This document shows positions 1 to 41,197 of a stretch of 41,197 bases of DNA, one piece after another. A program made the translations under genes and the position numbers. The first letter of the stretch is position 1, and each line of letters begins with the position of its first letter. Under the pieces are notes generated by a model. That model saw nothing but the letters and a program-made list of their open reading frames with translations, was not told where the DNA came from and made no database searches. Source of the DNA: Lysobacterales bacterium (GTDB taxonomy: Bacteria > Pseudomonadota > Gammaproteobacteria > Xanthomonadales > SZUA-36); the NCBI GenBank assembly GCA_013042915.1, contig JABDPF010000089.1, positions 1 through 41,197 of the forward strand, read 5' to 3'.

Positions 1-1180
1 AGTCGGTGCTGGCCGCGTCGAACCGGTCCATGTTGAAATTCGCCATACCGCGCAGAAGGTGCGCTTCGGCCGTCCGGCGATCACCCAGCCCGCCTTTTTC
101 AAGCGCGTCGTTCAGGGCCCCGAGGGCCTCGCTCCAGCGCTCCAGGTCGACCAGAATGAAACCACGCCGAAGGTCGATATCGCCGTCCGGCGCGACTCTA
201 CCCGCCTCCACGAACGCGGCCAGGGATTTTTCCAGCTCCTCGGCGTTGTACCAGGTCTCTGCCACCATCGTCCAATGGCTCTTGGTAGGCTTGACCAGGC
301 CGTCGCGGATACCTTTTTCCAGCACCTCGGCGGCCTGGTAGGGCACGTTTGAATTGCTGTAGAGGCTGGACAGGTAGAGGATGTCGGACTCTTTGTCGAG
401 CATGCCCTTGCGATAGGCCAGCGCGATGACGGCCAGAGCCCGCTCTTCGCTATTGAGCTTGTAATAGATTTGGGAGAGCTGCATCCAGTAGCTTTTTTTG
501 TCGGGCCAGCGCTCGATCATCAGTTCGAGCGTTTGCGCCGCCTGCGGGAACTGCTGCAGTTCGAAGTGCGCCGCCAGCTTCACCTGGTACCAGCTTTCCT
601 TGGGGTTGTCGTCCATTGCGATGGCGGTATCAATCGCTTCCAGCGCCGCCCGGTAATCCTCCCGTTGCACGTTGATCGAGGCTTTCAAGACCCAGGCGTG
701 GGAGGTCACCGAATCCGCCGGTACCTTGCAGAACCACAGATCGAGCGCCTCGAGCGAATCTTCGAACCGGTCTTTCATGAAATACAGTTGGGCGATCTGG
801 TACATCAGCGCAAAGTGTGTCTGGTCGGGCAGGGTGTCCAGCTCGACCGCTCCTTCGAAATGCGCCAGGGAGGCCTCATAGTTCTTTCGCGACCACTCTA
901 CTTGCGCCAGGGCCTGGTAGAGCACCGCCTGCAGGTAGCTGTCCTTGCCCGCACGGCGCAGCATGTTCTGCAGATCGTCGAATGCCGAGTCGTACTGTTC
1001 CTCGCCGACGTCCTCGTAGACCCGGTTGAGTTGCTTCCAGGTCAACTCATCGAGCGCGCGCGCCTCGACCTTGCGCTCGACGCCGCACTGCCCGGCCTGG
1101 GCCCACGCGTTCCCCGTGACGAGCGAGAGGAGGATCAGCAAGGCCAGGCCTCTGGTCAGCTTGTGCACGCTGAGCCTCAT
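1..1180 (-). CDS. TPR-repeat periplasmic protein of a TonB2-type operon (3' end cut by window)
   Basis: Seen: an open frame from an ATG at 1180 to the window edge, 393 codons, with no stop. The start overlaps the tonB stop by one base (TGATG), so it is the last visible gene of the operon. Residues 1-28 form a signal peptide (basic start, hydrophobic core LALLILLSLV, then AWAQ). The rest is helical with regularly spaced tetratricopeptide-type repeats, for example around the segments LYQALAQVEWSRKNYEASL and WVLKASINVQREDYRAAL. Known: TonB2-type clusters of marine gammaproteobacteria often end with such a TPR protein. Inferred: it is a periplasmic scaffold that helps the TonB/ExbBD complex contact its receptors. 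The true C-terminus is unknown. Confidence 0.85.
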   Translation of the reverse strand, partial: MRLSVHKLTRGLALLILLSLVTGNAWAQAGQCGVERKVEARALDELTWKQLNRVYEDVGEEQYDSAFDDLQNMLRRAGKDSYLQAVLYQALAQVEWSRKNYEASLAHFEGAVELDTLPDQTHFALMYQIAQLYFMKDRFEDSLEALDLWFCKVPADSVTSHAWVLKASINVQREDYRAALEAIDTAIAMDDNPKESWYQVKLAAHFELQQFPQAAQTLELMIERWPDKKSYWMQLSQIYYKLNSEERALAVIALAYRKGMLDKESDILYLSSLYSNSNVPYQAAEVLEKGIRDGLVKPTKSHWTMVAETWYNAEELEKSLAAFVEAGRVAPDGDIDLRRGFILVDLERWSEALGALNDALEKGGLGDRRTAEAHLLRGMANFNMDRFDAASTD

Positions 1181-1815
1181 CAACTGTCCTCCAGGTTGAA
1201 ATCGATGGTCTGGGTGGCCTGGCGTTCAACCGCAACGCCGTCGACCACGCGTGGTTTGAATTTCCACTTGAGGATGGCGCGGGTCGCTTCCCGGTTGAAA
1301 ATACGCGGTGGGTCGGAATCGATCACCCTGGGGCTTTTAACCGTGCCGACCTCGGTAATGGTGAATTCCAGCCTGACCCAGCCCTCAATACCCCGCATCG
1401 CGGCGTCGCGAGGGTAAATCGGATTGATCCGAACGATCGGGATGATGTCACCCTCGGCTTTCTGGTCGACCTGCTGGAAATTTCCGATGAACATGCCGCC
1501 CCCCCCGGACAGTGGCACATCGAGGTCGGGAATGTCCATGTCCGGCATCTGCTGCGTCGCCTGATCCATTTTGGAGACCTGCATCCGTGGTGGCGGCGGT
1601 GGCTCTTTGGGTGGCGGCGGCTTGGGCGGTTTGCGGCGCGATTTCTCGACGATTTCATCCGGAATTTCAACCGGCCCGAAGTGAATTCCGGCGATGGCGT
1701 CGAGCTCGGTCCGCTGGTCGCTCCCCATGGAAATCAGCTTGTACATGAACAGGAACAGCCCGAAGGTGACACCCACGGCCACGACTGCTGCAATGACGAG
1801 TCGAAGATGCCTCAT
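1180..1815 (-). CDS. tonB: TonB family energy transducer (TonB2 type)
   Basis: A 211-residue TonB-type protein that transmits proton-motive force from ExbB/ExbD to outer-membrane TonB-dependent receptors. Seen: one N-terminal membrane helix (about residues 5-28), a proline-rich spacer at 63-77 (RRKPPKPPPPKEPPPPP), a low-complexity acidic stretch, and a C-terminal TonB domain (about 122-211) containing YPRDAAMRGIEGWV and a final beta segment RQATQTIDFNL. It is shorter than E. coli TonB (239 residues), as is common for TonB2 proteins. The ATG lies 4 bases after the exbD stop, so translation is probably coupled. No TonB-dependent receptor gene is present in the window, so the transported substrate cannot be inferred. 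Confidence 0.92.
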   Translation of the reverse strand: MRHLRLVIAAVVAVGVTFGLFLFMYKLISMGSDQRTELDAIAGIHFGPVEIPDEIVEKSRRKPPKPPPPKEPPPPPRMQVSKMDQATQQMPDMDIPDLDVPLSGGGGMFIGNFQQVDQKAEGDIIPIVRINPIYPRDAAMRGIEGWVRLEFTITEVGTVKSPRVIDSDPPRIFNREATRAILKWKFKPRVVDGVAVERQATQTIDFNLEDS

Positions 1816-1819
1816 GCCG

Positions 1820-2224
1820 CTAGCCGCCCGGGTTCTCAGCAGATATCGACACGCCTTCCACGCCGGCCAGGCGCACTTGGTCCATGACCTGGGTGACGAC
1901 GCCGATCTTGGACCCCTTGTCCGCGATGATCACAACGCTGCCCTCGGGGTTTTCGGCCTTGGCTCGCTCGACCATCTGGCGCACCTCGCGCAGCTCGATC
2001 TGTCGTTTTGCCATCCAGATTTCGTCGTTCGGCCTCACGCCGATCAGGATCGTACCGTTTTGCAGCGCCACGGCCTGTTCGGCCTGCGGTTTGATGATGC
2101 TCGCGCCGGTCTCCTTGGTGAAGGATGTCGTCACGATGAAAAAGATCAGCATGATGAACACGATATCCAGCATCGGCGTGATGTTGATCTCGGGCTCTTC
2201 GTGATGTGCATGCCGTCGTGCCAC
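1820..2224 (-). CDS. exbD: ExbD/TolR family proton-channel subunit
   Basis: A 134-residue biopolymer transport protein that forms the proton channel with ExbB. Seen: a short cytoplasmic N-terminus, one membrane helix with the conserved aspartate at residue 20 (EINITPMLDIVFIMLIFF), then a periplasmic domain ending GVEGVSISAENPGG. The start chosen is GTG at 2224, because GAGGAGA lies just upstream and because ExbD proteins start shortly before the helix; the frame stays open further upstream, but that part overlaps exbB and has no ExbD character. It sits between exbB (13-base gap) and tonB (4-base gap). Confidence 0.93.
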   Translation of the reverse strand: MARRHAHHEEPEINITPMLDIVFIMLIFFIVTTSFTKETGASIIKPQAEQAVALQNGTILIGVRPNDEIWMAKRQIELREVRQMVERAKAENPEGSVVIIADKGSKIGVVTQVMDQVRLAGVEGVSISAENPGG

Positions 2225-2237
2225 GCGGTCTCCTCGC

Positions 2238-2762
2238 TCAGTGGTGTTGCAACAGGTCTTCGAGTTGCTCGGTTTCAGTCTGGGCCTTGTGCTCCAGCCA
2301 GGTGCCGAAGTACACGCCGGAAAGCGCCGCCACCATGCCGGCCATCGTGGGAACCGTGGCCATGGAGACGCCACCGGCCATGGCGCGGGCATTGCCGCCG
2401 CCGCTGAACGTCATCACGTCGAACACGGCGATCATGCCGGTGACGGTGCCCAGCAGGCCCAGCAGCGGGCAAATCGCGATCAGGGACTTGATCAGCCCGA
2501 TGTTCTGCTTGAGCGCCAGGGACGCCTCTGAAACCAGCCCTTCGCGAATGCGTTTGGCGAACCAGGAGGTCGTGTCGGCGCGAGCCTCCCATTCACCGAC
2601 GACCGCGCGCTTGTGAGCAGGGTACACCCGGTAGAAATACCACAGGCGCTCGAGGATCAGGGTCCACATCAGGAACAGCACGAACATGATGCCCCAGAGA
2701 ACGTTTCCGCCGAGCTCCATGAAGTCCCGGATGGAACCCGTGGCTTCGTAAAACCAGATCAC
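2238..2762 (-). CDS. exbB: ExbB family biopolymer transport protein (small, TonB2-type ExbB)
   Basis: A 174-residue MotA/TolQ/ExbB family membrane protein. Seen: three membrane helices at about 20-42, 90-113 and 131-153, and the family signature PLLGLLGTVTGMIAVF at 99-114, which lines the proton path. The start is GTG at 2762 in a GTGA overlap with the stop of the upstream TtpC-like gene. At about 174 residues it matches the small ExbB2 of TonB2 systems rather than E. coli ExbB (244). Inferred: it assembles with ExbD and TonB from the same transcript, with the larger TtpC-like protein as an accessory. Confidence 0.92.
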   Translation of the reverse strand: MIWFYEATGSIRDFMELGGNVLWGIMFVLFLMWTLILERLWYFYRVYPAHKRAVVGEWEARADTTSWFAKRIREGLVSEASLALKQNIGLIKSLIAICPLLGLLGTVTGMIAVFDVMTFSGGGNARAMAGGVSMATVPTMAGMVAALSGVYFGTWLEHKAQTETEQLEDLLQHH

Positions 2763-4108
2763 GCACGCTCCTCCGCGAGGCGGGCGATGATGCCTGCCGC
2801 CTGCTCTTCAAGCACCTGGATCAGGTGCTTGGCCCGACCCTGCAGGAAACTGTGGATCAACGTCAGCGGGATCGCCACGACCAGGCCGAGTACCGTCGTG
2901 ACCAGCGCGGTCGAGATGCCGCCCGCCATCATGCGGGGATCGCCGGTACCGAACAGCGTGATCATCTGGAAGGTAGCGATCATCCCGACGACCGTTCCCA
3001 ACAGACCAAGCAACGGAGCCACCACGTAGAGCACCTTGATAAAGCTCAGGCCGGTCTCGATCGGGGCCGATTCGCGCAGGATGGCCTCGTCGAGTTTCAG
3101 CTCCAGGGTCTCGATGTCGATCTCCGGGTTGTCGGAATACACCGCGAGCACGCGACCCAGGGGGTTGGATTTGTCAGCGGCTTCACGCTTCATCTGGCGG
3201 CCGATCCTGGCGCCGGTCATGAACAGCGAAACGCCTTTCCACAAGGCCAGGAGAAGACCGAACAGGCCCACACCGAGGATCACGTAACCGACCGGTCCGC
3301 CGTCCTCGCGCACACGCTCCACCGGCGTTTTCGACTGAACCACAGCCCGCAGGATCTGGCCGCGCGTAAAGTCCACCGACATCGGCATGATCTCACCATC
3401 GTCGGCTTCCTGCAGCCCCTCGGCCATCGAGGAAAAACGCGCAGCCGGCTGGCGAGCCAGCTCGATCAGGTGTTCGCGGCTCTTGGACGTATCCCAGTCG
3501 AGAAATATACCGTCCGACACGGCATTGAACACACCGACCCGGACTACTGGGCGTTCCTGCTTCTCGCCATCCGCGAGTTCAACCGACGCCGAAAATTCCA
3601 CCACGCGGCCAGATTCGGCGATCTCGGTGACCATCGCGGACCAGAGTTGCCGCAGTTCCGCCACGGTCGGCAACTCGCGGCGCTGCGCGAGGTCCGACAG
3701 GAAGCCGGCACGGTCGGGCATCTGCGCGGTGACCATCGAGTCCTCGAGCGCCGACTGGATATCGCCGGACGCCTGCCGAACATAACCGAACAGCTCCCCA
3801 AGGTTACCCATCCGCTCGTCGAGCGTGGTTTCGAGGTCGACAAGAACACGTTCGTTCTGGTCGTACTCGGTGCGCAGGCGGTCGCTTCGCGTATTTTCAT
3901 TGGCCAGCTCCTGGCGCGCCTCGGCCAGCAACTGGCGCTGATTGTTGCGTTCACGCACGAAGCGCGCTTCGCGCTCCTGGTTGATCTGCGCTTCGCTGCG
4001 GGCCGCTTCACTGACCATTCTTGCCAGTTCTTCCAGGGACTGAGCCTGGGCCTTGACGGGCGTCACCAGGACGACCGCGGTGAGCATGCTGAAAAGAAGC
4101 GTTTTCAT
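2759..4108 (-). CDS. TtpC-like MotA/TolQ/ExbB proton channel protein with long periplasmic domain
   Basis: A 449-residue protein resembling TtpC, the fourth component of Vibrio TonB2 systems. Seen: a signal peptide at 1-22 (LLFSMLTAVVLVTPVKAQA); a long charged coiled-coil segment at about 24-120; a periplasmic domain; a membrane helix around 278-298; and a C-terminal MotA/TolQ/ExbB domain with APLLGLLGTVVGMIATF and a closing helix pair. The start ATG overlaps the DUF3450 stop as ATGA and the stop overlaps the exbB GTG, so three consecutive genes are translationally coupled. Known: TtpC is needed for TonB2-dependent iron-siderophore uptake in Vibrio. The same role here is inferred. Confidence 0.88.
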   Translation of the reverse strand: MKTLLFSMLTAVVLVTPVKAQAQSLEELARMVSEAARSEAQINQEREARFVRERNNQRQLLAEARQELANENTRSDRLRTEYDQNERVLVDLETTLDERMGNLGELFGYVRQASGDIQSALEDSMVTAQMPDRAGFLSDLAQRRELPTVAELRQLWSAMVTEIAESGRVVEFSASVELADGEKQERPVVRVGVFNAVSDGIFLDWDTSKSREHLIELARQPAARFSSMAEGLQEADDGEIMPMSVDFTRGQILRAVVQSKTPVERVREDGGPVGYVILGVGLFGLLLALWKGVSLFMTGARIGRQMKREAADKSNPLGRVLAVYSDNPEIDIETLELKLDEAILRESAPIETGLSFIKVLYVVAPLLGLLGTVVGMIATFQMITLFGTGDPRMMAGGISTALVTTVLGLVVAIPLTLIHSFLQGRAKHLIQVLEEQAAGIIARLAEERA

Positions 4109-4881
4109 CGCTCTTCCTCCGGCGCCGGTACCGGCAGCATGACCAGGTCGGGGGCTTTCTCGTTGCGTGCGATCGCGAGCCCGTTCTTGACCTCCATTCG
4201 GAAGCGGTCGTCATCCAGTTCCTCGAACGATCGGGTGCGGGGGTTGAACCAGCCCGTGGTCTTGTTGTCGCTGGTCTGGTAGACCAACAGGGTTCGGCCA
4301 ACACGAAGGAAATCGACTGTCTGCTCGGTGCCGGGCAACGTCGCGGAGTACGCCTCGGTGGTTCGCCCGAATTCCAACTCGCTCTGGAAAGCCTCCATTA
4401 CGCGTCGGTATTTCTCGGAGGCGGTCACCTCGGCCTGGTCCATCATGTCCCGCAATCGCTCGACCCGCGCGCGGCGCTCCTCGATACGGAAAGGCATGTC
4501 GGCTTCGACAATCTGGTCGAGTGACCCGATCATTTCCAGCATCAACGGAACGACACCCCGGTTGGTCGCTTCCAAGCCTTCGAGTTGACGGTTGATCGAC
4601 TGGATTTCGTTACGCTGATCGTTGACTACGCGCTCCAGGTTGTCGTTGTAAATTTTCAGGGATTCGGTTTCGCGAACCACGCTGCGATACTCGGTAAGCA
4701 AATCCTGGGTTTGCCGCGCCAGGGTCGTGACCCGCCGTTGCGACGTTGCCGAGTCGTCGTTGATTTTCTTTTCAGCCTGAACCGTGGGGGCCAGCTTCTG
4801 GGCCTGTGTGGCACCCGCCACCAGCAAGGCACAGGCGCCGAGCACCGCCGCGGCAACTTTGAAGGTACGTAATCTTGGCAT
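4105..4881 (-). CDS. DUF3450 family periplasmic coiled-coil protein, first gene of TonB2-type operon
   Basis: A 258-residue protein of the DUF3450 family, which is habitually found at the head of TtpC-type TonB operons. Seen: signal peptide (PRLRTFKVAAAVLGACALLV then AGATQAQ); a long coiled coil (about 35-110) rich in R, E, Q and N; then a C-terminal domain with VGRTLLVYQTSD and TGWFNPRTRSFEEL. I chose the ATG at 4881; an in-frame TTG two codons earlier is possible but less likely. The stop overlaps the ttpC-like start (ATGA). No molecular function is established for the family. Inferred: a periplasmic partner of the TtpC coiled coil. Confidence 0.85.
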   Translation of the reverse strand: MPRLRTFKVAAAVLGACALLVAGATQAQKLAPTVQAEKKINDDSATSQRRVTTLARQTQDLLTEYRSVVRETESLKIYNDNLERVVNDQRNEIQSINRQLEGLEATNRGVVPLMLEMIGSLDQIVEADMPFRIEERRARVERLRDMMDQAEVTASEKYRRVMEAFQSELEFGRTTEAYSATLPGTEQTVDFLRVGRTLLVYQTSDNKTTGWFNPRTRSFEELDDDRFRMEVKNGLAIARNEKAPDLVMLPVPAPEEER

Positions 4882-5064
4882 GAGCAATTCCGGGTTTTTC
4901 CTGCGATCAATGATGACAATCGGGCTGCGCGTCAGTGACGTACGCCGTTTCGAGCGGCTCAGGATAACCGACTCGGCCTATTCAATGCCACATGCCAGCA
5001 CCATTTTGCCCGGTAATTGAGGGATAATCGCAGCCTGGAACCGCTTGACCATGCTTGAATCAAA

Positions 5065-5505
5065 GTGAAACGGACCTCTTCAAAGAGTCTCGCCTCGGCA
5101 GCGAGTCCCTGCGGCCTCGGCCGCCGCCTGCTGGTCATGCTTTATGACACGGTCGTCGTGGTGGCACTGCTCCTGGCGGCAACCGCACTGGCCTTGTTGG
5201 CCGGTTCGGGCAACGTCACCGCCGGCCAGGACGTCGTCTTCACGGTATACCTGGCACTGGCCTGGTTCGCGTACCTCGCCTGGTGCTGGACGCACGGCGG
5301 CATGACGCTCGGGATGCGCGTGTGGGGCGTGAAAATCGAATGCGAGGACGGCTCCGCACCGGGCTGGGGCGGCAGCGCGCTGCGTTTCGTCGTGTCGCTG
5401 ATCTCGGCGGCATGCGCCGGCCTGGGTTTCTGGTGGTCCTTGTTTGATCCGCAGCAGCGCACCTGGCACGACATCGCCAGCCGAACGCGTTTGCTGCGCC
5501 ACTGA
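5065..5505 (+). CDS. RDD family integral membrane protein
   Basis: A 146-residue protein with three membrane segments (about 23-47, 55-76 and 105-127) and the RDD hallmarks: an Arg-containing first helix (GLGRRLLVMLYDTVVV) and the loop TLGMRVWGVKIECEDG, ending in RTWHDIASRTRLL, which matches the WHD..s.T.V consensus. The start is GTG at 5065; the ATG at 5051 is closed by a stop after five codons. It is transcribed away from the TonB2 operon and converges on lptG with a 24-base gap. Known: RDD proteins are common and mostly uncharacterised; some are linked to ion or small-molecule transport. No specific function is claimed. Confidence 0.85.
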   Translation: MKRTSSKSLASAASPCGLGRRLLVMLYDTVVVVALLLAATALALLAGSGNVTAGQDVVFTVYLALAWFAYLAWCWTHGGMTLGMRVWGVKIECEDGSAPGWGGSALRFVVSLISAACAGLGFWWSLFDPQQRTWHDIASRTRLLRH

Positions 5506-5529
5506 GCAGGCTTCGGCAACCGCTTTCGG

Positions 5530-6618
5530 CTAGACCGACCGTCGCAAAACGACCACGGCACCGATCGCCAACAGCAGAATCGGGATTGACATCGTCATGA
5601 GTGGCGGCAAGTCATAAACGCTCGTCACTTTTTGAAACGCGCGGCTGACGATCATGAACAACCCGCCTACCGTCATTCCGATGAACATCCGCAGGCCAAG
5701 GCTTTGGCTGCGCGTGTTGGAGAAGACGAACGGCATGCCCGCGAGCACCAGGGCAATCACGGTAAAGGGGAACAGCACTTTTTCCCAGAACGCCGCCCGG
5801 TAGACGCGGTCGTCCAGTTCGTTTTCGCCCAGGTATCCCAGGTAGTCCCTCAGGGACCGAATTGACAGCAGCTTGGGCCTGGACACCGCGGAGTCGAGCA
5901 GGCCGGGCTTAATCTCGGTTGCCCACGATTCGGCAGGCGCCTGGCGGGAAATCGCGCTTTCGCCATTGAACTCGACGCGTGAAATATCTTCCAGCGACCA
6001 TCGCTCGCCGTCATGCGTCGCGTTTTTTGCCCTGGTGATGCCCTGCAAGCCCTCGGTCCTGGAAAAGCGATAGATCACGACATCCTTGAAATCGATCGAT
6101 TGCTCCCCGCGATCGGCATTGAGAACAGGGCGTTGAATATTGATGATGTCGTTACCGTCGCGAATCCACATGCCTCTTGCACCGCCGATGATCGCCGTTC
6201 CGACTACCTCGCTCAGCCGGAAGGCGCGCGCCTGATGCTCTGCGGATGGCGCGACCCATTCGCCCATCATCATCACTGGACCCGTCAGCAGCAGCGTACC
6301 GGCCAACGCCGCCAGCGCCAGGCGCAGTCGGGAAATGCCCGAGGTGCGGAAGGCGACCAATTCGTTGGCAGCCGCCAGTCCGCCGACGCCGACCAGGGCA
6401 CCCAGCAGCGCAGAGACCGGGAATACCTGGTAAGCCAGCCTCGGTATGGTCAGCGCCGTGAACCACAGCGCATCCGCGGTCGAGTAATCCGCACGCGTGT
6501 CCCGCAGCTCACCGAGCAGGCTGAAAATGATGAACAGCGTGGTCATGGCGAGCCACACGCCCAGCGTGCCCTGGACAGCGGCGCGACCAATATAGCGATC
6601 GGCGAGCTTGATCATCAT
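5530..6618 (-). CDS. lptG: LPS export ABC transporter permease LptG
   Basis: A 362-residue permease that, with LptF and the ATPase LptB2, extracts lipopolysaccharide from the inner membrane and feeds it to the LptC-A-D bridge. Seen: N-terminal helices beginning IKLADRYIGRAAVQGTLGVW; conserved cytoplasmic coupling region ANELVAFRTSGISRLRL; a periplasmic beta-jellyroll domain in the middle; and three C-terminal helices. The start is the ATG at 6618 in an ATGA overlap with the end of lptF; a second ATG follows immediately at 6615 and cannot be excluded. lptF and lptG are adjacent in almost all gammaproteobacteria. The lptB, lptA and lptC genes are not in this window. Confidence 0.95.
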   Translation of the reverse strand: MMIKLADRYIGRAAVQGTLGVWLAMTTLFIIFSLLGELRDTRADYSTADALWFTALTIPRLAYQVFPVSALLGALVGVGGLAAANELVAFRTSGISRLRLALAALAGTLLLTGPVMMMGEWVAPSAEHQARAFRLSEVVGTAIIGGARGMWIRDGNDIINIQRPVLNADRGEQSIDFKDVVIYRFSRTEGLQGITRAKNATHDGERWSLEDISRVEFNGESAISRQAPAESWATEIKPGLLDSAVSRPKLLSIRSLRDYLGYLGENELDDRVYRAAFWEKVLFPFTVIALVLAGMPFVFSNTRSQSLGLRMFIGMTVGGLFMIVSRAFQKVTSVYDLPPLMTMSIPILLLAIGAVVVLRRSV

Positions 6619-7691
6619 CCCTGCCCCACCATGCGCCCCTGGCGTTGCAACCAGAGCAGGGCCACGATCAGAATGGCCAAGTGCACCCACCACATACCGA
6701 TCGACGGGGAAAGATCACCGCTGGCCACCCAGCCACGGCTCATGTACAGCACGTTCGCGTAGACCGTATAGGCCAGGATGCCCAGGACCGCCCGGCCGCC
6801 GCGGCCTTCACGCGGCGCGGAATGCGAGAGCGGGATCGCCAGCATCCCTAGCACGAGGGCAGCAATCGCCGGTGAAAAACGCCACTGGAGCTCAGCCGCC
6901 TCGGTGGGCGTCTGCCAAATCAGGATATCCGACGTCTTCATCGCAGAAAGATCGACTTTTTTCCTTTGGCGGCGCTCGGGTTCGGGCAGCTTGAGGTCGT
7001 TACGGGTGAATGCCATGATGCCGAAATCGAGCGTCTCTTTCCCGCCTTCGGTAATCTGCCCGTTTTCCAGGGTGAGATAGCGCTCTTGACGCTCCCGGTC
7101 CAGCCAGTAGTAGCCCTTCTCGGCCACCCAGATCTGCTCTCGCTCGTCGGTCCGTTGCTGGATGAAAATCTGGTTCAGCGTTCGGCCGTCGCTTTCGACA
7201 TCGGCCACGTACAGAACCAGGTCGCCGTCCTGCAACACGTGGAACTGGCCCGTCTGCAATCCCCACTCCGACGCGTTTCGGAATGCATCCTCCATCTTTC
7301 CCTGGGCCACCTGGGAGGCCACCGGCGCCAGGTAGAGCCCGATCAACAACAGGGCAACCGATACCGGCAGCAAGAAATTGAACAACGGACGAAGCATCAT
7401 CTGCCAGCGAAAACCACTGGCGCGCATGACCGCCATCTCCTGGTCGCGGTACAGCCGACCCAACCCCCAGATCACGGCGATAAAAACAGAAAGCGGCAGA
7501 ATGGTGGTCATCACCTCGGGCATCTTCAAACCGATCAGTGCCCACAGGAGTCCCGACGGCACACGACCGTCGGCGATGTCGTTGAGCAACTCGCCGAGGG
7601 AGACGCCGATCATGACGATCAGCAACACCACCGTGACCGCCAGGAAGGTCAGCAGCCATTCCCGGAAAATGTATTTCTGAAGTATAGTCAC
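6615..7691 (-). CDS. lptF: LPS export ABC transporter permease LptF
   Basis: A 358-residue permease partner of LptG in the LptB2FG lipopolysaccharide extractor. Seen: N-terminus ILQKYIFREWLLTFLAVTVV; coupling helix region RLYRDQEMAVMRASGFRW; a periplasmic jellyroll domain around residues 130-260; and C-terminal helices with ALVLGMLAIPLSHSAPREGRGG, a typical LptF feature. The start is GTG at 7691, and the ATG five bases upstream is out of frame. The gene is divergent from pepA across 130 bases, which should hold both promoters; this arrangement is conserved in gammaproteobacteria. Confidence 0.95.
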   Translation of the reverse strand: MTILQKYIFREWLLTFLAVTVVLLIVMIGVSLGELLNDIADGRVPSGLLWALIGLKMPEVMTTILPLSVFIAVIWGLGRLYRDQEMAVMRASGFRWQMMLRPLFNFLLPVSVALLLIGLYLAPVASQVAQGKMEDAFRNASEWGLQTGQFHVLQDGDLVLYVADVESDGRTLNQIFIQQRTDEREQIWVAEKGYYWLDRERQERYLTLENGQITEGGKETLDFGIMAFTRNDLKLPEPERRQRKKVDLSAMKTSDILIWQTPTEAAELQWRFSPAIAALVLGMLAIPLSHSAPREGRGGRAVLGILAYTVYANVLYMSRGWVASGDLSPSIGMWWVHLAILIVALLWLQRQGRMVGQG

Positions 7692-7821
7692 TTCATTACC
7701 GTGTGCCGTGTCGGCAAAGCATCCAGTTTACCAGCGTTTTCTTGTAGAATGAGCCGCTTGCGTTCATGACGTTCAATGCGCCTGTTTGGCGGCACACGGA
7801 TCATAATCAAAGGACCACAAA

Positions 7822-9297
7822 ATGAAACTGTTACGCGACAACGCCCCTGTTTGCGAGATCTCATCGGACTGCCTGGTGGTGGCCGTGCTGGACGGCGGCC
7901 CCCTCTCACCCAGCGTCGAGGCCATCGATGAAGCCGGCCAGGGTGGCATTACCGAGATGCTCAAAAGCCGCGATATCGCCGCGGGCGCGGGCAAGACGAC
8001 GATGATCCACCAACCGGCCGGTATCGCCGCGAAGCGTTTGCTGCTCGTCGGCCTCGGCAAAGTAGAAAAGCTGACGCTGGCGCGCTTCAACGACGCCTGC
8101 CAGAAAGCCGGCAAGGTACTACGCGACCACCCCATCAAGAGTTGCCACGCGAGCCTGCACGATATCGAATTTGGCGGCGCGAACGAACACGCCCTGCTTC
8201 GCCAGTCCGCGCTGGCACTGCACAACGGCAATTACCTGTACACCGTGACCAAACAGCTCAAGGAAGAAGCGCCCGCCCCGCTTGAACACGTGACCCTGCT
8301 TGCCGGGCCCGAATTGCAGGACGCCATTGACCAGGCCCAGGGTTATGCCGCCGGCTTTGAAAAAGCGAAAATGCTCGGCGACCTGCCGCCCAATATCTGC
8401 ACCCCGGCCTACCTCGCGCAGGAAGCCGCCGCCATCGCCAAGGCGCACGACCGCGTCGAGCTGGAGATTCTCGAAGAGTCCCGCATGGCCGAACTGGGGA
8501 TGGACGCGCTGCTGGGCGTCTCCCGCGGCAGCGCGCACGACGCCAGACTGATCGTCTTGCACTACCGGGGCGCCGACGAGAACGAAAAACCGGTGGCCCT
8601 GGTGGGTAAAGGCATTACGTTCGACTCCGGCGGCCTGTCGCTCAAGTCCGGCGAGAACATGATGCAGATGAAATACGACATGTGCGGTGCGGCCGGCGTG
8701 ATCGGCGCGTTCGTGGCCTGCGCCAAGCTGGGGCTCAACATCAACGTGGTCTGCATCGTAGCGGCGGTGGAAAACATGCCCGATGGCGACGCTTACCGGC
8801 CGGGGGACGTGCTCACGAGCATGTCCGGCAAGACCATCGAAGTGCTCAATACCGACGCCGAGGGCCGCCTGGTCCTGTGTGATGCATTGACCTACAGCGA
8901 ACGGTTCGAGCCTCGCTTCGTGATCGATGTCGCCACTCTCACCGGGGCCTGCGTAGTCGCACTGGGACACCACGCCAGCGGCCTGATGAGCAACGATGAC
9001 GAATTGGCGGACGCCCTGCTGGCTGCGGGCGACACCATTGTCGACCGTGCCTGGCGGCTGCCGCTGTGGGACGAGTATCAAACGCAACTGGATACGCCGT
9101 TCGCCGACATGAAAAACGTCGGCGGCATGTCAGCCGGGGTGCTGACTGCCGGTTGTTTCCTGTCGCGCTTCGCCGAAGATCTGCGATGGGCGCATCTCGA
9201 TGTGGCGGGCTCCGCCTGGAAGTGGGGTGGAAACGACGGAGCCAGCGGCCGTCCGGTAGGCCTGTTGACGCAGTTTTTGGCAGACCAGGCCGGCTGA
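7822..9297 (+). CDS. pepA: Leucyl aminopeptidase PepA (M17 family)
   Basis: A 491-residue cytosolic two-metal aminopeptidase that removes N-terminal residues from peptides. Seen: the catalytic C-terminal domain with VGKGITFDSGGLSLK (metal and catalytic residues K263, D268, K275), D286 in MKYDMCGAAGV, and the family signature NTDAEGRL with D345, E347 and R349. The N-terminal domain corresponds to the one that in E. coli PepA also binds DNA in Xer recombination and carAB control. An AAAGGA ribosome-binding site sits eight bases before the ATG, and a possible -10 (CATAAT, 7802-7807) would give a very short leader. holC follows after 9 bases. Confidence 0.97.
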   Translation: MKLLRDNAPVCEISSDCLVVAVLDGGPLSPSVEAIDEAGQGGITEMLKSRDIAAGAGKTTMIHQPAGIAAKRLLLVGLGKVEKLTLARFNDACQKAGKVLRDHPIKSCHASLHDIEFGGANEHALLRQSALALHNGNYLYTVTKQLKEEAPAPLEHVTLLAGPELQDAIDQAQGYAAGFEKAKMLGDLPPNICTPAYLAQEAAAIAKAHDRVELEILEESRMAELGMDALLGVSRGSAHDARLIVLHYRGADENEKPVALVGKGITFDSGGLSLKSGENMMQMKYDMCGAAGVIGAFVACAKLGLNINVVCIVAAVENMPDGDAYRPGDVLTSMSGKTIEVLNTDAEGRLVLCDALTYSERFEPRFVIDVATLTGACVVALGHHASGLMSNDDELADALLAAGDTIVDRAWRLPLWDEYQTQLDTPFADMKNVGGMSAGVLTAGCFLSRFAEDLRWAHLDVAGSAWKWGGNDGASGRPVGLLTQFLADQAG

Positions 9298-9306
9298 AGC
9301 TGCGGC

Positions 9307-9732
9307 ATGAGCGAAACCTGCCAGGTCGATTTCTACATCCTGGCCCGGCCCACACAGTCGGCCGGAGAGCTGGCCTGCCGCCTGGCCATGAAGGCCTGGA
9401 CCCAGGGGCACTCGGTGATCGTTTGCGCCGAGTCGACCGAGCAGGCGGAACGGCTGGACGAGTTGATGTGGGATTGCCCACCGGGGCGTTTCCTGCCCCA
9501 CCAGAGGGGCGAGGGCGAGGCGCCGGTGGGAATCGTCACGCAGGGCGAAGAATTGACCCGAGAGGGCGACCTGGTCATCAACCTGACCACCGAGCCGGTG
9601 CCCGAGCCCAGCCGTTTTCGGCGCCTGCTCGAGATCGTGCCGGTAAGCTCCGGGCGGCGCGACGCATCACGAGAAAAGTACCGAACCTACCGTGAGCAGG
9701 GGCTCAGCCCAGAAACCCACAAGATGGGATGA
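9307..9732 (+). CDS. holC: DNA polymerase III chi subunit HolC
   Basis: A 141-residue protein of the HolC family. Chi links the clamp loader, through psi (HolD), to single-stranded-DNA-binding protein at the replication fork. Seen: VDFYILARP at the start, a central [24 protein letters not shown] core, [16 protein letters not shown], and the C-terminal [24 protein letters not shown], all characteristic of HolC. The position between pepA and valS is the classical gammaproteobacterial location and supports the call. A psi candidate lies 3.2 kb away on the other strand. Confidence 0.95.
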
Positions 9733-9742
9733 CGCAAAGAAC

Positions 9743-12490
9743 ATGAAAAAAAGCTACGACCCGCACGCCATAGAAGAGAACTGGTACCGGTCCTGGGAAG
9801 AAAAGGGCTACTTCGAACCCTCAGGAAACGGAGAGCCTTATTGCATCATGCTGCCCCCACCCAACGTAACCGGCAGCCTCCACATGGGCCATGCTTTCCA
9901 GGACACGATCATGGACGCGCTGACCCGCTGGCAGCGGATGAAGGGCGCCGACGCGCTGTGGCAGCCGGGCACCGACCATGCGGGTATCGCCACCCAGATG
10001 GTCGTCGAACGCCAGTTGCTCAACGAGGGCAAATCCCGTCACGACCTGGGCCGCGATGCGTTCGTCGATGCCGTCTGGAGATGGAAGGAAACCTCCGGCG
10101 ACCGGATCGGGCAGCAGATGCGGCGTCTTGGCACGTCGGTCGACTGGTCGCGCCACCGCTTCACGATGGACGAGGGCCTCTCAAAAGCCGTTCAGAAAGA
10201 ATTCATCACGCTGTACGAGGAAGGCCTGATTTACCGCGGCAAACGTCTTGTCAACTGGGACCCGGTGCTGCACACGGCATTGTCCGACCTCGAGGTCATC
10301 TCCAAGGAAGAAAAAGGCCATATGTGGCATTTCCGTTATCCACGCAAGGACGGCCGCGGGCACATGGTCATCGCCACCACCCGGCCCGAGACCCTGCTGG
10401 GTGACACGGCCCTCGCCGTCCACCCGGATGACGAGCGCTACACTGGCCTGGTCGGTACGGAGGTGGAGTTGCCGCTGACCGGCCGGACGATCCCGATCAT
10501 TGCCGACGACTACGTTGACCCGGAGTTCGGCTCGGGATGCGTAAAAATCACCCCGGCCCACGATTTCAACGACTACGAGATCGGCAAGCGCCACGGGCTC
10601 GAAACCATCAACATCCTGGATGACAACGCGGCCATCGGAGAAGAGGCGCCCGAAAAATACCGGGGAATGGACCGACTGGAGGCGCGCAAGCAGATCGTCG
10701 AAGATATGAAGGCGTCGGGTCTGCTGGAGAAAATCGAGGACCATACGCTGATGATTCCGCGGGGAGACCGGTCACACGCCGTGGTCGAGCCTTACCTGAC
10801 CGACCAGTGGTACGTGAAGATCGGGCCCCTGGCAAAACCCGCCATCGAAGCCGTCGAAGACGGTCGCATCCGCTTCGTGCCGGCCAACTGGAGCAAGACC
10901 TATTTCGACTGGATGCACCGCATCGAAGACTGGTGCATTTCCCGCCAGTTGTGGTGGGGGCACCGCATCCCCGCCTGGTACGACGCCGATGGAAACATCT
11001 ACGTCGGTGCCGACGAGTCGGACGCCCGCGCCCGCGCCGGGCTCGGTGAAGACGTGGCGCTGCGCCAGGATGAAGATGTGCTGGACACCTGGTTTTCCTC
11101 AGCGCTGTGGCCGTTTTCGACCCTGGGTTGGCCGGAACAGACCGAGGCCTTGCAACGGTTCTATCCGACCAGCGTGCTGGTCACCGGGTTCGACATCATT
11201 TTCTTCTGGGTCGCACGGATGATCATGATGGGTCTCAAATTCATGGACGACGTGCCTTTCCGAACGATTTACATCCACGGGCTGATTCGCGACAGCCATG
11301 GTCAGAAGATGTCCAAGTCAAAGGGCAACGTGCTCGATCCCATCGACCTCATCGACGGCATCGAGCTTGAACCGCTGATCAAGAAGCGCACGACCGGCCT
11401 GATGCAGCCCCAGATGGCGCCGGCCATCGAAAAGGCCACGCGCAAGGAATTTCCCGACGGTATTCCGGCGTTCGGCACCGACGCGCTCCGCTTTACCTTT
11501 GCCGCCCTCGCCACCACCGGGCGCGATATCCGTTTCGATCTCGGCCGCATCGAGGGTTATCGGAATTTCTGCAACAAGCTGTGGAACGCAGCCCGCTTCG
11601 TGATGATGCAGACCGAGGGGGAAACCCTGCGCGAATCCCGCGACCCCGGTACGGTGGACCGCTGGATCCTGTCGCGGATGAACCGCATGGTTGCCGAGGT
11701 GGAAAGCCAACTGGCTGATTACCGCCTCGACCTGGCCGCGCAAGCCCTGTACGAATTCACGTGGAACGAGTACTGCGACTGGTACCTCGAACTGTCCAAG
11801 GCCACTCTCCAATCCGATGACGAGTCCGCGCGGGCGGCTACCCGGCACACGCTGCTGCATGTGTTGGAAACCACCCTTCGCGCGATGCACCCCATCATCC
11901 CCTTCATCACCGAGGAAATCTGGCAGCGTGTGTCCCCTCGCCTGGGAATCGATGGCGAAACCATCGTGCTGCAGCCTTTCCCGCAGGCCGGGCCGTTCGA
12001 CCAAACCGCCGAGTCCGACGTGTCGTGGCTTCAGTCCGTGATCCAGGGTGTGCGCCGGATCCGTTCAGAGCTCAACCTGCCGCCGGCGCGCCGGCTCAGC
12101 GTCTGTTTCCAGGGCGGTGACGATTCGGACCGTGAGCGTTATCGCCAGTTCGCCGAAGCGCTCGCTTCCCTGGCCCGTGTCGAATCCGCCAAATGGGTCG
12201 AATCGGGCTACGACAGTTCGCAGTGCGCCGTCGCCCTGGTGGGCGATCTCAAGGTGCTGATCCCATTAAAAGGCCTGGTGGACGTTGACGAGGAACTGGC
12301 GCGACTCAACAAGCAGTTGGACAAGGAATCGGCCGAACTCAAGAAATCGAAAGGCAAGCTGGGTAATCGCCGCTTCGTTGATAACGCCCCGGAAGCCGTG
12401 GTCGAACAGGAACGCGAGCGACTGGCTGCCCACCAGGCGAACGTCGAGCACCTGAACGCCCAGATCAAGCAGATGAAAGCACTACGCTAG
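9743..12490 (+). CDS. valS: Valyl-tRNA synthetase
   Basis: A 915-residue class I aminoacyl-tRNA synthetase that charges tRNA-Val. Seen: the HIGH motif as HMGH at residues 47-50 (after PPPNVTGSL); a CP1 editing domain region with [22 protein letters not shown]; the KMSKS motif at 522-526; an anticodon-binding helical domain; and a C-terminal coiled coil (about 845-915) typical of ValRS. The ATG at 9743 gives the normal N-terminus [19 protein letters not shown]; an upstream in-frame ATG at 9692 lies inside holC and adds non-conserved residues. It is probably co-transcribed with pepA and holC, and converges on rimI with 16 bases between stops. Confidence 0.98.
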
Positions 12491-12506
12491 CCTGAAACGT
12501 TCGGGC

Positions 12507-12971
12507 CTAGAGTTCGCAACGCATCACGATCGCATCCTCGCGGCCTTCGCCATCGGCATAATAGGCGGGCCGCTCGCCCACCATCACGAAACCGTTGGCG
12601 CGGTACAGGCCAATCGCGGCCTCGTTGCTCGGTCTCACCTCCAGGAACATGTAGCGACAACCGGACGCCGCCGACATGCGCCGGGCATGGTCCAGCAGGA
12701 TCCGCCCGAGCCCACGCCGCTGCCGGTCTGGCGCGACGCAGAGGTTCAACAGGTGGCTTTCGCCCGTGGCGCGCGTGAACACGGTATACCCCGTCAGCGC
12801 GGCTCCAGCCTGCAACCCCCAGCAGTCGTACCCCACCCTCAGGCAATCTGAAAAAATGCCGCGCGTCCAGGGATGGGGGTAGGCCGCCAACTCGATTTCC
12901 ATGACCTGGTCGAGGTCGGCCTCGATCAGCGGGCGAACGAGATAATGGCAGGCGTCGAGTTCCGCGCTCAC
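12507..12971 (-). CDS. rimI: Ribosomal protein S18 alanine N-acetyltransferase RimI
   Basis: A 154-residue GNAT acetyltransferase of the RimI type. Seen: N-terminal VRPLIEADLDQVMEIELAAYPHPWT, very close to the RimI pattern for the substrate-facing strand; the acetyl-CoA binding loop VAPDRQRRGLGRILL; and C-terminal EVRPSNEAAIGLYRANGF. The start is GTG at 12971, in a GTGA overlap with the upstream holD-like stop; a further upstream GTG at 13013 would run deep into that gene. Known: E. coli RimI acetylates S18, and rimI sits directly after holD, as here. It is the last gene of the pssA-holD-rimI run. Confidence 0.9.
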   Translation of the reverse strand: MSAELDACHYLVRPLIEADLDQVMEIELAAYPHPWTRGIFSDCLRVGYDCWGLQAGAALTGYTVFTRATGESHLLNLCVAPDRQRRGLGRILLDHARRMSAASGCRYMFLEVRPSNEAAIGLYRANGFVMVGERPAYYADGEGREDAIVMRCEL

Positions 12972-13426
12972 GAAACGGGCGATATTGCAGCGCCCAAGGC
13001 CATCAACCGCCACAACTCCTGCTTGGCGGATCCGCGTGTCGCCAGGTCATCGAGAGCAGCAACGACGGTCACGGCGGACGACGCGATAAGCTGCGGGGGC
13101 GCCTCGCCTTTGAACAGTTCATTGGCGAGACGTTGGCCAAAGACGACGACCTGGGTAAACAGGCCATTCTCGACCGCTTCTTCTAGAGCCGGGCTGTCCG
13201 GCCGGCCCTCGGGGTCGAGCCAGGCCCAGGAAGGCTTGCCCGCGCATGCCCGGGCGATGTCACGGGCGATGGGTATTTCCTGGTCTTCCGCGGACGGCAC
13301 GACGAGCAATGTGCTGCCTTCGCCGGCTTGGACGACCAGCCTACCGGGCAGCGGGCGCTCCGGCCTGGCGACCCACACGTCGAACCCCATGGCCTCGAGG
13401 TACGCCTGCTTGCGCGGTTCAATCAT
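12968..13426 (-). CDS. holD: Probable DNA polymerase III psi subunit (HolD-like)
   Basis: A 152-residue protein with no strong catalytic motif. I call it a HolD homologue on three grounds. First, the N-terminus RKQAYLEAMGFDVWVARP resembles the HolD start (RRDWQLQQLGITQW in E. coli), the part of psi that follows the clamp-loader-binding peptide. Second, the C-terminus AKQELWRLMALGAA resembles ARAALWQQICTYE of E. coli HolD. Third, it directly precedes rimI with a 4-base overlap, exactly as holD does in E. coli. The start is ATG at 13426, overlapping the pssA stop; another ATG lies four codons upstream. HolD diverges very fast, so sequence identity is low and the call needs a profile search. Confidence 0.65.
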   Translation of the reverse strand: MIEPRKQAYLEAMGFDVWVARPERPLPGRLVVQAGEGSTLLVVPSAEDQEIPIARDIARACAGKPSWAWLDPEGRPDSPALEEAVENGLFTQVVVFGQRLANELFKGEAPPQLIASSAVTVVAALDDLATRGSAKQELWRLMALGAAISPVS

Positions 13427-14213
13427 CGAGCTCGGCATCCGCCTTTTTCTCGAGGCGCCGGGCGCGGCGGGATTTCCACTGGCGCAGACCCAGCAGGGTG
13501 ATAACGAGGCCGGACGAAACGTACACGATGCCGATGCCCATCAGTACCGTGGGCGGGTCAATCGCCAGCAGCACGATCACCAGGACCAGCAAAAACAGGA
13601 ACCCCGTCGTCGTTCTGTCGCCTCTCGGCCAGGTCTTGAAACTGAAATAGCGCACGCGGGAGAACATCAGCAGACCGAGAAACACCGTCACAACCAGCAT
13701 CAACCACCGCACGGTTTCGCCGGCGATCCCCTGGTCGTTGAAAAACCAGATAATCGAAACCATCGTACCGGCCGCCGCGGGCGAGGCCAGGCCCTGGAAA
13801 TAGCGCTTGTCGGTAATTTCCACCTGCGTGTTGAATCGGGCCAGGCGCAGCGCGGCGCAGGCGACGAACAGGAAAGCCGCCAGCCAGCCGAGTTTACCCG
13901 CCATCGGGCTGATCTCGCGAAGGCTGAACAACGACCAGTTGAACGCCAGCAAGGCCGGTGCGATGCCGAAAGACACGAGGTCCGACAGGCTGTCGTATTG
14001 CACCCCGAATTCACTCTGCGTGTTGGTCAGTCGGGCAACCCGACCGTCGAGGCCGTCGAGGACTCCCGCCACGACCACGGCGACCGCCGCCGCGATGTAG
14101 TTGCCGCTAATGCCCGAGATGATCGAGTAAAAACCGGCGAACAAGGCTGCGGTGGTCAACGCATTGGGCAAAAGAAAAACGCCTTTGGGCAATTTCTTTT
14201 CGTTGGGATCCAT
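13419..14213 (-). CDS. pssA: CDP-diacylglycerol--serine O-phosphatidyltransferase
   Basis: A 264-residue integral membrane enzyme that makes phosphatidylserine, the precursor of phosphatidylethanolamine. Seen: the CDP-alcohol phosphatidyltransferase signature D53-GLDG57, A60-R61, G70, D74, D78, with all four aspartates present; about seven to eight membrane helices; and a basic C-terminal tail (WKSRRARRLEKKADAE). This is the membrane-embedded type-II PssA found in Bacillus and many proteobacteria, not the PLD-like E. coli enzyme. The ATG at 14213 is preceded by AGGAAAACG-type purine-rich sequence. Its 3' end overlaps the holD-like gene. Confidence 0.93.
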   Translation of the reverse strand: MDPNEKKLPKGVFLLPNALTTAALFAGFYSIISGISGNYIAAAVAVVVAGVLDGLDGRVARLTNTQSEFGVQYDSLSDLVSFGIAPALLAFNWSLFSLREISPMAGKLGWLAAFLFVACAALRLARFNTQVEITDKRYFQGLASPAAAGTMVSIIWFFNDQGIAGETVRWLMLVVTVFLGLLMFSRVRYFSFKTWPRGDRTTTGFLFLLVLVIVLLAIDPPTVLMGIGIVYVSSGLVITLLGLRQWKSRRARRLEKKADAELDD

Positions 14214-14320
14214 TCGTTTTCCTCACGAAAATCCGAGCCAAAGCATAACATCAATCTCCGACACAACGCGGAGCATACGAGCGGCAGGTTGTGCTATAAA
14301 ATGGGGTGAAGAGTCAACGG

Positions 14321-14830
14321 ATGGGCGTTATGCATATCAAACTTACCGCGAAGGATTACGCAGTTGCCATGCTGGCCCTGGCCATGACCGCATCGCTGCA
14401 AGCACAGGCAACCGAGGTCTACAAGTGGACTGATGAAAACGGCGTCGTGCACTTCAGCGACATGAAGCCTGCCGACACCGATTCCCAAAATCTCGAAGTC
14501 GACGACAGGACGGGCTTCAGCAAGGCGGTCGAGGCGGCGCCGCGTATGAACACGGCCCAGGCAACCGAGGAAGCAGCCGTTGAAGAACAGGAACTGACCG
14601 CTGCCCAGCAACGCCGCAATGAAATCGCAGAGGCGCGGGATGCAGTGCGCCTCGAACGGTTGGAAAAACAACAATGGTGCGACAAGCACCGCAAGCGTCT
14701 TATCGAAATGGAACCCGCCCGTCGGGTCTACACCTACGATGAGGACGGCGAGCAGGTGCGCATGGACGACGACACGCGGGTCGCGCTGATCGAGGAGTCA
14801 CGGAATTACCTCGCCGAAAACTGCCCCTGA
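14321..14830 (+). CDS. DUF4124 domain-containing secreted protein
   Basis: A 169-residue exported protein of unknown function. Seen: signal peptide (core YAVAMLALAMTASLQAQA), directly followed by the DUF4124 domain EVYKWTDENGVVHFSDMKP, then an acidic coiled-coil-like segment (about 70-120) and a C-terminal part with two cysteines. The start is uncertain among ATG 14321 (GAAGAG seven bases upstream, my choice), ATG 14330 and GTG 14306. Known: DUF4124 proteins are common periplasmic proteins in gammaproteobacteria without a defined role. It precedes proS with 69 bases between them. Confidence 0.85.
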   Translation: MGVMHIKLTAKDYAVAMLALAMTASLQAQATEVYKWTDENGVVHFSDMKPADTDSQNLEVDDRTGFSKAVEAAPRMNTAQATEEAAVEEQELTAAQQRRNEIAEARDAVRLERLEKQQWCDKHRKRLIEMEPARRVYTYDEDGEQVRMDDDTRVALIEESRNYLAENCP

Positions 14831-14899
14831 GTCACCTTTGGCCCTCCGCCGCCCATCGGAGTAGAATCTGCGGTTTGATTTTCAACGGTCGAGCCGCGA

Positions 14900-16615
14900 A
14901 TGAAAACCAGCACATTCCACCTGATGACGACCCGGGAAACCCCGGCGGACGCTGAGATAGCCAGCCACCAACTGATGCTGCGCAGCGGTATGATTCGCAA
15001 GCTCACGGCCGGCATCTACACCTGGACCCCCCTGGGTTGGCGGGTTTTGAAAAAAGTCGAGCGCATCGTTCGCGAGGAAATGGACCGTGCTGGTTATCTC
15101 GAACTGCTGATGCCGGCGGTTCAACCGGCCGAACTTTGGAAAGAGACCGGGCGGTGGGATGATTTCGGCGACCAGTTGCTCAAGATCAACGATCGGGCAG
15201 GACGCGAGTACGTGTTTGGACCCACCCACGAGGAGGTCATTACCGACCTCGCGCGAACCGAACTGCGCAGCTACAAGCAGCTGCCGGTGACCTTCTACCA
15301 GATCCAAACCAAGTTCCGCGATGAAATCCGGCCGCGCTTTGGCGTCATGAGGGCTCGTGAATTCCTGATGAAGGACGCCTACTCCTTCCACATCGATGAA
15401 AGCTGCCTGGACAAAACCTACCGGGAAATGTACGACGTCTATTCACGTATTTTCACCCGCGCAGGCCTGGAATTCCGCGCCGTGCGCGCGGACAGCGGCG
15501 CCATCGGGGGCAGCCAGTCCCACGAATTTCACGTGCTGGCCGATTCCGGTGAAGACCAGATCGCGTTCTCAACCGGCTCGGATTTCGCGGCCAATGTCGA
15601 ACTGGCCGAAGCGGTGGCGCCCGCGGCAGGCCGGCCCGAGCCCGCTGAAGAGATGAAGCAGATGGACACGCCCGACGCGACCACCATCGATGACCTGGTA
15701 CGGCAGTTCGACCAGGAGATCGAGAAAACCGTGAAAACGCTGGTCGTCGAGGCTTCCGACGAAATCGATGCGGCGTTCATCGCCCTGCTGGTGCGAGGCG
15801 ATCACGTGCTCAATGAATTCAAGGCGGTCAAGCTGCCGCAGGTGGCGAGCCCACTGCGTTTTGCCGAGGAAGAGGAGATTCGCGAGGTCATGGGCGCTGG
15901 GCCCGGCTCGCTGGGCCCGGTGAATTGCCCCGTGCCCTGTATCGTCGATCGCACCGTGGCGAAGATGGCCGATTTCAGCGCCGGCGCCAATATCGATGGC
16001 AAACACTATTTCGGCATCAACTGGGGACGCGACGCAGAACCGGGTGAAGTCGCCGACCTGCGAAACGTGGTCGAGGGCGATGCCAGCCCCGACGGCCAGG
16101 GTGAAATCCAGCTGGCAAGGGGGGTGGAGGTGGGGCACATCTTCCAGCTGGGCACCAAGTATTCCGAGTCCATGAACGCCGTGGTGCTGGGAGAGGACGG
16201 CAGGTCTCACACCATGCCGATGGGCTGTTACGGGATCGGCGTCTCGCGCATCATGGCCGCCGCGATCGAGCAAAACCACGACGAGCACGGCATCTGCTGG
16301 CCCGAGCCGCTGGCGCCGTTCCAGCTCGCCTTGCTTCCGATGAATGCGAAGAAATCCCACCGCGTGCGCGAAGCCGCGGAGTCGCTCTACCGGGATTTGC
16401 TCGAGGCGGGCGTCGAGGTGCTGCTGGACGATCGCAACATTCGCCCTGGCGTCATGTTCAATGACATGGAGCTCATCGGGATACCCCACCGTGTCGTGAT
16501 CGGCGAGCGCGGACTGGACGAAGGCGAATTGGAATACCGGGCGCGCACGGCGAGCGAGAACCAACGCATCCCATTGGAGGGCGCGGTAGAAGCGATCCTG
16601 GCCAAGCTGGGTTAG
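14900..16615 (+). CDS. proS: Prolyl-tRNA synthetase, bacterial type
   Basis: A 571-residue class II aminoacyl-tRNA synthetase charging tRNA-Pro. Seen: motif 1 region [20 protein letters not shown]; motif 2 at about 138-163 ([20 protein letters not shown]); a middle insertion (INS) domain between roughly 225 and 405 that edits Ala-tRNA-Pro; motif 3 [16 protein letters not shown]; and a C-terminal anticodon-binding domain ([20 protein letters not shown]). The length is normal for the long bacterial form. A TAGAAT sequence at 14862-14867 could be its -10. It converges on the FAH-family gene with 48 bases between stops. Confidence 0.97.
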
Positions 16616-16663
16616 TAGCGGGGCAAGAACCCGTGAAAGGGGCTGTCTTCCGCTCTTTTAAAG

Positions 16664-17347
16664 TCAGACGATCGTGAAGGCCAGCGTTCCGACGCCCTCG
16701 ATGCGGCTACCGACGACGTCCCCGCGTTCAAGCGGGCCGACGCCCGCCGGTGTACCGGTGAAGACCAGGTCGCCGGCTTTCAACTCGAACAGCCGCGACA
16801 ATTCGGCAATCACTTCGGCAACCGACCAGATCATTTCGCTCGTGTTGCCCTGCTGCCTCATCAGACCGTTGACCGCCAGGCTTATCGCGGCCTGGTGAAC
16901 TGCGCCGGCGCGCTCACGGGGGCAAATAGGCGAGATCGGCGCCGAGTGATCGAACCCCTTGGCGGCGGTCCAGGGCTTACCGCCTTTTTTCGCCTCGGCC
17001 TGCAGGTCACGGCGCGTCAGGTCCACACCCACGGCGTAGCCGAACACGCACTCCGCGGCGGCTTCCGAGGACACATTACGGCCGCCTTTTGCGAGCGCAA
17101 CGACCAGTTCGACCTCGTGGTGAAGGTTGCCGGTTGCCGGTGGGTATGGCACCTCTGGTGCCGTCGTGACCGCGTCTGCAGGTTTGTCGAAAAACACCGG
17201 CGTCTCACGGCCACTGGAGCCCATTTCCCGGGCATGATCAGCGTAATTTTGACCGACGCAGAAAATTCGTCGCACCGGGAAACGATCCTCAGTGCCGAGA
17301 ACCGGGACCGACGGAACCACCGCGCCCTGGATAACCCAGCCGCTCAT
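16664..17347 (-). CDS. Fumarylacetoacetate hydrolase (FAH) family protein
   Basis: A 227-residue metal-dependent hydrolase/isomerase of the FAH superfamily. Seen: [14 protein letters not shown] at the start; metal ligands E78 and E80 in [10 protein letters not shown] and D109 in [10 protein letters not shown]; a lysine in [11 protein letters not shown]; and the closing [19 protein letters not shown]. The size and N-terminus match short fumarylpyruvate hydrolase/acylpyruvase enzymes (E. coli YcgM type), which cleave acylpyruvates or decarboxylate oxaloacetate; the exact substrate cannot be read from sequence. The ATG overlaps the trpS stop (ATGA), so it is co-translated with trpS, an unusual partnership. 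Confidence 0.9.
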
Positions 17348-18351
17348 GCCAGGCTTCGAAGCCCTACGGCCTCGCGTATCCGCGCGAGGTAGGGGCTTGC
17401 GAAACGACGGGCCTTGGCCGCGCCCGCCACCAGCACCTCTTCGATGCGTGCCGGATGAGTGATCAGGTCCTGGTAGCGCTCCCGGCCCTCCGCCAGTTCG
17501 CCGTTGATCAATTCAAATGTTTGTTGCTTGGCCTGGCCCCAGGCAATGCCGTCCGCGTAGGCCTGCCGCATCTCTGCGCGTTGCTCGTCGTTCGCGAATG
17601 CGGCATAGATGGCGAACAGCGCGGAGTCGTCGGGGTCCTTGGGCTCGCCCGGTTCCAGCGAGTTGGTCACGATGCGCATGATCGCCTTTCGCAATTGCTT
17701 CTCGGACAGCCACAGCGGGATCGTGTTGTTGTAGCTTTTGGACATCTTGCGCCCGTCCTTGCCCGGCAGCATCGCCACGTGCTCGGACGTCACCGCTTCC
17801 GGCAAAACGAGGATCTCGCCGTAATGGTGATTGAAGCGTTGGGCAATATCGCGTGCCATCTCCAGGTGCTGAATCTGGTCTTTGCCGACCGGCACGTGCG
17901 TTGAGCCGAACATCAGGATATCCGCCGCCATCAGGATGGGGTAGCTGAACAACCCCATGTTGATGCCAAAATCGGGGTCTTCACCGGATGCCACGTTGTC
18001 CTGCACCACCGCCTTGTAGGCGTGCGCCCGGTTCATCAGGCCCTTGGCCGTCGAGCACGTGATAATCCAGGTCAGCTCGGTGATCTCCGGAATATCCGAC
18101 TGCCGGTAAAACATCGCCGTTTCGGTGTCCAGGCCGAGCGCCAGCCACGTCGCCGCAATCTCGAGCGTGGACTGCCGAACTTTTTCAGGATCCTTGTTCT
18201 TGACCAGCGAGTGGTAGTCGGCAAGGAAGTAGTAGGCGTTTACGTCATCCCGGTGGCTCGCTTCGATGCAGGGCTTGATTGCGCCCACATAATTTCCGAG
18301 GTGGGGCGTGCCCGTGGTCGTGATACCGGTCAGGACGGTGCGTTTGGTCAT
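17344..18351 (-). CDS. trpS: Tryptophanyl-tRNA synthetase
   Basis: A 335-residue class I synthetase charging tRNA-Trp. Seen: [18 protein letters not shown] with the HIGH-equivalent at 16-19; ADYHSLV; the tryptophan-pocket region; [18 protein letters not shown]; and KMSKS at 202-206. It belongs to the subgroup with a longer tail, close to plant/proteobacterial TrpS. No leader peptide or T-box-like structure is visible upstream. The gene is transcribed towards the FAH-family gene and overlaps it by 4 bases; its 5' end is 57 bases from the divergent barrel-protein gene. Confidence 0.96.
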
Positions 18352-18408
18352 GATCCGCTTTTCCGCTTTTCAATAGAATGCGTTATTTTAAGGGAAAGAG
18401 AGGGGTAA

Positions 18409-19542
18409 ATCCGCATCAAAACGTGGCTTCTTTCAATCCGTATCACAGCTGGTCGCAGGGCTTCTGCGTGGATTGGAAATGCGGGTCTCGTAGCCGCGCT
18501 CGTCTTCGGCGGCCTAATCCTCTTGCTCTCCTACCCCGTCCTGGCGCAATCCACCGATGAGGCCAGCACCGAAAGCCTTACCGGCGACGACGCGGCACCC
18601 GAAGAGATTGAGGCCGATGAGCCGTCCTTCGATGGCTGCAAATTTCATGTCGAAGAAGACGCATTACAGGAAAAATCGCAGGAATTTCTGCGTAGCTCCT
18701 CCTGCCATACCTTCCGTTGGGTCGACAGCTGGTGGGGTGACGAATACGGGTTCGATGCAGAAGAGTTGAACGGTTGGTTTACTGTCGGCGGTGAATACCG
18801 CGATTACGACGGCTTTGACGGCAGGTTAAGGCTCAGGGTGAGAGCTCCCCTGCCGAACATGAGCAACCGCTGGGACGTATGGCTCGGGCGTATTGACGAA
18901 GAGGCTTACATTTCCGACACCGAGGGCCAGAACAACAATTTCAACAATACCGGCAACAGAGATGCCGATGAACGGGACAGCTGGCTGTTCGGGTTGGGCC
19001 ACAGGCGTTTCAAGGGCAACTCAGGCTGGGACTGGAGCCTCGGCGCTCGCCTCAATTGGCCCCCGGAGCCTTATGCCAAGGTGTCCTATTTCCACTATTC
19101 CAAGCCAAGCGAAAGCACCAACCTGAGGTTACGCCAGACACTTTTCTGGCGCGGTGACGACCACCGATTGGGCACAACCAGCCGGGGGGATTTCAGCTGG
19201 CGCGTGAATGAGAAAGACCTGATCTTCTGGGACGTCTCTTCAACGTGGTCCCGTGACACCGAGGGCGCCCGGTGGTACGCCGGCCAGACCTGGTACCACT
19301 TGAGGCCCACCGGTGGCGCCTATTCATTGCGCTTGTTCATGAAAGGAGAGACGGAACGCGACGTGCCCCTCAGAGACTATGGTATTAACTTGATCTATCG
19401 ATTCCCTTTCACCCGGGATTACATCTACCTCTCGTACGGGCCCAGCCTGACCTGGCCCAGAAAAAGGCTGGAGGACAAGCGTGAGGCCAACCTGGGCTTT
19501 GGGGTCTGGATCGAGATCGAGTTTGGGAATTGGAGGTATTAA
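18409..19542 (+). CDS. Outer-membrane beta-barrel-like protein with apparent AUC start
   Basis: About 377 residues, not recognised as a named family. Seen: an N-terminal export signal whose hydrophobic core (GLVAALVFGGLILLLSYP then VLAQ) is encoded upstream of the first conventional start, a TTG at 18523. No ATG, GTG or TTG occurs in frame between the stop at 18406 and 18523. A GAGG ribosome-binding site at 18400-18403 lies 5 bases before an ATC codon at 18409, which would give a basic N-terminus. After an acidic linker, the mature part has alternating aromatic/polar strands and ends in FGVWIEIEFGNWRY with a terminal aromatic residue, as in outer-membrane barrels. A strong terminator follows. 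The function is unknown; the exact start is my inference. Confidence 0.7.
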   Translation: MRIKTWLLSIRITAGRRASAWIGNAGLVAALVFGGLILLLSYPVLAQSTDEASTESLTGDDAAPEEIEADEPSFDGCKFHVEEDALQEKSQEFLRSSSCHTFRWVDSWWGDEYGFDAEELNGWFTVGGEYRDYDGFDGRLRLRVRAPLPNMSNRWDVWLGRIDEEAYISDTEGQNNNFNNTGNRDADERDSWLFGLGHRRFKGNSGWDWSLGARLNWPPEPYAKVSYFHYSKPSESTNLRLRQTLFWRGDDHRLGTTSRGDFSWRVNEKDLIFWDVSSTWSRDTEGARWYAGQTWYHLRPTGGAYSLRLFMKGETERDVPLRDYGINLIYRFPFTRDYIYLSYGPSLTWPRKRLEDKREANLGFGVWIEIEFGNWRY

Positions 19543-19555
19543 GACTTCGTAACCC

Positions 19556-19622
19556 GCGGGAATGGACCGGCACTTCTTTGCCTGACGGCAAAACCGCTCC
19601 GGTCCATTCCCGCTGGTTTTTG
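19556..19622 (+). terminator. Strong nested-hairpin terminator after the barrel gene
   Basis: Perfect 15-base inverted repeat (19556-19570 with 19599-19613, GCGGGAATGGACCGG) enclosing a second small hairpin TTTGCC-TGAC-GGCAAA, followed by TGGTTTTTG. The T-run suits transcription from the plus strand. It separates the barrel-protein gene from the SRPBCC gene coming from the other side, and could terminate both. Confidence 0.8.
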
Positions 19623-19654
19623 TCCTTCGACGGGTTTGCCCGGTTGACCCTTCA

Positions 19655-20272
19655 CTAATGGACTTCACCGCGGCAGCGTGCGCGGTCTTTTTGTTGTTGC
19701 CCGGTTGAACCGGAGGCCTGGGACAGTGCTCTCAGACACGCCAGCATGTCGGGTAGCTGTTTTCGGAAATAGCGCCGCACCAGGAAACGGGGTATCGGGA
19801 AGGCGGGCTCGATGTTAACGACGTAGTCGACCCGCACGCCTTGCGGCATTTCCTGAAAGTGCCAGGTGGCGTGGAAGTCAGAGAGGTTTCCCGCTACAAG
19901 CCGGGACTCGATGGATCTGAAGGGACGGAAACGCGCATCAAACACGATGTCGAGCGCGGGCAGCGGCCAGGGCTGTCCGATGACGTGGTTGATTTTCCCG
20001 TGCGCCTCGTCGAGTTCCAGGACTTTGCAGTGCTGCATTTTCGGCACATAGACACGTGCGTGCTCGCAGGAGATCAGCGTGTTCCAAATGCGCTCGGTTG
20101 GTGCATGCATCAGCGCCGATGCTCGCGCCGCGCCGCCTTCGGGGTACTCGTCGCTGTTGCTTACGATGATTTCTCCGCTCAACAGCCGGGCCATTGGCGC
20201 CTGTTCGTCGCCCTGGACGGGTAGCCCTCCGGACAACGTCAGCATCAGTAAAATGATGATCCGACCTTTCAT
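19655..20272 (-). CDS. Secreted SRPBCC/START-like protein
   Basis: A 205-residue protein with a signal peptide (GRIIILLMLTLSGGLPVQGD) and an SRPBCC (polyketide cyclase/START-like) fold: ALMHAPTERIWNTLISCEHARVY, then QPWPLPALDIVFDARF, and ATWHFQEMPQGVRVDYVVNIEPAF with a C-terminal amphipathic helix LVRRYFRKQLPDMLACLRALS. Known: SRPBCC proteins hold hydrophobic ligands in a deep cavity; secreted members could carry lipid. The ligand is unknown. The ATG at 20272 is only 23 bases from the oxyR start on the other strand, so the two genes share a compact promoter; OxyR control is plausible but unproven. Confidence 0.8.
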   Translation of the reverse strand: MKGRIIILLMLTLSGGLPVQGDEQAPMARLLSGEIIVSNSDEYPEGGAARASALMHAPTERIWNTLISCEHARVYVPKMQHCKVLELDEAHGKINHVIGQPWPLPALDIVFDARFRPFRSIESRLVAGNLSDFHATWHFQEMPQGVRVDYVVNIEPAFPIPRFLVRRYFRKQLPDMLACLRALSQASGSTGQQQKDRARCRGEVH

Positions 20273-20281
20273 GTGTACCCC

Positions 20282-20289
20282 AGTATAAT
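20282..20289. promoter_or_regulatory. Overlapping divergent -10 elements between SRPBCC gene and oxyR
   Basis: Plus strand: TATAAT at 20284-20289, so transcription should begin near 20296, the A of the oxyR ATG. Minus strand: TATACT at 20287-20282, so transcription should begin about two to three bases before the SRPBCC ATG. No clear -35 is visible for either. Both mRNAs would have essentially no leader. Confidence 0.5.
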
Positions 20290-20295
20290 GGCCTA

Positions 20296-21198
20296 ATGAA
20301 CCTGCGCGCGCTTCAGTACTTCGTCAAGCTCGCCGACCTCCAGCACTTCAGCAAGGCGGCAAAAGCCTGCTTCGTCAGCCAACCCACGCTCAGCACCCAA
20401 ATCAAGAAACTGGAGGAGGAATTGGGCGTTCAACTGGTCGAGCGTTCACCGAAAAACGTCATGTTGACGCCGGTCGGCGAAGAGATTGCAGACCGGGCCC
20501 GACTGGTGCTTCGAGATGTCGAGCAGATCAGGTCGGTTGCGCGGCGCAGCGGAAATCCCGCCAAGGGAACGTTGCGGCTCGGACTGTTCCCCACCCTGGC
20601 GCCCTATTTTCTTCCTCACGTCGTGCCGGGAATTCGGAAAGCCTATCCCGAATTGACCCTGCAACTGGCCGAGGAGAAAACAGAGACCATCCTGTCCATG
20701 CTGCGCAAAGGCAGTCTCGATGCCGGCGTCCTGGCGCTGCCCATCGATGGTGAAGGTCTGTCCATCGAAATCCTGTTTGCCGAACCGTTCGTCATGGCGG
20801 TTCCGAACAACCATCCCCTGGCGGAGAAGTCGGAGATCGTGATGTCGGACCTGACCCATACCGAGCTTCTGCTGCTCGAAGATGGCCACTGCCTGCGGGA
20901 CCACGCCCTGGAGGTCTGCGCGATGGCAGGCGCCCGTGAGCGCGTCGATTTCCACGCGACCAGCATGGAAACACTGCGCCAGATGGTTGCGGCCGAGGTC
21001 GGCGTCACCTTGATGCCACTGATGGCCGTCAAGCCACCGATCGCGCGAACCGCGAACGTCACGATCAGGCCGTTCGCAGACCCTGTGCCCAGCCGTACCC
21101 TGGCCCTGGTGTGGCGCACCTCTTCAGCGCTATCGGGGTTCCTCGCGGAAATGGCGGGCAGCCTGAAAGCCGTTCCATCGGAATTGCTGAAACCCTAG
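20296..21198 (+). CDS. oxyR: Hydrogen-peroxide-sensing LysR-type regulator OxyR
   Basis: A 300-residue LysR-type transcription factor. Seen: an N-terminal helix-turn-helix (LQHFSKAAKACFVSQPTLS, about 15-33) and the sensing loop EDGHCLRDHALEVC, in which the two redox cysteines fall at residues 199 and 208, the same numbers as in E. coli OxyR. The following HATSMETLRQMVAAEVGVTLMP is also typical. Known: peroxide forms a disulfide between these cysteines and OxyR activates catalase, peroxiredoxin and iron-protection genes. No such target lies beside it here; neighbours are an SRPBCC gene (divergent) and cysK (convergent, 11 bases apart). There is no Shine-Dalgarno sequence before the ATG. Confidence 0.95.
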   Translation: MNLRALQYFVKLADLQHFSKAAKACFVSQPTLSTQIKKLEEELGVQLVERSPKNVMLTPVGEEIADRARLVLRDVEQIRSVARRSGNPAKGTLRLGLFPTLAPYFLPHVVPGIRKAYPELTLQLAEEKTETILSMLRKGSLDAGVLALPIDGEGLSIEILFAEPFVMAVPNNHPLAEKSEIVMSDLTHTELLLLEDGHCLRDHALEVCAMAGARERVDFHATSMETLRQMVAAEVGVTLMPLMAVKPPIARTANVTIRPFADPVPSRTLALVWRTSSALSGFLAEMAGSLKAVPSELLKP

Positions 21199-21209
21199 AC
21201 GTACTTTCT

Positions 21210-22175
21210 TCAGTATTCGAGATCCTCGAGCAGGTCCTGGCCCTCGTCCGGACCCTCGGGGATATCTTCAAACAGCGGGGTGGACAGGTAGCGCTCACCC
21301 GTGTCGGGCAACATGGCCAGGATCACGGCCCCCGGCTCGGCCTTTTCTGCCACTTTCAATGCCGCGGCAAACGTTCCACCGGACGAGATCCCGCAGAAAA
21401 TGCCCTCGCTTCGCGCCAGTGACTGGGACGCGGTGATCGATTCCTCGTCCGTTACGGGCACGTTCTCATGCGCGACCTCGCGATCCAGCGTGTCGGGCAG
21501 GAAGTCTGGTGTCCATCCCTGAATTTTGTGCGGCTGCCATTCCTTGCCGTCCAGCATGCGGGCGCCGGCCGGCTCGGTAGAGACTATCTTCACATCGGGC
21601 CGCGCGGCACGGATCATCTGGCCGACACCGCTCAGTGTGCCTCCGGTGCCGTAGCCGCTGACGAAGTAATCCAGCCGGCGGTCGGCAAAATCGCTGAGCA
21701 CCTCCGGCCCGGTCGTGTTCCGATGGAATGCCGGGTTTGCCTGGTTCTCGAATTGCTGCGTCATAAACCAGCCGTGCTTGGCCGCCAGTGCCTCGGTGGC
21801 TTTGACCATGCCCGTGGCCCGCAACGCGGCAGGTGTCAGTACCACCGTTGCACCCATGAACCGCATCAGGCGACGTCGTTCTACTGAGAAGGATTCCGCC
21901 ATCACCGACACGAACGGGTAGCCGCGCACGGCGCAGACCATGGCCAGCGCGATACCGGTGTTACCTGACGTGGCCTCCACCACGGTTTGCCCGGGCTTGA
22001 GCAATCCCCTGTTTTCGGCGTCCAGAATCACACCGAGCGCCAACCGGTCCTTGACCGAACCCAGGGGGTTGAAGGCCTCCACCTTCACATACATCTCGAT
22101 GCCCTTGGGCGCCAGGCGCCGAATCCGGACGACAGGCGTATTGCCGATGGTTTCGAGTATGTTCTGATAGATCAC
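21210..22175 (-). CDS. cysK: Cysteine synthase A (O-acetylserine sulfhydrylase)
   Basis: A 321-residue PLP enzyme making cysteine from O-acetylserine and sulfide. Seen: IGNTPVVRIRRL; the PLP lysine in NPLGSVKDR (about residue 42); EATSGNTGIALAMV, which binds substrate; QQFENQANPAFHRNTTGPE; the phosphate-binding GTGGTLSGV; and GISSGGTFAAALKV with LPDTGERYLSTPLF. These last two features favour CysK over CysM. The start is GTG at 22175 with a good AGGAG site seven bases upstream. The C-terminus is longer and acidic (EGPDEGQDLLEDLEY). It converges on oxyR without an obvious terminator. Confidence 0.93.
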   Translation of the reverse strand: MIYQNILETIGNTPVVRIRRLAPKGIEMYVKVEAFNPLGSVKDRLALGVILDAENRGLLKPGQTVVEATSGNTGIALAMVCAVRGYPFVSVMAESFSVERRRLMRFMGATVVLTPAALRATGMVKATEALAAKHGWFMTQQFENQANPAFHRNTTGPEVLSDFADRRLDYFVSGYGTGGTLSGVGQMIRAARPDVKIVSTEPAGARMLDGKEWQPHKIQGWTPDFLPDTLDREVAHENVPVTDEESITASQSLARSEGIFCGISSGGTFAAALKVAEKAEPGAVILAMLPDTGERYLSTPLFEDIPEGPDEGQDLLEDLEY

Positions 22176-22320
22176 AGGTCTCTCCTTTGTCCGGGCTTGG
22201 CGGAAAAGGTTACCCCTGCGTGAATCATTTTGTCTATCCCCGGCCCGGATATTCGACCCGCCGGCTGGCTTGACGGGCCGAAGAAAACGCCCCTGGAGAC
22301 GAAACTTACGAGACGTAACC

Positions 22321-22342
22321 CGAGTGCGTCGAGGCGCACTCG
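22321..22342. repeat. Inverted repeat between pat and cysK
   Basis: Perfect 8-base inverted repeat CGAGTGCG-TCGAGG-CGCACTCG. It lies 18 bases downstream of the pat stop and about 150 bases upstream of cysK, both on the minus strand. There is no T-run after it on the minus strand, so it may be a Rho-type or mRNA 3'-end stem, or an operator. Confidence 0.45.
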
Positions 22343-22359
22343 TTGGGAAACCTCCCGCT

Positions 22360-25038
22360 CTAAAGGTCCAGCATGACCTCCATCAACTGCGGGTCGTCGG
22401 CGCTTGATTCGGTGTCGAAACCCAGCGACTGGACGAACTTCAGCATGCGACGGTTCTCCGCCAGGACGGTTCCCACCATGCGCGTGTGCCTGCCGTCGCG
22501 AGCGGCTTCCACCAGGGCGGCCATCAACCGCCGGGCGATGCCGCGGTGCTGCCAGTCATCCGCAACCACGATGGCGAACTCGCACAGGTTGGGATCGGCC
22601 AGCGTGTAATAACGAGCCACCCCCACCTGGCGGTCTTTGCCCTCTTCCTTGACCACCGCGACCAGGGCCATTTCCCGGTCGTAATCGATCTGGGTGAAGC
22701 GCGACAGCGCCTCCGGCGTGATTTCCTGCAGCGAATACATGAACCGAAGGTATTTGCTGCGCTCGGACAGGTTATTCACAAACTCGCGCTCGAGGAGGGC
22801 ATCCTCGGGGCGAATCGGGCGAATCACCAGCTGCGTCCCGTCGCTCAGGTCGCCGCGCTGCACCAGCTCGCGCGGATAAGGGTGGATGGCCATGTGGTCG
22901 AAGGGTCGCGCCGCCTCGTTGTAAGGCTCGACCACGATGCGCGCATCGATCGCGACCACGCCGTCCGGGCTGGCAATGACCGGGTTCATGTCCATCTCGA
23001 CGATGGTCGGCAATTCCGTGGCCAGTTGCGAGACCCTGAGCAACATCTCGACCAGCGCCTCGCGGTCGACCTCGGGAGCCCCCCGCGTGGACTCCAACAG
23101 CTTGGCGGCCTTGGTGCGGCTGATCAAACGCCGCGCAAGAAAGTCGTTCAACGGCGGCAGGGCCACCTCGCGATCGCGCAGCACCTCGACCAGGGTGCCG
23201 CCCAGGCCGAAACTGACCGCCGGGCCAAATACTTCATCCCGCACCACGCCGATCATCAACTCGCGCCCGTGGCGGCCGGTCCACATCGGTTCAATCACGA
23301 CGCCGTTGAGCCGCGCCTCCGGCATCATCTTGCCGATCGAGGTCATCATCTCCTGGTAGGTGTTGCGCACGTGCCGGGCGGACGGCAAACCAAGGCGCAC
23401 GCCGCCGACGTCGGTCTTGTGCGTGATGTCCGGGGAATCGATTTTCATCGCCACTGGGTAGCCCAGTTCCTGGGCCACGAGTATCGCTTCCTGCGCGGAT
23501 CGTGCCGGGATGCTCTGCGCAATGGGTATGTGAAACGCGGCCAGTATGGCCTTCGACTCAGCCTGGTTGAGAACCCGGCGGCCATCTTCCATGGCGTTCT
23601 CGATGATGATCTCGGCGTTTTCCAGTTCGGGCTCAAAGCCCTGCACGACCGGTCCGGGCACCTGCAGCAGTTGCTGCTGGCTATCGTGGTACGAAGCAAG
23701 CGCCGCAAAAGCGCGCACGGCGGCTTCCGGCGTGCTGTAGGCGGGAATGTCGCACTGCTTGAACATCTCTCGCGCTTCACCCACGGACGCGTCGCCCATC
23801 CAGCAGGCAAGAACCGGCTTGCGGGTATTCTTGCGCAGTGCGCAGAGCTTCTCGGCCACGTCGGAAGGCGCCGTCTGTGCCTGGGGTGTCAGGATCACCA
23901 ACACGGCGTCTACGTTGGCCGACGACAGGCAGGCCTTGACGGCCTCCTCGTAGCGGTCCGGTCCGGCGTCACCCAGCACGTCGACGGGGTTGTTGTGTGA
24001 CCAGGATTCGGGCAACACACCGTTCAGTTTCTCGATGGTGTCCTGGCCGATATCGGCCAGCGTCAGGCCCACGTCGGTGCAGTGATCGGCCGCCATGACG
24101 CCCGGGCCGCCCGCGTTGGTGACAACAGCGAGCCGGTTGCCACTGGTACGAACTCCGGACGACAGCGTTGCGGCCGTCGCAAAGAAATCGGTGAAGTCAT
24201 CGACACGCAAGGCGCCCGCACGCCGCAGGGCCGAATCGAACACGGCGTCCGAGCCGACCAGAGCGCCGGTGTGTGATACCGCCGCCTTGGAGCCCTGCTC
24301 GTGCCGTCCGGATTTCATGATCACGACCGGCTTGGTGCGCGCAGCGGCCCGCAGGGCACTCATGAACCGGCGCGAGTCCTTCAGACCCTCGATGTACAAC
24401 ATGATGCTGTCGGTGGCCGGGTCCATCGCCACGAAATCCAGGATCTCGCCGAAGTCCACGTCGGCGCCGATGCCGGTTGAAATCAGGCTGGAAAAGCCGA
24501 CGTCGTTGTTCTCCGCCCAGTCCAGAATCGCCGTGCACAGTGCGCCCGACTGGGAAATGACGGCGATTCGGCCCGGTATCGCGTTACCGGCGCTGAAGGT
24601 CGCGTTCAGGCCGATGTCGGTGCGGATCACCCCCAGGCAGTTGGGCCCGAGAATACGCAGACCATACCGGCGTGCCCGACGCAGCATCTCGGCCTCCAGG
24701 GCGGCGCCCTTCGGCCCCGCTTCGGAAAAGTTGGCCGAAATCACGATCGCGGCGCCAACGCCGCTTTCACCACAATCGGTGATGATGTTTGGAACGACCT
24801 TGGCCGGCGTGACGATGATGGCGAGGTCGACTTCGCGCCCCGAATCCGCCAGCGCTGGAAAGCACGGCTCGCCGCCGATTTCTTCGTATTTCGGGTTGAT
24901 CAGCGTGATCTCACCGTGAAATCCCGCTGATTTGAGGTTTTCGAGCACGACGGTGCCAAGCGCACCCTCTTCCTCGCTGGCGCCGAACAGGGCGACCGAG
25001 CCCGGTTTGAATAATTGCTGCAGTCTGTCTGGTTGCAT
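22360..25038 (-). CDS. Pat/PatZ-type protein lysine acetyltransferase (acyl-CoA synthetase-like + GNAT)
   Basis: An 892-residue two-part protein. Seen: residues 1 to about 700 form an NDP-forming acyl-CoA synthetase-like region: CoA-binding domain (KPGSVALFGASEEEGALG), succinyl-CoA-ligase-like domain (AVISQSGALCTAIL), motif SHTGALVGSD with H256, then an ATP-grasp part (GYPVAMKIDSPDITHKTDVGGVRLG). Residues 736-892 form a GNAT domain with the acetyl-CoA loop DDWQHRGIARRLM. Known: Salmonella Pat and E. coli PatZ with this architecture acetylate lysines, notably of acetyl-CoA synthetase. AGGAAAGAG precedes the ATG. It is divergent, 64 bases away, from a deacetylase-family gene, which suggests a reversible acetylation module. 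Confidence 0.9.
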   Translation of the reverse strand: MQPDRLQQLFKPGSVALFGASEEEGALGTVVLENLKSAGFHGEITLINPKYEEIGGEPCFPALADSGREVDLAIIVTPAKVVPNIITDCGESGVGAAIVISANFSEAGPKGAALEAEMLRRARRYGLRILGPNCLGVIRTDIGLNATFSAGNAIPGRIAVISQSGALCTAILDWAENNDVGFSSLISTGIGADVDFGEILDFVAMDPATDSIMLYIEGLKDSRRFMSALRAAARTKPVVIMKSGRHEQGSKAAVSHTGALVGSDAVFDSALRRAGALRVDDFTDFFATAATLSSGVRTSGNRLAVVTNAGGPGVMAADHCTDVGLTLADIGQDTIEKLNGVLPESWSHNNPVDVLGDAGPDRYEEAVKACLSSANVDAVLVILTPQAQTAPSDVAEKLCALRKNTRKPVLACWMGDASVGEAREMFKQCDIPAYSTPEAAVRAFAALASYHDSQQQLLQVPGPVVQGFEPELENAEIIIENAMEDGRRVLNQAESKAILAAFHIPIAQSIPARSAQEAILVAQELGYPVAMKIDSPDITHKTDVGGVRLGLPSARHVRNTYQEMMTSIGKMMPEARLNGVVIEPMWTGRHGRELMIGVVRDEVFGPAVSFGLGGTLVEVLRDREVALPPLNDFLARRLISRTKAAKLLESTRGAPEVDREALVEMLLRVSQLATELPTIVEMDMNPVIASPDGVVAIDARIVVEPYNEAARPFDHMAIHPYPRELVQRGDLSDGTQLVIRPIRPEDALLEREFVNNLSERSKYLRFMYSLQEITPEALSRFTQIDYDREMALVAVVKEEGKDRQVGVARYYTLADPNLCEFAIVVADDWQHRGIARRLMAALVEAARDGRHTRMVGTVLAENRRMLKFVQSLGFDTESSADDPQLMEVMLDL

Positions 25039-25102
25039 TGTCTCTTTCCTGACGATCTAATGTGCGCCAACGACGATTGCTGAACACACCATCGAATAAT
25101 TC

Positions 25103-26026
25103 ATGAGTACAGTCTTCATCACCCACCCGGCTTGTCGGCGCCACGAAATGGGTCCCGACCACCCCGAGTGTTTTCAGCGGCTCGACGTCATCACCGACAT
25201 GCTGATGACTTTGCGCGTGCTCGACCTGTTGGCTCATTCCGAGGCGCCCACGGTGAGCAAGGAAGAACTTCTGCGCGTGCACGACGCCCGCTACCTGGAT
25301 GACCTGGAGCGTATTCTCCCCGATAAGGGATACACGAATATTGATCTGGATACGCGAATGTGTCCCAACACACTGAAAGCGGCGCGCTACGCAGCCGGAT
25401 CGGCGGTTCAGGCGGTCAACGAGGTGATAACCGGCCAGGCCAAAAACGCCTTTTGCGCGGTGCGCCCCCCGGGACACCACGCCACGAGTGACACGGCCAT
25501 GGGCTTTTGTTTTTACAACAACGTGGCGATCGGGGCCGCACACGCGATCGCCGAGTACGACCTCGAACGCGTGGCCATCGTCGATTTCGACGTACACCAC
25601 GGAAACGGGACCGACGAAATTTTCGCCGGGGATGAACGGGTGCGGTTGTTCTCGCTGTACGAGACCGACTTGTTCCCGATGGAACGTGGAAAAGAGCCCG
25701 AGGGCGACGGCGTGTACATCTCGTTGCCCGCCGGAACCGGCAGCGAGGCTTTACGCGCGGCGGTCGAGACCACCTGGCTTCCCGCCCTCGAGGACTTCAA
25801 GCCGCAATTGCTGATGGTATCGGCCGGTTTCGATGCGCACGTACAGGACGACATGAGCAGCCTGGCGTTTCTCGATGCCGACTTCCAGTGGCTGACCCAG
25901 GCCTGCCTGAACGTGGCCAAACGCCATGCCCAAGGTCGCCTGGTTTCCGTCCTGGAGGGTGGCTACGACCTGGAATCGCTTGCCCGTTGTGCGGCACAGC
26001 ACATAAAACAGTTGGCTGACCTCTGA
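25103..26026 (+). CDS. Histone deacetylase family (AcuC/APAH-like) zinc amidohydrolase
   Basis: A 307-residue zinc-dependent deacetylase. Seen: ITHPACRRHEMGPDHPE near the start; RPPGHHAT with catalytic histidines 125 and 126; DFDVHHGNGTDEIF with zinc ligands D163 and H165; AGFDAH with the third ligand D244; and LEGGYDL at the end with the oxyanion-side Gly-Gly-Tyr. All catalytic residues are intact. Known: the family includes histone deacetylases, AcuC (deacetylates acetyl-CoA synthetase in Bacillus) and acetylpolyamine amidohydrolases. Because it is divergent from a Pat-type acetyltransferase, protein deacetylation is the more likely role (inference). Its stop directly abuts the ubiI stop on the other strand. 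Confidence 0.92.
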   Translation: MSTVFITHPACRRHEMGPDHPECFQRLDVITDMLMTLRVLDLLAHSEAPTVSKEELLRVHDARYLDDLERILPDKGYTNIDLDTRMCPNTLKAARYAAGSAVQAVNEVITGQAKNAFCAVRPPGHHATSDTAMGFCFYNNVAIGAAHAIAEYDLERVAIVDFDVHHGNGTDEIFAGDERVRLFSLYETDLFPMERGKEPEGDGVYISLPAGTGSEALRAAVETTWLPALEDFKPQLLMVSAGFDAHVQDDMSSLAFLDADFQWLTQACLNVAKRHAQGRLVSVLEGGYDLESLARCAAQHIKQLADL

Positions 26027-27283
26027 TCAGCTGTCCGGGTGCACCAGGCTCGAGAGAGTTTGGCCGCGGGCAAGGGCGGGGGCGTTGCGATGGCGGCCGG
26101 TGGCACGCCGGATAAACGCCTCGCGAACCGTCCAACTGCGGGACACGAGACCCAACCCTGCGCGGCGCAGCAAGCCCAGTTCGTCGGGCAGGAACACGCC
26201 ACGCAGCCCATGAACCCCCTGGGACATCAGTTCGGCTTCCGATCGGCGCCAGCGGTCGTAACGCTCCAGCACGCGGGCATCCCCGATATCCCGCTGTGCG
26301 AACCGGGCGTCGACCAATACCTCCACCAGTCCCGCGGCATCCAGCAGGCCGGTATTGACGCCCTGCCCCGCGAGCGGATGCATCACGTGCGCCGCGTCTC
26401 CCAGCAACACCGCCCGTCGCGCCGCGTAGCGGTCGCTCAAGCGCATGGTCAACGGAAAAGCGGCCCTCGGCCCAACAGATTCGAGCGCACCGGGCCAGTG
26501 GCCCGGGCTTCCGGCCACCGCGGCCTCGAGTTCGGACACAAACGAGGCTTCGTCCTGTTCCAACCGCCGCCGTGCGTCCAGCTCGGTACAGGACCATACG
26601 ATCGAGGAGCGGCCGTCCGCAAGCGGCAGAAAAGCGATCGGTCCACCATCGAGAAATCGCTGCCAGGCAACACCGGGATTGGGCTCGGCCGACCGAACCA
26701 CGCCCACGACGCCCATTTGCCCGTATTCCCAGTGCCGCTGACCAATCCCCAGCAGACCGCGCAGCTTGGACGATGCGCCGTCGGCCGCGGCCACCAGGCG
26801 AGCCACCACCTGCTCCCCGCTGTCCAGCGTAATGACCGGCAGGCCTTCGCAGTACTCAATACCCGCCACGCGTTCACGCTCGAGAATCTCGATGCCGGCC
26901 ATGACCCTCAGCGACTGCCAAAGCGCCCACTGGACCAGGTCGTTTTCCACGATCGCGCCCAGCACGTCCAGGCCAAACTCGGGCGCCTGGAATTCAATAG
27001 CCGCGGTTTCATCCCGGTCTTCCACCCGCATGGTTCGGTACGGGCTGTGACGCTGGCCCTCCACCAGGCGCCAGGCGCCTGCTTCCGACAGGATCGACAT
27101 TGCGCCGGGCGAGATGGCGGAGACGCGTAGACCCATGTCTGTCGACGCATCGAAAGAGGGCGACTTGCCGTCGTCGATCACGACGACAGTAAATCCGGCG
27201 CGGGCCAGCAGACACGCTGCCGTCGCTCCGACCATGCCGCCGCCGACCACCGCCACGTCAAACAGACCCTCGGAGGGGATCAC
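26027..27283 (-). CDS. ubiI: UbiI/VisC-type FAD-dependent ubiquinone hydroxylase
   Basis: A 418-residue flavoprotein monooxygenase of the UbiH/COQ6 family. Seen: dinucleotide-binding VAVVGGGMVGATAACLLARA at the N-terminus; DMGLRVSAISPGAM; and the second FAD motif LLGDAAHVMHPLAGQGVNTG. Known: in E. coli the order ygfB-pepP-ubiH-ubiI is conserved and UbiI hydroxylates C5 of the quinone ring; the same position here gives the name. UbiF-like activity cannot be excluded, since family members have swapped specificities. The start is GTG at 27283, overlapping the ubiH stop (GTGA); the frame is open upstream but inside ubiH. Confidence 0.85.
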   Translation of the reverse strand: MIPSEGLFDVAVVGGGMVGATAACLLARAGFTVVVIDDGKSPSFDASTDMGLRVSAISPGAMSILSEAGAWRLVEGQRHSPYRTMRVEDRDETAAIEFQAPEFGLDVLGAIVENDLVQWALWQSLRVMAGIEILERERVAGIEYCEGLPVITLDSGEQVVARLVAAADGASSKLRGLLGIGQRHWEYGQMGVVGVVRSAEPNPGVAWQRFLDGGPIAFLPLADGRSSIVWSCTELDARRRLEQDEASFVSELEAAVAGSPGHWPGALESVGPRAAFPLTMRLSDRYAARRAVLLGDAAHVMHPLAGQGVNTGLLDAAGLVEVLVDARFAQRDIGDARVLERYDRWRRSEAELMSQGVHGLRGVFLPDELGLLRRAGLGLVSRSWTVREAFIRRATGRHRNAPALARGQTLSSLVHPDS

Positions 27284-28533
27284 AGCGATTCCCCCCGGGC
27301 CAGGCGGGGAATGTGGCCCCGGTAACCCATCGACTTCACGGCCAGTTGCCGCCGCAGCGAAGGCACAAAAGCATGGGCGAGCAAGCCGGCCAGCCGCCCC
27401 GCCGATGCAAGCGGCGAGGGATTCGAGTAAAGACGTGCCAGGCCGTCGGAATAGGCGATCGTACCGTCGTGATCGGGTTTGCGCCAGGCGCTGTAACGGC
27501 ACAGAAGGTCCCAGCTCCCCGGATCGAAACGCCCGTCGTTGCGGGACCTGTCTCGAAGGCCGTCGGCTAGAACCTCGGCAAGCACGGCCGCATCGCGCAA
27601 GCCCAGGTTGAACCCCTGCGCACCCACCGGGTGGATGGCGTGCGACGCGTTTCCGATGACCACGGCCCGCGGCCGCACGTCCTCGAGCGCTCGCACCAGC
27701 TTGAGCGGATAGGCGCTACGCTTTCCCATCTTCAGGAACCGGCCCAGCCGCTGTCCGAAACGCAGGTTGGCTCGCCGCATGAACTCTGCTTCGGACAGAT
27801 CCATCAGGGCCGCTACTTCCCTGGTCGGCACACACCAGATTAACCCGCACCGCCCGTTGAGGTGCGGCATGACCGCCATCGGCCCGCTGGGTGTGAACAG
27901 CTCAAAAGCACGGCCCTGGTGGTCTTGCTCCGGGGTCACGTTGCAGATGACGGCACTCTGGTTGTAATCATGGCGTTCGGCCTCGATGCCAAGGGATTTC
28001 CGCACGAACGACTCCGCTCCATCGGCGCCGACCACGAGGCGGGCCCGAAAGGACCGCTCGCCATCGTCGTCCCTGACCGTCAGCCGGCAGGCTTCCTCCT
28101 GCGGCTCAAGCGACACCAAGGAAACCGGGCACACCACGTCCGTGTTCTTTAGGTTCGGCAGTATCTCGGCCATGGCGGCCCCGAATGCCCGGGCCTCGAC
28201 AACGTGACCAAAGCGATCGAGTCCGAGCTCGGAAGGCGACATCAGCACCCGCCCGGGCCGGTCGAGCTCACGAACCTGGATCTCTCGGATGGGGGTGGCG
28301 CTGGAGGCGATCTTCGACCACAGGCCAAGGCCCCGGAGAATGGCGCAGGAACTGGCGCTGAGCGCCAGCGTCCGGTCATCGTAACTGGGTTGCGTCGCGG
28401 CACGGTAGGCGACGGACTCCACGACAACGGTTTTCATAGCCAGCGGGTCCAGGGCGCACGCGAGGCTGGCCCCGACAAGGCCACCTCCAATGATCGCGAG
28501 GTCGTAGAAGGGTTGTTTCTCTGCACCCGCCAC
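27280..28533 (-). CDS. ubiH: 2-octaprenyl-6-methoxyphenol hydroxylase UbiH
   Basis: A 417-residue FAD monooxygenase of ubiquinone biosynthesis. Seen: YDLAIIGGGLVGASLACAL (FAD/ADP binding); the UbiH signature DDRTLALSASSCAIL; VVGADGAESFVRK; and IGNASHAIHPVGAQGFNLGL, where the usual GDAAH is replaced by GNASH, a common UbiH variation. The start is GTG at 28533, one base after the pepP stop. It is followed by the ubiI-type paralogue in a 4-base overlap. Known: it introduces the C1 hydroxyl in aerobic ubiquinone synthesis. Confidence 0.93.
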   Translation of the reverse strand: MAGAEKQPFYDLAIIGGGLVGASLACALDPLAMKTVVVESVAYRAATQPSYDDRTLALSASSCAILRGLGLWSKIASSATPIREIQVRELDRPGRVLMSPSELGLDRFGHVVEARAFGAAMAEILPNLKNTDVVCPVSLVSLEPQEEACRLTVRDDDGERSFRARLVVGADGAESFVRKSLGIEAERHDYNQSAVICNVTPEQDHQGRAFELFTPSGPMAVMPHLNGRCGLIWCVPTREVAALMDLSEAEFMRRANLRFGQRLGRFLKMGKRSAYPLKLVRALEDVRPRAVVIGNASHAIHPVGAQGFNLGLRDAAVLAEVLADGLRDRSRNDGRFDPGSWDLLCRYSAWRKPDHDGTIAYSDGLARLYSNPSPLASAGRLAGLLAHAFVPSLRRQLAVKSMGYRGHIPRLARGESL

Positions 28534-28534
28534 G

Positions 28535-29842
28535 TCAAGCCGCCATCAGCGCCTCGATCTCGTCCACTGACTTGGCCAGGCCGTCGGTGAGCACGCGGGG
28601 CTCGTCACGGGTCACCGCCACGTCGTCCTCGATACGGATGCCCATTCCCCGCCAGCATTCGTCCACATCGCTGGTATCCGGCGGTATGTAGATGCCGGGC
28701 TCGACGGTGAGCACCATGCCGGGCTCCAACTCTCTCGAGTGTCCGTCGATGGTGTATTCGCCCACGTCATGAACGTCGAGACCCAGCCAGTGCCCCGTGT
28801 TGTGCACGTAAAAGCGCTTGAAGGCCTCGCTGTCGATCAGCTCAGCGACCTCACCCTTGAGGATGCCCAGGTCGACCATGCCTGCCGTTGCCATTCGAAC
28901 CGCCGTGTCGTGCACGTCCTGCCATTGCTTACCTGCCCGAACTGAGTCGATCGCCTGCCGCTGTGCTTCCAGCACGACGTTGTACAGGTCGCGCTGCTGC
29001 GGTGTGAATTGCCCGTTGATCGGGAAAGTGCGCGTGATGTCCGAAGCGTAACCGTCCAACTCGGCTCCGGCGTCGATCAGCAACAGCTCACCATCGAGCA
29101 ACTCCTCGTCGTTGGTGATGTAATGCAGCACGCAGGCATTGGCGCCGCCGGCCACGATCGGCAGGTACGACGCTTCGCAGCGGTTGCGGATGAACGTGTG
29201 CAACAGGCCGGCATGGATGTCGGCCTCGTTCATCCCGGGCACGCAGGTCCGCATGGCCGTCTCGTGCGCCTCGATGGCAACCTTGGCCGATCTACGCATC
29301 ACGGCCAGTTCCTCGCGGCTCTTGTAGACACGCATGTCGTGCAGCATGTCGTGCAGGGCGTGAATTTCCTCAGGTGCGTGAAAGGTCTTGCGCGCCACGC
29401 CTCGCAGTTCGTTGACCCAGCCGATCAGTTGCTGGTCGAACAGCGGGTCCCGGCCCAGGTCATGATAGATACGTTCGCGATCGGGCAACATGTCTTTGAG
29501 GCGCTTTTCCATTTCCGAGATGTCGTGGGCCTCATCCATGCCGAACTCGTCGACGGCGCCGTCCAGCCCCACCATCCGGCCGTCCCACATCTCGCGGGTG
29601 GGATCGCGCTCGCGGCAGAACAGGATGCTCTTTCCATCGCCCTCGTCCGGCACCATCACCAGCAGCGCATCGTGCTCGCGGAACCCGGTCAGGTATAGGA
29701 AATCACTGTCCTGGCGGTATGCATAGTGTGCATCGTTGTTGCGGATGCGGGCCGGCGCCGCCTGCAGGATGATGAGCGAGCCCTCGCCCGCGCGGCGCAT
29801 GAGTTGGCGTCTTCTGCGGGTATATTCTTTATCTTTGATCAC
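28535..29842 (-). CDS. pepP: Xaa-Pro aminopeptidase P
   Basis: A 435-residue cytosolic metallopeptidase (M24B) that removes any N-terminal residue preceding proline. Seen: N-terminal aminopeptidase-P domain (NNDAHYAYRQDSDFLYLTGF), and a pita-bread catalytic domain whose five metal ligands are all present: D257, D268, H351, E381 and E405. The start is GTG at 29842 with AAGGGA six bases upstream. It is the second gene of the ygfB-pepP-ubiH-ubiI unit, an order conserved from E. coli. Confidence 0.96.
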   Translation of the reverse strand: MIKDKEYTRRRRQLMRRAGEGSLIILQAAPARIRNNDAHYAYRQDSDFLYLTGFREHDALLVMVPDEGDGKSILFCRERDPTREMWDGRMVGLDGAVDEFGMDEAHDISEMEKRLKDMLPDRERIYHDLGRDPLFDQQLIGWVNELRGVARKTFHAPEEIHALHDMLHDMRVYKSREELAVMRRSAKVAIEAHETAMRTCVPGMNEADIHAGLLHTFIRNRCEASYLPIVAGGANACVLHYITNDEELLDGELLLIDAGAELDGYASDITRTFPINGQFTPQQRDLYNVVLEAQRQAIDSVRAGKQWQDVHDTAVRMATAGMVDLGILKGEVAELIDSEAFKRFYVHNTGHWLGLDVHDVGEYTIDGHSRELEPGMVLTVEPGIYIPPDTSDVDECWRGMGIRIEDDVAVTRDEPRVLTDGLAKSVDEIEALMAA

Positions 29843-29861
29843 GGGGTTCCCTTCTCGATAT

Positions 29862-30428
29862 TCAGTGGATCGAATCGTTTCCGCCAGGCCCGCGAAACTC
29901 CTCTCGCAGGGTCAGCGCAATAATTCGGACGTATTCTACAATCTCGGCGTACGCCTTTTCGTCTTCTTCAGAGGCGGACAAAGGCCCCTCGTCGGGAGCT
30001 ATCTCTGCCCGGGAAATTTCAACCAGGTCTTCCAAGGCCTCGCTGGCCTCTTCGGTCAAGTCCTCGAGAGAACAACCGCTTCCCAGGCCGGCGAGAAAAC
30101 CCGAGCACCACTGGGCGAGCGAGATGGTGCGCTCCTCCAACAACTCGTCGTCATCCGGCAACCACAGCGCAAACCCGAGTTCCTCGTCTTCCATTTGTCG
30201 GCGAGTGGTATCCCATAATTCCGCCAGAGTTTGCGCCATTCCGTCGCTCGCATCAGGCACAAGTTGTATCGCCCGAAGCTGTTCCAGGTAATCGCCCGCG
30301 GTGTCGGCGAGCCCGCAGCACAACAGGCCGCACAACAGGCCGTGTGACTCCGCCATCTCGGCCGAATCCATGTTCCCACGGCTCAAGTCCAGGGCACGCG
30401 AGAAATTGGGAAGGGAGGGTGCAGACAT
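29862..30428 (-). CDS. YgfB/UPF0149 family protein
   Basis: A 188-residue acidic helical protein of the UPF0149 (YgfB) family. Seen: AESHGLLCGLLCCGL near the N-terminus and WCSGFLAGLGSG in the C-terminal half, both family hallmarks, and a final EYVRIIALTLREEF helix. The start is ATG at 30428 (SAPSLPNFSRAL); upstream in-frame codons up to 30467 are non-conserved. Known: a YgfB homologue in Pseudomonas represses a lytic-amidase programme linked to beta-lactam resistance; whether that holds here is unknown. It heads the pepP-ubiH-ubiI operon. Confidence 0.9.
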   Translation of the reverse strand: MSAPSLPNFSRALDLSRGNMDSAEMAESHGLLCGLLCCGLADTAGDYLEQLRAIQLVPDASDGMAQTLAELWDTTRRQMEDEELGFALWLPDDDELLEERTISLAQWCSGFLAGLGSGCSLEDLTEEASEALEDLVEISRAEIAPDEGPLSASEEDEKAYAEIVEYVRIIALTLREEFRGPGGNDSIH

Positions 30429-30472
30429 AGGTTGAATCCGAAAACACGATGTTACCATTGTTATCAAGCCGT

Positions 30473-30501
30473 TTGACGGTTTTCACGGCTCAATCCATAA
30501 T
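30473..30501 (+). promoter_or_regulatory. Sigma-70-like promoter predicted to give a leaderless mRNA
   Basis: TTGACG (30473-30478), a 17-base spacer, and CATAAT (30496-30501). The expected start is about 30507-30509, at or next to an in-frame ATG (30509) of the coiled-coil gene. The -10 overlaps the upstream ATG at 30500, so that codon could not be in the transcript from this promoter. Confidence 0.5.
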
Positions 30502-30727
30502 GTCCGACATGGACTCCCTGGAACAAGCCGCAAAAGACCTGGAACGCCTGGAAGAACAGCTTCTGGCGCTCTTGGACCAGTGTAAAAAGTTGCGAGAAGA
30601 AAACAGCTCTCTGCAAAGCCGCCAGGAATCCCTGGTCGCCGAGCGTGCAGCGCTGGTCGCCAAGAACGAAGAGGCGCGCACCAAGGTCGAAGCGATGATC
30701 AACCGCCTGAAAGCGCTGGAACATTGA
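30500..30727 (+). CDS. Small coiled-coil protein (TIGR02449 type) upstream of zapA
   Basis: A 75-residue (or 72, see below) protein that is almost wholly a coiled coil: LERLEEQLLALLDQCKKL, then ENSSLQSRQESLVAERAALVAKNEEA, ending AMINRLKALEH. Known: a short TIGR02449-family protein precedes zapA in many gammaproteobacteria; its size and heptads resemble ZapB, a division protein, but function is not established. The start is ATG 30500 or, if the promoter at 30473-30501 is real, ATG 30509 on a leaderless mRNA. zapA follows after 33 bases and is probably co-transcribed. Confidence 0.85.
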   Translation: MSDMDSLEQAAKDLERLEEQLLALLDQCKKLREENSSLQSRQESLVAERAALVAKNEEARTKVEAMINRLKALEH

Positions 30728-30760
30728 TTCCTTGACCTTTTTCATGGATGGAAAAACAAG

Positions 30761-31060
30761 ATGAGCAAGCCAGCCGAACCCGTTTCCGTGATTATCCTCG
30801 ACAAGAAATACCAGTTCGCCTGCAGCACCGAGGAACGCAACGAATTGATTGAGGCAGCGCGCCAGCTGGACGAGTCGATGTCCGAGATCAAGGACACTGG
30901 CCGACTCCTGTCACTGGAACGCATCGCCCTGCAGGCCGCGCTCAATTACAGTGCGGAAATACTCGCCTTGCGACGCCAGGAAACCCAGCGCCAGGAAAAG
31001 TTTGACAGCAAGATCCGCAACCTGGCCGATCGCATCGACGACGAGCTCTCAGAGTCTTGA
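30761..31060 (+). CDS. zapA: Cell division protein ZapA
   Basis: A 99-residue FtsZ-associated protein that bundles and stabilises Z-ring filaments. Seen: N-terminal PVSVIILDKKYQFACSTEERNELIEAARQLDESM, the typical ZapA globular domain, then RLLSLERIALQAALNYSAEIL and a C-terminal coiled coil (about 65-99). The length matches the family. It lies between the TIGR02449-type gene and the 6S RNA gene, the conserved gammaproteobacterial arrangement. Confidence 0.95.
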   Translation: MSKPAEPVSVIILDKKYQFACSTEERNELIEAARQLDESMSEIKDTGRLLSLERIALQAALNYSAEILALRRQETQRQEKFDSKIRNLADRIDDELSES

Positions 31061-31091
31061 GCCACTATAAATCAGTACTTTACGGGATGGT

Positions 31092-31120
31092 TCGCCACGC
31101 TCGTGGCGACGCGCTATAAT
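31092..31120 (+). promoter_or_regulatory. Putative 6S RNA promoter with 18-base palindrome
   Basis: Consensus -10 TATAAT at 31115-31120. A perfect inverted repeat, TCGCCACG-CT-CGTGGCGA (31092-31109), covers the place of the -35 box and most of the spacer. It may be an operator or the 3' stem of the zapA transcript; no T-run follows it. Confidence 0.6.
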
Positions 31121-31122
31121 TA

Positions 31123-31311
31123 ATTTGCCCTCTGAGGTGTTAGCCATCGGGACCGTAAATGCCTTGTCCCTACATTTTGACCTCGGGGTAGCTGAACTGA
31201 ATGCTGGTGTGCATGTTCGCTTCCAGCGAAAAGCCTAAAAGCTTCATAAGCCATCCCACCTGAACCTTTGGTTCAAGGTCACCGGGCTCGTAGCGGCACC
31301 TCGGAGGGCTT
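31123..31311 (+). ncRNA. ssrS: 6S RNA
   Basis: A roughly 189-base regulatory RNA that mimics an open promoter and sequesters sigma-70 RNA polymerase. Seen: 5' end GCCCTCTGAGGTGTT pairing with 3' end GCACCTCGGAGGGC to close the long stem; central sequence CACCTGAACCTTTGGTTCAAGGTCACCGGGC that closely matches the E. coli 6S segment with CCTTGAACCAAGGGTTCAAGG; and AAGCCTAAAAGC in the place of AAGCCTTAAAAC. A consensus TATAAT lies just upstream. It is located between zapA and fau as in E. coli. The ends are set from the closing stem and are good to a few bases. Confidence 0.92.
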
Positions 31312-31349
31312 TTATTTGCGCGCTAAAAAGTCCGTTGAAGTCGTTGCCC

Positions 31350-31952
31350 ATGAGGACTGTTCCCGACCAGCATATCGAAAAACAAGCCCTGCGAAGGGAA
31401 CTGCGTGCCGTTCGCTCCTCCATCGGCAAGGCCCGGCGAACCGCCCTTGACGCAACCATCAATCGCCACCTGATCGAATACGCCCGGACCGCGCGCCTCA
31501 GCGACATTGCCGCTTACCTGGCCTTCGACGGCGAACCCGACCTGCAACCGGCCCTCGAACGACTCGAGCGGGAACGGGTCAACATCGCGTTGCCCGTCGT
31601 GCGTGCATACGAGGGCCGAAACCTGCTCGCGTTTCGCCAGTGGACGCATGGCTGCGAACTCAAACCCAATCGATTCGGAATCCTGGAGCCCGTCGATACC
31701 GAGGAGATTCCGCCGTCGCGGTTCGATGTGGTGCTGGTGCCACTGGTAGGCTGGGACCGCCACGGCAGCCGCCTGGGGATGGGCGCGAGCTTTTATGACC
31801 GCGCGTTTCAGCCCTTTGCCGAAAACCCGCGCCCGATGCGCATGGGCGTGGGATACGAGGCCCAGTGCTCCGATCAGATTCCGCTCGACCCCTGGGATAT
31901 TCCATTGCACGCGATGCTGACCGAAAAGGGCTGGTTTACCTGCGCGCGCTGA
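31350..31952 (+). CDS. fau: 5-formyltetrahydrofolate cyclo-ligase
   Basis: A 200-residue enzyme (E. coli YgfA/Fau) converting 5-formyl-THF to 5,10-methenyl-THF with ATP. Seen: KQALRRELRAVRSSI at the start; IAAYLAFDGEPDLQPAL; FGILEPVDTEEIPPSRFDVVLVPLVGWDRHGSRLGMGASFYDR with the conserved glycine-rich ATP-binding part. The ATG at 31350 is chosen; an in-frame TTG at 31335 is less likely. It lies 38 bases after the 6S RNA and is probably made by read-through from the 6S promoter, as in E. coli. Confidence 0.93.
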   Translation: MRTVPDQHIEKQALRRELRAVRSSIGKARRTALDATINRHLIEYARTARLSDIAAYLAFDGEPDLQPALERLERERVNIALPVVRAYEGRNLLAFRQWTHGCELKPNRFGILEPVDTEEIPPSRFDVVLVPLVGWDRHGSRLGMGASFYDRAFQPFAENPRPMRMGVGYEAQCSDQIPLDPWDIPLHAMLTEKGWFTCAR

Positions 31953-31991
31953 TGTCCGAAAATACCAGGCTCCCCACACGAGCGAACCCAC

Positions 31992-32453
31992 GTGAATTAC
32001 TGGCTGATTAAAAGCGAACCCGAAGATTTCAGCATCGAAGACCTCGCAAACGCACCGAACCGCACGGAGCACTGGGATGGTGTACGAAACTACCAGGCCC
32101 GGAATTTCATGCGCGACGACATGAAGATCGGCGACCGCGTGTTCTTTTACCACTCCAATTGCAAGCCGCCCGGGATCGTCGGGCTCTGCGAAGTCGCCTC
32201 CGCACCCTATCCGGATCACACGGCATTTGATGCCAACTGCAAGTATTTCGATCCCAAGAGCAATCCCGAAGAGCCCCGCTGGGTGATGGTCGACATGAAG
32301 TTCCTGCGCCGCCTGAAGCGCATGATCCCGCTCCAGGAGATCAAGCAGCACAGCGACGCGCTCGACGGCTTCGCCCTGATTCGCCGGGGCAACCGGCTGT
32401 CCATCATGCCAGTGAGCAAAGAGCACTGGGACTTTCTACTCTCCCTGGAATAA
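31992..32453 (+). CDS. EVE domain-containing protein
   Basis: A 153-residue single EVE (PUA-like) domain protein. Seen: [49 protein letters not shown]; and [17 protein letters not shown], the standard signature of the thymocyte nuclear protein 1 group. The start is GTG at 31992. Known: EVE domains bind modified bases in DNA or RNA; in chromosomal housekeeping contexts like this (fau-EVE-rpiA) the ligand is unknown. I see no restriction or defence gene nearby, so a defence role is not supported. Confidence 0.92.
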
Positions 32454-32457
32454 TTCC

Positions 32458-33123
32458 ATGAGCGACGACATGCAACAGAATGAAATGAAACAGCAAGTGG
32501 CGCAGGCAGCGCTGGAATGGGTACGAGACGATACGGTTCTCGGGGTGGGTACCGGAAGCACCGTCAATTGCTTCATCGACGCCCTGGCGAGCAGCGGCGT
32601 GCGGCTCGAAGCAGCCGTTTCATCGTCTAAAGCCACCACCCGGCGGCTGCGCGAGATCGGAATCGAGGTTCGCGAACTCAATCATGCCGGGACACTGGAT
32701 CTCTATGTCGACGGCGCGGACGAATTCGACCCGCACCGACGCCTGATCAAGGGCGGTGGCGGCGCACTGACCCGTGAAAAGATCGTCGCCGCGGCCAGTC
32801 GGAAGTTCGTCTGTATCGTTGATGAAACCAAGCGGGTGAGTGTGCTCGGTCGTTTCCCCTTGCCGGTCGAGGTCATTCCGATGGCGCGCAGCTACGTGGC
32901 CCGGCAGATCGTCGCGATCGGGGGCCAGCCCGAATGGCGCGAGGGCGTGGAGACCGACAACGGCAACGTGATAATCGATGTGCACAACATGGACCTGGTC
33001 GACCCCGTCGACATCGAGCGGCGTTTGAATGACCTGGCCGGTGTCGTCAGTAACGGACTGTTCGCCATTCGACCGGCCAACCTGGTGCTGATGGCCACCC
33101 GCGAGGGCGTTCAGAAATACTGA
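32458..33123 (+). CDS. rpiA: Ribose-5-phosphate isomerase A
   Basis: A 221-residue enzyme interconverting ribose 5-phosphate and ribulose 5-phosphate in the pentose phosphate pathway. Seen: GTGSTVN at 31-37 (phosphate binding); VDGADEFD around 84-91 with the catalytic Asp pair; [11 protein letters not shown] at 98-108 with the active-site lysine and glutamate; and [11 protein letters not shown] near the C-terminus. It starts 4 bases after the EVE gene and ends 134 bases before nsrR. Confidence 0.97.
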
Positions 33124-33155
33124 CCTGCCGGTAACGAAGCGCGTCATGGTTGATG

Positions 33156-33171
33156 TGAATCAATTGATTCA
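33156..33171. promoter_or_regulatory. 16-base perfect palindrome upstream of nsrR, likely operator
   Basis: TGAATCAATTGATTCA is a perfect palindrome, embedded in a wider GATG...CATC symmetry at 33152-33173. TTGATT within it could be a -35 box, with TACCAT (33185-33190) as a weak -10. It lies 87 bases before the nsrR ATG. Autoregulation by NsrR or control by another dimeric factor is inferred. Confidence 0.5.
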
Positions 33172-33257
33172 TCGGATCTGCCTGTACCATTAAGTTCAAT
33201 TTTACGCATCAATTGCCGCGACGAATCTGCGGCGTACAAAATTTCGATGGCAGGCTC

Positions 33258-33692
33258 ATGAAACTGACTCGATTCACCGACTATTCATTACGTGTGCTGA
33301 TCTACCTGGGATTGAAGGACGACGGCCGCGTCACCATCCGGGAAATCTCGGAAGCGTACGGAATATCCCGAAATCACCTGATGAAGGTCGTCAGCCTGCT
33401 GACCCGGATGGGTTACCTGGACGCACGGCGGGGACCCGGTGGCGGGATCGCTCTGGCGATGCCGCCGAACGAAATCGTCATCGCGAGCGTGGTTCGCGAC
33501 ATGGAGGACGACCTCAACCTGGTGGAATGCTTCTGCAAAGACGGCAACTGCCTGATCAAACCGGTTTGCGAACTCAAGGGGGCGCTGAGCCAGGCGCTGA
33601 CGGCCTACCTGGATACACTGGAACGCTACACGCTCTCTGATCTCCTCCAGCCGCGAGCTGAACTGAGCCGCGTGCTGGGCATGACCGCCTGA
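33258..33692 (+). CDS. nsrR: Rrf2 family nitric-oxide-sensing repressor NsrR
   Basis: A 144-residue Rrf2-type regulator. Seen: MKLTRFTDYSLRVLIYLGL; winged helix with ISEAYGISRNHLMKVVSLL; GGIALAMPPNEIVIASVVRDMED; and the iron-sulfur cysteines C93-x4-C98-x5-C104 followed by ELKGALSQAL, the NsrR spacing. An extra cysteine (C91) precedes them. The start at 33258 gives the canonical NsrR N-terminus; upstream in-frame codons are not conserved. Known: NsrR holds an Fe-S cluster, is inactivated by nitric oxide, and de-represses hmp and related genes. None of those targets is in this window. Confidence 0.9.
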   Translation: MKLTRFTDYSLRVLIYLGLKDDGRVTIREISEAYGISRNHLMKVVSLLTRMGYLDARRGPGGGIALAMPPNEIVIASVVRDMEDDLNLVECFCKDGNCLIKPVCELKGALSQALTAYLDTLERYTLSDLLQPRAELSRVLGMTA

Positions 33693-33858
33693 CCACGACG
33701 AGACTCCTTTCCTCATAGAAGCCGCAGGCGACCCGCCGCCCCCGGTTGGGTAATTCGAGCTTCGCGAGCGGTACCAGAGGGGGCGTGCGCTTTTAGCATA
33801 CCGTCGAGTGCAGCCGCCTTCCGCCACAGGCGGGAGCAGGGAAGCGAGACTCCATAAT

Positions 33859-33886
33859 ACAAAGAGCGCCTTTCGGCGCTCTTTGT
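33859..33886. terminator. Bidirectional terminator between nsrR and the sortase substrate
   Basis: Perfect 12-base inverted repeat ACAAAGAGCGCC-TTTC-GGCGCTCTTTGT. The A-run on one side and T-run on the other suit termination in both directions. The surrounding 33693-33932 stretch otherwise holds no recognisable gene. Confidence 0.8.
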
Positions 33887-33932
33887 GCATTGCTGCTGAG
33901 TTAAACGCTCAACCGAGCGTTCGGTCAGCGTA

Positions 33933-34544
33933 TCAGAGGCGCGTCCGCACGAAGCTCACGGCGCCACCCAGCAGGAGCAGCAAGCCACCCAGCAAGGCAA
34001 AAGCGGGAACCTGGGTGGCCGTGGTCGGCAGCATCACAGGTGCTTCTTCTTCAACAGGGGCCGGGGCCGGCGGCGGAGGCGGCGGAGCGGCCTCTTCTTC
34101 CATAACCATCGGTTCTGCTTCGTCGGCCATGGCCTCTGCCTGTGCGGCCATCGGCACTGTCCAGGCGGTGTTCATCGGCAGGTACACGTTAACTTCCTGG
34201 CGGTCGGCCATGTCAACGATGCGAACCTTCTCTCCGCTGAGCTCGGCGTAGGCGTTCCTCTGGGGATAACGGCGCTGCGAAGCTGACCAGCTGCCGTCGG
34301 GAAGCTGCCACTGGACGATCGTGGAGTTCACGCTCTGACGAACGACGCGGGCACGGAACTTGGCGGCCATCGTTCCACCTTTTTCGACCACATCAAGACA
34401 GGCGTCGCCGATATTGGGGTTATCAGCCAGCACATCGGGGGCATAGACTAGGTCATCACAGCTTACGTCCTGCGCGCTTGCCATCGTCGCGAAACCGAGG
34501 CTTCCGACCACGATCAATGCAGAAATCACAAAAGTCTTGTTCAT
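33933..34544 (-). CDS. Small exported protein with LPXTA-type sortase sorting signal
   Basis: 203 residues; no family recognised. Seen: signal peptide ending ATMASAQ (cleavage near 24); a mature domain of about 125 residues with two cysteines (C29, C49) and mixed strands (RARVVRQSVNSTIVQWQLPDGSW); an acidic, Pro-rich linker (149-170, with six consecutive prolines); then LPTTA at 172-176, a hydrophobic helix (about 181-198) and the basic tail VRTRL. That is a complete cell-wall-sorting signal. A GAGGGAA site precedes the ATG. It lies 12 bases after a sortase gene and before a terminator, so it is almost certainly that enzyme's substrate. What it is attached to in a Gram-negative envelope is unknown. 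Confidence 0.85.
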   Translation of the reverse strand: MNKTFVISALIVVGSLGFATMASAQDVSCDDLVYAPDVLADNPNIGDACLDVVEKGGTMAAKFRARVVRQSVNSTIVQWQLPDGSWSASQRRYPQRNAYAELSGEKVRIVDMADRQEVNVYLPMNTAWTVPMAAQAEAMADEAEPMVMEEEAAPPPPPPAPAPVEEEAPVMLPTTATQVPAFALLGGLLLLLGGAVSFVRTRL

Positions 34545-34556
34545 AGTTCCCTCACT

Positions 34557-35294
34557 CTAAGTTTTTGCCAAAGGATGTTCAGCGACAGCCTTCACGATGA
34601 ACCGTTTCGGCGCTTGCCCAACATAATAAAAAGGATAGCAGGTCACCAGAGTCAGTGTTTTTTCCGCCGTGGTAGCGAGTACGGAAACGTCGTCCGGTTC
34701 TACGATCTCGAGCGATGATACCGCGTAGGTGACTGTCCCGCCAGCGGTTTTCAATATCACGGTGTCTCCGACCTCGATATCTTTCAAGGGCCGGAAGAAG
34801 CTGTCCCGATGGGCCGCGATACCTAGGTTGCCGTCGGTGTCGATTCGCGCCGTGCCCCGGATACGTCCGGCACCTCGATTGAGATTGAAGTCGTCGGCGC
34901 CGTCGTAGACCGGAACCGCGAGCCCAAGAGGGTCGATACGGAGCACCGCCAGGGGCACATCGTTTGCCGCCTCGGATGTCTCCTGGTATGCGCGGATACG
35001 CTGTTCGTCCCAAAGCTCCTGGTTCGGCGCGGGTAGCAGAACGCCCGGCGAGACGTCGGCAGGGAGGCTGGACGGCAGACGGCCCGGCCGCTGGTCTGCA
35101 TCACCACTTTGCGAACCGAGGTCTGCCGGGGCAGACTGGGCGACATTGCGCTCGAACGACTCGAGCCCTTCCTCCCGCGAGCGTTCCGCGTCGCTGCGCA
35201 GGAACGCAAACACGGCAATCAGGACGACGCCAGCCAGGTAAAGGGCGGCTTCGAGCCATCCCAGTTTTCGTTTCAGCGCCTTGTTGCCAGCCAA
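34557..35294 (-). CDS. Class D-like sortase (transpeptidase)
   Basis: A 245-residue sortase. Seen: an N-terminal membrane helix (about 12-32); a Ser/Pro/Asp-rich periplasmic linker; and a sortase domain from about 112, with all three catalytic residues: H162 in IAAHRDSFFRPL, C219 in TLVTCYPFYYVG and R231 in PKRFIV. The HRDxFFRPL and TCYPFYY.G..PxRF patterns fit class D sortases. Known: sortases cleave an LPXT-type motif and join the protein to an amine acceptor. The start is TTG at 35294 with GGAGA upstream. It is the first gene of a two-gene unit with its likely LPTTA substrate; no second sortase or VIT/VWA target is present. Confidence 0.9.
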   Translation of the reverse strand: MAGNKALKRKLGWLEAALYLAGVVLIAVFAFLRSDAERSREEGLESFERNVAQSAPADLGSQSGDADQRPGRLPSSLPADVSPGVLLPAPNQELWDEQRIRAYQETSEAANDVPLAVLRIDPLGLAVPVYDGADDFNLNRGAGRIRGTARIDTDGNLGIAAHRDSFFRPLKDIEVGDTVILKTAGGTVTYAVSSLEIVEPDDVSVLATTAEKTLTLVTCYPFYYVGQAPKRFIVKAVAEHPLAKT

Positions 35295-35368
35295 ATCAAC
35301 GGTCTCCCAAGCACGGGCGCATGACTATAACCTCTGCACGCAAAAATATACAACGCCGCATGGGCAGG

Positions 35369-35374
35369 TATAAT
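35369..35374 (+). promoter_or_regulatory. Candidate -10 element for the DUF481 gene
   Basis: TATAAT at 35369-35374, 41 bases before the ATG at 35415, with a good AGGAGA ribosome-binding site at 35403-35408. No convincing -35 is seen. The 120-base gap to the sortase start must also hold the sortase promoter. Confidence 0.5.
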
Positions 35375-35414
35375 GCCGCACTTTATTTCAGATGGAATGA
35401 TCAGGAGAGACTCC

Positions 35415-36425
35415 ATGTACCCGAGAATTATCCCCTTGGCCGCTGCCATGCTGCTGCTGTCCGCATTGTGCCCGCAGTCCGCGTTCGCGGACCAGGTGCG
35501 CATGAGTAACGGCGACATCATCACCGGCGCCATCAGCAAGATCGAAGACGGCAAGGTATTCATCAAGCCCCCCTACGCGGAGGAATTCTCCGTTGATCTT
35601 CCCGAAGTCACGTCAATGGAGGCTGAAAAGACCTTCGAGGTCGTGCTGGAGGACGGCTCAGAGGTGGAAGCGAGCTTCGCCCACGGCGAGAACGGCATGC
35701 AGACCCTCGTCGTCGACAGCGGACCGATCGACATCGCCATGGCCGACCTTACATTGGCCACCGAGCCCGAGCCTTATTTCGAACGCACGTCCAATGCCGA
35801 AATCAACATGACCTGGAACGACGGCAACACCGACAGTCAGAGCAACCTGATCTATCTCGATACCGCCTTGCGCATGGGCGAACACCGTCACCAGGGTGAC
35901 CTGACGTTTCGCCGCGACAAGACCGACGATGTCTACACGAAGAAGCAGGATCTGCTCCGTTACAACTACAACTGGCTGTTCGCGAATCCCTGGTACCTCG
36001 GCGCCACGGCCACTTACGAGCGCGACCCGATCAAGGAACTGGACCATCGCTACACCGTGGGTGTGTTGATGGGCCGGGATTTATTCAACGACGACAATCG
36101 ATTCCTGAGCATCAGCCTTGGCGCCGGCTACACGGATGAGAAATTCTTCACCTCTCAGGATAGCGGTGCGACCGGGCTGTGGGCCTTGAATTACACCCAG
36201 GATTTCCGCGGTGGCAACCTCGGGTTCTTCCACAACCACACGCTCAATTACCAGTTTTTCGGCGAAAACAACGCCATTTTCAAGTCGAATACCGGCTTCC
36301 GCTACGACATCATCGGCAATGTGTACAGCAACGTTTCGATTCGCTACGACTACGAAACCGAGCCGCCCGCGGGCACCGAGAATGCAGACACGACCCTGGC
36401 GATCGGCTTGGGCGCCAGTTTCTGA
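35415..36425 (+). CDS. DUF481 family outer-membrane protein (YdiY-like)
   Basis: A 336-residue outer-membrane beta-barrel. Seen: signal peptide YPRIIPLAAAMLLLSALCPQ then SAFAD; a DQVRMSNGDIITGAISKIEDG start typical of DUF481 proteins (an SH3-like strand region, residues 26-115); and a barrel domain with alternating strands (SNAEINMTWNDGNTDSQSN, FRRDKTDDVYTKKQDLLRYN) closing in ADTTLAIGLGASF with a C-terminal phenylalanine, the outer-membrane assembly signal. The function of the family is not settled; some members respond to salt or acid. The ATG is fixed by AGGAGA at 35403-35408. Confidence 0.87.
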   Translation: MYPRIIPLAAAMLLLSALCPQSAFADQVRMSNGDIITGAISKIEDGKVFIKPPYAEEFSVDLPEVTSMEAEKTFEVVLEDGSEVEASFAHGENGMQTLVVDSGPIDIAMADLTLATEPEPYFERTSNAEINMTWNDGNTDSQSNLIYLDTALRMGEHRHQGDLTFRRDKTDDVYTKKQDLLRYNYNWLFANPWYLGATATYERDPIKELDHRYTVGVLMGRDLFNDDNRFLSISLGAGYTDEKFFTSQDSGATGLWALNYTQDFRGGNLGFFHNHTLNYQFFGENNAIFKSNTGFRYDIIGNVYSNVSIRYDYETEPPAGTENADTTLAIGLGASF

Positions 36426-36453
36426 CCGCGTCATTCGACCCCGCACCATGAAG

Positions 36454-36480
36454 AAAGCCCGGGCCTCCCGGGCTTTTTTC
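36454..36480. terminator. Rho-independent terminator between DUF481 and LysR genes
   Basis: AAAGCCCGGG-CCT-CCCGGGCTTT with a following T-run (CTTTTTTC), suited to plus-strand transcription; the A-run on the left may also serve the LysR gene coming from the other side. Confidence 0.85.
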
Positions 36481-36491
36481 TATGAGCGATC

Positions 36492-37382
36492 CTATTCCGG
36501 GCTGGGAAACTTCGTACAACGCTCGACCAGCCAATCACGGAACGTGGCGACCTTGGGCAAATCGAAGTAGTGCGCTGGCGCGACGAAATAATGCGACCAG
36601 TCCGAGCGAATAATGGTGTCAAGCGGACGCACCAGGCGCCCTGCCCCGATGTCCCGGGCAACCAGCGACCATCGGCTCAATGCGATGCCCTCTCCCTGCT
36701 CGGCCGCCATCAGGATGCTGATCGAATCGTTCAGAATGTGCAGCCGGCTTTTGCGGCCGGATTCACCGAATTCACGGAACCAGGGGTCCCATGCCGATGT
36801 GGGTGTGAACAGCAGGTCGTGATCATTCAGGTCAGCCGGCGAAGTCACCGGGCCGATCGACTTCAGCATCTGGCGGCTGCACACAGGCAGAATCCAGTCG
36901 TCCATCAGCTTCAGTGCCTTGACGCCTGGCCAGCGCCCACCCCCGAACCTTACCGCCGCGTGCATGTCGGTCTGGTCGAAGTCGACCAGGTCGTTGTCGA
37001 CATTGATACGCAGGTCTATTTCAGGGTGCTCGGCGTAAAACTCGTGCAAACGCGGCATCAGCCACTTCTGCAGTATGGAAGCCATCATGGTCACATTGAG
37101 CACGCCTTCCTGGCTGTCCTGGCTCACCGCTTCCACGGCCTTCCTCAATTCGGAAAGCCCGCGCTGGACACCCGGCAGTAATTTTCTTCCCGCGGGCGTC
37201 AGCTCCACTTGGCGTCCATGGCGGTGAAAGAGCGGCTGGTTCAGGCGTTCCTCCAGGGCCCGTATTTGCGACGAAACGGCCGCCGGCGTCACGTTGAGCG
37301 CCTCGGCTCCCCTCGCGAAACTCAAGCGCGCCGCGACGGCTTCGAAAGTTCGTAGCGCATTTAATGGCAAATTTTGAATCAT
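36492..37382 (-). CDS. LysR-type regulator, GcvA-like
   Basis: A 296-residue LysR-type regulator of the GcvA/TrpI-like branch. Seen: NLPLNALRTFEAVAARLSFARGAEALNVTPAAVSSQIRALEERL, which is the winged helix-turn-helix of this branch; LFHRHGRQVELTPAGRKLLP; and an effector domain starting VLNVTMMASILQKWLMPRL with DMHAAVRFGGGRWPGV. The effector is unknown. It is divergent from a small-protein gene 176 bases away, and a TAAGTT-N6-AACTTA palindrome touches its start codon. The classical LysR layout would make the small gene its target (inference). Confidence 0.9.
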   Translation of the reverse strand: MIQNLPLNALRTFEAVAARLSFARGAEALNVTPAAVSSQIRALEERLNQPLFHRHGRQVELTPAGRKLLPGVQRGLSELRKAVEAVSQDSQEGVLNVTMMASILQKWLMPRLHEFYAEHPEIDLRINVDNDLVDFDQTDMHAAVRFGGGRWPGVKALKLMDDWILPVCSRQMLKSIGPVTSPADLNDHDLLFTPTSAWDPWFREFGESGRKSRLHILNDSISILMAAEQGEGIALSRWSLVARDIGAGRLVRPLDTIIRSDWSHYFVAPAHYFDLPKVATFRDWLVERCTKFPSPE

Positions 37383-37400
37383 TAAGTTTTTCTTAACTTA
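37383..37400. promoter_or_regulatory. LysR-type operator candidate next to the LysR start codon
   Basis: TAAGTT-TTTCTT-AACTTA, a perfect 6-base inverted repeat with 6-base spacer, A/T-rich, immediately upstream of the LysR ATG on the minus strand and 17 bases before a candidate -35 of the divergent gene. The position suits autorepression plus control of the small gene. Confidence 0.5.
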
Positions 37401-37416
37401 TCATGAGTAAATACCG

Positions 37417-37446
37417 TTGGTGATTATCGACCGGGTTTCCTAGAAT
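37417..37446 (+). promoter_or_regulatory. Candidate promoter of the small-protein gene
   Basis: TTGGTG (37417-37422), 18-base spacer, TAGAAT (37441-37446). Transcription would start near 37453, giving a leader of about 106 bases. Confidence 0.5.
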
Positions 37447-37453
37447 TGCAATC

Positions 37454-37492
37454 GAAAGATCCAAGACAAGTGGGAAAAAAACAGGATCTTTC
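37454..37492 (+). promoter_or_regulatory. 5'-leader stem-loop of the small-protein transcript
   Basis: GAAAGATCC (37454-37462) pairs perfectly with GGATCTTTC (37484-37492) around a 21-base, A-rich loop. It starts at the predicted first transcribed base. A T-rich tail (TTTGAC) follows, too weak for a clear terminator. It could stabilise the 5' end or act as an attenuator. Confidence 0.5.
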
Positions 37493-37558
37493 TTTGACAC
37501 AATCAACCAGCGTTCCTGACAAGGGTGGCGACTCGAACGCCGCCAAGGAGGAAGGAAA

Positions 37559-37771
37559 ATGTTAATTGAAAAGATTCGAGAAGTATACCGCGAGTTCATC
37601 GATCCCGTCGTTGTCGTGGAGCCGATGGAATCCAATGAGGTAGTGCGTTCTGCCAGCAATGCGAGCCATTACTCCCGCAGCGGTGCTCAGGCCAGGCGCC
37701 TACGCCGCCAGCGGAGGCTTGACCGTGCAACCCGGCAGCGCATGAACGGCTGGGCCGTTCGGACCTGGTAA
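37559..37771 (+). CDS. 70-residue Arg-rich small protein of unknown function
   Basis: Not recognised. Seen: a near-perfect Shine-Dalgarno AAGGAGG (37545-37551) seven bases before the ATG, which is the main evidence that it is a real gene. The N-terminal 25 residues are predicted amphipathic and hydrophobic (IREVYREFIDPVVVV), the middle is Ser/Asn-rich, and residues 42-63 are very basic (AQARRLRRQRRLDRATRQRM), ending GWAVRTW. Such a tail could bind RNA, DNA or an acidic membrane. It has its own promoter, leader hairpin and a strong terminator, and is divergent from a LysR regulator. I compared it with DUF1127 (small Arg-rich proteins often beside LysR genes) but do not see that family's C-terminal motif. 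Confidence 0.7.
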   Translation: MLIEKIREVYREFIDPVVVVEPMESNEVVRSASNASHYSRSGAQARRLRRQRRLDRATRQRMNGWAVRTW

Positions 37772-37821
37772 GACGCCGGTCCAGCCAAAGCCCCAGACAC
37801 AACCTCGACGTGTGCCCTTCG

Positions 37822-37864
37822 GGGGCCCGCATTCCGGAAGTTCAGGAATCGGGCCCCTTTTTTT
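37822..37864 (+). terminator. Strong terminator of the small-protein gene
   Basis: GGGGCCCG (37822-37829) with CGGGCCCC (37850-37857), extended by ATTCC/GGAAT on the loop side with one unpaired base, followed by seven Ts (37858-37864). Confidence 0.9.
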
Positions 37865-37945
37865 ATCCGCCGAAGGCGAAAAAGAAAAGCAGGTCCCTCT
37901 GACACCCGGCCGGTCAGTTCGCTGGTCAATCCCGGGCCGCGCGAC

Positions 37946-40750
37946 CTAATCGATTCCCCGTTTCGGCTTACTCCGGGGAACGTTTTTCCGCGGCGGCGGA
38001 CTCGATTTCTGACGGTTAACCGGGGGCGCGCTTCGGGACGGGGACGGGGTGCTTTGGCTGTAACGTACCTTGGGCCGAGGCGCGGCTGCTGTCGCCGGTC
38101 GAGGCGCGGGCCGAGATTGCGGAGCCCTGGGCGCGCTGCGCTGGGTCAACTTCACCGGGGGCATCGATTTCGGCACGCGGTAGCCGGTTGAAGCCTTTGG
38201 GGCCGATTTCTGGACGGTGCGGGCCGGCCGGTACGGCTTGTTGATCACTGGCGGCTTTACTCTCGACACCGATTTACTCACCGGCGCCGGTTTGCGTGAC
38301 GACTTGCTGGTGACCACCTTGCGGTCCGCCCCGCTCGCGACGCGCTTCGGCGAGGGCGCTTTAGCCTTGGTGCTACCCGGCACCCGGCGCTTTGCGTCGG
38401 CGGTGCCCTTGGTATCGGCGGTCAAGCGCTTACCCTCGGCTCGCGCACGGTTGGCGGACCAGGCCTTTTCCCGATCGACCTTCATTCGAGTGTTGCCCAC
38501 TCCGGACGGCTTGGCGGGTGTCGCCTTGTTTTCGAGGCTTTTACGCGAAATGCCTCGCTTGTCCGGCAGGGTTTTGGAGCCAACCTTGGCGGACGACACC
38601 GCGGATCGCTTGGCCACCGGAGAACGCTTCTTGCTGCTTTCCATGGCTTTGCGCTGCAGCGCCTTGCGGCTCATGGGGTCAGGCGCCGGCTGCTGCGCAT
38701 AGCGCTTCACCGGCGATTGCTTGGCCTTGGACCGGGCCATGCCGGACTCGCTTGCCTTCGCTTTTCGGGCAAGATCACCACGGCTGACCGCCGGGCTGCT
38801 CGCGTACGACGGCTTCTCGTTCAGGCTGCTTTCGAAGCGCTTTCCCTTGGAGGGAGCGTTCTTGGCAAGCAGAGAACCCTGCGCTACCGTGCGGTCCCAG
38901 GTCGCCGGCTGCCGATCACGCGTCTGGCGCACGGGGCCGCGCTGCCGGCTGTCGGCGTACAGGTTGCGGTGCCGCTCATAATCATGAGGACGATAGCCTC
39001 CACCGTGGCCCGGCTGGCGATGGCCCGGACGCCGGTAGTGATGCGAGGGCCGGTGGTGATGGTGCCTCGGTCGGTAACCGTGCGGCCCCCAATAACTGTA
39101 ATGGCGATGGTGCCAGTAGTGGCGATGGTGCCAGTAACCACCGGTCCAATAGCTGAAATCGAAGGGTCCCCAGGCCCAGCTGAGACCGAAATTCCAGCCG
39201 TACCAGGGATCGTAGTTGACATGGAATCCCCAGGTGCTCCGACGCGGATAATACTGGCGGTAGGAAACCCAGGGTCGATAGTACCAACCAGAACCATAAA
39301 CGACGGTAGGCCCATACACGTAACTGCCGACGTAGCCCGGCGTGTAGCCGACGTAGACCACCTCGGGCGTGTAGTCATATATATATACGTACTTGACCGG
39401 GTAAACCGGGGAGGTCGGCTGGATCACGCGCACCTGGTCGGGCCGTGCCACGGCCACCTGCCATGGCCCCTCCGGCTGCGTGGATACGTACCACACACCG
39501 TCTTCCACGAGGTAATACAAGCCGTCGGAGTAAAGCACCGTGGAGCCAGAATTGGCGGCGTAAACCATATCGGTTCCGTCGACTTCTTCGAACTGGGGCT
39601 CCCCGTCGTATTCGACGTCGACGTCGGCCTCGCCACGCTGGACAGCGGCGGTCTGTGGAACCTGCGCATCCAGCACGGCCTGCTCCGCCTCTTGCGTTCC
39701 AGCGACGAATACGCGAGCGTCCGCCTGCTCGGATGCCTCGGGAATTTCAGCGAATGCGGTGGGCAACTCCGCGGAATCCCGGAACGCCCAGGGCCCGTCG
39801 AGCGAACGGGATTGATACCAGCGCCCGGAAAGCACGATGTAGTAGCGCTGCTCGCCCGTGTGCATGAACACGTCGTCTTCAGAATTATTGAGCACCAGCA
39901 GGTCATCGACCAGCGGTACGAAAGCCGCCGGCCCCTCGGTAACGATCAGCTCGGCGGGTTCGGTCGAAACCACGATCTCCGGTGCGTTTTCGGCGTTGAT
40001 TTCCAGCGCCTCTGCGCCGCTTTCCGCCTCGGTAGATTCGTCCTCAGGCTTCACGAGCGCAGCGATGTCGGCCGGCGGATCGCTTTCGAAACGATAGGGT
40101 CCCGTGGCATTCTCGGCCTGGTACCACGCACCGTCCGCAACGTTGAGATAATAACGCTTGCCGTCGCGGATCAGCGGGTATGGCGTATTGATCACCGCCT
40201 CGAAGGCGCTGTCCTCGATGTCGCGGATCACCGGCTCTCCGTCGATCGTGACCAGCAGTGCCGGTCGGTCGCGATAGATGATCTTCGGGGGGGTGGTGTT
40301 GAGTTTTTCAGCGGCAAGGGCCTCGGCTTGTGCTGCTTGCCGGGACGCCTCGAGCGAATCGAGAGAAAAGCTGAAATTGGCGGCAAACCCCGGCTGAGCC
40401 ATCGCCTCGCCAAGCCGCTTCTGCACATCGGCCTCCATCGGGAAGCGTGTTTGGGTCACTTTCATCCCGACCGGGTGGGCCGTGCGGCTGAAACGGTCGA
40501 CCTTGAGATCGGATTCGAACCAGCCCGCGCCAAACACAGGCTCTGCCTCCTTCGTTTCCCGGTAAGCCAGCGCTGCCCGGAAGCTGACGAAAGATTCGTC
40601 CATTTCTTCTACTTGCGGTTCATAAACCGTGACAGATCCGCCGTCGTCGAGCGAGATGGTTCGGGGCCACTCGCCTTCCTGCGCGAGGGCAGGTGCCAAG
40701 CCGAGCAGCATCAGCAATACCCATAGAATGTTTCGCATTGTCGCGTTCAT
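37946..40750 (-). CDS. Large exported protein: three YYxxxxGxWY repeats, Tyr/Trp/His-rich domain, Lys/Arg/Ser/Pro tail
   Basis: 934 residues from the ATG at 40750 (GGAG nine bases upstream). Seen: signal peptide (MRNILWVLLMLLGLAPALAQ); an acidic N-terminal half containing three copies of a YY-x4-6-G-x-WY...GPW motif at about 199, 302 and 411; a Tyr/Gly/Val-rich stretch (EVVYVGYTPGYVGSYVYG); a Trp/Tyr/His-rich part with duplicated YWHHRH and HHHH (about 540-570); then about 330 residues of low-complexity, strongly basic sequence. It resembles proteins labelled carbohydrate-binding family V/XII in alphaproteobacteria, but I claim no function. The basic tail might bind DNA, LPS or peptidoglycan. 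The BamA-like gene lies upstream on the same strand. Confidence 0.8.
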   Translation of the reverse strand: MNATMRNILWVLLMLLGLAPALAQEGEWPRTISLDDGGSVTVYEPQVEEMDESFVSFRAALAYRETKEAEPVFGAGWFESDLKVDRFSRTAHPVGMKVTQTRFPMEADVQKRLGEAMAQPGFAANFSFSLDSLEASRQAAQAEALAAEKLNTTPPKIIYRDRPALLVTIDGEPVIRDIEDSAFEAVINTPYPLIRDGKRYYLNVADGAWYQAENATGPYRFESDPPADIAALVKPEDESTEAESGAEALEINAENAPEIVVSTEPAELIVTEGPAAFVPLVDDLLVLNNSEDDVFMHTGEQRYYIVLSGRWYQSRSLDGPWAFRDSAELPTAFAEIPEASEQADARVFVAGTQEAEQAVLDAQVPQTAAVQRGEADVDVEYDGEPQFEEVDGTDMVYAANSGSTVLYSDGLYYLVEDGVWYVSTQPEGPWQVAVARPDQVRVIQPTSPVYPVKYVYIYDYTPEVVYVGYTPGYVGSYVYGPTVVYGSGWYYRPWVSYRQYYPRRSTWGFHVNYDPWYGWNFGLSWAWGPFDFSYWTGGYWHHRHYWHHRHYSYWGPHGYRPRHHHHRPSHHYRRPGHRQPGHGGGYRPHDYERHRNLYADSRQRGPVRQTRDRQPATWDRTVAQGSLLAKNAPSKGKRFESSLNEKPSYASSPAVSRGDLARKAKASESGMARSKAKQSPVKRYAQQPAPDPMSRKALQRKAMESSKKRSPVAKRSAVSSAKVGSKTLPDKRGISRKSLENKATPAKPSGVGNTRMKVDREKAWSANRARAEGKRLTADTKGTADAKRRVPGSTKAKAPSPKRVASGADRKVVTSKSSRKPAPVSKSVSRVKPPVINKPYRPARTVQKSAPKASTGYRVPKSMPPVKLTQRSAPRAPQSRPAPRPATAAAPRPKVRYSQSTPSPSRSAPPVNRQKSSPPPRKNVPRSKPKRGID

Positions 40751-40895
40751 AAACTGCGTCTCCGTGCTTCGAACGATCACCAGCGCGGATGGGTCGCGCT
40801 TGGTTTTCGGCACGCTCAATATACTTTCGCGGCACTGAACGCAGGGTGAACGGATCGCGTTTTTTCAAATCGGCCATCCAGGGGAATTGCACGAC

Positions 40896-41197
40896 TTACC
40901 AGGGGTGGCCCACCTGCACGTAGAAAACGGTATCCTCGGGACCCTTGGCCAGGTCCACACCGACCCAGACTCCCTGGTCTTTCAACAAACGGTAGCGGCC
41001 GCCGATACCATACGCTCCGGCGTCCTCCTTGGTTTCGAAGCCGAGTAGATCAGAGTCGGCCCAACCTTTTCCGACAAAGGCCACGGCTGCCCAATTCGGA
41101 CTGACCCTGTAACGAAGCTCGGCCTCCACAACGGCGACCTGGTCGCCCTGGTAGCGCAGGGCCGGAATACCTCTCAACGAAATCCAGGGCACCGCGA
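40896..41197 (-). CDS. BamA/TamA-like surface antigen, C-terminal end (5' part outside window)
   Basis: The last 100 residues of a longer protein whose frame is open to the window edge. Seen: WISLRGIPALRYQGDQVAVVEAELRY, then alternating strands (NWAAVAFVGKGWADSDL, GAYGIGGRYRLLKDQG) and the closing VDLAKGPEDTVFYVQVGHPW with a terminal Trp. The LRGIPALRYQG pattern is typical of the C-terminal barrel of the Omp85 superfamily (bacterial surface antigen domain), where the RGF/LRG loop enters the barrel. It is not the essential BamA as judged by the ending; it more likely belongs to an accessory subgroup of unknown role. The 145-base gap to the next gene shows no terminator. Confidence 0.8.
   Translation of the reverse strand, partial: AVPWISLRGIPALRYQGDQVAVVEAELRYRVSPNWAAVAFVGKGWADSDLLGFETKEDAGAYGIGGRYRLLKDQGVWVGVDLAKGPEDTVFYVQVGHPW

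Follow-up and report, generated by a model that had tools for sequence, protein, structure and literature searches.

We show here that a class-D-like sortase and the small exported protein encoded directly downstream of it form a conserved module in a Lysobacterales bacterium and its relatives. The two genes lie in a stretch of 41,197 nucleotides (contig JABDPF010000089.1 of assembly GCA_013042915.1), which is referred to below as the window. The analysis suggests that the sortase probably links its substrate to periplasmic peptidoglycan, cleaving the LPTTA motif between the second threonine and the alanine and using meso-diaminopimelate as the acceptor. Textbooks generally present anchoring by sortases as a trait of Gram-positive bacteria; among Gram-negatives, the sortase with a dedicated family model is class GN, which comes with a VWA target.

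Both open reading frames of the pair were confirmed (Table 1), with the small exported LPTTA protein following the sortase after 12 bases, as a preceding sequence-only reading had described it. The TTG start of the sortase was placed by alignment with its relatives. The 12 bases separate the stop codon of the sortase from the ATG of the substrate, and a Shine-Dalgarno-like GAGGGA can be recognised in them by eye. At the other end of the pair, an Rrf2-type regulator gene converges on the substrate gene, and a strong stem-loop lies between them. Its 12-bp stem is accompanied by A and T tracts, and the 81-nt stretch that contains it folds with -40.3 kcal/mol (z -7.06). This stem-loop is probably the bidirectional terminator between the converging genes that the earlier reading had proposed: the strong fold speaks for it, but it was not among the hits of a terminator pattern scan, which missed it because the T run sits inside the stem. 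The genes flanking the sortase are a DUF481 gene and the small substrate gene, and Pfam detected no VWA protein at these positions. In the 20 of 34 loci whose neighbourhoods were viewed, downstream genes were common to several relatives and upstream genes were mostly variable, and the conserved neighbours of these sortase/substrate loci gave no pathway hint.

Table 1. Coordinates of the sortase and substrate genes and of their features within the window.
Feature	Position	Strand	Details
Sortase gene	34557..35294	(-)	245 aa, class-D-like; start TTG
Catalytic His162 codon (HRD motif)	34809..34811	(-)	CAT on minus strand
Catalytic Cys219 codon (TLVTCYPF motif)	34638..34640	(-)	TGC on minus strand
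Catalytic Arg231 codon	34602..34604	(-)	CGG on minus strand
Intergenic stretch, 12 bases, with ribosome-binding site of the substrate gene	34545..34556	(-)	by eye
Substrate precursor gene	33933..34544	(-)	203 aa; list of open reading frames
Signal-peptide-like segment, residues ~1-24, ending ASA	34473..34544	(-)	sequence and alignment; putative cleavage site
Mature globular part, residues ~29-128, with Cys29 and Cys49	34161..34460	(-)	AlphaFold2; alignment
Pro/Ala/Glu-rich stalk, residues 129-171	34032..34160	(-)	31/43 residues P, A or E
LPTTA sorting motif, residues 172-176	34017..34031	(-)	alignment of 39 relatives
Hydrophobic helix and basic tail RTRL	33936..34010	(-)	helix 179-202 in AlphaFold2 model
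Stem-loop, probable bidirectional terminator	33859..33886	(.)	fold score of the 81-nt stretch

By its domain and its His/Cys/Arg triad, the window protein belongs to the sortase superfamily. The Pfam Sortase domain (PF04203) was matched at 98.4 bits, well above the cut-off of 26.6, and the codons of His162, Cys219 and Arg231, on which the claim of a complete sortase had been based, were all confirmed. The three residues are invariant in 24/24 aligned sortases (window included) and in the 89/89 class-D-like rows of the tree set. In addition, a hydrophobic N-terminal helix (residues ~14-32) is apparent by eye.

Within the superfamily, the best family model and the two best solved structures identify the window sortase as class-D-like. 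NF058671 (class D, 'LPxTATN-specific') was the best NCBIfam model at 128.7 bits, and the second class D model, NF033746, gave 116.7 bits; the remaining class models scored 83.2 (GN), 80.6 (C), 77.3 (E) and 13.4 bits (F). We use the label 'class-D-like' because the scores fall short of both curated class D cut-offs (140 and 165 bits, respectively). Both class D models match 24/24 aligned sortases; matches to the models of classes E, GN and C were also obtained, but their best E-values were higher. When solved structures were searched with a profile, the best two matches were 2ln7 (101.9 bits) and 4d70 (76.3 bits), whose enzymes are handled as class D in the available portion of PMC4498605; class C sortases were also among the solved relatives. 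The window substrate reads LPTTAT and thus contains the LPXTA(T) motif expected of a class D partner.

The full sorting signal and the Pro/Glu stalk noted in the sequence-only reading were borne out, with LPTTA, the hydrophobic helix, the RTRL tail and the stalk all in place. In the 39-row alignment of substrates, the P and T of the motif are present in 39/39 rows, and the fifth residue is A in 37 rows and G in 2. In 24/24 sequences, window included, the C-terminus consists of [LM]PxT[AG] followed by a hydrophobic segment and a basic tail. The sorting-signal model NF058670 (LPxTATN) matched the window substrate at 23.0 and 26.8 bits, below its cut-off of 32, and the Pfam anchor model was under its cut-off on the window substrate and over it on two relatives (L088 and L083). 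Cys29 and Cys49 are both kept in 39/39 rows, and the cysteine pair of the window's branch would fit an oxidising periplasm. As a family-wide mark the pair was dropped, since 4 of the 6 relatives left out of the 39-row alignment, as well as 19/20 acidobacterial rows, have no cysteine in the mature part.

The source genome (105 contigs, 2.69 Mb in total, completeness 96 per cent) encodes LptD (300 bits), and we therefore take the host to have an LPS-type outer membrane. In such a cell, the signal peptide would export the substrate to the periplasm, where a Cys29-Cys49 disulfide would probably form, and the C-terminal helix with its basic tail would hold the protein at the inner membrane. The class-D-like sortase would be an inner-membrane protein that faces the periplasm. 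Its Cys219 is expected to attack the LPTTA motif between threonine and alanine and to become linked to the second threonine as a thioacyl intermediate. The amine that then accepts the protein would most likely come from the side chain of meso-diaminopimelate, either in lipid II or in nascent peptidoglycan. After these steps, a Pro/Glu stalk bearing a small OB-like barrel would be covalently tethered to the wall within the periplasm, and our best guess is that the tethered domain acts in the envelope either structurally or by binding.

Because meso-diaminopimelate is the usual wall diamino acid in Pseudomonadota, the chemistry of the nearest characterised class D enzyme, sortase C of Bacillus, could run unchanged in the periplasm. 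According to the accessible part of PMC3297441, this enzyme cuts LPNTA between T and A, and its nucleophile is the m-diaminopimelate of the cross-bridges; PMC4498605, as far as its text was available, handles it as a class D enzyme. The portion of PMC3617157 at hand describes class D sortases as often adjoining a presumed substrate, the class D sorting motif as preceded by a negatively charged linker, and LPXTA as recognised by class D subfamily 4 enzymes. The window pair has the layout given in that portion: an adjacent substrate, a charged linker and LPXTA.

The two genes could also be a true pair that uses an acceptor other than peptidoglycan, namely a lipid-linked amine, another protein or water, which would make the enzyme a lipid-anchoring enzyme or a releasing protease. 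In the unpaired-paralogue locus L178 (genome G033), the substrate relative stops right after LPTTG and lacks a membrane tail, so not all relatives follow the canonical membrane-held route. Moreover, a wall protein in the periplasm of a diderm would not be surface-exposed, and its benefit would be unlike that in Gram-positives. However, the nearest characterised class D enzyme uses m-diaminopimelate in the part of PMC3297441 cited above, and a stalk combined with a sorting signal is the architecture of wall-anchored proteins. We consider such an alternative acceptor unlikely, though it deserves to be kept in mind beside anchoring to peptidoglycan.

The conservation of the module was evident in two overlapping sets of genomes. 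Among 61 genomes of relatives, the substrate was found in 24, own genome included. For 23 of these 24 substrates a homologous sortase open reading frame lies directly upstream on the same strand, and for the 24th (G030) the end of the contig cuts the sortase, whose C-terminus is present. This set, with 24/24 substrates paired, largely overlaps the set of 299 genomes of the order, in which the substrate profile detected 37 places in 36 genomes (own included) and the sortase profile matched 117 genomes. Class-D-like sortases accounted for 42 matches at 195 bits or above, in 34 genomes of the order, and the remaining full-length sortases listed, the class GN enzyme of the source genome among them, scored at most 86 bits. 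The proposal of a one-sortase-one-substrate system was supported by these data: 34/37 substrate places in the 299 genomes were located within 230 bases downstream of a class-D-like sortase, and a tail profile built with the window row detected no second sorting signal in the source genome at E <= 10.

Homologues lacking a sortase neighbour and the LPXTA motif, which the sequence-only reading had regarded as evidence against its proposal, were encountered only at the margin: 3/37 places have no adjacent class-D-like sortase. In one of them (G180) a class-D-like sortase lies ~12 kb away on the same contig, another (G129) is broken by a stop, and in the third (G060) just the tail is matched, at 22 bits, next to a sortase scoring 82 bits. 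A further copy of the substrate, in L077, has no sorting signal. The gene pair is common in the window's family, where the substrate was found in 24/39 sampled genomes and in all 24 beside the sortase, and it is patchy elsewhere. In an even sample of 321 gammaproteobacterial genomes, class-D-like matches occurred in the window's genome only, and 41 other genomes had sortases at <= 93 bits. The substrate profile matched 2 genomes of this sample, the second through a 27.9-bit stalk-and-tail match.

Three sortases are encoded in the source genome: the window enzyme, a second class-D-like sortase on contig C84 and a class GN sortase on contig C62. Across the order, 9/42 class-D-like sortases have no adjacent substrate match, and 7 of these 9 belong to the window's family, where every one of them shares its genome with a pair. 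Eight of the nine unpaired sortases are in the tree (the sortase open reading frame of L175 was lost to an overlapping antisense one), and five of them, the C84 sortase included, cluster beside the window group. Some unpaired loci have a neighbour in common (L004 with L174; L173 with L176 and with L177; L176 with L177; L179 with L180), and none is common to all unpaired-paralogue loci. It might be argued that the C84 sortase is the main enzyme for the window substrate and that the adjacent one is redundant or acts elsewhere: no sorting signal was seen beside the C84 sortase, whose contig ends ~0.5 kb downstream, none was found as a second one in the genome, and all 7 unpaired sortases of the family share a genome with a pair. 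However, the adjacent pair is present in 24/39 family genomes and the unpaired enzyme in only 7, and the unpaired enzyme of L178 has a diverged partner of its own. We regard a leading role of the C84 enzyme as very unlikely.

The third sortase, on contig C62, passes the class GN model (163 bits, cut-off 158.25) and adjoins a 706-residue VWA-domain protein (418 residues scanned), the tail region of which reads TQTATGW and not LPXTA. Thus, the earlier statement that the class GN system with its VWA target is absent proved correct for the window locus but not for the genome. On the family models, the window sortase does not appear to be a class GN enzyme, as TIGR03784 (class GN) gave 83.2 bits against the same cut-off of 158.25. 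The sequence-only reading had also proposed to place the enzyme in a tree, where a position with a class GN enzyme acting on a distant VIT/VWA protein would have spoken against its proposal; the family models gave no sign of such a relationship. The sortase tree, with 101 rows, 140 columns, long branches and a bootstrap that had not settled, gave by itself no settled position. In the free tree, 3 class GN rows fell inside the class-D-like rows, beside Wenzhouxiangella (96/84), and the Bacillota class D sortases were on a long branch, grouped with class C/E rows (99/98). With 140 columns and long branches, neither the constraint uniting the 89 diderm class-D-like rows (p-AU 0.354) nor that uniting these rows and the Bacillota class D sortases (p-AU 0.275) was rejected.

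The window pair could in principle be a class GN marine system whose target has been shortened or split; alternatively, the window substrate could be served by the genome's own GN sortase. Class GN is a described Gram-negative kind and is present in the same genome, and its rows lie among the class-D-like rows of the free tree. Against this stand the score of the window sortase, far under the GN cut-off, the possession of a separate target by the C62 enzyme, and the score gap in the order between class-D-like sortases (>= 195 bits) and the next full-length one (86 bits). We give this explanation very little credence, and filing the window sortase under class GN was rejected on the curated scores and on the separate GN pair of the genome.

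The mature part of the substrate is predicted to be a small OB-like beta barrel from about residue 51. In the AlphaFold2 model of the window substrate, pLDDT was 87-97 per ten-residue block for residues 31-130, and 59-69 per block in the stalk region (residues 131-180). A PDB fold search with this model returned 0 matches at E <= 0.001, and the weak structural matches were of OB type, with a best Z of 4.2; an acidobacterial substrate model, which is a weaker one (pTM 0.38), reached a best Z of 5.8. Many rows of the fold searches were OB-type barrels, including EF-P/eIF5A, OB domains of proteasomal ATPases, CusF and ModE. As these matches may merely mirror a common arrangement, no function was read from them. 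Among the proteins scanned, the mature domain had no over-cut-off Pfam or NCBIfam match; the acidobacterial relative L083 gave a sub-threshold match to CusF_Ec (18.1 of 27 bits).

The 20 aligned acidobacterial substrates contain two copies of a domain of ~55 residues, which match each other with an hhalign probability of 99.5 per cent and the core of the window's family with 97.4 and 96.0 per cent. The window and acidobacterial AlphaFold2 models have the same order of elements: long strand, strand, short strand, hairpin, short helix, strand. In the substrates of Acidobacteriota, the predicted OB-like barrel occurs in tandem. Polymerisation of the substrate into a fibre in the manner of class C pilin sortases, through a lysine of the next subunit, was rejected as highly improbable despite the class C enzymes among the solved relatives and the fact that a pilus could not be built more simply than from a single small subunit repeated by a single sortase, since the mature domain has no conserved lysine (the best column has Lys in 22/39 rows, and L058 has none in the region counted), the class C model gave the window sortase only 80.6 bits against a cut-off of 160, and no second sorting-signal protein was found in the genome.

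The association extends beyond the order. When named genomes were scanned with the sortase alignment, at least 592 stretches were obtained, at least 550 of which were confirmed, and the best 80 loci were used, 40 from Pseudomonadota and 40 from Acidobacteriota, with a few genomes giving two. Among these best 80, the Pseudomonadota comprised Lysobacterales and Chromatiales MAGs, Wenzhouxiangella, Povalibacter, Pseudoalteromonas, Parahaliea and others, and the Acidobacteriota comprised Granulicella, Edaphobacter, Sulfotelmatobacter and others. Cultured isolates were represented by Wenzhouxiangella sediminis (L054), Parahaliea maris (L101), Pseudoalteromonas sp. G4 (L088) and Edaphobacter modestus (L107). 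Within these best 80 of at least 550 loci, an open reading frame with a sorting signal was present within 1 kb in 33/40 loci of Pseudomonadota and 27/40 of Acidobacteriota, and absent from that distance in 7/40 and 13/40, respectively. Sorting-signal reading frames near class-D-like sortases exceed chance: the best 80 loci had 61 of them in the ~324 kb within 1 kb, compared to 3 in the ~379 kb farther away.

The seven loci of Pseudomonadota without a nearby signal include three (L050, L056 and L110) on contigs of the unpaired paralogues and two (L055 and L105) where the contig ends within 0.2 kb; L057 has its sorting signal 2.6 kb away, and L085 has none. The contig runs out within 0.4 kb downstream of the sortase in L055, L105 and L082, and in L057 and L108 the sorting signal lies 2-3 kb from the sortase. 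The gene order is reversed in L061, L063 and L096, and the sortase and the signal gene are on different strands in L070, L073, L078, L080, L081 and L091. Because order and strands vary among loci, the association does not represent one frozen operon. One of the 61 near reading frames (L096) is probably a chance occurrence, and two of the 3 distant ones (L057 and L108) are relatives of the substrate.

Several known systems resemble the window pair. The class D sortase of Bacilli (SrtC/SrtD, with the LPNTA substrates BasI and BasH; structure 2ln7), the best solved-structure match, shares with the window enzyme HRD, TLxTCYPF, LPXTA, dedicated substrates and a diaminopimelate-type wall, as far as the available text of PMC3297441 goes. 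In contrast, the window enzyme resides in an LPS-bearing diderm, has a substrate with a predicted OB-like fold, scores below the class D cut-offs and has no known sporulation context. The Clostridium class D sortase (4d70) is also in an operon with a single presumed substrate in the text available from PMC4498605, but that protein carries LPQTGS, a motif ending in G, and the host is Gram-positive. Class D sortases on Priestia plasmids (L185 and L187) adjoin one small exported protein (178 or 176 aa), which has a charged stalk and an LPxTA motif, either LPETA or LPKTA, and in which the anchor motif is the only over-cut-off Pfam match. These pairs differ in having the substrate gene upstream, a monoderm host and a mature domain that by eye is unlike that of the window substrate.

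In the co-resident class GN system, one sortase likewise serves one target in a Gram-negative cell, but it belongs to another curated family and has a large VWA target with a different tail motif. In the portion of PMC1569441 at hand, the PEP-CTERM/EpsH system also combines a C-terminal motif, helix and basic tail with a dedicated enzyme in Gram-negative hosts; EpsH (exosortase), however, is a multi-helix membrane protein that is not homologous to sortases. In its accessible part, an older text, PMC1586193, refers to one divergent sortase from proteobacteria, whose function was uncertain and which may belong to class GN.

The suggestion of the sequence-only reading that the pair may be a different, little-studied system was not sustained in so far as it implies a kind that is new in itself. 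One sortase with an adjacent LPXTA protein in Bacilli and the class D family models are already known, the former from descriptions of LPXTA class D sortases beside their substrates in what was available of PMC3617157 and PMC4498605, and the one-to-one layout is also seen on the Priestia plasmids with their small LPETA/LPKTA proteins. Among the titles and abstract openings listed by searches of the open-access PMC literature, no class D sortase paired with a substrate was reported from either Pseudomonadota or Acidobacteriota. Within the same limits, what appears to be new is a diderm class-D-like branch with OB-like substrates of its own in two phyla.

We rate it an even chance that this is a distinct diderm branch of class D, common to Pseudomonadota and Acidobacteriota, in which each sortase is dedicated to one small OB-barrel protein and links it covalently to periplasmic peptidoglycan. 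If this is true, a sortase would take the place of L,D-transpeptidases in bonding a protein to the Gram-negative wall, and no such bond was described in the papers searched. The window sortase represents a second kind of Gram-negative sortase, separate from class GN on the family models, which has the simplest possible layout and occurs in two phyla and in cultured isolates. With one gene and one protein, it becomes directly testable which partners a sortase connects in a cell with two membranes, and a natural periplasmic LPXTA sortase may in addition serve as a ligation enzyme.

The gene divergent to the sortase gene encodes a DUF481 protein, and a homologue of this gene adjoins the pair at loci L034 and L036, both from named relatives; in others, the genes upstream vary. 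The window also encodes a 957-residue protein that begins with a signal-peptide-like segment and is rich in His, Tyr, Pro and Lys; a Pfam search with it gave no matches up to E = 1.

Coordinates of the features discussed
Feature	Location	Strand	Basis
DUF481 protein gene	window 35373-36425	+	Pfam
957-residue protein	window 37946-40819	-	ORF
Second class-D-like sortase	C84:36667-37137 (L004:12512-13168)		
VWA target of class GN pair	L005:2041-4161 (contig C62)		
Tandem substrate homologues	L077:1359-1904, 2081-2533		
Substrate relative	L178:4609-5136		
Redoxin gene	L186:1797-2282		

Two homologues of the substrate were observed in tandem in a Cellvibrio MAG, the C-terminal end of the second being without a sorting signal. 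In genome G033 a relative of the substrate (35.6 bits) adjoins a paralogous sortase, and the ORF of this relative ends directly after LPTTG, with neither a membrane helix nor a basic tail. On a Planococcus plasmid, the gene adjoining a class D sortase is annotated as a redoxin and has an in-frame TGA as codon 52. Because this TGA is located at the position expected for a peroxidatic cysteine, it possibly encodes selenocysteine, or else the gene may be broken.

The window's own genome harbours a second kind of pair, in which the gene of a VWA target (tail region TQTATGW) is followed by a class GN sortase. It also carries a second class-D-like sortase, on contig C84, next to which no sorting-signal gene was seen. 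Besides this enzyme, six more unpaired class-D-like sortases were found elsewhere in the window's family, and the sortase-substrate pair was also present in every genome carrying one of these six.
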